A DNA stretch of 44,061 nucleotides from Kiritimatiellia bacterium (GTDB lineage Bacteria; Verrucomicrobiota; Kiritimatiellia; RFP12; UBA1067), in NCBI GenBank assembly GCA_017525225.1, contig JAFXTB010000010.1, positions 1 through 44,061 of the forward strand, written 5' to 3'. The position numbers were made by a program, and so were the translations under genes. Shown one piece after another: positions 1 to 44,061 of this stretch. Position 1 is the stretch's first letter. Each line of letters opens with the position of its first letter. The notes under the pieces were generated by a model, which saw only the letters and a program-made list of their open reading frames with translations, was not told the origin of the DNA and ran no database searches.

Positions 1-210
1 CGACTTGTCCACAGTAGCCTTGGCGGAGGTGGAAGTCTTGGCGAAGGCGGATTGGTTATTGGAATTGGTACTGGCAACATTTGCACATTGGCAACATTTC
101 CCAAGCGACTTGTCCACAGTAGCCTTGGCGGAGGTGGAAGTCTTGGCGAAGGCGGATTGGTTATTGGAATTGGTACTGGCAACATTTGCACATTGGCAAC
201 ATTTCCCAAG
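1..210. repeat. 105-bp perfect tandem duplication
   Basis: Bases 1-105 and 106-210 are two identical copies beginning cgacttgtccacagtagcc. The period is a multiple of three and stays open on the minus strand as a 35-residue repeat; the plus strand is also open across it. A third copy is not completed: after 210 the sequence matches only cgactt and then diverges. More copies may lie to the left of the window. Confidence 0.95.
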
Positions 211-363
211 CGACTTCTCCTCGCGGAGAATCTTCATGACGACATCCTTGATGGAATTCGTCGCCTTTTCCCTTCCCATCCAATTCAACGTAGGCATGTC
301 AGGCCCTCCCGCCGTACACGATGCCGCCACAAGCAGGGCGGCGGACAATATCTGTAGTTTCAT
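1..363 (-). CDS. Partial lipoprotein with in-frame 35-residue tandem repeats (runs off left edge)
   Basis: Open frame of 121 codons with no stop before the window edge. It starts MKLQILSAALLVAASC, a lipoprotein-type signal peptide with a Cys at residue 15 (A-A-S-C, a permissive lipobox), so I infer anchoring in a membrane facing the periplasm. An AGGGA lies about 10 bases before this ATG, and the gene starts 21 bases after the preceding lipoprotein gene, as fits a fourth gene of the RHS operon. From about residue 52 the protein consists of two identical 35-residue units rich in Cys, Asn, Ser and Thr (CCQCANV, STNSNNQ, FAKTSTSAKA), encoded by a 105-bp tandem duplication. Odd: an internal ATG at 297 has its own GGAGGG and begins MPTLNWMGREK, which resembles the N-terminus of type III/site-specific DNA methyltransferases (MPTLNWIGKE...). 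The true start and function cannot be settled without the sequence to the left. Confidence 0.6.
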   Translation of the reverse strand, partial: MKLQILSAALLVAASCTAGGPDMPTLNWMGREKATNSIKDVVMKILREEKSLGKCCQCANVASTNSNNQSAFAKTSTSAKATVDKSLGKCCQCANVASTNSNNQSAFAKTSTSAKATVDKS

Positions 364-384
364 TTGTCATGTTCCCTCGTACTC

Positions 385-777
385 TCACGTAGTCGCTTCT
401 GGATTGATAACGGCCCATCGCACAAAAGCCGCATAACGATTGTCATATTGGATAATAAGCATATAATAGGTATCGTTCCCGTTGTCGATGGAATAGAGAT
501 AGGCGATACCTTTTGAGTCATCAAAATTTAGCGCTTCAACGATCGTTCTGCGGCTGACGGCGTATGGGCCATATTCCTCTATGGCGATTGAAATGATTTC
601 ACGGAATCTCGTCATGCACTCCTTTCGCTCATCCCGCCCACGTGTCTCATCGACAAATATCCTGCCCAAACGAATCAACTCCGCCCGTATCTCTGGCGGA
701 ATCGTCTCGCGCTGCGTCACGCAACCCATCAGCGCCACACACGCCAATACCATCAAGACTATCCTTGCTATCCGCAT
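385..777 (-). CDS. Small lipoprotein C of the RHS locus (candidate immunity protein)
   Basis: 130 residues. The N-terminus MRIARIVLMVLACVALMGC is a lipoprotein signal peptide with lipobox L-M-G-C, so the mature protein should be lipid-anchored at Cys19. It shares the signal peptide and the following segment (VTQRETIPPE.RAELIRLGRI) with the two upstream genes, but its C-terminal 90 residues differ strongly from theirs (SIDNGNDTYYMLIIQYDNRYAAFVRWAVINPEATT region). The spacing to the gene before it is 25 bases, the same as between the other pair, and an AGGTGA-type ribosome-binding site is conserved in that spacer. I know no family for it. Its position behind an RHS protein with a C-terminal effector-like domain suggests an immunity or accessory lipoprotein; this is inference from context. 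Confidence 0.8.
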   Translation of the reverse strand: MRIARIVLMVLACVALMGCVTQRETIPPEIRAELIRLGRIFVDETRGRDERKECMTRFREIISIAIEEYGPYAVSRRTIVEALNFDDSKGIAYLYSIDNGNDTYYMLIIQYDNRYAAFVRWAVINPEATT

Positions 778-802
778 CTGTCACCTCCGAATCTCTTACG
801 AC

Positions 803-1213
803 TCATGGTATACCGTCATTCGGGATTGCCTTCCACACGTAACTTCCCGTCCAGCCGCCAAAGTAAACCGTCAATGTCGCAGAGATTCCGTTTTTGCGCT
901 CAAACTCGTAGTCCAGCATATAATCTTCAAGCAACAATCCTTTAGGTTTTCGTCCATCTACCACAAACGAATCGATGACCGTCTGTCGGTCTACGGATTT
1001 CTCGCCGTATTTTGCCTTGGACTCGCGAATAAGCGCACAATAGCGAATCTGTGATTTGCTACGAACCTCTTCCGCTTCGTTTTCATTGATGATGATCCGG
1101 CCAAGCCGAATCAGCTCCGCCCTCGTCTCCGGCGGAATCGTCTCGCGCTGCGTCACGCAAGCCGTTTGCGCCACGCAAGCCAATACCATCAAGACAATCC
1201 TTGCAATCCGCAT
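803..1213 (-). CDS. Small lipoprotein B of the RHS locus (candidate immunity protein)
   Basis: 136 residues, second of the tandem paralogs. Signal peptide MRIARIVLMVLACVAQTAC has lipobox Q-T-A-C, with Cys19 as the predicted lipid-modified residue. It aligns along its whole length with the gene at 1239-1649: shared blocks are ETIPPET.AELIRLGRII, NENEAEE, YGEKSVDRQTVIDSF, VDGRKPK and VYFGGWTGSYV. The middle (RSKSQIRYCALIRESKA) and the extreme C-terminus vary. Family unknown. Its closeness to lipoprotein A indicates a recent duplication, while lipoprotein C has diverged further. If the RHS C-terminal domain is a periplasmic peptidase, an envelope-anchored partner would be in the right compartment to neutralise it (inference). 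Confidence 0.82.
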   Translation of the reverse strand: MRIARIVLMVLACVAQTACVTQRETIPPETRAELIRLGRIIINENEAEEVRSKSQIRYCALIRESKAKYGEKSVDRQTVIDSFVVDGRKPKGLLLEDYMLDYEFERKNGISATLTVYFGGWTGSYVWKAIPNDGIP

Positions 1214-1238
1214 CTGTCACCTCCGAATCTCTTGAAAC

Positions 1239-1649
1239 TCATGGTATGCCAGAAACTGGATAAGCGTCCCTCACGTAACTCCCTGTCCACCCACCAAAGT
1301 AAATCGTCACTGCTGGGAATGTTCCGTTTCTGCTTTCAAATTCATAGTGTAACCTACCGCCGTCAATCCACAGATCTTTAGGTTTTCGCCCATCCACCAT
1401 AAACGAATCAATGACCGTCTGACGGTCGACAGATTTCTTGCCGTATTTTTGGATAACATCTCGAATAAGATTACAATAAAGAATTCGAGAATTGTACCGT
1501 GTCTCTTCCGCTTCGTTTTCATTTGTGATGATCCGGCCAAGCCGAATCAGCTCCGCCTTCGTCTCAGGCGGAATCGTCTCGCGCTGCGTCACGCAACCCA
1601 TCTGCGCCACACACGCAAATACCATCAAGACTATCCTTGCAATTCGCAT
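1239..1649 (-). CDS. Small lipoprotein A, directly downstream of the RHS gene (candidate immunity protein)
   Basis: 136 residues. The start lies only 3 bases after the RHS stop codon, so the two are probably translated from one mRNA. Signal peptide MRIARIVLMVFACVAQMGC has lipobox Q-M-G-C. The mature part contains VTQRETIPPETKAELIRLGRI, then a charged variable segment, then VDRQTVIDSFMVDGRKPK and a C-terminal IYFGGWTGSYV block rich in aromatic and beta-prone residues. No enzyme motif is visible. Immediate proximity to the RHS effector-like C-terminus makes this the best cognate-immunity candidate of the set. An alternative is a structural lipoprotein accompanying the RHS protein at the cell surface. 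Confidence 0.82.
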   Translation of the reverse strand: MRIARIVLMVFACVAQMGCVTQRETIPPETKAELIRLGRIITNENEAEETRYNSRILYCNLIRDVIQKYGKKSVDRQTVIDSFMVDGRKPKDLWIDGGRLHYEFESRNGTFPAVTIYFGGWTGSYVRDAYPVSGIP

Positions 1650-1652
1650 CTG

Positions 1653-4139
1653 TCACCTCCGAATCTCTATGTTGTACCCGTTGTTCCTGTACCAGTTCTC
1701 GTGTGCCTCGTTGGCGCGGCGCGAGCTTTCCTCCTGCGCCTCTCTTTTGCAACGATCATAGATGCGCCGTACCTCGGCCTTGTCGGATTCCGACAGCTTC
1801 CGGTTGCCGAACTTCTGAAGTTCCGCCTTGAACTTGGGGATCAAGATGTCAAGATATGCCGACGCATGACCGCGCTCGTGGGCGAGAATGGCACCTCTAA
1901 TCTGAGGACGCCCTGTGGAAGAACTCGCACCTCCTCCTCTACCCGATGGCGTATGAGGCGTATAAAAGTACGTCGTATTCCTATCGCCTTGGAGATCGAG
2001 ATCTTCACGCAGCTGAATTCCCGCATATATGATTATTTCACAATCGTCAACGAATAGATCTTTTCCCCTTTCCGGAACTGCTAGATGTCCCCAAACGCTG
2101 GAACCTTGTCCTATTGGCTCGATACCAATATCCATGACGTTCTTCACCTCGACTTGCGTGGTTTTCTCCCCGCTCCGCATCCGTTGCCAAATGTTGTTCT
2201 CGCGCGTGGTGACGACTTTCACCGTCACGTCGCCAAATCCATCGATGTACGTGACGGCGTTGTTCATCAGGTATTCGTAGAGATTGATGCCCGCCCGTTC
2301 GCCGGCGGGGTCGCGCGTCATCCACACGCGAAGGTGCGGTGCGTATGGACGCAGTCCGTAATCCACTATTCCCGTCTCGATATCCGTGTACTTGGTGGAA
2401 TGTCCATGCGGGAACGCATCGGCCATAGACCCGGTACGGGCAAGCGTCCGGCCGAAATCGTCGTACTCGAAAGCGGCGACCGTCGCGCCCGTTTCGTCAA
2501 CGTACTTCACGATGTTTCCGTGCGCGTCGTAAACCGGGAAATAGAAAGCCGAGCCGATTGAAACCGCCATCAAGGCGCCCACGCCTCCCGCGCTCTGCAA
2601 CGTGCCTGCGATATCCAGTCCCCAGAAGAACTGCTTGCAGACGGTCTGGGCTCCGGCTGCGTCCGCAATTTCCTCCTGCACGATGTTCCATCCGTCGTAC
2701 AGGTAGTCATGCACGGACGCGACTGTCCACGTCGTCCCGTCAAAGATCTCCACCGTCTTCCGCGTCCGTCTTCCAGCATAGTCGTACTCGCTGCGGATGC
2801 GGCGGGAGCCGTTCTCCGCGGATATCGGCGCAATCAGAACTGGCTTGTTGTTCAAGTCGTAGGTGTATTGCCACACCCCGTCGGATGCGAGGTTGCCGTT
2901 CATCGTCCATTCCAAGGTGCGGCTGGCAACCGTGGATACGATGTTCGTCAACTGGTTCAGCGCGTTGCTGGCGAGGCGGTTGGTTTCGGAATTGACCGCA
3001 TGGACAAGCTGGTTCCCGGAATCGTCGTAGGCATGTTCGATGCGGTTCGTGCCGACGGTCGCCTCGGCCAGTTCGTTCCGTGCGCCGTAGGCAAACGTGT
3101 CTTCGTTGCGCCGCACGGTACGCGCTGCCGCATCGTACATGTAGAAAAAGGCGCCGAGGGGGGTCTCGTTCCAGACCGTCGCGCATACCACGACCAACTC
3201 TCTTCGCATACGCTCCCGTGCAACCGTACGCCGCAAGACGCCGCCAGCGTCCGTGACGAGAGTCCAGCCGTTGGGGTACGTGCCCAAATATCCGTATTCA
3301 ACGGTGAAAGACCGCCCCGCGTGATTCGTATATGCCATGCTGGCGAAACGACCTTCCCGGTCGTATGTGTACAGTGCGCTTTGATTCTTTCCATCGCCCC
3401 GCTGCAGGACAAACCCCAAGGCGCGCGCATAGCGGTCGACTGGGCGGACAAAGTTGGCGTCTATGTGCGTGTGTACGTTTTCGTTGGTCATCGTCCCACC
3501 GGCGGTAAGCGAATATCGCCAAGCGTACCCAAGCGAATTGGAGACTGCCGTGACATTGCCATAGGGATCGTTCTCGAAAAAAACGCTCGGCGTTGAATCG
3601 GTCGAATACGTTACCGACGAGCGGTGCCAATGGGTGTCATAACCTACTTCCTTCCAATTGCCGTCGGCGAAAACCGTCCTTTTCTCCTGCCCAAACGGAT
3701 AGTATGTGTACGTCTCAAACGTCCCGTCCGGAAATTCTTTGCGACTTGGCAGGATATAGGGCGAATAGTATATCCACTTCGTCTCGTGCCAAGTAACGCC
3801 GTCTTTCGTCGTAAAAAGCGACCTCAAATTGCCGCGCGTGTCGTACGAACACCTGATGGGATAGGTCGAACCACGCATTTCAACGATGTTCCCGATAGCG
3901 TCGTAGGTTATATGGAGCGTATTTCCAACTTCGTCCGTCTCCTTCGTCTTCCTTCCGAAAGCGTCGTATTCGTATGTGCGTTCGACATATGAAGTGTCAT
4001 TGGTGTAGCGGCGTTCCGCGACTATGTCGCCGACATTGTTGCGGATGTACTGGATTTTGTAGAAGACTCCAGCCGTCGAAGGAGCGGTCGCCCCCACGAA
4101 CAGAAAAAGTAAGGCGAAGTGCTTGAAATTATTCTGCAT
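1653..4139 (-). CDS. Exported RHS-repeat protein with C-terminal HExxH (zincin-like) domain
   Basis: 828 residues from the chosen start MQNNFKHFALLFLFVGATAPSTAG, a Sec signal peptide; a longer frame opens at 4334 but adds a 65-residue non-signal extension upstream of a promoter-like box. The body consists of RHS/YD repeats (YDAFGRKTKETDEVGN, YDAIGNIVEM, YDHRGN-like units) and ends in the RHS core: YDAHGNIVKYVDETG, FEYDDFGRTLARTG, then DPAGERAGINLYEYLMNNAVTYIDGFG. The final ~192 residues after this boundary are unrelated to the core, as in polymorphic RHS toxins, and contain AILAHERGHASAYL at about residue 754, an HExxH zinc-peptidase signature, followed by a highly charged helical tail. No PAAR or T6SS gene is visible. 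Four small lipoprotein genes follow in the same direction. Known: RHS C-termini are often variable toxins. Inferred: this one is a peptidase. Confidence 0.85.
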   Translation of the reverse strand: MQNNFKHFALLFLFVGATAPSTAGVFYKIQYIRNNVGDIVAERRYTNDTSYVERTYEYDAFGRKTKETDEVGNTLHITYDAIGNIVEMRGSTYPIRCSYDTRGNLRSLFTTKDGVTWHETKWIYYSPYILPSRKEFPDGTFETYTYYPFGQEKRTVFADGNWKEVGYDTHWHRSSVTYSTDSTPSVFFENDPYGNVTAVSNSLGYAWRYSLTAGGTMTNENVHTHIDANFVRPVDRYARALGFVLQRGDGKNQSALYTYDREGRFASMAYTNHAGRSFTVEYGYLGTYPNGWTLVTDAGGVLRRTVARERMRRELVVVCATVWNETPLGAFFYMYDAAARTVRRNEDTFAYGARNELAEATVGTNRIEHAYDDSGNQLVHAVNSETNRLASNALNQLTNIVSTVASRTLEWTMNGNLASDGVWQYTYDLNNKPVLIAPISAENGSRRIRSEYDYAGRRTRKTVEIFDGTTWTVASVHDYLYDGWNIVQEEIADAAGAQTVCKQFFWGLDIAGTLQSAGGVGALMAVSIGSAFYFPVYDAHGNIVKYVDETGATVAAFEYDDFGRTLARTGSMADAFPHGHSTKYTDIETGIVDYGLRPYAPHLRVWMTRDPAGERAGINLYEYLMNNAVTYIDGFGDVTVKVVTTRENNIWQRMRSGEKTTQVEVKNVMDIGIEPIGQGSSVWGHLAVPERGKDLFVDDCEIIIYAGIQLREDLDLQGDRNTTYFYTPHTPSGRGGGASSSTGRPQIRGAILAHERGHASAYLDILIPKFKAELQKFGNRKLSESDKAEVRRIYDRCKREAQEESSRRANEAHENWYRNNGYNIEIRR

Positions 4140-4146
4140 GCCAGGT

Positions 4147-4155
4147 ATTATACCA
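4147..4155 (-). promoter_or_regulatory. Extended -10 box of the RHS gene (predicted leaderless)
   Basis: On the minus strand TGG-TATAAT spans 4155-4147, a perfect -10 hexamer with the extended TGn motif. Only seven bases (4146-4140) separate it from the ATG at 4139-4137, and no ribosome-binding site fits between them. Transcription would start at or next to the ATG. Confidence 0.6.
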
Positions 4156-4202
4156 AAAGTTGGCGCATCCGTGTCGCCCGTAACCGGAAAACTGTGGTTG
4201 CC

Positions 4203-4235
4203 GCAATTCTGCGCGGAGTTGCAATTCTGCGCGGA
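4203..4235. repeat. 15-bp direct repeat in the RHS/kinase divergent region
   Basis: gcaattctgcgcgga occurs at 4203-4217 and again at 4221-4235, an 18-base period. The second copy overlaps the -35 box of the kinase promoter, so the pair could be an operator. Confidence 0.6.
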
Positions 4236-4247
4236 ATGGTGTATACT
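4219..4247 (+). promoter_or_regulatory. Sigma-70-type promoter of the kinase operon
   Basis: TTGCAA at 4219-4224, a 17-base spacer, and TATACT at 4242-4247. The leader to the kinase start would be about 115 bases and is GC-rich; I see no riboswitch or clear attenuator in it. Confidence 0.65.
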
Positions 4248-4369
4248 GTACGCGCTGTCACCGGGAGGGTTGTCCCTGGTGTTCGGGGTGTGTTGCCCCG
4301 CAACCGTCCCCGTCGGCGGCAGGATGCGTCGCATTCGGGGGTCGGATGGGATGCCAACGGAAGCAAGTC

Positions 4370-7219
4370 ATGGCAGAAGAAAACGAAGAACCGATGATCA
4401 AGACGCCCGCTGAGTTCGGGCATTTCCTGCTTGAGAGGGAACTGGGGCATGGCGGCATGGGTGGCGTATATCTCGGCCGCGACAGGATGCTGGACCGTCC
4501 CGTTGGCATCAAGGTCATGCTGAAGTCGCTGGGCGACGACCCTACGTTCGTCGAACGCTTCCAGCGCGAGGCGCAGGCCGCCGCCCGCCTCAACCATCCG
4601 AACATCGCGCAGATATATTCCTTCGGTACCGAGCAGGGCATGCCGTACATCGCCATGGAGCTGTGCACGGGCGGCTCGCTCGACAAGGACATGGAGCGTA
4701 ACCCCGGTTCGCTGGACCCCGTCAAGGTGATGCGCATCGGCCGGCAGCTCGCGGAGGCTCTGGCCCTCGCCGCGGAGCAGGGGCTGGTGCATGGCGACGT
4801 GAAGCCCGAGAACGTGCTCTACGATACCGACGGCAACGCCAAGCTTGTGGATTTCGGCCTCGCCGCGATGCAGGGCGACTCCAACGAGATATGGGGCACG
4901 CCCTACTACATCTCGCCTGAAAAGGTGCGTCGCCAGCCCATCGACTACCGGGCCGACATCTATTCCCTGGGCGGCACGCTCTACCATGCGCTCACCGGCC
5001 AGCCGCCGTTCGAGGGCGTGGACGCGACGGCTGTCGTGAAGGCCCGTTTCGAAGGCCCGCCTCCGAAGCCGAGCCAGATACGTCCGGAAATCCCCAAGGA
5101 GATCGACGACATCATAATGCGCATGCTCGAGCTTGAGCCGTCGATGCGCTATCCCACCTACGAATCCCTGCTCGGCGACATGCGCCGGTTCCTCGGCAAG
5201 GCCGGGCCGGAGAAGACCGCCACGACGTCCTCGCGCATACGCCTCAAGGGCAAGAAACCCAAGATGCACCTGAGCGCGGAAGGCGGGATTTCCGACGACG
5301 TGCCCGAACTGACGCCCGTTGAGGATGGCGAAGCCGAGAAGAAGAAGATGTCCATCGGACTCATCGTAACGCTCGTCGTGGTGGGAATATTCCTTCTCAT
5401 AGGCGCGGTCGTGGGCGGCCTGTTCTGGTATGTGCACTCCGAAAAGGTGGCCAAGATCGAGGCGGAAAGGCAGCAGATCGTCCAGACGCGTCAAAAGGCC
5501 TACAACGCCATTGAGACGACGAAGAAGGCCGTCAGCGATTTCGGGGCCCATTTCTCGGAACTCGTCGCGCGCAGCGAAAAGGAGATGAAGGACGCTACGG
5601 CGCAGGTCAAGGCCAAGCTGACAGACGAGATGATCGAGGCCATAGGCGGTTCCATCCAGCCGCCCATGGACAGTTCCCGGGAAATAGCCGAAGCAAAGGC
5701 GTACGTCGCCGCCGAGGTGGCGAAGGCCGCCCAGGCAGAGGCTTCCGAGGCCGCCGACAATGCCGCCGAGGCGGCAAAGAAGGCAGAGGAGGCGAAGAAG
5801 GAGGCCGAGGCCAAGGCTGCGACCACCAACGCCTCCGAATCAGCCGCCGCTTCGACCAATGCGCCGCCGGCCGATGCCAAGAAGGCCGATGCCAAGGACG
5901 ATAAGAAGGCAGATGCCAAGAAGGACGACAAGAAGGCAGATGCCAAGAAGGACGACAAGAAGGCTGACGCGAAGGACGCCAAGAAGGATGACAAGAAGGC
6001 CGACGCCAAGGACGCCAAGAAGGACGAAGCCAAGGCAGACGCCAAGAAGGACGACAAGAAGGCTGACGCGAAGGATGACAAGAAGGCCGACGCCAAGGAC
6101 GCCAAGGCCGATGCAAAGGACGACAAGAAGGCTGATGAGGCCAAGGAGGAAGAGAAGGCCGCCGAGCCGGCAAAGCCGCCGGTCGAACTGCCGCCGGACC
6201 TCAAGAACTTCATCGAGCTTTGGAACGACGTCTACTTCTGCCGCGCCGCCGAGATCCGTGTGCGCGGACGCGTGGAGCTGCTTGTGAAGCAGATCGACGT
6301 CACCCTCGCCAAGCTGACGGGCAACGACGCCGAAACGGCCAAGAAGCTCGCGGACTACTCCACGAAGTTCGTGGACGCGCTTGGCGACATCAAGGCCATG
6401 AAGTGCGTGGAGCAGACGCTCAAGAAGGCAGGCGTCATAAAGTCCAAGACGGTCAACCTCGTGAAGGCCATCGAGAAGCAGGCCGCCCGCGCCAAGGCCC
6501 GCGCCGAGAAGGCCGCGAAGGAAAAGGCCGAGAAGGAGGCCGCAGAGGCCAAGGCCGCCAAGGAGGCCGAGGAGCACAAGGCCAAGGTGGAGGAGGAGGT
6601 CAAGGCTGTGCAGGACAAGTGGGAGGCGCTCGCCATCTCGCTCGTACGGCACCTGAGCTGGGACCTCTGCAAGAAGCAGCTTGCCTCCGTGGGCGTGGAG
6701 TTCACCACGCAGGAGGGCCGCGACGAGATCAAGATGTTCCAGAGGCGCGTGGAGATGATGGAAAGCTTCCAGAAGCAGCTCATCGCCAAGGCCAAGGGGA
6801 CTTCGTACACCACCCACCGCGGGAACGTGAAGACCGAGATAAAGGCGTCCACGAAGGACGGCCTGCAGTGGAACGTCGCTCGCAAGGTCAAGGGCAAGTT
6901 CGACAAGGGCAGGGACTTCAAGGCCGACTGGGAGCGCTTCTACCAGAAGCCGGAGAACCGTGGGATGATGAAGCGGCTCATAGTGATGCTTGTCGTGAAG
7001 GGCCAGGAGGATTCGCGTACGCGCGTCGGTCCCATGGCATGGGCGAACAACATGATAGGCGCGGCATTGACCATGCACGTGTTCATGGCGGACGATCCCG
7101 AGCTGGAGTATGCCAACACGCTCGTCAAGAAGGCCGTGGAGGGCTTCGAGCCTTGCCGCAAGTACGCGGCCAAGTTCTTCCCGGACGTGGAGCTCGGCGC
7201 CGCGCCGGAAGACAATTGA
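4370..7219 (+). CDS. Hanks-type Ser/Thr protein kinase, single-pass membrane, Lys/Ala/Asp-rich tail
   Basis: 949 residues from the ATG preceded by GGAAG; an in-frame ATG at 4346 would add 8 residues. The N-terminal 280 residues are a complete eukaryotic-like kinase: glycine loop GHGGMGG (26-32), ATP-anchoring Lys48 (GIKVM), C-helix Glu67, catalytic loop HGDVKPEN (141-148, HGD instead of HRD), DFG 161-163 and SPE 182-184 with a short activation segment. A transmembrane helix lies at about 328-355. It is followed by an Ala/Glu coiled-coil-like stretch and, at about 503-593, a low-complexity run of KADAK/KKDDK units. The last 280 residues return to ordinary composition with a second KAEKEAAEAK coiled coil and a C-terminal domain (WEALAISLVRHLSW ... 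FFPDVELG) that I do not recognise. The kinase is cytoplasmic and the C-terminal part should lie outside the membrane. The target is unknown. Confidence 0.92.
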   Translation: MAEENEEPMIKTPAEFGHFLLERELGHGGMGGVYLGRDRMLDRPVGIKVMLKSLGDDPTFVERFQREAQAAARLNHPNIAQIYSFGTEQGMPYIAMELCTGGSLDKDMERNPGSLDPVKVMRIGRQLAEALALAAEQGLVHGDVKPENVLYDTDGNAKLVDFGLAAMQGDSNEIWGTPYYISPEKVRRQPIDYRADIYSLGGTLYHALTGQPPFEGVDATAVVKARFEGPPPKPSQIRPEIPKEIDDIIMRMLELEPSMRYPTYESLLGDMRRFLGKAGPEKTATTSSRIRLKGKKPKMHLSAEGGISDDVPELTPVEDGEAEKKKMSIGLIVTLVVVGIFLLIGAVVGGLFWYVHSEKVAKIEAERQQIVQTRQKAYNAIETTKKAVSDFGAHFSELVARSEKEMKDATAQVKAKLTDEMIEAIGGSIQPPMDSSREIAEAKAYVAAEVAKAAQAEASEAADNAAEAAKKAEEAKKEAEAKAATTNASESAAASTNAPPADAKKADAKDDKKADAKKDDKKADAKKDDKKADAKDAKKDDKKADAKDAKKDEAKADAKKDDKKADAKDDKKADAKDAKADAKDDKKADEAKEEEKAAEPAKPPVELPPDLKNFIELWNDVYFCRAAEIRVRGRVELLVKQIDVTLAKLTGNDAETAKKLADYSTKFVDALGDIKAMKCVEQTLKKAGVIKSKTVNLVKAIEKQAARAKARAEKAAKEKAEKEAAEAKAAKEAEEHKAKVEEEVKAVQDKWEALAISLVRHLSWDLCKKQLASVGVEFTTQEGRDEIKMFQRRVEMMESFQKQLIAKAKGTSYTTHRGNVKTEIKASTKDGLQWNVARKVKGKFDKGRDFKADWERFYQKPENRGMMKRLIVMLVVKGQEDSRTRVGPMAWANNMIGAALTMHVFMADDPELEYANTLVKKAVEGFEPCRKYAAKFFPDVELGAAPEDN
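5880..6150 (+). repeat. Low-complexity codon repeat encoding KADAK/KKDDK units
   Basis: Irregular repetition of gatgccaagaaggac and close variants encodes about 90 residues of only Lys, Ala and Asp with occasional Glu. It creates a long antisense open frame and is a likely site of length variation between strains. Confidence 0.85.
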
Positions 7220-7259
7220 GAATGTAGAATTGGGAAATAGAAAGCAAAGGAAACCAACA

Positions 7260-8918
7260 ATGGACGACAAAGTGAAACGGTATGCGAAATTCCTGCTCAT
7301 CATGGCGGGACTTGGCGGACTTCTGTATGGCGTGGACGTCGGTGTGATCGCCGCCGCGCTGCCGTACATAGAAAGGACGTCGACGTTCACCCAGGACGAG
7401 ATAGGCTGGATCGTCGGCATGGCGCTGTGGGGGTCGCTGCCGTCCTCGCTCGTCGCGGGGCTTCTCGCCGAGTGGTTCGGGCGCAAGAAGATGATCGTCG
7501 CCTCCGCGCTGCTCTTCCTCGTGTCAATCCCGGTGATCTGCGCCTCGGGTTTCTTCGAGGGCGGCAACTTCTGGATGATGGTAGGCGGGCGCGCGATGCA
7601 GGGCGCGGCTGCGGGCCTCTTCGGCGTGATCGTGCCGATGTACCTCGCGGAATGCCTTGACGCCGATTCCCGCGGCAAGGGCACCGGCATGTTCCAGCTC
7701 CTGCTCACGATCGGCCTCGTATTCGTGGCCGTTATCGGATTTGTGGTCACCTCCTTCATCGGAGACGCCAAGAAGGTCGTCGATGAAAAGGCCATTGCGA
7801 GCAACATCATCGTGTTCGAGCAGAAGGTTGCCGCCGACGGCAATCCTGTGTTCGATGCGAAAAAGAACCCGGTCTGGGTGCTTGACGAATCCGGCAAGCC
7901 GAAGCCCAAGCTGGACAAGGAAGGCAAGAAGATCGTCGACATGCAGAAGGTCACCTTCGCGATGATCAAGGGCTGGGTCGCGCCGGAGCAGGTAGTCTCC
8001 TGGGTCCACGCTTGGCAGATGATCTTCCTTTTCTCGTGTATCCCCGGGATCGTTCTTTTCTTCGGCGCATTCCGGCTGAAGGAGTCGTCCCGCTGGCTCT
8101 ACAGGAAGGGACGCAAGGACGAGGCTCTCGCCTCGCTCGCCGCCAACAACGGCGAGGAGAAGGCGAAGGAGATTCTTGCCGAGATGATCGCGGCGGACGA
8201 GGCGGCCGCGGCCGAGAAGGCGAAGAACGCGGCGGCTACGGACTCGCTGCTGCAGAAGAAGTACGTGATCCCGTTCATTCTCGCGGTGGTGATCCTCGCC
8301 TGCAACCAGACGACCGGCATCAACTCGGTGCTGAACTACACGGTTACGATCTTCCAGAAGACGGGCATGCAGGGTGCGTTCGCGAACGTCTCCGACGTCG
8401 CGATCAAGATCATGAACTGCGTTATGACAGTCGTCGCGTGCGCGCTCGTGGACAAGAAGGGCCGCAAGTTCCTGCTGAAGCTCGGTACCGCCGGCATCAT
8501 CGTGGGGTTGTGCGGCGTGGGAACGATCTTCCTCGCCATCTCGAAGACGTGGGTCGCGCCGTCGATGGTGACGGGCGTCCTGGCGACGATCTTCTTCTTC
8601 ATGTTCATCGGTTTCTACGCGGTAGGTCCGGGAGTCTGCGTATGGCTCGCGCTCACGGAGCTGATGCCCACGCGCATCCGTGCCAACGGCATGGCGATCG
8701 CGATGATCATCAACCAGGGCGTCTCGGCCGGCATCGCCACCGTCTTCCCGAAGTGGTGCGCGGCGACGAACGACAACGGCTCGGTGTTCTTCGTTCTTGC
8801 CGGCTTCACGGTCATCTACTTCGTCACGGCGGCGTTCTTCCTGCCTGAGACGAAGGGTCGCACGCTTGAAGAGGTCGAGCAGTACTTCACAACGGGGAAG
8901 ATGCCCGAGAAGAAGTGA
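7260..8918 (+). CDS. MFS sugar porter with a long loop insertion
   Basis: 552 residues; start MDDKVKRYAKFLL chosen because AAAGGAAA precedes it and the longer frame overlaps the kinase gene. Sugar porter family (TC 2.A.1.1) marks: GGLLYGVDVGVIAAALPYI in TM1, AEWFGRKK between TM2 and TM3, GRAMQGAAAGLFGVIVPMYLAE, the ESSRWL motif after TM6, NQTTGINSVLNYT in TM7, DKKGRK, and the C-terminal LPETKGRTLEEVEQYF. It should import a sugar with cations. Odd: about 70 hydrophilic residues rich in Lys and Asp (from about GDAKKVVDEKA to VTFAMIKGWV) are inserted between TM5 and TM6, predicted on the outer face. The gene sits between a kinase and CoaC, 40 bases after the kinase stop, so it may share the kinase transcript. 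The substrate cannot be told. Confidence 0.92.
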   Translation: MDDKVKRYAKFLLIMAGLGGLLYGVDVGVIAAALPYIERTSTFTQDEIGWIVGMALWGSLPSSLVAGLLAEWFGRKKMIVASALLFLVSIPVICASGFFEGGNFWMMVGGRAMQGAAAGLFGVIVPMYLAECLDADSRGKGTGMFQLLLTIGLVFVAVIGFVVTSFIGDAKKVVDEKAIASNIIVFEQKVAADGNPVFDAKKNPVWVLDESGKPKPKLDKEGKKIVDMQKVTFAMIKGWVAPEQVVSWVHAWQMIFLFSCIPGIVLFFGAFRLKESSRWLYRKGRKDEALASLAANNGEEKAKEILAEMIAADEAAAAEKAKNAAATDSLLQKKYVIPFILAVVILACNQTTGINSVLNYTVTIFQKTGMQGAFANVSDVAIKIMNCVMTVVACALVDKKGRKFLLKLGTAGIIVGLCGVGTIFLAISKTWVAPSMVTGVLATIFFFMFIGFYAVGPGVCVWLALTELMPTRIRANGMAIAMIINQGVSAGIATVFPKWCAATNDNGSVFFVLAGFTVIYFVTAAFFLPETKGRTLEEVEQYFTTGKMPEKK

Positions 8919-9466
8919 TGGCGGCGAAGGACGGAAAGCGCCGTACGGTGATGCTTGGCGTCACCGGGTCGATCGCGGCCTACAAGGCGTGCGAGCTAGT
9001 GCGCCTTTTCGTGAGGCAGGGCGACGATGTGCATGTGGCGATGACGCGCCACGCCTGCGAGTTTGTCGCCCCGCTCACGTTCCAGACGCTTTCTCGCAAC
9101 CCGGTGTCGCTCGAGATGTTCGATGCGCCGTCCGGATGGCGTCCGGAGCATGTGGGGCTTGCCGAGGCGGCCGATCTGGTGGTGGTGGCGCCGGCCACCG
9201 CGAACATCATCGCAAAGATGGCGCACGGCATCGCGGACGACCTCCTTTCCTCCATGCTTCTCGCGACCAGGGCGCCGATTCTCGTGGCGCCCGCCATGAA
9301 CGAGGGCATGTACCTGAATGCCGCCACCCAGGCCAACATCGCGGCCCTGCGCTCCCGTGGCGTGAGGTTCGTGGATCCTGCCGCCGGCGAACTTGCCTGT
9401 GGCAGCGTCGGTACGGGGCGTCTCGCCCCGGTCGAAGACATCCTCGCCGCGGCGAACGCCCTCTAG
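8918..9466 (+). CDS. coaC: Phosphopantothenoylcysteine decarboxylase (CoaC-type flavoprotein)
   Basis: 182 residues from ATG 8918, which shares one base with the TGA of the sugar porter; a GTG at 8915 is an alternative. It decarboxylates 4'-phospho-N-pantothenoylcysteine to 4'-phosphopantetheine with FMN in coenzyme A synthesis. Family motifs in order: GVTGSIAAYKACELVR (FMN site), ADLVVVAPATANIIAKMAHGIADDLLS, PAMNEGMY (the conserved PAMN Asn), and ACGSVGTGRL, the substrate-clamp region. The length equals the stand-alone CoaC domain; the CoaB synthetase half that is usually fused is missing, and no CoaB gene is visible in the window. It is followed after 3 bases by an ATP-grasp ligase, suggesting tight translational coupling. 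Confidence 0.88.
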   Translation: MAAKDGKRRTVMLGVTGSIAAYKACELVRLFVRQGDDVHVAMTRHACEFVAPLTFQTLSRNPVSLEMFDAPSGWRPEHVGLAEAADLVVVAPATANIIAKMAHGIADDLLSSMLLATRAPILVAPAMNEGMYLNAATQANIAALRSRGVRFVDPAAGELACGSVGTGRLAPVEDILAAANAL

Positions 9467-9469
9467 GCC

Positions 9470-10288
9470 ATGCAGGGCTGGCTCGTCTATTCACCCGAAG
9501 GCTACGCCCGCAATCGCTGGTTCGCCGACCGCATCCTGGATATGGCGGCCGGATCGGGCGCGCCGCTCGAGCTGCGGATCGTGCCGGCTGACGGACTGCC
9601 GCCACTCGACCGCCCGCCGGACTTCGTTGTCATGCGCGCGATCCGTCCAGAGCTTTCCGCCGCCCTGGAGGCCCGTGGCGTCCGCGTCTTCAACAATGCC
9701 GTTACATCGCGTATCGCCAACGACAAATGGGAGACATTCCGCCTTGCCCGCGAGATGGGGGTGCCCGTCATGCCCACGGCGCGGTTCTTGTGGCCGGACC
9801 GCCCGCCGCTCGCGTTTCCGTATGTCTTGAAGTCACTCGACGGCCATGGCGGTGGCGAGGTGTTCCTCGTACGCGACGAGGACGGTCTCGCCGAAGCGGT
9901 GGCCAGTGTAGGCAAGCGCGACTTCATCGCCCAGCCGCTTTGCGACGAGCCGGGGGTGGACGTCCGCGTGTACGTGCTGGATGGCAGGGTGCTTGCGGCG
10001 GTCCGGCGGCGGTCCCGCGCCGACTTCCGCAGCAACTTTTCGCTTGGCGGCTCTGCGGAGGTGGTAGATGTCGACACCTGGCAGCTTGACGCGGTGCAGC
10101 GTCTCCATGGACGGCTGGAGTTCTTCTTCGCAGGCGTGGATTTCATCCGCCATGGCGGCAGATGGACGCTGAACGAGATCGAAGATGTCGTCGGCACGAG
10201 GATGCTGTACGCCGCCGCCGGGATCGACGCCGCCAGCGCCTTCGTCTCCGCACTCGGCAACAATCTCCCATTCGCACCTGTTTTATGA
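9470..10288 (+). CDS. ATP-grasp (RimK-like) ligase
   Basis: 272 residues. ATP-grasp features: FNNAVTSRIANDKWETFRLAREMGVPVMPT (lid and nucleotide entry), FPYVLKSLDGHGGGEVFLV (Lys and glycine-rich loop), FIAQPLCDEPGVDVRVYVLDGRVLAAVRR, and metal ligands in the C-terminal TLNEIEDVVGTRML. Such enzymes form an acyl phosphate and then join an amine or thiol nucleophile, as in RimK (glutamate ligation). The specific substrate is unknown. The start lies 3 bases after coaC and the region has little ribosome-binding sequence, so it is probably translated by coupling. The pairing with a lone CoaC is notable, but a role in CoA synthesis is only a guess, since known CoaB enzymes are not ATP-grasp proteins. 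Confidence 0.82.
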   Translation: MQGWLVYSPEGYARNRWFADRILDMAAGSGAPLELRIVPADGLPPLDRPPDFVVMRAIRPELSAALEARGVRVFNNAVTSRIANDKWETFRLAREMGVPVMPTARFLWPDRPPLAFPYVLKSLDGHGGGEVFLVRDEDGLAEAVASVGKRDFIAQPLCDEPGVDVRVYVLDGRVLAAVRRRSRADFRSNFSLGGSAEVVDVDTWQLDAVQRLHGRLEFFFAGVDFIRHGGRWTLNEIEDVVGTRMLYAAAGIDAASAFVSALGNNLPFAPVL

Positions 10289-10294
10289 TATAAT
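10286..10294 (+). promoter_or_regulatory. Extended -10 promoter of gnd
   Basis: TGA-TATAAT at 10286-10294; the TGA is also the stop codon of the ATP-grasp gene. There is no good -35 box, as is common for extended -10 promoters. The predicted leader is about 45 bases and holds AAAGGG before the gnd ATG. Confidence 0.6.
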
Positions 10295-10343
10295 GGGCGG
10301 CACGGATTTTTCCAACATCGAAACCTGAAAGGGCAAAAGAACA

Positions 10344-11795
10344 ATGAAGAAAGCAGACATCGGCCTTGTGGGACTCGCCGTCATGGGCGAGAACCTGATC
10401 ATGAACATGGAGTCCAAGGGCTTCACCGTGGCGGCGTACAACCGCACCGTCGAGAAGGTGGACGCCTTCACCTCGGGCCGCGCCAAGGGCAAGAACATAA
10501 TCGGCTGCCATTCGCTCGAGGAGCTGGCCGCCAACCTCGAGAAGCCGCGCAAGGTGTTCCTCATGGTCAAGGCCGGCGCCGCCGTGGACGCCATGATCGA
10601 GAATCTGCTCAAGGTCCTGGAGCCTGGCGACATCATCATCGATGGCGGCAACTCCCACTTCCCCGACACGATCCGCCGTACGCAGCTCGTAGAGTCCAAG
10701 GGCCTTCTGTACGTGGGCACGGGCGTGTCGGGCGGCGAAGAGGGCGCGCTCAAGGGGCCTTCCATGATGCCTGGCGGTTCGCCCGCCGCCTGGCCGTTCG
10801 TGAAGCCGATCTTCCAGGGCATCTGCGCCAAGGTCGAGGACGGTTCGCCATGCTGCGACTGGGTTGGCGAGAACGGCGCCGGCCACTTCGTGAAGATGGT
10901 CCATAACGGCATCGAGTACGGTGACATGCAGCTCATCTGCGAATGCTACCAGCTGATGCGCGACTACGTGGGCATGACCGACGACGAGATGCACGAGGTG
11001 TTCAAGGCATGGAACACGACCGAGCTCGACAGCTACCTCATCGAGATCACCCGCGACATCCTGGCCTACAAGGACAAGGACGGCTCTCCGCTCGTGGAGA
11101 ACATCCTCGACACCGCCGGGCAGAAGGGCACCGGCAAGTGGACCGGTATCGCCGCGCTTGACGAAGGCGTGCCGCTCACCCTCATCGGCGAGGCCGTGTT
11201 CGCCCGCTGCCTCTCTGCAATGAAGGCCGAGCGTGTTGAGGCCGCCAAGGTATTCAACCGCCCGAAGCCGGAGTTCAAGGGCGACAAGGCCGCTTTCGTG
11301 GAGTCACTCCGCCAGGCGCTGTTCGCCTCCAAGATCATCTCGTACGCGCAGGGCTACACCCTCATGCGCACGGCGGCGAAGACGTACAACTGGAACCTCA
11401 ACTACGGCGGCATCGCGCTCATGTGGCGCGGCGGGTGCATCATCCGCAGCGTGTTCCTCGGCAAGATCAAGGAGGCCTACGACCGCAACCCGGCTCTCAC
11501 CAACCTGCTGCTCGACCCCTATTTCAAGGAGACGGTGGAGAAGCTCGTCCCGGCATGGCGTCAGGTTGCCGCCGCCGCCGTCACCAGCGGCATCCCCGCA
11601 CCGGCGATGACCTCGGCCCTCGCGTACTTCGACGGCTACACCACGGCGCGCCTCCCCGCGAACCTGCTGCAGGCCCAGCGCGACTACTTCGGCGCCCACA
11701 CCTACGAGCGCCTCGATTCGCCGCGCGGCCAGTTCTTCCATACGAACTGGACCGGCCACGGCGGCAGCACGTCCGCCGCGACATACAACGCATGA
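10344..11795 (+). CDS. gnd: 6-phosphogluconate dehydrogenase (decarboxylating)
   Basis: 483 residues, full length for the long (NADP-type) family. It oxidises and decarboxylates 6-phosphogluconate to ribulose 5-phosphate in the cytoplasmic pentose phosphate pathway. Motifs: N-terminal Rossmann GLAVMGENLIMNM, AYNRTVEKVD, VKAGAAVDAMI, IDGGNSHFPDTIRR, GVSGGEEGALKGPSMMPGG, catalytic Lys in KMVHNGIEYGDMQLICE, GTGKWTGIAALDEGVPLTLI, and the C-terminal GQFFHTNWTGHGG that reaches into the partner subunit. Nothing appears to be missing. It has its own promoter and its stop overlaps the start of the next gene (ATGA), so the two are coupled. Confidence 0.97.
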   Translation: MKKADIGLVGLAVMGENLIMNMESKGFTVAAYNRTVEKVDAFTSGRAKGKNIIGCHSLEELAANLEKPRKVFLMVKAGAAVDAMIENLLKVLEPGDIIIDGGNSHFPDTIRRTQLVESKGLLYVGTGVSGGEEGALKGPSMMPGGSPAAWPFVKPIFQGICAKVEDGSPCCDWVGENGAGHFVKMVHNGIEYGDMQLICECYQLMRDYVGMTDDEMHEVFKAWNTTELDSYLIEITRDILAYKDKDGSPLVENILDTAGQKGTGKWTGIAALDEGVPLTLIGEAVFARCLSAMKAERVEAAKVFNRPKPEFKGDKAAFVESLRQALFASKIISYAQGYTLMRTAAKTYNWNLNYGGIALMWRGGCIIRSVFLGKIKEAYDRNPALTNLLLDPYFKETVEKLVPAWRQVAAAAVTSGIPAPAMTSALAYFDGYTTARLPANLLQAQRDYFGAHTYERLDSPRGQFFHTNWTGHGGSTSAATYNA

Positions 11796-12637
11796 GCGAA
11801 ATCCGCATCATAGCGCTCGATCTCGACGGCACGCTCCTTGATTCGCAGAAGCGGCTTTCGGCGGCGAACCGCGCCGCCCTGGCCGCCGCTGCGGACCATG
11901 GGGCGCTGATAGTGCCCACGACGGGCCGTTTCTTCGGCATGATGCCGGAGTGCATCCGCGAGCTGCCGTTCGTGCGCTACGCCATCACTGTAAACGGGGC
12001 GCAGGTGTACGACCGCGTTGAAGGTCGGGCGCTCGTGCGCGAGGAGATTCCGCTCGCCGCCGCACTCGATGTGATGCGCTTCCTCGACCGCTACGATGTC
12101 ATCTACGACTGCTACCGCAACGACTGGGGCTGGATGTCCGAGTCTTTCAAGGAGAAGGCGGCCGGATACGCGACCGACGAGCACTATCTCAGGATGATCC
12201 GCGACTTCAGGCGTGGCGTTCCAGAGCTCAAGGCCCATCTTGAGGCGACAGCCTCGGAAGGGGACGTGCAGAAGGTCATGCTCTTCACACGCCTCGATGG
12301 CGCGCGCGATGCCGCCCAGGCCATCGCCGCCGAGGCGCGTGGGGCGTTTCCGGAGATCAAGGTGACATCCTCTACATGGAACAACCTGGAGTTCAACGCC
12401 ATGTCAGCGCACAAGGGCCAGGCGCTTCGGAGGTTCGCCGAGACGATGGGCCTCGGGCTTTCCAACTGCATGGCGTTCGGCGACGGCGGCAACGACCTCA
12501 CCATGATCGAGGCGGCCGGCGTGGGCGTTGCGATGTCGAACGCCTGCGAAGCAGTGCGGAATGCCGCCTCGTACATCACATGCTCCAACGACGAGGACGG
12601 CGTGGCGGCCGCCTTGCGGCATTTCGGGCTGGTCTAG
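11792..12637 (+). CDS. Cof-type HAD-IIB phosphatase
   Basis: 281 residues, starting at the ATG of an ATGA overlap with gnd. HAD motif I is ALDLDGTLLD at residues 8-17 (nucleophile and acid/base Asp), motif II is the Thr of PTTGR, motif III the Lys of SAHKGQALRRF, and motif IV is FGDGGNDLTMIEAAGVGVAMSNA. A C2B-type cap fills the region between motifs II and III. Members hydrolyse sugar phosphates, nucleotides or cofactors such as FMN and pyridoxal phosphate; a sugar phosphate related to the pentose phosphate pathway is plausible because of coupling to gnd, but this is inference. Confidence 0.92.
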   Translation: MSEIRIIALDLDGTLLDSQKRLSAANRAALAAAADHGALIVPTTGRFFGMMPECIRELPFVRYAITVNGAQVYDRVEGRALVREEIPLAAALDVMRFLDRYDVIYDCYRNDWGWMSESFKEKAAGYATDEHYLRMIRDFRRGVPELKAHLEATASEGDVQKVMLFTRLDGARDAAQAIAAEARGAFPEIKVTSSTWNNLEFNAMSAHKGQALRRFAETMGLGLSNCMAFGDGGNDLTMIEAAGVGVAMSNACEAVRNAASYITCSNDEDGVAAALRHFGLV

Positions 12638-12639
12638 CG

Positions 12640-13428
12640 ATGGCGGGCGGCGAGGCGATACATGCAGGACGCGTGGATGGGCGCACGGCCTGGTGCGTGC
12701 GCGCGGCATTCGGTTGCTGCATGGCGTTCGTCTTCCTGGTGACAAGCCTCGGCGTGTTTCCCGATTCACGGACGCTGTACAGGGCGATGCTCAACAACAT
12801 GGCGCTTGCCTATCTGCCCGTGGAGCTGTCGCTCCACATCTCACGCCGATGGCCGGCGCCCTTGTTCTGGGCGATCTTCTCGCTGTGGGCCATCTTCTAT
12901 CCCAACGCGCCGTACGTCCTCACGGACTACTTCCATCTGGCCTACGTCGATCCGTACGTCGTGCTGGAGAGCGGCAGGCGGTCGAGCGTGCTGCGTCCGG
13001 ACCTGCGGCTGTGGATGACCTTCACGGTGCTGTCGGTCAGCGCGCTCGTCAGCGCGCTCTTCGGCACATGGAGCCTCGATCGCGTCGTGGGCGTACTGCA
13101 GTCGCGCATCGGCCGCACCGGATTCTGGTGGCGCTTCGTCATTGTGGCTGCGCTCGCCGCGCTTTCATCCACCGGCATCTACCTTGGGCGCTTCCCGCGC
13201 CTCCATTCCGTGGATCTGCTTCTGCATCCCCGCCATGCGCTGGGCCAGATGGCGGGCGCATGCAGCCTGAACCAGGTGGAGTTCGTCGTCCTGCTGACGA
13301 TCGTGCAGATGGTAATATGGTGCTGGATGCAGTTTACGCGCATCGCATCCGCGGACCATCCTGCCGCCACGCCGACTTATGAAAGCGAAAATGAACCTGA
13401 AGCGGATGGAACCATCCGCAAGACATAG
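12640..13428 (+). CDS. DUF1361 integral membrane protein
   Basis: 262 residues; ATG 2 bases after the HAD stop. About six to seven hydrophobic segments: FGCCMAFVFLVTSLG, MLNNMALAYLPVELSL, FWAIFSLWAIFYPNAPYVLTDYFHL, LWMTFTVLSVSALVSALFG, WRFVIVAALAALSSTGIYLGRFPRLHS, and VEFVVLLTIVQMVIWCW. The pattern N.AL.YLP, W..FYPNAPY.LTD..HL and G.YLGRF.R is that of the DUF1361 family, whose function is unknown. The last 50 bases may overlap the next gene. Confidence 0.85.
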   Translation: MAGGEAIHAGRVDGRTAWCVRAAFGCCMAFVFLVTSLGVFPDSRTLYRAMLNNMALAYLPVELSLHISRRWPAPLFWAIFSLWAIFYPNAPYVLTDYFHLAYVDPYVVLESGRRSSVLRPDLRLWMTFTVLSVSALVSALFGTWSLDRVVGVLQSRIGRTGFWWRFVIVAALAALSSTGIYLGRFPRLHSVDLLLHPRHALGQMAGACSLNQVEFVVLLTIVQMVIWCWMQFTRIASADHPAATPTYESENEPEADGTIRKT

Positions 13429-15718
13429 CCAGTCGCGGGGCATCGCGTTCGCCGCGATTCTCGGCGCTCTTGCCTGCGCCGCCGCGGATGGAGGCGAAAT
13501 GGCGATAGCGGAGCGCGGCGGCCGCGGCTTCGCGATCGGGATCCCCGCCAGCCCCACGCCCGCCCAGAGAACCGCAGCCGAGGAGCTTCGCCACTACCTC
13601 GGCAGGGTGACGGGCTGCGACCTCGCGATCCTCGAGGGGACCAGTCCAGAGAAGGGGATACTCCTCTCGTCCGGCGACGGGACGCTTGGTGCCGACGGCT
13701 ACCGCCTCGTGGCGCGGCCGCCGATTCTTGAGATCCAGGCCGACGGAATCCACGGACATCTCTTCGGGGTGTACGGCCTGCTCGAGGACCATGCGGGCGT
13801 GGACTGGTTCGCGAGCGACTTCACGAACATACCCGTCCGCGCCTCGGTGTCGGTGCCGGCCGGTCTCGACCGCATGGAACGCCCGGCGTTCGAGCTGCGC
13901 GACATGGGCGAGTACGATGTTACGCGCCATGTGGAGTTCGCGGCGCACCTGAGGCTCCACGGCCGCCATTTCACGTTCCCGAAAAGCCTTGGCGGCGATT
14001 CCTTCCGCATGGATGGCGTGCTTGTGAACTCCCACACCTTCGAGCGCATCATCCCGCCGGGGAAGTATTTCAAGGACCATCCCGAGTGGTTCAGCATGGT
14101 GAATGGCAAGCGGATCGACATCTCCACCCAGCTCTGCCTCACGAATCCCGAGATGACCGCGAAGGCGATGAAGTTCGTGCTTGCGCGGATCAAGGCCAAT
14201 CCGCGCGTCAAGTACTTCGGCGTATCGCAGAACGACTGCTTCAACAGGTGCGAATGCCCCAGCTGCAAGGCCCTTGAGGAAGCCGAGGGGTCGCCAGCCG
14301 GCCCTGTGATCGCGTTCGTGAACAAGATAGCGGAGGCGGTGGAGAAGGTGGATCCCACCATAACCATCACCACGCTCGCGTACCAGTGGAGCCGTAAGCC
14401 GCCGAAGACCATTCGCCCGAGGCCCAACATGGTGATAGTGCTCTGCGACATAGAATGCGACATGTCGCGTCCGCTCGCTACAAGCCGTTCGAAGACGAAC
14501 ATCGCCTTCATGGAGGATCTGCGCGGATGGGGCCGGCTCACGAAGCGCATATACCTCTGGGACTATTTCGTGAACTACCGCCTCTTCCCGTTCGCATTCA
14601 CCGATATCGACGCTGTCGCCGCCAACCTGCGGATGTTCCGCGAGAACGGCGTCACGCAGGTCTATGAGGAGGGTGACAACAGGGGTCCGCATTCGGACTC
14701 CGCCCAGCTCAAGGCCTGGCTTTTCGCGCATCTGCTGTGGAATCCCGGGGCGGACGTGGAGGCGCTCATCGAGCGGTTCATCTCCGGATACTACGGCAAG
14801 GGGGCGCCGTTCGTGCGCGAATACTACCGCACATACAGGAAGGCGGTGGAGCTCCGCGACGAACGGACGCATCCGATGCGCTGCTTCGAGGACATCCGCA
14901 CCGCCCCCACGCCCATGTCCTTCTACGATCGCGGTTCGGAGCTCTGGACGAAGGCACTGGAGGCCGTGGCGGACGATCCAGCCCGCGCCCGCGCCTGCCG
15001 ATGGGGGCGTTTCTCCTGCGATGCTTCGCGAGTCATCCTCCATTCCCTCCGTCCAGAAGGCGTACGGATCGTGCTCACGCGTCACCCCGAGACGCTTGGC
15101 GGTCCGGATGCCGAGATCGTGCGCTCCGCCGCTCGCCGTTGCCTGCCAATGCTGGACGAGAATCCAAAAGTGCTGCTTTCGAATTCCGTGAATGCTTCGC
15201 TGAGGTACGAGGAGACGATCCGCCAGTTCGCCACGCGCACATGGCCGCCCGCCGACGCCATGTGCGCTGTTCTAGACGTTAGATCGATCAAGGTCGCATC
15301 ATCCAAGGAGCGCTACACGATCGTGGAGACGCCGGAGACGGCCTCGGGCAAGGCTGTCTCCATAAACACGAAACGCGACTGCTCCGGAATACAGTTCGAC
15401 TTCCGCGATGCCTTCGTAGACCCCGACACGCCGTTGTCTCTGCGCGTGCGCCTGAAGATAGTGCCGCTTCAGGGCGGCAGGCCGGACCGCAAGGTGTTCA
15501 TCGCGCGGGTCGACTCGCCGGGCGTCTCCAGGAAGGCCTCGTCCTTCTCGATAGAGGCCAAGGACGCCGTCCCCGGCGTCTGGAAGTGGTATGACCTCGG
15601 GATGGTGCCGTTCGTGGACGGCAAGAGCCGGTTCTGGTGCGGTCTTTCCGGAACCGCCGACGACCCGGTGGCGCAGGAAGTGCAGTTCGACTCCCTTGAA
15701 CTGCGCCTCGCACCCTAG
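13379..15718 (+). CDS. Exported DUF4838 protein (alpha-glucuronidase-like fold, putative glycosidase)
   Basis: 779 residues from the first ATG; ATGs at 13391 and 13406 are equally possible and would shorten the overlap with the DUF1361 gene. A Sec signal peptide follows (GIAFAAILGALACAAADGG). Residues ~40-160 resemble the GH67-type N-terminal domain (PAQRTAAEELRHYLGRVTG ... IHGHLFGVYGLLEDHAGVDWFASD). The DUF4838 core follows with HPEWFSMVNGKR, QLCLTNPEM, YFGVSQNDCFNRCECPSCK, IYLWDYFVNY and YEEGDNRGPHSDSAQLKAWLFAHLLWNP. CECPSC is a CxCxxC motif seen also in two other exported or cytosolic proteins of the window. The C-terminal ~150 residues look like a beta-sandwich. Activity has to my knowledge not been assigned for this family; glycoside cleavage is inferred from the fold. 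Confidence 0.85.
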   Translation: MKAKMNLKRMEPSARHSQSRGIAFAAILGALACAAADGGEMAIAERGGRGFAIGIPASPTPAQRTAAEELRHYLGRVTGCDLAILEGTSPEKGILLSSGDGTLGADGYRLVARPPILEIQADGIHGHLFGVYGLLEDHAGVDWFASDFTNIPVRASVSVPAGLDRMERPAFELRDMGEYDVTRHVEFAAHLRLHGRHFTFPKSLGGDSFRMDGVLVNSHTFERIIPPGKYFKDHPEWFSMVNGKRIDISTQLCLTNPEMTAKAMKFVLARIKANPRVKYFGVSQNDCFNRCECPSCKALEEAEGSPAGPVIAFVNKIAEAVEKVDPTITITTLAYQWSRKPPKTIRPRPNMVIVLCDIECDMSRPLATSRSKTNIAFMEDLRGWGRLTKRIYLWDYFVNYRLFPFAFTDIDAVAANLRMFRENGVTQVYEEGDNRGPHSDSAQLKAWLFAHLLWNPGADVEALIERFISGYYGKGAPFVREYYRTYRKAVELRDERTHPMRCFEDIRTAPTPMSFYDRGSELWTKALEAVADDPARARACRWGRFSCDASRVILHSLRPEGVRIVLTRHPETLGGPDAEIVRSAARRCLPMLDENPKVLLSNSVNASLRYEETIRQFATRTWPPADAMCAVLDVRSIKVASSKERYTIVETPETASGKAVSINTKRDCSGIQFDFRDAFVDPDTPLSLRVRLKIVPLQGGRPDRKVFIARVDSPGVSRKASSFSIEAKDAVPGVWKWYDLGMVPFVDGKSRFWCGLSGTADDPVAQEVQFDSLELRLAP

Positions 15719-15737
15719 CGGGACGACGTGAAAGCAC

Positions 15738-16415
15738 CTACAACATCGGGTGTATTACGTTTACGGCGATTCCCGAACAGATTTGCCTTATGTTGTTCCA
15801 GTCCTGATATTCCTTGACCAGATGCTTGTACTCGGCAAGGTTGGTATCGTCAAGATCGAAAGGTAGTGGATTGGCCAGCTGGTTTGCAAGTTGCTGCAAC
15901 GCGGAGGCTCCGTTTGGCTGCGGGTAGAGTTCGTCAAATCGGACGAGGGCATGCCCCGTGCCGTCATTCCCGAGATTCTTAGCCATTGCGGCGAAATCGA
16001 TATAGTCGCGTGTGGCGTTGCGTTTCAGTATCAGAACGGATTTGACACGCAGCATTTCATCCCTTGTAGGAAGGGTCAAACGTATTCCGTCTGTCTCGAT
16101 TTCTGCCGTCTCCAGCGGTTCGCTACGGATCAGTTGGCGAATTCCTGTCTCGATGCCGTCAAGCGATCCGAGAATAAGCACAGGACGGCGAATGCGGGCA
16201 GTCTGCCATCCGGCGACCGATTCAAGGTCTGCAAGGACGGTGTCGAAGCGTTCGCGCAAATCAGTCAGGGTATGGTCATGATCGACCGATACGCGGTGGT
16301 GCGCATAGGTGGCCGCAGCCGTACCGCCAACCAGAACCGCCCCAGGCACGATTTTCTGCAAGTGGGCGGCAGAGGACAACAATGCGTCCCAAGATGGAAT
16401 GGGCTTATCCGGCAT
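15738..16415 (-). CDS. AbiEii-like nucleotidyltransferase (toxin of a TA pair)
   Basis: 225 residues from MPDKPIPSWDALL, chosen because TTTGGAG stands 8 bases upstream and because the longer frame (from 16460) runs far into the partner gene. The fold marks are VLVGGTAAATYAHHRVSVDHDHTL (GG helix and acidic pair of the MNT-like superfamily), LTLPTRDEMLRVKSVLILKRNATRDYIDFAAM (the conserved basic K-R-RDY-D segment), as in AbiEii/nucleotidyl transferase toxins. Such toxins nucleotidylate cellular targets such as tRNA and can abort phage infection. It overlaps the small upstream gene by 11 bases, the usual antitoxin-toxin order. Specific target unknown. Confidence 0.8.
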   Translation of the reverse strand: MPDKPIPSWDALLSSAAHLQKIVPGAVLVGGTAAATYAHHRVSVDHDHTLTDLRERFDTVLADLESVAGWQTARIRRPVLILGSLDGIETGIRQLIRSEPLETAEIETDGIRLTLPTRDEMLRVKSVLILKRNATRDYIDFAAMAKNLGNDGTGHALVRFDELYPQPNGASALQQLANQLANPLPFDLDDTNLAEYKHLVKEYQDWNNIRQICSGIAVNVIHPML

Positions 16416-16617
16416 AGAGGCTCCAAAGATGGTATTTCTGGTCGCACGGGTCAGAAACATGAGCCGCGCATACCCTCCTGATCCGCTCCATTACGGAAGG
16501 ATCAGAACGGGACTTTTCGCGCAAAAACGCCCAATCGGAACGGCGGCCACGATCAATTATGTCATCGATTGCGGCGCTGCTCAACGACTCTGGATTCTGT
16601 AGATGCCGATGTTCCAT
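16405..16617 (-). CDS. Small partner (putative antitoxin) of the AbiEii-like toxin
   Basis: 70 residues from ATG 16617; ATGs further upstream (16626, 16683) would sit on or before the -10 box. Sequence features: SAAIDDIIDRGRRSDWAFLREKSRSDPSVMERI and a C-terminal YHLWSLYAG, an all-helical charged protein with Trp and Tyr near the ends. This matches my recollection of small proteins encoded before AbiEii-type nucleotidyltransferases, but I cannot name a Pfam family. The overlap with the toxin gene and shared promoter support one TA unit. It lacks a recognisable DNA-binding helix-turn-helix. Confidence 0.7.
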   Translation of the reverse strand: MEHRHLQNPESLSSAAIDDIIDRGRRSDWAFLREKSRSDPSVMERIRRVCAAHVSDPCDQKYHLWSLYAG

Positions 16618-16624
16618 GGCGAGC

Positions 16625-16633
16625 ATTATATCA
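16625..16633 (-). promoter_or_regulatory. Extended -10 box of the TA pair (predicted leaderless)
   Basis: TGA-TATAAT on the minus strand at 16633-16625, with exactly seven bases (16624-16618) to the ATG at 16617. No Shine-Dalgarno sequence fits in that gap. Confidence 0.6.
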
Positions 16634-16745
16634 AAACTCCATGGGGATTGCGAATGTTGTGCATGCAAAATTGGAGGATTCACGGTAAAGATACGATAGC
16701 CGGTCGCGGGCCAAGCATTTTCCCCTTACGGACTCCCTATGTTTT

Positions 16746-16754
16746 TGGTATAAT
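16746..16754 (+). promoter_or_regulatory. Extended -10 box of the glycine-rich protein gene
   Basis: TGG-TATAAT at 16746-16754, 96 bases before the start at 16851. The intervening leader has no obvious gene; a 22-codon frame at 16784 (MIQRIAMSVQ...) overlaps the ribosome-binding site and may be only a chance frame or a leader peptide. Confidence 0.55.
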
Positions 16755-16850
16755 CAATTCGCGTTCTTCAACAGAGGAATCTAGGATGATCCAACGCATT
16801 GCCATGTCCGTTCAGGTTTGGTCGATGCATGGAAAAACAGGAAAGGATGG

Positions 16851-19799
16851 ATGATGACAAAGGAACTTATGTCGATAGTGGCGGCGACTGCGGTGGCAGT
16901 TGCCGGCTTTGCGGCCGACGCGGGTTCAGGCGGCCAAGTGCACCACGTTGGCCGCTATGTCGTCCATACTTTTACGGAAGATGGCACGTTTACCTTGAAC
17001 AGCTCGAAGAATGTTGACATCCTGCTCGTTGGCGGCGGTGGTGGTGGCGGCGCCTACCACGGCGGCGGCGGCGGCGGTGGTGGCGTCGTCGTGAGCAATC
17101 TCACGCTTGCTGCGGGTACGTACAGCGTAAGCATCGGCGCGGGCGGCATCGGTTCCAGCTCTCCTGGCGTCAACGGTGGAGATGGCGGAAACACGCAATT
17201 TGGCAGTGGCGAGGAATGGATGACTGCAAACGGTGGCGGTGGCGGCGCATCGGGCGCATCGACGACATCCACGGCCGTGGCAGGACGATTCGGCGCCTCT
17301 GGCGGCGGCGGCTCCGTAACGTATGGCACTCGGCAGAGTGCCGACGGCGGCGCGGGGATGGACGGCCAGGGCTTCGGCGGCGGCAATGGTCTCGCCGGTA
17401 CAGAAGGGGTCGTCAGCCACTGGTGGCAGTGGGGCGGTGGCGGCGGCGGCGCGGGCGGCGCAGGCGGCGACGCCTGGTGGACTGCGAACGACGACTGCGG
17501 CGCAGGCGATGGAGGCCCGGGCTATGCTTGCGGGATCGTCGGCACTAATGTCGTCTATGGCGGTGGTGGTGGCGGCGGTTCGTCCGGGCGGCCTTACGGC
17601 TCGGGTGCAGGTGCCAGGCGGGGAAGAGGTTTCGGTGGCTCTGGCGGTGGTGGTACCGGCGGTACGAACCTTGAAAACGAAGGTTCGGCCACCGATGGCA
17701 CCGCAGGTGTAGACGGACTTGGCGGTGGTGGTGGTGGCGGCGGATCGCTTAGCTATGTGGACGTGGCTGGAAATACAGGCAACTGCGGTGCGGGCGGAAA
17801 CGGAGGCAGCGGCATCGTCATAGTCCGCTACGCCGGCGAATTCAGCGAGACGTTCGCCAACATCATTTCTACCGGCGCGCAGGTGGCGACGGTTGCCGAT
17901 GGCAGCTGCGTTTATACGTATCTCGGTAGCGGAACCTTCACCGTCGAAGGAGATTCCTTTGTCGACATCCTGCTTGTGGGCGGCGGTGGCGGTGGTGGAG
18001 CCTACCACGGCGGTGGTGGCGGCGGTGGTGGCGTCGTAGTGAGCAATCTCGCGCTTTTTGCGGGTACGTACAGCATAAGCGTCGGCGCGGGCGGCATCGG
18101 TTCCAGTTCCCCTGGCGTCAACGGCGGAGATGGCGGAGACTCGCGATTTGGCCGTGGCGAGGAATGGATTGCTGCAAACGGCGGCGGTGGTGGCGCATCG
18201 GGTGCGTCGACCATGTCCACGACCGTGGCAGGACGGTCCGGCGGCAGTGGCGGCGGCGGCTCCGTAACGTATGGTACTCGGCAGAGTGCCGACGGCGGCG
18301 CAGGCGTGGAAGGCCAGGGCTTCGGAGGTGGCAAGGGCTATGCCGGCAGTGAAACGGCCCTTACCCACTGGTGGCAGTGGGGCGGCGGCGGCGGCGGCGC
18401 GGGCGGTGCAGGCGGCGACGCTTGGTGGACGGCAGCCGCCGACTGTGGCGCAGGCGATGGAGGCCCGGGCTATGCATGCGGGATCGTCGGCACGAACGTC
18501 GTCTATGGCGGCGGCGGCGGCGGTGGCTCGGCCGGGCGGCCTGACGGCTCGGATGCAGCTGCCAGGCGGGGCAGAGGTTACGGCGGCTCTGGCGGCGGTG
18601 GTACCGGCGGTACGTACTTTGGTCAGGCCACCGATGGTACCGCGGGCGTAGACGGACTTGGCGGCGGCGGCGGTGGTGGCGGATCATATTCCAATGTGGA
18701 CGTGGCTAGAACTGTTGGCAACTGCGGCGCGGGTGGAAACGGAGGCAGCGGCGTAGTTATCATACGCGCGAGGAAGCCGGTGCCAGACGAATTCGCGGAA
18801 GTGGCGGTTCAGAACGCCACCAGACGTCGCTTGGACGATGGCAGGACCGCATACACCTTCCTTGAAGACGGCACGCTTTCGGTCAGAGGTGATTCGTACG
18901 CCGACATCCTGCTTGTTGGCGGCGGCGGCGGCGGTGGGTCCTTCCACGGCGGCGGCGGCGGCGCGGGAGGTGTTGTCACCCAGCGCGTGTATCTGCTGTC
19001 GGGAGAATACGCCGTCACGGTTGGCGCGGGCGGTGCTGGCGGTGCCGCCGGCGGTGTAAACTTCGGCGCGAATGGCGAAGCGAGTTCGATCGTCGGCACG
19101 TGCGTGACCTTGGTGGCGCAAGGCGGTGGCGGCGGTGCATCGGCGCAGGATTCGGCGGGCTCGGTTGCCAGAGGGCTTGACGGCGCTTCTGGCGGCGGCG
19201 GCGCGGTACGGTTCAACAGCCAGACGACGGTGGTCAACGCCGAGGTGTCGGGTGGCATTGATGGGCAGGGGCATGCCGGCGGGCGAGGTCTTGCCGGCGG
19301 CATGTATTTTACGTCCTGGTGGCAGTGGGGCGGCGGCGGCGGCGGCGCGGGCACTGTCGGCGGCGATGCCTGGGCTTCCTCTTCCGACACATCACAGTGC
19401 GGGGCCGGCCAGGGTGGCGACGGCATCTATTGCGATTTCAGCGGCGACAGCGTCTGCTACGGTGGCGGTGGGTCCGGTGGCTGCGAGGGCCGTCCCGAAG
19501 GCAGCGGCGTCAATCCTCGCATTCCCGGCGGCGCTGGCGGTGGTGGCGCTGGTGGCGCCGTGACGTATGTTTCGGGTGGGGGTACAACAAGGCTCGTTGC
19601 CGAAAAGGGCGGTGACGGCGTAGATGGCCTTGGTGGCGGCGGCGGTGGCGGCGGATCCAACCACAACTACTACGATTGGTCAGACGATACGCACGCGCCT
19701 TTGACGAACAAGTTCGGCGGTGGCGGCGACGGCGGCGACGGCGTGGTGGTGATACGTCTGCGTTGCCGGCCCAAGGGCCTGAACATCAATTTCAAATGA
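16851..19799 (+). CDS. Exported glycine-rich protein with three ~310-residue repeats
   Basis: 982 residues; start MMTKELMSIVAATAVAVAGFAADAG gives a Sec signal peptide and follows AGGAAAGG. The mature protein consists of three large units (about residues 30-335, 340-645, 650-975). Each opens with a short beta module ending in D-ILLVGGGGGGG, then an H-GGGGG run, a GTYSVSIGAGG-type strand, a long Gly/Ala/Ser segment, the Trp-rich WWQWGGGGGGAG and ends in GNGGSG.VIVR or GDGVVVIRL. Units 1 and 2 are nearly identical at the DNA level; unit 3 has diverged. This is the architecture of glycine-rich surface/adhesin or tail-fibre-like domains; the Gly-rich parts may form polyglycine-II-like bundles. A structural or adhesive extracellular role is inferred; no enzyme motif is visible. 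Confidence 0.85.
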   Translation: MMTKELMSIVAATAVAVAGFAADAGSGGQVHHVGRYVVHTFTEDGTFTLNSSKNVDILLVGGGGGGGAYHGGGGGGGGVVVSNLTLAAGTYSVSIGAGGIGSSSPGVNGGDGGNTQFGSGEEWMTANGGGGGASGASTTSTAVAGRFGASGGGGSVTYGTRQSADGGAGMDGQGFGGGNGLAGTEGVVSHWWQWGGGGGGAGGAGGDAWWTANDDCGAGDGGPGYACGIVGTNVVYGGGGGGGSSGRPYGSGAGARRGRGFGGSGGGGTGGTNLENEGSATDGTAGVDGLGGGGGGGGSLSYVDVAGNTGNCGAGGNGGSGIVIVRYAGEFSETFANIISTGAQVATVADGSCVYTYLGSGTFTVEGDSFVDILLVGGGGGGGAYHGGGGGGGGVVVSNLALFAGTYSISVGAGGIGSSSPGVNGGDGGDSRFGRGEEWIAANGGGGGASGASTMSTTVAGRSGGSGGGGSVTYGTRQSADGGAGVEGQGFGGGKGYAGSETALTHWWQWGGGGGGAGGAGGDAWWTAAADCGAGDGGPGYACGIVGTNVVYGGGGGGGSAGRPDGSDAAARRGRGYGGSGGGGTGGTYFGQATDGTAGVDGLGGGGGGGGSYSNVDVARTVGNCGAGGNGGSGVVIIRARKPVPDEFAEVAVQNATRRRLDDGRTAYTFLEDGTLSVRGDSYADILLVGGGGGGGSFHGGGGGAGGVVTQRVYLLSGEYAVTVGAGGAGGAAGGVNFGANGEASSIVGTCVTLVAQGGGGGASAQDSAGSVARGLDGASGGGGAVRFNSQTTVVNAEVSGGIDGQGHAGGRGLAGGMYFTSWWQWGGGGGGAGTVGGDAWASSSDTSQCGAGQGGDGIYCDFSGDSVCYGGGGSGGCEGRPEGSGVNPRIPGGAGGGGAGGAVTYVSGGGTTRLVAEKGGDGVDGLGGGGGGGGSNHNYYDWSDDTHAPLTNKFGGGGDGGDGVVVIRLRCRPKGLNINFK
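16960..19770 (+). repeat. Three tandem ~900-bp coding repeats
   Basis: Units begin near 16960, 17880 and 18830. The segment following catcctgcttgtnggcggcgg-type sequence is shared by all three; units 1 and 2 match almost base for base over long stretches (for example around 17240-17350 and 18180-18300), so they are a recent duplication or are homogenised by conversion. Confidence 0.8.
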
Positions 19800-19828
19800 T
19801 ACGACATGCAGAGAAGGAGGAATCGGCA

Positions 19829-21307
19829 ATGGATGCAATGGGAAGAAGGGGGTTTATAGCCGGGGCGCTGGCCGCAGGAGGTGCCGCGACGCTGCGTGGT
19901 TCGCAGACCGCGTGTCCGCAGCTGCCGCCGATCGCGCCTTCAAAGAAGATACAGCACCGCATATTCTGGTCCTGGGACCATTCCACGAACTGGTCGATGA
20001 ACGTGCCGGGCGAGCAGAACTGCGGCGTGGGAAACGAATACACGAAGAAGTTCGGCATGTTCGAGCTCGACTACCGCCGCGTAGTCGACTGGTGCGCGGA
20101 GCACGGCATGGAGGGGGTGGGCATAGTCGGCCTTCTCCGCGACCGCCACGGCGGCGTGGATGCCGCACGGCGGCTCTGCGGATATGCGCGTGAGAAGGGC
20201 GTGCGGATCTATCTCATCGCCGGACTCTTTGCCTATGGCGGCATATACTACGAGGGCGACAGCCCGTGGTCCCTGACCAAAAAGCTCAGGGAGCGGCCGG
20301 ACTGGGTGGGCGTGGGTTTGGACGGTTCCCCGCTAGTCTACCACCACATGGGTTCCGGCGGCACGAAGATCGAACCAATGGGATGCCCGTCCAATCCGGA
20401 ACTTCGGCAGTACGTGCTCGACTCCCTCGACTGGCTCTTCAAGACGATTCCCGAACTTGGCGGCATACAGATGGAGGCTGGTGACAACGGCGTATGCCAA
20501 TGCGCGAAGTGCCGCGCACGCCGTGGACAGGCGAAGAATCCGATGAGCATCGAGGACATGGCGCTCATATACCCGCCGGGCGGAGAAGTGATCCGTTCCC
20601 GCAGCAAGGACGCCTGGGTAATATGCGAATGCTACCACCACTTCCTGGCCGAGCCATGCGTAAAGACGTTCCGGGCCGATAGTCCGGACGAAAACGTGCA
20701 TAAGCTCCTGGCGATGCCGTCCTCCACGATATTCCAGTGGGGTACGGGCGACCGTTACAAGGATCCTGCCAAATGGAACGATTCCTCGCGCATGCTGCCG
20801 GCCTTCCGGAAGTTCCGCAACATCCTCCGTACCCACGCCGGCACGCAGTGGTCGGACGGCAGATATACCTTCGCCGTCGAACGGATCCGCCGCGAGTGCC
20901 GCCTGAGCTGCCTATCGGGTGCCGACTTCATTTCGATGTTCGACGAAAACAATCCGTTCTACGCCAATTCGGAGTTCAACTACCTGGCGCTGAACTATTT
21001 CGCGGAGCATCCGCTGGCGGAGATGGCGCATTTCGTGCGCGACGAGATGGCCCCGCGCCTGGGCGGCTGGGAGCCGGCCGAGCGGTGGTGCGAGCTGAGC
21101 ACCCTGCATAAGGACGCCACGAAGATCCTCGCAGCCGTCGATGAGATCGTGAAGATCGCCTCCGGCCTTTCAGCCGACCGGGAGGCCCGCCGGCGCTGGC
21201 TGCAGCTTTCCGCATGGCTGGAATCCTACAGGTTCGAGGCGAAGTTCTGGCCGGACCCGAAGGGCCACGACTACTACTTCAACAGCTTCAACTGGAGAAG
21301 GGTCTAG
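19829..21307 (+). CDS. Tat-exported TIM-barrel-like hydrolase, uncharacterised
   Basis: 492 residues; ATG 19829 is chosen because GGAGG lies 8 bases upstream and MGRRGFIAGALAAGGAA is then an N-terminal twin-arginine signal. The protein would be exported folded. Body: RIFWSWDHSTNW, DYRRVVDWCAEHGMEGVGIVGLLRDRHGGVDAARRLCGYAREKGVRIYLIAG, GIQMEAGDNGVCQCAKCRARRG, WVICECYHHF, FISMFDENNPFYANSEFNYLALNYF. The alternation of strands and helices and the Glu in GIQMEAGD fit a glycoside-hydrolase-like barrel; CQCAKCR is a CxCxxC motif like that in the DUF4838 protein. I do not recognise the family. It is flanked by the glycine-rich protein gene (29 bases before) and a GH42-like gene (39 bases after), so the three probably form an operon. 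Confidence 0.78.
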   Translation: MDAMGRRGFIAGALAAGGAATLRGSQTACPQLPPIAPSKKIQHRIFWSWDHSTNWSMNVPGEQNCGVGNEYTKKFGMFELDYRRVVDWCAEHGMEGVGIVGLLRDRHGGVDAARRLCGYAREKGVRIYLIAGLFAYGGIYYEGDSPWSLTKKLRERPDWVGVGLDGSPLVYHHMGSGGTKIEPMGCPSNPELRQYVLDSLDWLFKTIPELGGIQMEAGDNGVCQCAKCRARRGQAKNPMSIEDMALIYPPGGEVIRSRSKDAWVICECYHHFLAEPCVKTFRADSPDENVHKLLAMPSSTIFQWGTGDRYKDPAKWNDSSRMLPAFRKFRNILRTHAGTQWSDGRYTFAVERIRRECRLSCLSGADFISMFDENNPFYANSEFNYLALNYFAEHPLAEMAHFVRDEMAPRLGGWEPAERWCELSTLHKDATKILAAVDEIVKIASGLSADREARRRWLQLSAWLESYRFEAKFWPDPKGHDYYFNSFNWRRV

Positions 21308-21346
21308 GCGCTGGACGACGATCTGCGAGAGAGGAGAAAAGACATC

Positions 21347-23728
21347 ATGAGAAACATGACAGGGATTGCGAAGATGGGGATCGCGCTGCTTGGCGTTCTT
21401 TGCCAGGCGGCGCTTCTGGCGGACGATGTGTTCACCGTGCGCGCATGGGCCGGATTCGCGGCCAAGGCCAACCGCAGAAAGGATGCGACGCTCCTTTTCA
21501 AGGGCGACCGCTCGTGCAAGCCGGAGCGCATCCAGTACATACTGGACGTCCGCAGCGGCGTGCCTGAGTTCAAGTACAAGAACGCGAAGGGGGAGTGGCG
21601 GGGATTTCTGTACCAGGCCGGCGGCGATGTCTGCGAGCCAGGCCCGGGCGGACAGGTCATACCGTCGGACAAAGTGGTGAAGTTCGACACCAAGGCCACC
21701 TGGCTGCATCTTGCCGCCGTGTTCGACCACGGCAGCTTCACGCTCTACATGAACGGACGCCCTGTAATGGTCTCGAAGGGCAGGCATGAGTCGCCGCCGG
21801 TGCACGGGGATCCACTGTACGTGGGCCATGGCCAGGCGCCGGGCGGCTCGGAAGCCTTCTATGTCAATGGCTGCGTGCGCCGCGAGGCATACGAGAAGCG
21901 CGCGATGTCAGCGGAAGAGATCGCCGCCGTATACGCGGCCGAACTGCCGCTCGTAAGCGCCGAAACGCCGCCAGAACTGAAGTTCCCGACGCCGGTGGAG
22001 GGCGTGCTGCCGATGACGGCCGCATATCTCGGTTCGCCCGCGGCGAAGCCCATGCCGCGCGGCTCGAACTGCGTTTCGAGGATCGTGATGGTAAACGGCA
22101 TTCCGCGCGTGTGTGTGGATGGCGAGGTGGTTTCGGGGATGGCGATGATGCCTTCGCCGCATGTCGACAATCCGGAGGTGACGTTCTCATGCAATGATTT
22201 CGCGGCAGCGGGCGTGCGCATCTTCAGCAACATCTTCTGGGGCGGCGAACCGCAGAACAAATGGTGGCTCGGCGAGGGCAGATACGACTGGGCGTACTAT
22301 GACGCGCGCCTCAAGGCGATGATCGACGCCGCCCCGAACGGATGGGTCTTCCCCCGGATAAAGATGGATCCCCCGCCCTGGTGGCGAAAGCAGCATCCAG
22401 ACGAATATTACGGCCGGCAGATACGCGCAGACTCGGAGAAGTGGAAGTCCCTGCGCGACCAGATGCTGCGGGATGTCGTCACGCATATCGAGAATTCACC
22501 GCTCGCCCCGTACGTGGTCGGCTACCATATCGGCGCGCTGAGCGGTACCGAATGGCTCATATTCGACCCGAAGGTCAACAGGCAGATCGCCGCCATGACC
22601 CGCGCCGAACGCCAGACGCTTTTCGATCATAGGTCCAAGGCGGCGGCGGACGCGCTGATCGATGCGGCCGGACTCGTCAAGCGTCTCGTGGGCCACCGGA
22701 AGATCGTCGGCTCCTTCTTTGGATATTCGTTCATCGAGCATCGCGACGCGGCGCGCGTATACGCATGCCCGGATCTCGATTTCTTCGCCGCTCCGCATTC
22801 CTACGGCCATCGCCGCGGCGGACAGTCGGGCCGCTCGAACGTCTTCGCCCTCGCAAGCGCCCGCCTCCACGGCAAGATATTCTGGATGGAGTCCGACGAC
22901 CGCACCCTGTATGCCCGTACCGACGAGTCCTATCGGTGCACCACCTTGCAGGAGAGCGTGGACGTGCTCAAGCGGGCCATCGGTTTCACGCTCGCCGAAG
23001 GATGGGAGACGTGGTGGTTCCTGCTTGTAGGAAACAATACATTCCACGACGAGACGATAATGCGGACGATTGCGCGCGGCCAGGACGAGGCTGTAAGGTT
23101 CGGGCTGAAGGCGCCTGCCCGCACTGAGAGCGACGTGGCCGTGTTCCGCCGCGTCCAGGAGCTCGACTACGGTCCTTACTCCCCGAAGGCCGATGAATAC
23201 GGGTACGACGCCTTCTGTCGCATCTATCCGAGGAGTGGCGTAGCCTACGACTGCTATATGTTCGAGGATGTCCTGTCAAAGGACCTGCCGGACTACAAGG
23301 TCTATGTGTTCAACGACGCGAAGACGATTTCGCCGGCGGAGCGCGAGGCGATAGACCGGCTGGTCAGGCGCAGAGGCAGGACCGCGATATGGATGAACGC
23401 CGAGAAGGAGGCGGTCGTCAGTTCGCCGGAAGGCTGGCGCCAGCTTGACTTTACGCGCCCGCCCGTCCCGCAGAGGCTGCGCGCCGTCCTGGCAGAGTCC
23501 GGTGCGCATGTCTGGCTGGACAGCGACGACTTCGTGCTGCCGGGTCGCGGCTATCTGATGGTACATGCCGCCACGGCCGGCGAGAAGCACATCTCGCTTC
23601 CGCAGGCCTGCGACCTTGTGGAGATCTTCGACCGGAAGCGCGACCGGCTGAATGTGAAGGATTTCACAGAAAGCATGTACAAGGGGGAGACCCTCATCTA
23701 CCGCATGGTTCACCGCCGTGCGCCCTAG
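21347..23728 (+). CDS. Exported LamG plus GH42/beta-galactosidase-like protein
   Basis: 793 residues after a GGAGAAAA ribosome-binding site. Signal peptide MRNMTGIAKMGIALLGVLCQAALLADD. Residues ~27-205 form a LamG/concanavalin-like domain (TWLHLAAVFDHGSFTLYMNGRPV, DPLYVGHG, AFYVNGCVRREAYEKRAMSAEEIAAVY). A linker leads to a TIM-barrel with GH42-like features: GMAMMPSP, CNDFAAAGVRIFSNIFWGG, RYDWAYYDARLKAMIDAAPNGWVFPRIKMDPPPWWRKQHPDEYY, YVVGYHIGALSGTEW (acid/base candidate Glu in GTEW), IFWMESDDRT (nucleophile candidate Glu in WMESD) and a C-terminal Rossmann-like A-domain (YKVYVFNDAKTISPAEREAIDRLVRRRGRTAIWMNAE). Probably cleaves a beta-galactoside or related sugar; specificity unknown. Confidence 0.82.
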   Translation: MRNMTGIAKMGIALLGVLCQAALLADDVFTVRAWAGFAAKANRRKDATLLFKGDRSCKPERIQYILDVRSGVPEFKYKNAKGEWRGFLYQAGGDVCEPGPGGQVIPSDKVVKFDTKATWLHLAAVFDHGSFTLYMNGRPVMVSKGRHESPPVHGDPLYVGHGQAPGGSEAFYVNGCVRREAYEKRAMSAEEIAAVYAAELPLVSAETPPELKFPTPVEGVLPMTAAYLGSPAAKPMPRGSNCVSRIVMVNGIPRVCVDGEVVSGMAMMPSPHVDNPEVTFSCNDFAAAGVRIFSNIFWGGEPQNKWWLGEGRYDWAYYDARLKAMIDAAPNGWVFPRIKMDPPPWWRKQHPDEYYGRQIRADSEKWKSLRDQMLRDVVTHIENSPLAPYVVGYHIGALSGTEWLIFDPKVNRQIAAMTRAERQTLFDHRSKAAADALIDAAGLVKRLVGHRKIVGSFFGYSFIEHRDAARVYACPDLDFFAAPHSYGHRRGGQSGRSNVFALASARLHGKIFWMESDDRTLYARTDESYRCTTLQESVDVLKRAIGFTLAEGWETWWFLLVGNNTFHDETIMRTIARGQDEAVRFGLKAPARTESDVAVFRRVQELDYGPYSPKADEYGYDAFCRIYPRSGVAYDCYMFEDVLSKDLPDYKVYVFNDAKTISPAEREAIDRLVRRRGRTAIWMNAEKEAVVSSPEGWRQLDFTRPPVPQRLRAVLAESGAHVWLDSDDFVLPGRGYLMVHAATAGEKHISLPQACDLVEIFDRKRDRLNVKDFTESMYKGETLIYRMVHRRAP

Positions 23729-23736
23729 CATCGGCA

Positions 23737-23885
23737 ATGTCCAACCACCAACCGCCAGCAGCCAACCGCCAATTCAGGGAGGTCGTGGCGTGCCTTTCGC
23801 CTTGTGGAGTCCATGCTGCGGATGGAAGGAATCGGCTGCGTTGCGACCATGTGTTGTTGGTTGATGGTTGCTGGTTGTTGGCTGT
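23737..23885. repeat. Inverted pair of short heptamer arrays
   Basis: Left arm 23737-23771 holds about five units of the reverse heptamer (accacca, accgcca, gcagcca, accgcca); right arm 23858-23885 holds four forward units (tggttga, tggttgc, tggttgt, tggctgt). They are separated by ~85 bases without a plausible gene and could fold into an imperfect stem. The left arm begins 8 bases after the stop codon of the GH42-like gene. The units match the heptamer arrays at 30664, 34054, 37479 and 41603. Confidence 0.7.
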
Positions 23886-23903
23886 TAGATATTGCCTTGG
23901 GGC

Positions 23904-23932
23904 TTGCAATTTCGGACGGTTTCGGGCATAAT
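23904..23932 (+). promoter_or_regulatory. Sigma-70-type promoter before the creatininase-family gene
   Basis: TTGCAA at 23904-23909, a 17-base spacer and CATAAT at 23927-23932. The leader to 24003 is about 63 bases and includes AAGGAAAA before the ATG. With the neighbouring inverted heptamer pair this accounts for the 274-base gap 23729-24002. Confidence 0.6.
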
Positions 23933-24002
23933 ATCCACCGTCTTTCAAATCCGTTGCCCCTGGCGGAAGCCACGGGCATGAAACCACAAGGAAAATCCAA
24001 CC

Positions 24003-24743
24003 ATGCGTTATGAACTGATGAGGCCGTCCCAGATCCGCGAGGCCATCAAGAAGCGTACGCCGGTCGTGCTGCCGCTCGGCGTGCTGGAATACCATTCGGA
24101 GCACCTGCCCGTGGGCATGGACACGCTCGCCGTGGAGCGGGCGCTCCGCAAGTACGAGGAGGAGGCGGAGATCGTCATACTGCCGTCCTTCTACTGGGGC
24201 GCGTCCTCGCGTGCCGTGGCTCCGTGCGAAGGGCGCGGCTCGATCCCCGTGGATTCGCAGGCGCTGGTGCCGATCGCCAGGCAGATTTTCCGCGGCCTCC
24301 TGGACGTGGGTTTCCGCAACATCCACACATTCATCCACCACCAGAGCGAGGACTTCAACGCCGGCATGCCCACGGACCTCGCCTTCCGCCTCGCCTCGCG
24401 CCAGGTGATAATGGAGTTCCTGGAGGAGAAGAAGGGCGACGGATGGTGGGGCGACCCCTCGAGCGCGTCGTACTACACCGACCACACGAACCTGGACGCC
24501 AACCCGTTCATCTGGATCCAGAACCATGCGCTCATGGACGCCAAGGTGCTCGAGAAGTATCCGTTCGACCATGCGGGAGAGGGCGAGACGTCGCTCATGA
24601 TGTCGCTCTGTCCGGACACCGTGAACATGGACGAGTTCGACAAGACGGCCTGGTACGCCCAGAGCGCGCTGAAGGCGTCGAAGGAGACGGGCGACGGCGG
24701 CGTTGCCATGATACTCGACCATTTCCGCCGCGTGCTGAAGTAG
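24003..24743 (+). CDS. Creatininase-family amidohydrolase
   Basis: 246 residues, the usual family length, and cytoplasmic (no signal peptide). The metal-binding pattern is clear: PLGVLEYHSEHLPVGMDT near residues 24-41 (Glu, two His and Asp as ligands), and HAGEGETSLMM near 195-205 (His and Glu). Family members hydrolyse cyclic amides or formamides such as creatinine and 3-dehydro compounds using two divalent metals. The usual downstream partners of known pathways are not present; here phosphofructokinase follows after 7 bases, so a role in handling a sugar-derived amide is conceivable but unproven. The insertion HHQSEDFNAGMPTDLAFRLASRQ between the motifs is ordinary for the family. Confidence 0.88.
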   Translation: MRYELMRPSQIREAIKKRTPVVLPLGVLEYHSEHLPVGMDTLAVERALRKYEEEAEIVILPSFYWGASSRAVAPCEGRGSIPVDSQALVPIARQIFRGLLDVGFRNIHTFIHHQSEDFNAGMPTDLAFRLASRQVIMEFLEEKKGDGWWGDPSSASYYTDHTNLDANPFIWIQNHALMDAKVLEKYPFDHAGEGETSLMMSLCPDTVNMDEFDKTAWYAQSALKASKETGDGGVAMILDHFRRVLK

Positions 24744-24750
24744 GCCAGCC

Positions 24751-26115
24751 ATGTCGCTCAGCACCACACTGGACAAGATCGCCTCCAACCGGGAGGAATA
24801 CAGCTGCAACGTCGACACCCTCGGCGAATGCACCATCGCCTCGCCCGTGCGGCACCACGACTTCATCCGCGAGGGCGACAGGGTGTATCTCACCGAGAAC
24901 ATCGCCGAGCTGGAGTACTGGGAGAAGCGCCTCGGGCACAAGCCCAGCTTCGAGCGCGCCGGGCCGCTGAAGAAGATCTTCCACGATCCGTCCTGGACGC
25001 GTGTGGGCATCCTCACGGCGGGCGGGCTCTGCCCGGGGTTGAACAACGTCATCAAGGGTCTGGTGGAGATCCTCACCTTCGACTACGGCATAAAGACGAT
25101 CTACGGCATCCGCTTCGGCTACGCGGGTCTCTCGCCGCGCTACGGATACCAGCCGATGATGCTCAATTCGGACATCGTCGACATGATCCACGAGCTGGGA
25201 GGCACGATCCTGGGCTCGTCCCGCGGCCAGCAGCCCACCGACGAGATGGTCGAGACCCTCGTGCGAATGAACATCAACGTGCTGTTCTGCATCGGCGGCG
25301 ACGGGTCCTTGAGGTGCGCGCGCGACATCGCAGAGGAATGCAAGCGCAGGAAGCTTTCGATATCGGTCGTTGGCGTTCCGAAGACGATCGACAACGACCT
25401 GCAGTTCGTAGGCCGCTCGTTCGGCTTCGAGACTGCCGTGGCGGAGGCCACGAACGTCATCCGCTCCGCGCACATGGAGGCCAAGGGCGCCTACAACGGC
25501 ATCGGCCTCGTGAAGCTGATGGGGCGCGATTCCGGCTTCATCGCGGCATACGCCGCCATCGCCAACCCGGTGGTGAACTTCTGCCTCATACCCGAGGACA
25601 GGTTCGAGCTGGAAGGGCCGCACGGCCTGCTGGCGGCGCTCGAGCGCCGCTTCGCGGCCGACAAGACGCATGCTGTCGTGGTGGTGGCCGAGGGCGCCGG
25701 GCAGAAGCTCATCGAGGGCGAGGAGGAGCGCCGCGACGCCAGCGGGAACGTGCTGAAGAAGGACATCGGCGAATTCCTCAAGCGCCACATCTCCGAGCAC
25801 TTCAAGGCCAAGGGCATCCCCTGCACCATCAAGTACTTCGACCCCAGCTACATCATCCGCAGCGTGCCCGCCCGCGGCACGGACGCCATCCGCTGCTACA
25901 TGCTCGCGCGCAACGCCGTGCATGCCGCGATGGCCGGCCGCACCAACTGCGTGATTGGCAGCGTGGGCGAATGGCATACGCTCGTGCCCATAAAGCTGGC
26001 GACGATAGAACGGCAGACGGTGTCGCTTTCCAGCGACCTCTGGCGCAGCGTGGTGGACGCCACCGGCCAGGGATTCTGGTTCACGCCCGACGCCCGCGCC
26101 GCCTACGTGCCGTGA
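24751..26115 (+). CDS. ATP-type phosphofructokinase of the long clade
   Basis: 454 residues. It phosphorylates fructose 6-phosphate to the 1,6-bisphosphate. An N-terminal extension of ~80 residues (LTENIAELEYWEKRL ... FHDPSWTRVGILTAGGLCPGLNNVI) precedes the catalytic core, as in the plant/trypanosomatid clade. Core motifs: GGDGSLRCA, where Gly rather than Asp after GGD favours ATP over pyrophosphate, PKTIDNDLQFVGRSFGFETAV, where Lys in place of Gly is typical of this clade and of PPi enzymes, MGRDSGFIA, PEDRFELEG, VVVVAEGAGQ and YIIRSVPARGTDAIRC. The Gly/Lys combination is found in ATP-dependent enzymes such as that of Trypanosoma, so I predict ATP. It follows the creatininase gene by 7 bases and overlaps or touches the azlC region. 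Confidence 0.9.
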   Translation: MSLSTTLDKIASNREEYSCNVDTLGECTIASPVRHHDFIREGDRVYLTENIAELEYWEKRLGHKPSFERAGPLKKIFHDPSWTRVGILTAGGLCPGLNNVIKGLVEILTFDYGIKTIYGIRFGYAGLSPRYGYQPMMLNSDIVDMIHELGGTILGSSRGQQPTDEMVETLVRMNINVLFCIGGDGSLRCARDIAEECKRRKLSISVVGVPKTIDNDLQFVGRSFGFETAVAEATNVIRSAHMEAKGAYNGIGLVKLMGRDSGFIAAYAAIANPVVNFCLIPEDRFELEGPHGLLAALERRFAADKTHAVVVVAEGAGQKLIEGEEERRDASGNVLKKDIGEFLKRHISEHFKAKGIPCTIKYFDPSYIIRSVPARGTDAIRCYMLARNAVHAAMAGRTNCVIGSVGEWHTLVPIKLATIERQTVSLSSDLWRSVVDATGQGFWFTPDARAAYVP

Positions 26116-26141
26116 CGGAATGGCGTGTCGGACAAGGTAGA

Positions 26142-26864
26142 ATGGAAGACGGCGGGATCGTACGGCGGGCCTTCAGGGATTCCATCCCGGTCCTGATGGG
26201 CTATGTGGCCATGGGATTCGCCTCGGGCGTGCTTTTGGCCGTCGAGGGCGGGATCTCATGTGCGCCTGCCTGGGCCGCGGCGACAAGCGCCACGTTCGTC
26301 TCGGGCCCGCTGCAGTACATCTTCGTAGATTGGGTGCGCACGTCGCAGGCTCTGGGCAGCGTCCTTCTTGTGACACTGTGCGTCAATTTCCGCTATTCGC
26401 TCTACGGGCTTTCCCTCATCGACCGTCTCAAGGGGGCGTCCCTCTGGCAGAAGGCGTATATAATCGGCACGATCACCGATGAAACGTATGCCTTGCAGAC
26501 CGCGTGCCGGCTTGAAGGGCGCTCAGGCGTAGCGTACTGCCTTTTCCTTGCCATGTTCGACCACCTCTACTGGATAGGCGGCGTCACGGCGGGCGCCATC
26601 GCCGGCGTGCTGGCGCAAGGCGCGTTTTCCACGGAGAGGGTGGCGGCGGTCACGAAGGGCATAGATTTCGCGATGACCGCGCTTTTCCTTGTCATCTTGA
26701 CGGATCAGGTGCGCGAACGCGCGAACCGCCTGCCCGCGGCAATCGGGTTCGTGGCGGCGCTGATTGCGTTCTTCGCGTTTGGACGCGCCAACATGCTCGT
26801 GCCGGCCGTCGCGGGCATCGTGGCGACGTTCTTTGCGTGCAGGAGGTGGATGGATGTCCGCTGA
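26142..26864 (+). CDS. azlC: AzlC-family amino-acid exporter subunit
   Basis: 240 residues from ATG 26142 with CAAGG upstream; a GTG at 26112 overlapping the phosphofructokinase stop is an alternative. AzlC is the large membrane subunit of a branched-chain amino acid exporter. The typical beginning FRDSIPVLMGYVAMGFASGVLL is followed by WAAATSATFVSGPLQYIFVDWV, LLVTLCVNFRYSLYGLSLIDRLKG, YIIGTITDETYAL, and four further helices, ending FGRANMLVPAVAGIVATFFACRR. The stop overlaps the start of azlD by 11 bases. Export of branched-chain or related amino acids is the family role; the actual substrate here is not known. Confidence 0.9.
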   Translation: MEDGGIVRRAFRDSIPVLMGYVAMGFASGVLLAVEGGISCAPAWAAATSATFVSGPLQYIFVDWVRTSQALGSVLLVTLCVNFRYSLYGLSLIDRLKGASLWQKAYIIGTITDETYALQTACRLEGRSGVAYCLFLAMFDHLYWIGGVTAGAIAGVLAQGAFSTERVAAVTKGIDFAMTALFLVILTDQVRERANRLPAAIGFVAALIAFFAFGRANMLVPAVAGIVATFFACRRWMDVR

Positions 26865-27174
26865 AGCGAAATACGCTTTCACCGTGCTTGTTTCGGTGGG
26901 GGCGCTTTCATATCTTCTGAGGGCTCTGCCTTTCGCTCTTTTCGGCCGGCGCGGTGAGCCTCCACCCGTCGTGAGATATGTGGGAAGGGTGCTCGCCCCT
27001 GCTGCGATCGCCATGCTCGTCGTGTACTGCTATGCCGGGGAGGCGGCATCGGGGAGGATGCCTTTCGCGCCGTACATCGCAGGCGCCGTCACCGTGCTTC
27101 TCCAGATATGGCGGCGCAATCCCCTCGTGTCCATCCTCGCTGGAACACTGCTCTACATGTTTCTCGTGCGCTAG
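26854..27174 (+). CDS. azlD: AzlD-family amino-acid exporter subunit
   Basis: 106 residues with AGGAGG upstream inside azlC. Four hydrophobic segments: KYAFTVLVSVGALSYLLRALPFALF, VVRYVGRVLAPAAIAMLVVYCYAG, YIAGAVTVLLQIWRRN and LVSILAGTLLYMFLVR. AYLLRALPF and LAPAAIAMLVVY are standard AzlD signatures. It completes the AzlCD pair. Confidence 0.9.
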   Translation: MSAEAKYAFTVLVSVGALSYLLRALPFALFGRRGEPPPVVRYVGRVLAPAAIAMLVVYCYAGEAASGRMPFAPYIAGAVTVLLQIWRRNPLVSILAGTLLYMFLVR

Positions 27175-27193
27175 CATTTGGCGCCACCAGGCA

Positions 27194-27222
27194 TGGTCAC
27201 ATAGGTGTAATTATGTTATACT
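27194..27222 (+). promoter_or_regulatory. Promoter of the RAYT gene
   Basis: TGGTCA at 27194-27199, a 17-base spacer, and TGT-TATACT ending at 27222 (extended -10). The leader is about 33 bases and includes GGAGG at 27251. Confidence 0.55.
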
Positions 27223-27261
27223 ATCCCTGTTCCTCTAATCAACGGAGATGGGAGGCTCGTG

Positions 27262-28245
27262 ATGGGAAGGCTGCCGGGCTTCGATTACAAGCGGCCGTTC
27301 TTTTACATGGTGACGGTGAAGGGTGCGCGGAGCGTACCCGGTAAAACTGGTTTTGTAGCAGCTGCTCCGCAGCTGCAATTCTCCCGGCTTGAAGAGGGCG
27401 GCGCGCTCGCCGACACTGCGCTTACGCCAGCGCTCAGGGTGGTGATCGAGCATTTCCATGAGACATGGTGGTGCATAGAGCGGATTCGCTATTATGTGAT
27501 CATGCCCGATCACCTTCATTTGATCATCAAGATGCGCGATGTGGAAGGGCGCGTCTCGCTGGCCGTGGTGGTGAGGCAGCTGATCAAGGCATTGGAAAGG
27601 GCCGCCGGAGGCGCCCCTGCAAAACCGGTTGTGCAAGGCGCGCTCCGCGCGCCAATATTCGAAAAAGACTGGCACGATTGGATCGTGAAGAAGGAAGGGC
27701 AGCTTGATACTTTCAGGCGGTATATCGCTGAGAACGGGCACAGGGCATGGCTGAGGCGCGAGAACCGGCGCTTTTTCACCGAGGTGAGGCGCGTGAATTT
27801 CGCGGGGCGCGAATGGCGCGCATACGGCAACGCGGCGATTCTCGAGCTGCCGGTGATAGCGCCTTTCCAGTGCTCGCGCAAGTGGACGAAGGATGGCCCT
27901 GAATGGCGCGAGGCGATGGGACGGGCGGAACGGCTTGGCCCGGGCGGCGCAGGGGTGGGCACTTTCATGAGCCCGTGCGAGAAGGAATGCGGCAACGCGA
28001 TATTCAAGGCGGGCGGCTCGTTGATCGTACTTTATCCGGAGGGTTTCGGTGAACGCTGGCACCCACCGCGCAACAAGGAGGCGCTTTGCGCAAAGGGGCG
28101 CATGCTCTTTCTTTCGCTTTGGGAGGCGAGTACGAAAAAGCCCGACAACGCCACGCTCTACAAGCGCTGCCATGAGATGGGGACGCTCGCGTCGGTCGCA
28201 AAAGCGGGAAAATCGGCTAAGACCCAGAACGTAGCCACATCATGA
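27262..28245 (+). CDS. REP-associated tyrosine transposase (RAYT, Y1-type HUH)
   Basis: 327 residues from the ATG preceded by GGAGG (a GTG at 27259 is in frame). The catalytic signature of the Y1 transposase superfamily is present: metal-binding HLH in YVIMPDHLHLIIKM near residue 86 and the nucleophile Tyr in TFRRYIAENGHRAWLRR near residue 155. The N-terminal FDYKRPFFYMVTVKGAR is also family-typical. The C-terminal half (WRAYGNAAILELPVIAPFQCSRK ... GGSLIVLYPEGFGERWHPP ... CAKGRMLFLSLW) is an extension found in some RAYT groups. Single-copy RAYT enzymes cut and join hairpin-bearing REP DNA as single strands. Two hairpin elements are embedded in the gene itself (see 27343 and 27621). The gene is complete and probably expressed from its own promoter. 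Confidence 0.88.
   Translation: MGRLPGFDYKRPFFYMVTVKGARSVPGKTGFVAAAPQLQFSRLEEGGALADTALTPALRVVIEHFHETWWCIERIRYYVIMPDHLHLIIKMRDVEGRVSLAVVVRQLIKALERAAGGAPAKPVVQGALRAPIFEKDWHDWIVKKEGQLDTFRRYIAENGHRAWLRRENRRFFTEVRRVNFAGREWRAYGNAAILELPVIAPFQCSRKWTKDGPEWREAMGRAERLGPGGAGVGTFMSPCEKECGNAIFKAGGSLIVLYPEGFGERWHPPRNKEALCAKGRMLFLSLWEASTKKPDNATLYKRCHEMGTLASVAKAGKSAKTQNVATS
27343..27383 (+). repeat. REP-like hairpin element 1 inside the RAYT gene
   Basis: Begins aaaactggttttgta, then a perfect 8-bp stem GCAGCTGC (27358-27365), loop TCC, and the stem repeat GCAGCTGC (27369-27376), then aattctc. It is read in frame as KTGFVAAAPQLQFS. Confidence 0.7.
27621..27660 (+). repeat. REP-like hairpin element 2 inside the RAYT gene
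   Basis: Begins aaaaccggttgtgcaa, then a perfect 7-bp stem GGCGCGC (27637-27643), loop TCC, GCGCGCC (27647-27653), then aatattc. The distance from its first base to the loop is 23 bases, exactly as in element 1, and the flanks match. It is read in a different frame, as AKPVVQGALRAPIF. Confidence 0.7.
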
Positions 28246-28289
28246 GGATTGTATAACAGAACCTGTTTTATCAACTCCAGGGGATGTTC

Positions 28290-28304
28290 TGGGGGCTGTC
28301 CCCA
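28290..28304. terminator. Possible bidirectional terminator between convergent genes
   Basis: TGGGG (28290-28294) pairs with CCCCA (28300-28304) around a 5-base loop, in the 64-base space between the RAYT gene and the convergent regulator gene. There is no U-tract on either side, so the call is weak. Confidence 0.3.
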
Positions 28305-28309
28305 TTGGA

Positions 28310-29521
28310 TCAGCCGTCCAGCCCCTTCAGCCGGTATTCCCTCATTGAAACGCCGAAGCGCCGCTTGAATAGCGCCTTGGGCGGAGCCGGATTCTTCCAT
28401 CCGCAGTCGCGCGTGATTTCGGCTATGGGGGTCTTGGTATGCCGGAGCCGCCATTTGACCTCCTCGAGCCTGATGCGCAGCATCGCCTCGTACACGCTCT
28501 CGTTCTGCAGCTCCCTGAAACGGAGTTCGAGAAGCGAACGCGACACCTTGAACCGGCGCACCACGTCGCCCACCCCTATGCCCTTGACCGCCTCGCGCCC
28601 GATATAGGCAAGCGCCTTCTGCACCAGCGTTCCCGCTTCCGACTGCGCCACCGTCGATTCACGGTGGACCACGGCGCGGATGCCTACCAGCCTCAGCCGC
28701 ATGTCCGGCGGGATGCGTCCGCCCGCCATCATGCGGTCGAGCAGCTCCGCCGCCGCAAGCCCCTCGCCGATGAAGTCCGGCTGTATGCTGGACAGCTTCG
28801 GTTCGGCGTTCTCGCAGAGTATGGGGTCGTTGTTAACGCCAAGGACTCCTACCTCGGCCGGAATCTTCATGCCGATCTTGCGGCATACGTCCAGCACCTC
28901 GAATGCGCGGTCGTCGCATGCGGCGAGAATGCCGCAAGGCTTGGGGAGGGAACGCAGCCATTCGATCATCGTGGCGGAGTCCTCTACCTTGTCGCTGTAG
29001 TGTTCGATGTCGAACATCCTCCCCGCGAAACCTGCAGCGTCAAGAACATCGTGGAAGGACGTTCCGCGGTCGCGGCTCCAGTCCTCGTCGGTCCTGTATC
29101 CCGCATAGCCATAGCTTTTGTACACGCCCTGTTTCATCAGCGCAAGCGCCGCTTCGCGCCCGACGGCCCTGGAATCGCTCTTGACGAACGCGACATTGCC
29201 TTTCCGCTTCTCGATGCCGCCGCCCGAGACGTTCATCATCACCACCGGCACGTCATTCGCCGCCAGGACCGCGAGCGCGTCCTCCGTGCCCGGAATGCCC
29301 ACGATGAAGCCGTTTGTGCCGCGCGCCAGCTCGGCGCGGACGGTTTCGGCCGAGAACTCGTGGCGGGTACGGTAGATGATGAGCTGCCAGCGGCGGCCTG
29401 CGCTCAGATATTCGAAGATGCCGTTCAGCTTGTCCTGGCCGGCAATGCCCGCCATCCGAAGCGCCACCACCACGCGCCTGGGCGCGGAGGCGTCCGTAAG
29501 ACCTGTCCTGCGATGTCCCAT
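28310..29521 (-). CDS. XylR-type AraC transcription regulator (sugar-binding domain plus AraC HTH)
   Basis: 403 residues from MGHRRTGLTDASAPRRVVVALRMAG; the longer frame (from 29629) crosses the promoter. Residues ~17-280 are a LacI/periplasmic-binding-like sensor: GQDKLNGIFEYLSAGRRWQLIIYR, GTNGFIVGIPGTEDALAVLAANDVPVVMMN, FVKSDSRAVGREAALALMKQG, GILAACDDRAFEVLDVCRKIGMKIPAEVGVLGVNND, LSSIQPDFIGEGLAAAELLDRMM. The C-terminal ~100 residues are an AraC DNA-binding domain with two helix-turn-helices (VGDVVRRFKVSRSLLELRFRE and PIAEITRDCGWKNPAPPKALFKRRFGVSMREYR). This is the layout of XylR of E. coli, a sugar-activated regulator. It is divergent from the hydrolase cluster starting at 29645 and is the likely controller of it. 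Confidence 0.9.
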   Translation of the reverse strand: MGHRRTGLTDASAPRRVVVALRMAGIAGQDKLNGIFEYLSAGRRWQLIIYRTRHEFSAETVRAELARGTNGFIVGIPGTEDALAVLAANDVPVVMMNVSGGGIEKRKGNVAFVKSDSRAVGREAALALMKQGVYKSYGYAGYRTDEDWSRDRGTSFHDVLDAAGFAGRMFDIEHYSDKVEDSATMIEWLRSLPKPCGILAACDDRAFEVLDVCRKIGMKIPAEVGVLGVNNDPILCENAEPKLSSIQPDFIGEGLAAAELLDRMMAGGRIPPDMRLRLVGIRAVVHRESTVAQSEAGTLVQKALAYIGREAVKGIGVGDVVRRFKVSRSLLELRFRELQNESVYEAMLRIRLEEVKWRLRHTKTPIAEITRDCGWKNPAPPKALFKRRFGVSMREYRLKGLDG

Positions 29522-29527
29522 GCGCAC

Positions 29528-29536
29528 ATTATACCA
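29528..29536 (-). promoter_or_regulatory. Extended -10 box of the regulator gene (predicted leaderless)
   Basis: TGG-TATAAT on the minus strand at 29536-29528, with six bases (29527-29522) to the ATG at 29521. Same layout as at 4147 and 16625. Confidence 0.6.
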
Positions 29537-29592
29537 TAATTCCAGATCGGGATGTTGGCGGAAAGATGATGTTTTCTTGTTGGATAAGGTAT

Positions 29593-29620
29593 TTGACTTC
29601 ATACGATATTTTGGTAAAAT
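29593..29620 (+). promoter_or_regulatory. Promoter of the hydrolase cluster, divergent from the regulator
   Basis: TTGACT at 29593-29598, 16-base spacer, and TGG-TAAAAT ending at 29620. The leader of ~18 bases contains GGGAAAGG before the ATG at 29645. I found no clear operator palindrome in the 123-base intergenic space. Confidence 0.65.
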
Positions 29621-29644
29621 GTTGGGCATTGGGAAAGGTGTATC

Positions 29645-30673
29645 ATGGTTTCAAATACTTCGATCAGCTACTATGGTCTCAACTATGTTGAACACGCCGA
29701 GGCGGACTTCAAGGAGATGAAGGCGCACGGCGTCACACAGGTCATCCTCGCGGTGACGGAGTTCGATTTCGACTTCTGGCGGCCGAACATCCCGAAGATC
29801 GTGGACAAGGCCCACGAGCTGGGCCTGCGCGTCCTCATCGATCCGTGGGGCAACGGCAAGTACTTCGGCGGCGAGCAGGTGTCGAAGTTCCTGCAGGACA
29901 ACGTGGAGAACCGCCAGGTCTCCGCGCTCACAGGCGAGAGGCTGCCCTTCGCCTGCTTCAACACCAACTCCTACCGCGACTACTTCCGCAACTTCTGCAC
30001 CACCCTCGCGCGCGAGACGGCGTGCGATGGGTTCTTCTGGGACGAGCCGCACTACGCCTTCCCCAAGGGCATCGCATCCATCACCGGCGGCGTGGCGGAC
30101 GACTGGACGTGCTTCTGCCCCGTGTGCCGCAAGCGCTTCCTCGACTACTACGGCTACGAGATGCCGCGCTACATGACGAACGACGTCAAGCAGTTCCGCT
30201 GGCGCGAGGCGCTCGTGGTGCTGAGCGATACGTCGAAGGCGATCAAGGAGATCCGCAAGGACTGCGAGATCACCTGCTGCGTGCACGCCACGCAGAACGG
30301 ATACTACGTCAGCGAATACCGCGGCTACGACAACTGGGACCTCGTGGGCGCATGCCCGTATTTTGACGTGTTCTCCACCACCATAATCAACTGGGCGCTG
30401 CCCGAGGACTTCTACCGCGACATCACGAAGCGCACGGTGGCCATCGCGAAGAAGTACGGCAAGCAGTCTGAACGCTGGCTCATGGGCTATTACAGGCAGC
30501 CGAAGGACTTCGCGCAGATCGATCGCTGGGTCGACATCGCCGTCGAGGAGGGAGTTGACCGCCTTGCGGCCTGGACGTACCGTGGCGGCTACGGCACGGT
30601 AGTGGGCGCCCCCGACGCGCTCAAGCTGTGGGATGCGATAGGGGCGAATTATAGGAGAGTCATTAGTCGCTAG
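29645..30673 (+). CDS. Cytosolic TIM-barrel hydrolase-like protein, uncharacterised
   Basis: 342 residues with no signal peptide. The pattern suggests a (beta/alpha)8 glycosidase-like protein: YYGLNYVEHAEADFKEMKAHGVTQVILAVTEFDFDFW, IVDKAHELGLRVLIDPWGNG, ACDGFFWDEPHYAFPKG (Glu/Asp candidate), then VADDWTCFCPVCRKRFLDYYGYEMP with CxCxxC, ITCCVHATQNGYY, WDLVGACPYFDVFSTTIINW, KYGKQSERWLMGYYRQPKDF and LAAWTYRGGYGT. I cannot give it a family number. It is the first gene controlled by the divergent XylR-type promoter, so it probably acts on the inducing sugar or an intermediate inside the cell. Its last three codons and the TAG stop already belong to the heptamer array that follows. Confidence 0.8.
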   Translation: MVSNTSISYYGLNYVEHAEADFKEMKAHGVTQVILAVTEFDFDFWRPNIPKIVDKAHELGLRVLIDPWGNGKYFGGEQVSKFLQDNVENRQVSALTGERLPFACFNTNSYRDYFRNFCTTLARETACDGFFWDEPHYAFPKGIASITGGVADDWTCFCPVCRKRFLDYYGYEMPRYMTNDVKQFRWREALVVLSDTSKAIKEIRKDCEITCCVHATQNGYYVSEYRGYDNWDLVGACPYFDVFSTTIINWALPEDFYRDITKRTVAIAKKYGKQSERWLMGYYRQPKDFAQIDRWVDIAVEEGVDRLAAWTYRGGYGTVVGAPDALKLWDAIGANYRRVISR

Positions 30674-30747
30674 TCGCTAGTGGTTAGTGGTTAGTGGTTA
30701 GTGGTTAGTCGTTGGTTGTTGGTTGTTGATTGTTGGTTGTTGGTGGT
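30664..30747 (+). repeat. Heptamer array A (12 units of TRRTBGY)
   Basis: Twelve exact 7-base units: tagtcgc x2, tagtggt x4, tagtcgt, tggttgt x2, tgattgt, tggttgt, tggtggt. The first unit lies inside the coding end of the gene before it and the second supplies its TAG stop. A TAG-type block precedes a TGG-type block, giving the array a direction. Confidence 0.9.
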
Positions 30748-30749
30748 AG

Positions 30750-30770
30750 GGCCCGCTCGCCGAGCGGGCC
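30750..30770. repeat. GC hairpin after heptamer array A
   Basis: Stem GGCCCGCTC (30750-30758), loop GCC, stem GAGCGGGCC (30762-30770): a perfect 9-bp stem two bases after the array. It is followed by gcaaggg and, 26 bases later, the start of the next gene. There is no U-tract, so it is unlikely to be a simple terminator. Confidence 0.85.
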
Positions 30771-30795
30771 GCAAGGGAAAGAAGGAGAAGATGGC

Positions 30796-33700
30796 ATGAA
30801 GATGGCAAGAAATGCTGTGCTGGCCGGTGTCCTGGCCTTGTGCTGCGGCGTGTCTGCGGTCGTGATGGAAATTCCTGCCAACGGGACCTTGTACGTGGGC
30901 GGAGACGGTACCTATGGCGGTCCCTACAACAAACAGGGTGGATTCATCATCTTCAACCCCGGCTCGACGCTTGTCGTCACTCAGACCGTAGCCTTGACCG
31001 TGTGGGCGACTCTGATCGTAACGAACGGCGCAGCCACGGTGCGCTATGAGCCCACGACTTCGAGCATGGCCAGCATTAGCAGCCATATGTTCATACGGGG
31101 AGATGGTTCCTTGAACGTCACCAGCACCAAGAATCTCGGCGAGGTACGTCTTGGGCACGCGGACTACCAGCCAGTTCTGGAGATCGAGAACCTGACCTGC
31201 GACGATAAGGTGGCGAAGATCGGCATTAGCGGCTGCACCTTGCTGAAGATACCGAAGTCCACCAAGAAAAGCTTCACCAAGGAAAGGGGAACCACCTGGC
31301 TGTGTGGCACAGACATGTTCCCGGACGACGAGGAAGTCCGTCTACCGACCGGCGGCGCCTGGGTGCTGGCCAACACCAACGCCGTGCCGCCTGAGAAGAC
31401 CATACATGTGACCCGCCCCGGCATACTCATGCTGGCTCCGCGCAAAGTGCCAGATACGTCCGACATAGTCGCCAACTATCCGCAGGACGTCCGCAACACC
31501 TTTACAGCCGCCTTGAATGGTGTCGCCACGAACTACAACAACATCGTCCTGCATCCTGTCGCCAGCGGCGTGCCGCAGCTCATATTCACGAACAAGATGG
31601 ATTTCACGTTTGCAGGTTCCCTCTCCGGCACCGGCATCGTGGAGGTGACGGGCTACAGAGCGACCTACGACAGAACCACCGCCATTACGGTCGGCCTCAC
31701 GGGCGACAGTTCGTCGTTCCATGGCACGATTGCCGTGAAGAAGCCTTACATCAACCTGTTCCTCGGCCATCCGCACGCGACGGGCGAGGCGCACATCGTC
31801 CCTGTGGCGGAGAACAGCACCATAACGGGCACGGAGGGAGTCTCGGCCTTCATAGAATCCGGAGAGTCCGGCAACGCCGCCGTGCTGGCCGGCGCCGGAA
31901 CCTTCACCTTCGCAGGTGCCGACAAGACCTTCACCAATTCCGTGACCCACTGGTACGACTTCTCCCGTGCCGACATGTACAGATATCCGGGCGAGGGCAC
32001 GACAAACGCGCAGCCTAACGCCAAGCTGGACGGCTATCCGATGGTCGAACGGGTATTCGACTGGCGCGGTCCAAACCTGACCTCCCTTTGGAACCGGAGA
32101 ATGTATGTGAACAGTACCACACTGGAATTCGCAAGTTCGGTCTATCCCTGCCGGAAGAGCGGTACGTTCGCCGGGGAGACGATGGAGTATCTCTCAATCC
32201 CTACCGGCGCATCCCGCCGGATGCCGATTTCAGATGGCGATGGGGCGGGATACATCTCATGCAAATCCGTACCGGCACAGCTTGTCGTGATGGTCTTCGG
32301 AAGCCAGTATGGCGGCGGCAATGCACTTATCGGTACGGCCAATGGAGTACTCGCGCGTGCCGGGAACACCGTCGCCTACGGCATAACCACCAATACGAGC
32401 CATGCCGTGTGGGTGGACGGCGTGCAGGTAGATCCCACCGCGCCCAATACGCTCAACGGCGGCTGGCAGGTGATATCCATCAGCCTGGATGGCGACAGTT
32501 GCACCATACTCGGCGCCGTGAAGGAGGTCGCCGCTCCGTATGGCGGGCAGAACTACGGCGAACTCATGATATTCTCCAACCCGGTGACGGAACGCCAGCG
32601 GCTTGAGGCGGAGATATATCTTGCGGAGAAGTGGGGGCTTTCAAGCCAGTATGCGGCCGCCTCGCGGACGCGCTACGACGACCTGGTACACCTGTCCCTG
32701 ACGAACAGGGTGACGTTCTCGGGATCGGTGACGGTAAACACTGGTGAGAATGCATTGCGCCTTGAGGGCAAGTGCTCTGGCTCGGTGGTGCTGGCGGGTG
32801 GCACGCTGCTTACGAGCAGATCCCCGTGGACAGCGTCGGAGATTCCGTCCGCAGGGCGCATCTACTGGCTTGACGCCGACGATAGATCCACGTTGTCCTT
32901 GCGCGGCGACGTGGATGCCGTGCCGACGAACGGGCGGACGAACGAGGTCTACGCCGTGCGCGACAGGGGTGCGTCGTCGTTCGAGGCGGGCAAGCCGATT
33001 CTATACGGCGTGGAATACCGCAAGCCTACCTGGTACGAGGCGTCGTTCGATGGCGGCCCCGTGCGCGGCTGGCTCGATTTCAACCAGTACTACAACCAGT
33101 GGGCGCAACATAGCCCTTCGGCGGATCCTTCGGGCAACTGTCTGAGATTCTACGAGTATTCGGACGACTTCAACCTCTCGACCGGCCAGCGTACCTCCAC
33201 CGGAGCCGCGCCTAGTCTCGCAACGATAAGCACGCGAACGGCATTCTGCGCACACAATACGGTGCGCGGCGGTGGCACGCCGCTTCTCGACAACATCAGC
33301 AACCTCGGAACGGTCTGGGCACGGATGGAGGGGCCGGGGCAGTCCCTGTGGCGCAACGGACCAAGCGTGTACGCCAATGGCGAGAATCGGCTCGACGGCG
33401 TCGTGATCAATCCCGTCAACGGCTATGACGGCAGGCCCGAAGTGTACACGATACGCGGCACTGGGGCGGTCAACGTGCCGTTCGTCGAAAGCTACATACA
33501 TTCCGAAAAGAAAACCTACGAAGAGGGACGCTCCACGATCCTTGGCGAAATGCTGTGGTATTCGACGGCGTTGACGGACGATGAGGTCGCAGGCATAGAA
33601 TCCTACCTCATGAAGAAGTGGTTGAACAAGGTGCCGAAAGGTTTCGCCGATGTGTCCGGCGTTACCGTGTCTGGCGCTGGCGATGTCGCCGTGGGCGATG

Positions 33701-34056
33701 CGCTTACGGCGCCGCGCTTCGATGCGTCGTTCGCGGGGAACGTCGCGGTCGGCGGAGCAAGGGCGTTCGAGATTGCGATCGACGCTGCGACCGGCGAGGT
33801 TGCAGGAGCGCTGAACGCCCCCGGGGCGGTGCTGGATCTTCCCTCCGCCTGCACGATCAACGTGGACTTCACCGCTCCCGTCAAGGTCGAGGCGCCTACC
33901 GCGTACACGCTCGTCTATGGCGATGCGATGGCGCATCCCGTGGAATGGACGGTCAATTACGGTGCGAACGTCCCGAGAAACGCGAAGATCGTCCAGGCCG
34001 CGACAGAGGTGACGCTCCTGGTGAAGCCGCTGGGGTTGCGGATTTTACTGCGTTAG
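30796..34056 (+). CDS. Large exported LamG-type protein, paralog 1
   Basis: 1086 residues from MKMARNAVLAGVLALCCGVSA (Sec signal) with AAGGAG upstream; an earlier frame start (30730) lies in the hairpin. The N-terminal ~380 residues are beta-rich with passenger-like phrases (FNPGSTLVVTQTVALTVWATLIVTNGAAT, FAGSLSGTGIVEVTG, VGLTGDSSSFHGTI). Next come two LamG/concanavalin-like domains: HWYDFSRADMYRYPGEGT ... HAVWVDGVQV, NGGWQVISISLDGDS, GGQNYGELMIFSNPVTERQRLEAEIYLAEKWGL, and later IYWLDADDRSTLSL ... ILGEMLWYSTALTDDEVAGIESYLMKKWLNKVP. The protein ends ..LLVKPLGLRILLR. It aligns along its full length with the next gene. Likely a cell-surface or secreted glycan-binding protein; no catalytic motif is visible. 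Confidence 0.85.
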   Translation: MKMARNAVLAGVLALCCGVSAVVMEIPANGTLYVGGDGTYGGPYNKQGGFIIFNPGSTLVVTQTVALTVWATLIVTNGAATVRYEPTTSSMASISSHMFIRGDGSLNVTSTKNLGEVRLGHADYQPVLEIENLTCDDKVAKIGISGCTLLKIPKSTKKSFTKERGTTWLCGTDMFPDDEEVRLPTGGAWVLANTNAVPPEKTIHVTRPGILMLAPRKVPDTSDIVANYPQDVRNTFTAALNGVATNYNNIVLHPVASGVPQLIFTNKMDFTFAGSLSGTGIVEVTGYRATYDRTTAITVGLTGDSSSFHGTIAVKKPYINLFLGHPHATGEAHIVPVAENSTITGTEGVSAFIESGESGNAAVLAGAGTFTFAGADKTFTNSVTHWYDFSRADMYRYPGEGTTNAQPNAKLDGYPMVERVFDWRGPNLTSLWNRRMYVNSTTLEFASSVYPCRKSGTFAGETMEYLSIPTGASRRMPISDGDGAGYISCKSVPAQLVVMVFGSQYGGGNALIGTANGVLARAGNTVAYGITTNTSHAVWVDGVQVDPTAPNTLNGGWQVISISLDGDSCTILGAVKEVAAPYGGQNYGELMIFSNPVTERQRLEAEIYLAEKWGLSSQYAAASRTRYDDLVHLSLTNRVTFSGSVTVNTGENALRLEGKCSGSVVLAGGTLLTSRSPWTASEIPSAGRIYWLDADDRSTLSLRGDVDAVPTNGRTNEVYAVRDRGASSFEAGKPILYGVEYRKPTWYEASFDGGPVRGWLDFNQYYNQWAQHSPSADPSGNCLRFYEYSDDFNLSTGQRTSTGAAPSLATISTRTAFCAHNTVRGGGTPLLDNISNLGTVWARMEGPGQSLWRNGPSVYANGENRLDGVVINPVNGYDGRPEVYTIRGTGAVNVPFVESYIHSEKKTYEEGRSTILGEMLWYSTALTDDEVAGIESYLMKKWLNKVPKGFADVSGVTVSGAGDVAVGDALTAPRFDASFAGNVAVGGARAFEIAIDAATGEVAGALNAPGAVLDLPSACTINVDFTAPVKVEAPTAYTLVYGDAMAHPVEWTVNYGANVPRNAKIVQAATEVTLLVKPLGLRILLR

Positions 34057-34158
34057 TCGTTAGTCGTTAGTTGTTAGTTGTTAGTGGTTATTCGTTAGTT
34101 GTTGGTCATTAGTTGTTGGTTGTTGATTGTTGATTGTTGGTTGTTGGTGGTTGTTGAT
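34054..34158 (+). repeat. Heptamer array B (15 units)
   Basis: Fifteen consecutive 7-base units beginning with the TAG stop codon of the LamG gene at 34054-34056: tagtcgt x2, tagttgt x2, tagtggt, tattcgt, tagttgt, tggtcat, tagttgt, tggttgt, tgattgt x2, tggttgt, tggtggt, tgttgat. Same TAG-then-TGG order as array A. Confidence 0.9.
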
Positions 34159-34163
34159 GGTAG

Positions 34164-34184
34164 GGCCCGCTCGCCGAGCGGGCC
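34164..34184. repeat. GC hairpin after heptamer array B
   Basis: Identical to the hairpin at 30750: stem GGCCCGCTC, loop GCC, stem GAGCGGGCC, at the same distance from the array end within a few bases, and followed by gcaagg and the next ribosome-binding site. Confidence 0.85.
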
Positions 34185-34211
34185 GCAAGGAAAAGAAAAG
34201 GAGAAGAAGAG

Positions 34212-37200
34212 ATGAAGATGGCGAGAAATGCTGTGCTGGCCGGTGTACTGGCCTTGTGCTGCGGCGCGTCCGCGGTCGTGACGGTAATTCCCGAGAACGG
34301 AACGTTCTACGTGGGCGGAGACGGCACCAGCGGCGCTCCGTACAACACGCATAACAGTTTCATAGTATTCAACCCTGGCTCGACGCTTGTCGTCACCCAG
34401 ACCACCGCCTTGACCGTCTGGTCGATCCTGATCGCCACCAACGGCGCTGCGACGCTCGAGTTCGGTTCGGGCACATCCCCCCACTACATCAACAGCCATG
34501 TGTTCGCGTGCGGCAATGGCTCTCTGAAGGTCAAAAGTTCAATCGACGTGTCATTGGGACACGCTTTGTACTTTCCTACGTATGACATTGAGAACCTGAC
34601 GATCGAGGGGGGAAGCGGAAAATTCGTTCTCCAATCGTGCACCATGCTGAGCTTCCCTTCTTCCAAAAACTACCTGATATCACGGGACGGGGGGAACATC
34701 TGGCTGTGCGGCACGACCGACATGTTCCCGGACGACGACGAAGTGGTGCTGACCAGGGCGCGTTGGTACCTTGCCAGCCCGACGGCCGTGCCGGCATCCA
34801 AGCCGATCCACGTCACCGGAGAGGCGGGGTACTCGCCTGCGAAATTCACGCTGTGTGCGCGGCCGCTACCGGATACGTCCGACATAGCGGCCAACTATCC
34901 GGAGGATATAAGGGCAACCTACAATAAGAAGACCGTCATCACGAACAGCAACAACATAGTACTGGATATTCCTCCTCGCGGTACATCGACCATGGTTATA
35001 TCGAACAGGGCCGACATCGTGTTCGCGGGGTCGCTGTCCGGTACCGGCGTCGTTGAGGTGACTGGCTGGGCGGGCGCCTTCAGTGCGGCGGCGCCGCTTA
35101 CGGTCGGGCTTACGGGCGACAGCTCGTCGCTGCACGGTAAGATTGTCCTCGCGCAGCCCAACATCGACCTCAAGCTTGGCCATCCGCACGCCACCGGTGA
35201 GGCGCTGGTCATACCCGCGACGTCAGGCAGTACAATATACGGCACGGAGGGCGGAACGGCGAAAGTCGATGCCGGCCAGGACGGCATCACCGCGACGCTG
35301 GCCGATGCGGGCACGTTTGAGCTTGTATCGCCGGACTGGGCTTTCACGAACCATGTGGCCCACTGGTACGACTTCTCGCGGGTTGAAATGTACAGGTTCC
35401 CGGGCGAAGGCACCAGCGAGCCGCATCAGGATTATCTGGACGGCAATCCGCTGGTGGAACGCGTGCTGGACTGGCGCAGCCCCGATCTTACCTCCATGTG
35501 GAATAGAAGGATGTACAAGAACGATGGTACCTATGATTATGTCGCATCGGTCTACCCCTGCCGCAAGACTGCCACCTTCGGCGAAAAGAGCATGAGCTAC
35601 TTGTCGCTGCCTACCGGCAACTTCCGCCGTCTGCCGATCTCCCCGGGCAGTGGATCCAACACGAGGCTGGCGGTACAGGTGCAGATGGCGGTAATGGTTT
35701 TCGGAAGCCAGTATGGCGGCGGCAATGCGCTCCTTGGCACGGACAACGGTTCGCTTGGTCGGACGGGCGCCACGATAGCGGACGGCATCACCACCAATAC
35801 GAGCCATGCGGTGTGGGTGGATGGCGTCCAGGTCGATCCCACGCAGGGCAACGTGCTCAACGGCGGGTGGCAGATCATTTCAATGAAGCTGGACGGCGAG
35901 CCCGTGGATGCCGTGGGCTGGAACAACTGGATAAAGGACAATTCCGGCGGCGGACAGAACTACGGCGAACTGATCCTGTTCACGAAGCCGGTCACGGAAC
36001 GCCAGCGGATCGAGGCAGAGATGTACCTTGCGGAAAAGTGGGGGCTTTCGAGCCAGTATGTCCCAGGTGCGGAAGCACGCCACGATTGGCTGGTCCAGAT
36101 GGATCATACGAACAAGGTCACGGTAACGGGTTCCGCGACCGTCAAGGCCGGCGAGTATGCGATCATGATGGATGGTGCCTGCTCCGGGTCGGTGGTGCTG
36201 GAAGGCGGCACGCTGCTCTCCGGCAAGCGTCCCTGGAAGGAGAGCGAGATTCCGTCCGCAGGGCGCATCTACTGGCTGGACGCTTGCGACAGATCCACGT
36301 TGTCCTTGCGCGGCGACGTGGATACCGTGCCGACGAACGGGCGGACGAACGAGGTCTATGCCGTGCGCGACAAGGGTTCTCAGGCCTACGAGGCGGGCAA
36401 GCCGATCGCGTATGGAGTAAACTGGCGCAAGCCGACCTGGTACGAGGCGTCTTTCGATGGCGGCCCTCTTCGCGGCTGGCTGGATTTCAACCAGTACTAC
36501 AAGCAGTGGCCCGCAACGGCCGGATCCCCCACCGATGGCAACTGCCTCAGGTTCTACGAGTATGCGGACGACTTCAGCATCAAGGACGGAAAGCGGTCTT
36601 CCACCGGATCGGCGCCCGGCTATGCCACGTTGGATACGCGTACCGCCTTCGTCGCGCAGAATTCCGTACGAGGCGGCGGTACGCCGTTGCTGGACAACCT
36701 TAGCAACAACGGCTCCGTCGCTAAAAGGCTTAATGGCCCCGGACAGTCGATTTGGTCCACTGGGCCTGCGGAGTTCTCCAACGGAGTGAACCGTATCAAT
36801 GGCGTCGGGATAGATCCGACGAAGGGATATACGGGCAAGCCCGAAGTCTTCTCCGTGCGGGGCACGGGTTCCGTCAACCTGCCTTTCATCGAAGGTTTGA
36901 ACCATAGCGAAGGGGCAAGCTATGGAACGACCTACGAAAGTGGCAAGGCCGCGATCATCGGCGAGATGCTGTGGTATTCCACGGCCCTGGATGACGATAC
37001 GATGGTCGGCATAGAATCGTATCTCATGAAGAAGTGGCTGGACAAGGTTCCGTCGGGCTTCACGGACATATTGAAGGTCATTGTGGAAGGTACGGGTACC
37101 GTGTCCGTCGTGGATGTCGAGTGCAGGCCCATGTTCGACCCTGCCTTTGGAGGGACGTTCGCCACGGCAGGTACCGGTGCGTTCGAGATGACGGTGGATC

Positions 37201-37481
37201 CCGCCACCGGCAATGTGGCAGGCGCGATCACCGCACCTGAGGCCGCGTTCGACATCCCGTCCACCTGCACGCTGCAGGTCGGTTTCACGGAGCTGCCTGC
37301 GATATCCGAGGGTGGCGTCACCTATACGCTTGTGGACTGCGCGTCGCTCGCGCGTCCGGTTGAGTGGAACGTCGTTCTGGATGCCACGGTACCGCGCCGC
37401 GCGAGAGTGGTGGAGTCGCAGTCCGGCCGCAAGGTTGACATCGTGGTGACGGCTCCGGGGATGCGCGTCCTACTACGTTAG
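34212..37481 (+). CDS. Large exported LamG-type protein, paralog 2
   Basis: 1089 residues; start MKMARNAVLAGVLALCCGASA after AAAAGGAGAAGAAGAG. It follows the same plan as the gene before it: beta-rich N-terminal region (FNPGSTLVVTQTTALTVWSILIATNGAAT, FAGSLSGTGVVEVTG, VGLTGDSSSLHGKI), LamG domain 1 (HWYDFSRVEMYRFPGEGT ... HAVWVDGVQVDPTQGN, NGGWQIISMKLDGE, GGQNYGELILFTKPVTERQRIEAEMYLAEKWGL), LamG domain 2 (IYWLDACDRSTLSL ... IGEMLWYSTALDDDTMVGIESYLMKKWLDKVP) and C-terminus ..VVTAPGMRVLLR. Divergence is greatest in the N-terminal third. Paralogy and tandem position point to duplication of the whole unit together with the array and hairpin. Confidence 0.85.
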   Translation: MKMARNAVLAGVLALCCGASAVVTVIPENGTFYVGGDGTSGAPYNTHNSFIVFNPGSTLVVTQTTALTVWSILIATNGAATLEFGSGTSPHYINSHVFACGNGSLKVKSSIDVSLGHALYFPTYDIENLTIEGGSGKFVLQSCTMLSFPSSKNYLISRDGGNIWLCGTTDMFPDDDEVVLTRARWYLASPTAVPASKPIHVTGEAGYSPAKFTLCARPLPDTSDIAANYPEDIRATYNKKTVITNSNNIVLDIPPRGTSTMVISNRADIVFAGSLSGTGVVEVTGWAGAFSAAAPLTVGLTGDSSSLHGKIVLAQPNIDLKLGHPHATGEALVIPATSGSTIYGTEGGTAKVDAGQDGITATLADAGTFELVSPDWAFTNHVAHWYDFSRVEMYRFPGEGTSEPHQDYLDGNPLVERVLDWRSPDLTSMWNRRMYKNDGTYDYVASVYPCRKTATFGEKSMSYLSLPTGNFRRLPISPGSGSNTRLAVQVQMAVMVFGSQYGGGNALLGTDNGSLGRTGATIADGITTNTSHAVWVDGVQVDPTQGNVLNGGWQIISMKLDGEPVDAVGWNNWIKDNSGGGQNYGELILFTKPVTERQRIEAEMYLAEKWGLSSQYVPGAEARHDWLVQMDHTNKVTVTGSATVKAGEYAIMMDGACSGSVVLEGGTLLSGKRPWKESEIPSAGRIYWLDACDRSTLSLRGDVDTVPTNGRTNEVYAVRDKGSQAYEAGKPIAYGVNWRKPTWYEASFDGGPLRGWLDFNQYYKQWPATAGSPTDGNCLRFYEYADDFSIKDGKRSSTGSAPGYATLDTRTAFVAQNSVRGGGTPLLDNLSNNGSVAKRLNGPGQSIWSTGPAEFSNGVNRINGVGIDPTKGYTGKPEVFSVRGTGSVNLPFIEGLNHSEGASYGTTYESGKAAIIGEMLWYSTALDDDTMVGIESYLMKKWLDKVPSGFTDILKVIVEGTGTVSVVDVECRPMFDPAFGGTFATAGTGAFEMTVDPATGNVAGAITAPEAAFDIPSTCTLQVGFTELPAISEGGVTYTLVDCASLARPVEWNVVLDATVPRRARVVESQSGRKVDIVVTAPGMRVLLR

Positions 37482-37597
37482 TCGCTAGTCGCTAGTCGTT
37501 AGTTGCTAGTGGTTAGTGGTTAGTTGTTAGTGGCTAGTGGTTAGTGGTTAGTTGTTGGTTGTTGGTTGTTGATTGTTGGTGGTTGGTGGTTGTTGAT
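37479..37597 (+). repeat. Heptamer array C (17 units)
   Basis: Seventeen 7-base units starting with the TAG stop codon of the preceding gene (37479-37481): eleven TAG-type units (tagtcgc, tagtggt, tagttgt and variants), then tggttgt x2, tgattgt, tggtggt x2, tgttgat. Confidence 0.9.
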
Positions 37598-37603
37598 GGT
37601 AGA

Positions 37604-37622
37604 GCCCGCTCGCCGAGCGGGC
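37604..37622. repeat. GC hairpin after heptamer array C
   Basis: Stem GCCCGCTC (37604-37611), loop GCC, GAGCGGGC (37615-37622). One base change (A for G) at the outer pair relative to the copies at 30750 and 34164 shortens the stem to 8 bp. Confidence 0.8.
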
Positions 37623-37644
37623 CGCAGATGAAGGTGAAAAGATT

Positions 37645-39045
37645 GTGAAAGTTATGAAGGTTGTAGTGGCTGGGGTCGTTGCGTGTGCCATTGGTGGCGC
37701 ATGGGGCGGCGTTCCGCTCTTCGATTTCGAGAATGCCTCCGAGGCGCGAATCGTGCCTCTGCCGAGACACGGGGACACGCTCGTGACGAACATCTGCGCC
37801 ACTTCCGGTTCCAGGGCGCTCTGGATGGGTCCGCACGGCGAGACCGTCCCTGACGAGTCGTACGGATTCGCCACGCTGTACTGGACCGATCCCGCCATGA
37901 ACGACTGGTCGCGGTTCGAATCTCTCGTGTTCGATGCCACCAACCTTTCCTCCGAAGATCGTACGCTTGTCATATACCTTTACGACGCCGCCATGAAAAA
38001 GCGTAAGGGTGCGCGTTACTCCTTCGAGCTTCCGAAGTCGTCCACGCGGCGCGTGGAGATGCCGCTTGAACGCGCAAGAGGCCATGTGCGCATGCAGGAC
38101 CTCCGCGCCATCGCCCTTGTGCACTGCTCTCCGCGCTACGGACAGATCGTGCTCGACCGCTTCACTCTGCTGGCGAAGGGCGAGACACCGCCGCCGGTGC
38201 CCGCCGCCAAGGCCTTCGCTGCCGAGATCAGGGCTGTCGCCGCCATCGAGGATAGGCTCAACAGTGAGCTTGACCGGAAGTTCGCGGAGCAGGATGTGGT
38301 GCGCGTCGCCGAAATGAAGCGGCGCATGGATGCCGACAAGGTGGCGCAGGCCGGCAGGCTTGCGGCGTTCGTCCAGAGGAAGGGCGTGGCGCAAGGCCGG
38401 ATGGCGCTGGCGCAGGCGACAGGCATGGACCAGATACGTCCGCGCTGGACCGACTTCTCGCGTCTGGCCCCTGCCACGCATGGCATCAGGCTGCGTCTTG
38501 CCCAGGGCGACTACGAAGGTGCGCAGCTTGCCGTGGCCTCGGCCGACGGTCTGCCGCTCAAGGGGGTACGCGTGGCCGTGGTAGGGGATGTCGCGGCCAG
38601 GCTCAAGGTGGAGGTCGCTCCGGTCGGATACGTCTTCGCCGACGCCCCCACCGCGCACCGCCAGGCGTATTGCGTGCCGTCCGCAACCAACATGTGCGGC
38701 TATGTGCGCCTGACGCGCGAGACGCCGCTCGGCTGGTATGCCGACCCCATCCTGCCGTTCCTGGATTCGGTGGACGTGGCGCCGGGCGACGTGCAGAGCT
38801 TCCATGTGCGGGTGCATGCGCCGGAAGGGTGCGCCGCAGGTTCCTACTCCGGCGTGCTGAAGGTCTCGGCGGCGGATGCGCCCGGTGCCGCGGTTCTATT
38901 TCGGTGCGGGTGGATGGCTTCAAGACGGGTAAGGTATCGGAGCTGCCGCTGCTCGCATCGTTCACGCCATTCGTGCAGCCGCTGTCGCTTTCGTGGCGTC
39001 CGGAGCAGGCCGAAGAGGTACGTTCCGACCCCGAAGCCCCTGTGA
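37645..39045 (+). CDS. DUF4091-type exported hydrolase, 5' part (frameshifted)
   Basis: The frame opens with GTG at 37645 (MKVMKVVVAGVVACAIGGAWGG, Sec signal; ATG 37654 is an alternative). Real coding sequence continues to about 38890 and includes LFDFENASEARIV, a carbohydrate-binding-like beta-sandwich (ALWMGPHGETVPDESYGFATLYWTD ... MQDLRAIALVH...YGQIVLDRFTLLAKGE), a helical stretch with many charged residues (AIEDRLNSELDRKFAEQDVVRVAEMKRRMDADK) and a second sandwich with YEGAQLAVASADGLPLKGVRV, WYADPILPFLDSVDVAPGDVQSFHVRVHAPEGCAAGSYSGVLKVSA. After ADAPGA the frame turns into nonsense and stops at 39045, while the sensible continuation is in the frame one base back (see next entry). A single base appears to be missing near 38888-38892. 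Confidence 0.75.
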   Translation: MKVMKVVVAGVVACAIGGAWGGVPLFDFENASEARIVPLPRHGDTLVTNICATSGSRALWMGPHGETVPDESYGFATLYWTDPAMNDWSRFESLVFDATNLSSEDRTLVIYLYDAAMKKRKGARYSFELPKSSTRRVEMPLERARGHVRMQDLRAIALVHCSPRYGQIVLDRFTLLAKGETPPPVPAAKAFAAEIRAVAAIEDRLNSELDRKFAEQDVVRVAEMKRRMDADKVAQAGRLAAFVQRKGVAQGRMALAQATGMDQIRPRWTDFSRLAPATHGIRLRLAQGDYEGAQLAVASADGLPLKGVRVAVVGDVAARLKVEVAPVGYVFADAPTAHRQAYCVPSATNMCGYVRLTRETPLGWYADPILPFLDSVDVAPGDVQSFHVRVHAPEGCAAGSYSGVLKVSAADAPGAAVLFRCGWMASRRVRYRSCRCSHRSRHSCSRCRFRGVRSRPKRYVPTPKPL

Positions 39046-40076
39046 ACCTCTGGCGCCGCCGTCGTCTAGAATGGGCCGACTTCCTCGTGGAATACTTCAT
39101 CATGCCCTCCACCATCTATCCGGCACGTGGCGACAAGATACCGGACTTCGATCTCGTCGAGAGGGCGGCGGCCAAGGGACGGTACGGCTTTTTCACGGTG
39201 GGTCCCTGGACAGAATGCAGGGACGAGGCGGCGTGGCGGAAGGGGATCCTCGAGCCGCTGAAGAAGCGTGCCGCCGTTGCGCGGGCGGCCGGGCTGGGCC
39301 GCTGGATGGTGTCGTATGGATGCGACGAGACAACCGAGGAGCGCTTCCCCGCCATCCGCCGCGCCATCGACATACTGAAGCATGAGCTGCCGGACGTGCC
39401 GCTCGTCACGACCGCGGTGGATCCGGAGCTTGGCGTCGGCTCGCCGCTCGCCGGCATCGACTGGTTCGTGCCGCTCACGAAGGCGTGGAATCCCGCGAAG
39501 GTGGCCGCCGCCCGCGCCGAAGGACGCAAGGTGTGGTGGTACGTGGCGTGCGGTGAAAGGCCGCCCTACGCGAATCTGTTCGTGGAAAGCCCGCTCAGCG
39601 AAGGACGCCTCCTCATGGGCGCGCAGGCGATTAGGATGAAGCCGGACGGCTTCCTTTACTACGCAGTGTCGAAGTGGAACCAGCGCCGTCCGATAACTTC
39701 GGGGCCTTTCACCGACTGGTCGCCGCACGGCATACGCCATCGCGGAGGAAAGGCGTTCGATGGCGACGGCGTGTGGGCGTACTGCGGACCGGGTGGCACG
39801 CCGGTGGCGACGCTGCGGCTCGAGAACTTCCGCGACGGCGTGGAGGACTACAACTGCGCCATGACGCTTGCGAGGCTGCTGGAGAAGCATGCCGACAAGA
39901 CCGATGCATGGTCCGTAAGGGCACGCGAGCTGCTGGACGTGCCGCTCTCGGTGATGGAGACGATGTCGAACTTCACCGACGATCCGCGCCGGGTCTACGC
40001 CTGGCGCGATGGCATGGCCGATCTCATCGAACAGGAACTGGCGGCGGCAAGCCGCGTCAATAAGGAGGCTGAATGA
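38892..40076 (+). pseudogene. DUF4091-type hydrolase, 3' part after frameshift
   Basis: Continuation of the gene at 37645 in another frame, about 395 codons from the switch point to the TGA at 40074-40076. It begins GSISVRVDGFKTGKVSELPLLASFTPFVQPLSLSW and continues through a TIM-barrel-like part (YFIMPSTIYPARGDKIPDFDLVERAAAKGRYGFFTVGPWTECRDEAAWRKGILEPLKKR, WMVSYGCDETTEERFPAIRRAIDILKHELPDVPLVTT, GIDWFVPLTKAWNPAKVAAARAEGRKVWWYVACGERPPYANLFVE) to the DUF4091 end PVATLRLENFRDGVEDYNCAMTLARLLEKH. The restored protein would have about 810 residues. A sequencing or assembly error is as likely as a real mutation, because both halves keep good coding character; there is no slippery heptanucleotide at the junction. 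Its stop overlaps the next start (ATGA). Confidence 0.75.
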
Positions 40077-41599
40077 AGGCACAAGGTTTTGCGATTGCCG
40101 CGTTGGCGGCGGTCGCCGTTGCGACGGCGGCGGATTTGGACTTTCTGCGTCCGGAGATAATCCCCGAACCCCGCGAGCTCAGATACGAGTCGTCGGTGGC
40201 GGTGCGGATCGACGGCTCCACGGCGTTCGCCGTGACCTGTCCGGACGCGGCGGCCGCGCAGTGGGTGAAGGACAAGGTCGCCGCCTGGTTCGGCGCCAGG
40301 ATCGGCGATGTCGCCCTTGCGTCCGCCCAGGGTGCGCCCGGCGGCGGCGACGAGGGCTACACGATCGAGGCCAAGCCGGGGCGCATCGCGATCGGCGCCA
40401 ACTCGATCAAGGGCGTGAAGCACGCCATGCACGCGCTACGCCAGGTGGCGGAACGCGAGAGCGTGGGCGTCAAGCTCAAGGGCTACTGGCTGCCGGCCCT
40501 CTCGGTGAAGGATTCTCCCGCGTTGGCGTTTCGCGGCATCCACTTCTGCTGGTTCCCCGAATGCCCCGTGTCGCTCATCGAGCGTCAGATACGGGTGGCC
40601 GCCATGTACAGGTTCAACTATGTGGTCCTGGAAAGCTGGGGCGTGTTCAGGAGCGAGCGGCATCCGTTCCTCGCGGTGCGCGACGCTCCGCTGACCGTGA
40701 AGGAGGCAAGGCGCCTGGCGGGGATCGCATCCGACCTCGGCGTTACGCTCATCCCGCAGGTGAACGTGTACGGGCACGCCGCGATGCAGCGCGCGAGGGG
40801 CGGCAAGCATACCACGCTCGACATGCATCCTGAATGCCAGCCGCTCTTCGAGCCAGGCGGATGGAACTGGTGCCTTTCCAACCCCGATGCGCGGCAGGTG
40901 GTGCGCGACCTGGTGGCGGAGATCCACGAGGCGTTCGGCAATCCGCCGTTCTTCCACATCGGATGCGACGAGGCCGATCCGCCCACGTGCGCCATGTGCC
41001 GCGCCGCGCGCCCGTACAGCGGTCTAGTGATGGAGCACATCAAGGACATCGCGGGCCTCCTGCGCAAACGCGGTGCACGCGCGATGATGTGGCATGACAT
41101 GCTTCTCGAGAAGGGACGCTGGAAGCCGTTCTACTCGCATGGCGACGAGAACGCCCCGCAGATGCTCGACGCCCTGCCCCGCGACATCGTGATCTGCGAC
41201 TGGTACTATGGCAGCGACTCCGGCGGACACGACAAGACCGCCGGCACGTCCGTGACAGGCAACTACCCGACGCTCGAGCATTTCAAGTCCAAGGGGTTCG
41301 ACACCCTCACCTGCCCCTGGCGCGAGCGCAAGGGCATAGTGGCGCAGGCCAAATATGCGCACGAGCATGGGCTTTTCGGCATGCTTGAGACCATCTGGCA
41401 CCACTACCGCGGCATGGAGTTCGGCAGGATGGTGGAGATCGCCGCATGTGGCGCGTGGGGCACCGAGCGCAGGGACGCAGGGCGCCGCGGCAGCCCGTTC
41501 GCCACCAACTGGCGCAGGTGCGGCTGGGATGCCGGCATCACGGAGTTTTCCGAGACAGGCTTCCTAGACCGCCAGGTCACCCGTGACGTGGATGACTAA
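40073..41599 (+). CDS. Exported GH20-like beta-N-acetylhexosaminidase
   Basis: 508 residues starting in an ATGA overlap with the DUF4091 gene. Signal peptide MKAQGFAIAALAAVAVATAADLD. Residues ~25-140 resemble the GH20 N-terminal domain (IIPEPRELRYES ... DEGYTIEAKPGRIAIGANSIKGVKHAMHALRQVAE). The TIM barrel starts LAFRGIHFCWFPECPVSLIERQIRVAAMYRFNYVVLESWGVF, contains IPQVNVYGHAAM, and carries the catalytic Asp-Glu pair in FFHIGCDEADPPTCAMCR (the family has HIGGDE). In GH20 the Glu is the acid/base and the substrate N-acetyl group assists. The Trp residues MMWHDM, CPWRE and ETIWHHY fit the sugar-binding pocket. It is shorter than typical hexosaminidases, so related specificities are possible. Confidence 0.82.
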   Translation: MKAQGFAIAALAAVAVATAADLDFLRPEIIPEPRELRYESSVAVRIDGSTAFAVTCPDAAAAQWVKDKVAAWFGARIGDVALASAQGAPGGGDEGYTIEAKPGRIAIGANSIKGVKHAMHALRQVAERESVGVKLKGYWLPALSVKDSPALAFRGIHFCWFPECPVSLIERQIRVAAMYRFNYVVLESWGVFRSERHPFLAVRDAPLTVKEARRLAGIASDLGVTLIPQVNVYGHAAMQRARGGKHTTLDMHPECQPLFEPGGWNWCLSNPDARQVVRDLVAEIHEAFGNPPFFHIGCDEADPPTCAMCRAARPYSGLVMEHIKDIAGLLRKRGARAMMWHDMLLEKGRWKPFYSHGDENAPQMLDALPRDIVICDWYYGSDSGGHDKTAGTSVTGNYPTLEHFKSKGFDTLTCPWRERKGIVAQAKYAHEHGLFGMLETIWHHYRGMEFGRMVEIAACGAWGTERRDAGRRGSPFATNWRRCGWDAGITEFSETGFLDRQVTRDVDD

Positions 41600-41602
41600 C
41601 CA

Positions 41603-41700
41603 ACAGCCAACAGCCAACAATCAACAGCCAACAGCCAACAGCCAACAATCAACAACCAACCACTAGCCACTAACCACTAACGACTAGCGACTAACGACTA
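41603..41700 (-). repeat. Heptamer array D (14 units, inverted orientation)
   Basis: Fourteen units of the reverse-complement heptamer on the plus strand, from acagcca at 41603 to acgacta at 41694-41700; a degenerate unit (ctaacca, 41596-41602) contains the TAA stop of the GH20-like gene. Read on the minus strand it shows the same order as arrays A-C: TAG-type units, then TGG/TGA-type units. There is no GC hairpin beside it. This accounts for most of the 123-base gap before the next gene. Confidence 0.9.
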
Positions 41701-41722
41701 ACCTTCAAAAAGGACACTCAAG

Positions 41723-43717
41723 ATGAACATCAAAGCAACAATCATCTCCACGACGCTGTGCATCGCATGCGCGGCCTGCACGGGGCCGCAGGATGGTCTC
41801 AAGGCGTCCGATGGGTGCAAGCCTGCCGCAGCCGGGGTGCAGAAGCCGTTCGAGACGCCCGGGCGGCACGGCCCGAAGCTGGTGATGGGACGTGAATACT
41901 GGTCCTATCTACATGCCGGCAGCATCTATACCGATCCCTACATCGCCGGGGTCGTGCTGGAGAGCGAGAAGAAGACGAAGAAGAAGAATCCCTGGAACAA
42001 CTTCGCGCTCACGAACCTGCCCGTCTTCCGCGATTGCGCCCTGGTGCGTCCGTTCAACCGTCCGCCGCCGGACGCCAATGGCACGAGCGCGAGCTGGCGC
42101 ACGGTGAAGGAGAACGCCTACAGGTCCAACCTCGAATACGAGTCGCTCGAGGCCGATTCCAAGAAGGACAAGCCGATGGTGCTGGTGTTTGGTTCCAAGC
42201 GGAACGTGCTGGCGATGGTGGGCGATGTGGACCTCGACCATGCCGACTGGGCCGCCTTCAAGAAGGCGCATCCGAACCTGGTGGGCACGCGCACGATGTG
42301 CGAGTGGGGCAACGACATGCTGATGAACAAGATCCGCACGACGAACGTCCTCAACCAGGTGCGCCGCGACGAGCTGATGTCCGTGTGGAAGCGCTTCGAC
42401 ATGGCGAACCGCTACGACCGGATCAAGATGTGCAGATGGTACACCGACCGCAAGCTCAAGCTGCACTACGACGACATGGACACCTTCATGGCCTTCAGGG
42501 CGATGTACCATCTCGACCATGTGGCGGCGGCGTGGGGCGCGAAGGCTCTCACGGTGGAGACGACGAACTCGACGAGCGGCGACTCGGAGTACCGCTGGGA
42601 CATAATGGGCATGTTCACGCGCGGCGCGGCGCGCCAGTTCGGCCTGCCGTGGTGCTGGTACGTGGCCGTGTACTTGAACGGACCGGCCAAGGACGGCAGC
42701 TGGAAGAACGACAGCGTCTGCAACCTCCGCCGGCCGTACAGGAACGCCATCCCCGAGGGCGGCACCTCCGCCTCTGCGCAGAGGCGATGCTTCTACTACG
42801 CCTATCTCAACGGTGCGAACGCGGTGGAGCCGGAAAGCTGGGCCACCAACTTCTTCACCACCAACGACACGCCGGACGGCATCGCGCAGCTTTCCGTCCG
42901 CGGGAAGAACTTCAGCGACTTCCACGACTTCACCGCCGCCCATCCGGACCGCGGCGTCACGTACGCGCCTGTCGCGATCCTCACGCCGTTCGCGCAGGGC
43001 TACAAGGCGTGCGGCGGCATGGCCTGGGGAACGTGCCCCTATACCGACGGCGACTATGCCATCGACGCCGTCATGTTCTCCATCGCGCCAGGCTGGGAGC
43101 GTGCGAAGGCGCTCAGGGCGGGCATACAGGAGGGGAACCTCCACAACTCGCGCTTCGCCATGATGTACGACGTCCTGGTACCCGACTCGCCGCAGCCGAA
43201 GGAGGAGTTCAAGAAGGCGCTCTTCGCCTATCCCGCGGCCATACTCGTGGGCGACTATCCCGATCCCTCCATGTTCGAGGACGTACTTGCCGAGTACGAG
43301 AAGGCCGGCGGACGGCTCATCCGCATCACGGCGGCCGACCTGCCGCCCCGCAAGCCGCGCGCATTCCTGGACATCTACTCCGGGAAGCTGCGATTCCCGT
43401 CCGTGGAACGCACGCTCGAGGGGCTGCAGCGCGACCTCTTCCCGTTCGCCGTCGAGGGCGACTGCCAGTTTGGCGCGAACAGGACGAAGGACGGCTGGTG
43501 GCTGTGGGTGTTCAACAACAAGGGCGTTCGCAAGTACGCCGACACGTTCGAGACCATCGACGCGACATGCGCCAGGGACATTTCTGTGAAGTTCGTCCAT
43601 GCGGCGGTCGCCCCTGTGACGGAGCTTGTCTCCGGCAGGAAGGTCGACGTCAAGGACGGCCGCTTCTCGTACAGGATCCCCGCCAGCGACTTCGCCGTAT
43701 TCAAGATCGGCCGGTAG
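41723..43717 (+). CDS. Lipoprotein with glycosidase-like TIM barrel, uncharacterised
   Basis: 664 residues after AAAAAGGACA. Lipoprotein signal MNIKATIISTTLCIACAACTG with lipobox C-A-A-C, so it is probably anchored in an outer or inner membrane. Body: PKLVMGREYWSYLHAGSIYTDPYIAGVVLESEKK, ADWAAFKKAHPNLVGTRTMCEWGNDMLMNKIR, RWYTDRKLKLHYDDMDTFMAFRAMYHLDHVAAAWGAKALTVETTNSTSGDSEYRWDIMGMFTRGAARQFGLPWCWYVAVYLNG, YAYLNGANAVEPESW, LSVRGKNFSDFHDFTAAHPDRGVTYAPVAILTPF. The order resembles exported glycosidase-like barrels with a C-terminal Rossmann-like and beta-sandwich end (YPAAILVGDYPDPSMFEDVLAEYEKAGGRLIRI ... WWLWVFNNKGVRKY ... FSYRIPASDFAVFKIGR). I know no family name. It may be the surface-bound member of the hydrolase cluster. 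Confidence 0.8.
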   Translation: MNIKATIISTTLCIACAACTGPQDGLKASDGCKPAAAGVQKPFETPGRHGPKLVMGREYWSYLHAGSIYTDPYIAGVVLESEKKTKKKNPWNNFALTNLPVFRDCALVRPFNRPPPDANGTSASWRTVKENAYRSNLEYESLEADSKKDKPMVLVFGSKRNVLAMVGDVDLDHADWAAFKKAHPNLVGTRTMCEWGNDMLMNKIRTTNVLNQVRRDELMSVWKRFDMANRYDRIKMCRWYTDRKLKLHYDDMDTFMAFRAMYHLDHVAAAWGAKALTVETTNSTSGDSEYRWDIMGMFTRGAARQFGLPWCWYVAVYLNGPAKDGSWKNDSVCNLRRPYRNAIPEGGTSASAQRRCFYYAYLNGANAVEPESWATNFFTTNDTPDGIAQLSVRGKNFSDFHDFTAAHPDRGVTYAPVAILTPFAQGYKACGGMAWGTCPYTDGDYAIDAVMFSIAPGWERAKALRAGIQEGNLHNSRFAMMYDVLVPDSPQPKEEFKKALFAYPAAILVGDYPDPSMFEDVLAEYEKAGGRLIRITAADLPPRKPRAFLDIYSGKLRFPSVERTLEGLQRDLFPFAVEGDCQFGANRTKDGWWLWVFNNKGVRKYADTFETIDATCARDISVKFVHAAVAPVTELVSGRKVDVKDGRFSYRIPASDFAVFKIGR

Positions 43718-43724
43718 GGCGGAC

Positions 43725-44061
43725 GGGCGCATCTGTGTTTTTCACCCATCACGGAGAGAAACTCCGAAGGCTGGCAAAAAGGCTTCACTAACATTACGCC
43801 TGACGCTTCGCTAAATTCAGACACCAGCAAATGGCCCAATGGAATATGTTTTTAGCGGCATCTGCGATGCCGAGGTGCGGTATACACGGCACGCTCCTGC
43901 CTCCTGCGGCGAAGCCGCAGCCAAAAACATTCCACTCCTAGTGGGAAGCGGTTCTATGGCGCGAAGCCCAGGCGAAGCGTTAGCGGAGCCCCTTTGACAA
44001 CCTCGGAGTTTGATTTCATCTTGAACAGAAATGGTGCGTGGTGAATTACGCAGATGCGCCC
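43725..44061. mobile_element. Foldback (MITE-like) element with 22-bp terminal inverted repeats
   Basis: 43725-43746 and the reverse complement of 44040-44061 both begin GGGCGCATCTG and match at 19 of 22 positions. A second inverted pair, 43759-43811 against 43961-44011, is about 80% alike over ~50 bases, and a third joins TGGAAT...GTTTTT at 43840-43853 to AAAAAC...ATTCCA at 43923-43934. In the centre are two perfect 7-bp hairpins: CGGCATC-TGC-GATGCCG (43856-43872) and CTGCGGC-GAA-GCCGCAG (43904-43920). No gene of plausible size lies inside, so it is non-autonomous. The right flank, and hence any target-site duplication, is outside the window. It fills the last 340 bases. Confidence 0.75.
43856..43920. 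repeat. Paired perfect hairpins at the centre of the foldback element
   Basis: Two 7-bp stems with 3-base loops (TGC and GAA) flank a weaker central palindrome GTGC...GCAC (43875-43892). Together with the outer stem they could form a cruciform in DNA or a three-armed RNA. Confidence 0.65.

Follow-up and report, generated by a model that had tools for sequence, protein, structure and literature searches.

Why should tandem arrays of a seven-base unit lie exactly at the stop codons of the genes that precede them? The question is raised by a stretch of 44,061 nucleotides (the window, meaning the whole stretch of DNA that was analysed), which is part of a 4.2 Mb draft genome of a Kiritimatiellae bacterium in 180 contigs, and in which an initial annotation had described four directional arrays (A to D) of units of the form TRRTBGY. 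The features that bear on the question are these:

29645..30673, + strand: 342-aa gene upstream of array A, whose final codons (ATT AGT CGC TAG) are array sequence
30664..30747, + strand: array A, 12 exact TRRTBGY units, TAG-type and then TGG/TGA-type
30751..30769, + strand: hairpin GCCCGCTCGCCGAGCGGGC directly 3' of array A, one of 36 exact genomic copies
30796..34056, + strand: gene for a 1086-aa protein, with a TAG stop that lies in the first unit of array B
34054..34165 (about), + strand: array B, about 16 units, 12 to 13 of them exact, with degenerate units within
34165..34183, + strand: hairpin GCCCGCTCGCCGAGCGGGC after array B
34212..37481, + strand: gene for a 1089-aa tandem paralog of the 1086-aa protein, with a TAG stop that lies in the first unit of array C
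37479..37595, + strand: array C, 16 contiguous exact units and one detached
37604..37622, + strand: hairpin GCCCGCTCGCCGAGCGGGC after array C
40073..41599, + strand: GH20-type gene upstream of array D, with a TAA stop
41600..41703, - strand: array D, on that strand TAG-type units followed by TGG/TGA-type units

All four arrays are present in the sequence, and the counts of exact units given for array A (12) and array C (17, that is 16 and the detached one) agree with ours, while those for the other two were too high: array B holds 12 exact units in three runs and one detached rather than 15, and array D holds eight and one TRRTBGY units rather than 14, the rest being mostly TGGCTGY. The placing of the TAG stops inside units was correct (the second unit in array A, the first in arrays B and C), as was that of the TAA of the gene preceding array D in a degenerate unit; array D runs in the direction opposed to that of this GH20-type gene, whose C-terminus lies at most one codon away from that of its same-genus ortholog. 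Because the genes before arrays B and C are tandem paralogs (59% identical) and the same dispersed hairpin follows all three forward arrays, A to C do not count as entirely separate cases.

The window holds further repeats and irregularities. Two short TGG-type heptamer tracts in opposite orientations (23738-23772 and 23853-23886) lie just past the stop of a gene ending at 23728, a 105-bp tandem repeat, containing TTGGCAACATT words found again in relatives, occupies positions 1-220, and another of about 436 bp positions 671-1668. A GH123-type gene (37645-40076) is apparently split over two frames (ORFs 37645-39045 and 38670-40076), which appears to be a frameshift or an assembly error. No match to a known structured RNA in Rfam was found within the window.

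Beyond the window, four consecutive TRRTBGY units matched the genome 322 times, compared with 59 matches for the reversed-pattern control, so that chance is excluded as the origin of the arrays. The starts of at least 45 arrays were located, and the metagenome assembly holds at least 54 arrays of a TAGTBGY family with TGR-type units, a number drawn from about 1 Mb of genome in stretches partly picked for arrays and hence not a complete census. The 7-bp period recurs at many dispersed loci, mainly outside coding sequence (none of the 54 arrays lies inside a called ORF; gene ends come from a home-made codon-usage caller that may be wrong in places). Among 525 near-consensus units positions 1, 3, 4 and 6 are nearly fixed as T, G, T and G, and variation is confined to positions 2 (A/G), 5 (G/C/T) and 7 (T/C). 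The five common TAG-type units all have stops in the three frames of both strands, a property of about 13% of all heptamers. TGGTTGT, TGGCTGT and TGGTGGT lack this property, and TGATTGT has stops in all three frames of one strand only.

The initial annotation had proposed a preference for stop codons, which we find genome-wide. Between co-directional genes 13 of 27 arrays overlap the upstream stop and six begin 0-5 nt past it (19 of 27). If arrays were inserted evenly into the gaps between such genes, whose median is 43 nt and lower quartile 7 nt, 22-34% would fall in that zone at a tolerance of 20 nt; the excess has a binomial P of 1e-4 at the most conservative of these values, and of 1e-3 (16 of 24) once related arrays are dropped. 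The six arrays starting 0-5 nt past the stop are themselves in excess (P = 0.003), and some of them follow TGA or TAA stops that the array does not supply. Array and gene direction agree about as often as not (22 same, 20 opposite), and the median distance to the stop is -3 nt for same-direction and 2.5 nt for opposite-direction arrays. At start codons, six of 25 opposite-direction arrays lie within 2 nt, and no same-direction array comes closer than 13 nt. In the related genomes G038 and G006, arrays of TAGTNG, TAGGGGC and TTTAAAG likewise reach stop codons, and some, facing the other way, reach start codons.

Whose stop codon is it, then? Genes in random stretches of the genome end in TGA 187 times, in TAG 82 times and in TAA 36 times (61% TGA). 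Where array and gene share a direction, the stop is TAG in 12 of 16 cases (P = 8e-5), and where they are opposed it is TAA in nine of 11 (P = 2e-7), these being the codons that the array offers on each strand. Many proteins abutting arrays end in residues encoded by the array (for example ...SR, ...TNH or ...TSN before the stop), and at two loci (L121 and L126) where the stop-free TGG/TGA block is met first the ORFs read on across it for 66 and 73 nt and stop only in the TAG-type block. The stop is thus usually part of the array rather than its target.

The converse is seen in a family of GGGGAAY arrays, which contain no stops and lie inside called ORFs in eight of 10 cases, as opposed to none of the 54 of the TAG family, with the caution that stop-free repeats also hold reading frames open by chance. 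One case is firm: at L111:6602-6657, 56 nt of GGGGAAC/T repeats run in frame within the valyl-tRNA synthetase gene (valS), coding for GNGEWGTGNGEQGTGNE just after a conserved ISRQLWWGHRIPAYY stretch, in a region that aligns poorly to the solved bacterial ValRS (1gax) between well-conserved stretches.

Orthologous junctions without arrays indicate how much room an array would find. Named orthologs of the 342-aa gene preceding array A belong to assemblies of Kiritimatiellae from rumen and gut; the orthologs in other Kiritimatiellae stop at about the same codon, free of arrays or with other ones. PdxS ends in ...EERGK in G000 and its close relatives, most of which stop with TGA and not TAG; the PdxS-PdxT junction holds about five heptamers in G000, and in the same-genus G001 and in G005 stop and start overlap as ATGA. 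Glutamine synthetase III ends in ...MLFLY with the array present or absent. The type III secretion ATPase of most close relatives ends in KEAVS, the stop in some of them overlapping as TAATG; in G000 it ends in KEAVSTNH, three codons being contributed by the array. In most relatives in which the next gene is unchanged, the junctions of these last two genes range from overlapping to about 20 nt (most glutamine synthetase III gaps being 0-25 nt), and the proteins stop at the same codon or three codons earlier. A like pattern is seen in G038 and G006. Since the junctions of array-free relatives are overlapping or 0-20 nt wide and offer no other room, an array there can only touch the stop; in these four junctions it does not truncate the protein and has no need to search for a stop.

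The same junctions carry unrelated repeats in related genomes. After the gene preceding array A we found GTGCTTA (L106), AGCTTAG/AGCTTGG (L042), GTGTAAA (L039) and other repeats, and at the PdxS and glutamine synthetase III junctions of other genera (L193, L194 and L215) AATGTTGCCAATG- and CAGGATTAACAGG-type repeats, the latter with inverted copies, and 8-mers. Heptamers dominate the non-coding tandem arrays of the relatives (17, compared with six 8-mers). Upstream of the 342-aa gene in relatives (L041, L046, L049 and L053), CCACTAA-type arrays run into the ATG (..CCACTA continuing as TG), leaving no room between them for a ribosome-binding site.

The arrays are also polar. The order from a TAG-type to a TGG/TGA-type block, noted at the outset for arrays A to D, is correct in all four and recurs as a gradient of unit types over the 54 arrays rather than as a random order: TAGTCG units concentrate near the 5' end, at a mean relative position of 0.37 (z = -7.2 when units are shuffled within arrays), and TGG/TGA units near the 3' end (z = +6.1), and CG comes ahead of GG in 37 of 47 arrays (P = 1e-4) whichever way they face relative to genes. 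Eight arrays are divided into a true TAG block and a TGG/TGA block, always in this order, and most arrays have no second block; as a general rule the polarity was not seen in G038 or other relatives. Slippage alone would not be expected to produce an order of unit types; we infer that the arrays descend from an old polar family whose units were later reshuffled. Recent copy-paste of whole arrays was rejected, shared runs of units being no more frequent than under a first-order Markov null. Several array 3' flanks have dispersed modules in common, including the 36-copy hairpin. This hairpin, GGTAGGGCCCGCTCGCCGAGCGGGCCGC, has a 19-bp core that occurs as three exact copies in the window and 33 elsewhere in the genome, repeatedly beside heptamer arrays and sometimes some tens of bases before the start of a gene.

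Arrays A and C fold well in comparison with dinucleotide shuffles (z = -3.5 and -5.6). Shuffling units within an array makes little difference, however, the reversed order folds equally well, and permuted heptamers of the same composition fold better on average, so that a function as RNA hairpins was discarded; RNA structure does not account for the 0-5 nt excess, the fixed unit positions or the spread of the family. Two candidate sources were likewise set aside: the single Y1_Tnp locus of the genome has no array or hairpin copy in its 3.3 kb, which speaks against a nearby REP/RAYT source, and the only RVT_1 domain is not near arrays.

Taking these results together, we consider it likely that the arrays form a family of intergenic heptanucleotide tandem repeats, dispersed and specific to the lineage, whose members bear stops and are spared only at gene junctions, and that they coincide with stop codons mainly through the all-frame, two-strand stops of the repeat itself and through survival only at such junctions. 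Embedded in YTAG, a TAG-type unit presents stops in three frames of both strands, so that an ORF entering a TAG-type block from either side has to end within about 21 nt. At the four junctions compared, where the operon genes of array-free relatives overlap or nearly abut, an array inevitably lies at the stop and commonly replaces it without shortening the protein. Arrays may arrive or expand at many places, purifying selection presumably removing those inside genes or over the start region of the next gene, so that the survivors would sit at gene 3' ends. Families would spread together with adjoining dispersed repeat modules, and unit-by-unit reshuffling could keep the broad 5'-to-3' order of unit types and erase the exact order of units. 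Against plain tolerance of this kind count the two excesses over uniform insertion (19 and six of 27), of which selection on 5' regions could be a source.

The initial annotation had offered a mechanism that adds repeats at gene 3' ends or, alternatively, the survival of insertions that spare coding sequence, and the evidence supports the latter. That an enzyme or a templated process places polar arrays of heptamers at stops or at the 3' ends of mRNAs would agree with the stop excess over uniform placement, with the polarity of the 54 arrays and with the presence of several unrelated heptamer families at one stop codon in orthologs, but arrays facing the other way also border on start codons, and both the sole Y1 transposase and the sole RVT_1 domain lie away from them. 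Active targeting of stops is moreover not needed, given the orientation-dependent stop, the read-through where a stop-free block comes first, the stop-free family inside genes and the junctions without spare room, and we regard it as improbable. Somewhat less improbable is a local origin, array by array, through replication slippage from a 7-bp duplication that took in the gene's own TAG or TAA: the stop mostly keeps the array's register, heptamers prevail among the tandem arrays of relatives, some arrays have 14-bp higher-order periods and identical units are slightly in excess as neighbours (z = 2-3). Different seeds would not, however, give units barely more alike within one array than genome-wide (0.188 vs 0.140) nor one variant set at more than 50 sites, and the stop of most close PdxS orthologs is TGA rather than TAG.

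Least probable of all appears a selected function, in which arrays are kept between genes as two-strand, three-frame translation barriers or transcript-end elements. It would explain why the main family and several families of relatives have two-strand stops although so few heptamers do, and Xanthomonas transcripts are reported to start or stop more often at quadruplex-forming heptamers (PMC4692102). The near-equal orientations, the absence of arrays from the same junctions of most relatives and folding no better than that of permuted heptamers tell against it, as does a survey of eubacteria whose abstract reports no evidence for selected fail-safe extra stops (PMC6764699). A more novel reading, though itself unlikely, is a polar mobile element with TAGTCG units at a fixed 5' end and TGG/TGA units and a tail module at a fixed 3' end, which would disperse as a unit into junctions and, by its own two-strand stops, split overlapping operon genes with neither harmed, unrelated families of such elements recolonising the same junctions in related genomes.

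The tolerance of stop-bearing arrays at junctions would provide an account of why heptamers hug stops across bacteria, as units with stops in all frames of both strands can invade tight operon junctions; the operon spacing and gene C-termini of these gut bacteria are being rewritten by repeats, and the order of unit types within arrays could reveal how such arrays spread. Cyanobacterial STRRs are likewise degenerate 7-bp tandem repeats dispersed between genes, with units and a phylum that differ from those studied here. The arrays fall outside REP/RAYT systems, in which REP palindromes have an associated Y1 transposase nearby. Among repeat-rich bacterial genomes, many have the heptanucleotide as their commonest long repeat unit according to Mrazek et al. 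(2007), as cited in PMC4679880, whose citing text gives for this general class of long simple sequence repeats no stop relation or polarity.

The relation to stop codons, thought at the outset not to have been described, was published twice in 2015, and the stop proximity of heptamer repeats is therefore already known (PMC4692102, PMC4679880). Compared with the open-licence literature (subscription journals may hold earlier reports), what is new is the Kiritimatiellae family with its two-strand stops and its variation limited to three positions, the orientation-dependent stop, the contrasts of read-through and stop-free arrays, the empty sites, the polarity gradient and the recolonisation of one junction by unrelated repeat families in related genomes. 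The available text of Rehm et al. (2015, PMC4692102) describes strong proximity to and overlap with stop codons for heptamers of Xanthomonas and Nostoc (GGGAATC and GGGGA(C/T)T), which are likewise dispersed, intergenic and degenerate; their units have no stop codons, are quadruplex-capable and occur preferentially about four together, and no internal order of unit types is mentioned there. The TAGTBGY unit, in contrast, has no runs of three G, and its opposite-direction arrays also lie close to the stop, unlike the heptamers in that text. MacGregor (2015, PMC4679880) pointed out that no ORF can continue past heptamers whose stops cover every frame, and described intergenic TAACTGA repeats in Beggiatoaceae, Cyanobacteria and Bacteroidetes with forward stops in all frames, 13 sets of which overlap the stop of the upstream gene, as explained by the stops of the unit. 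Those repeats mostly have a single invariant unit in 2-6 copies, placed shortly before start codons, and differ from the TAGTBGY consensus in the unit itself and in carrying all-frame stops on one strand only, whereas the TAG-type units of the Kiritimatiellae carry them on both.
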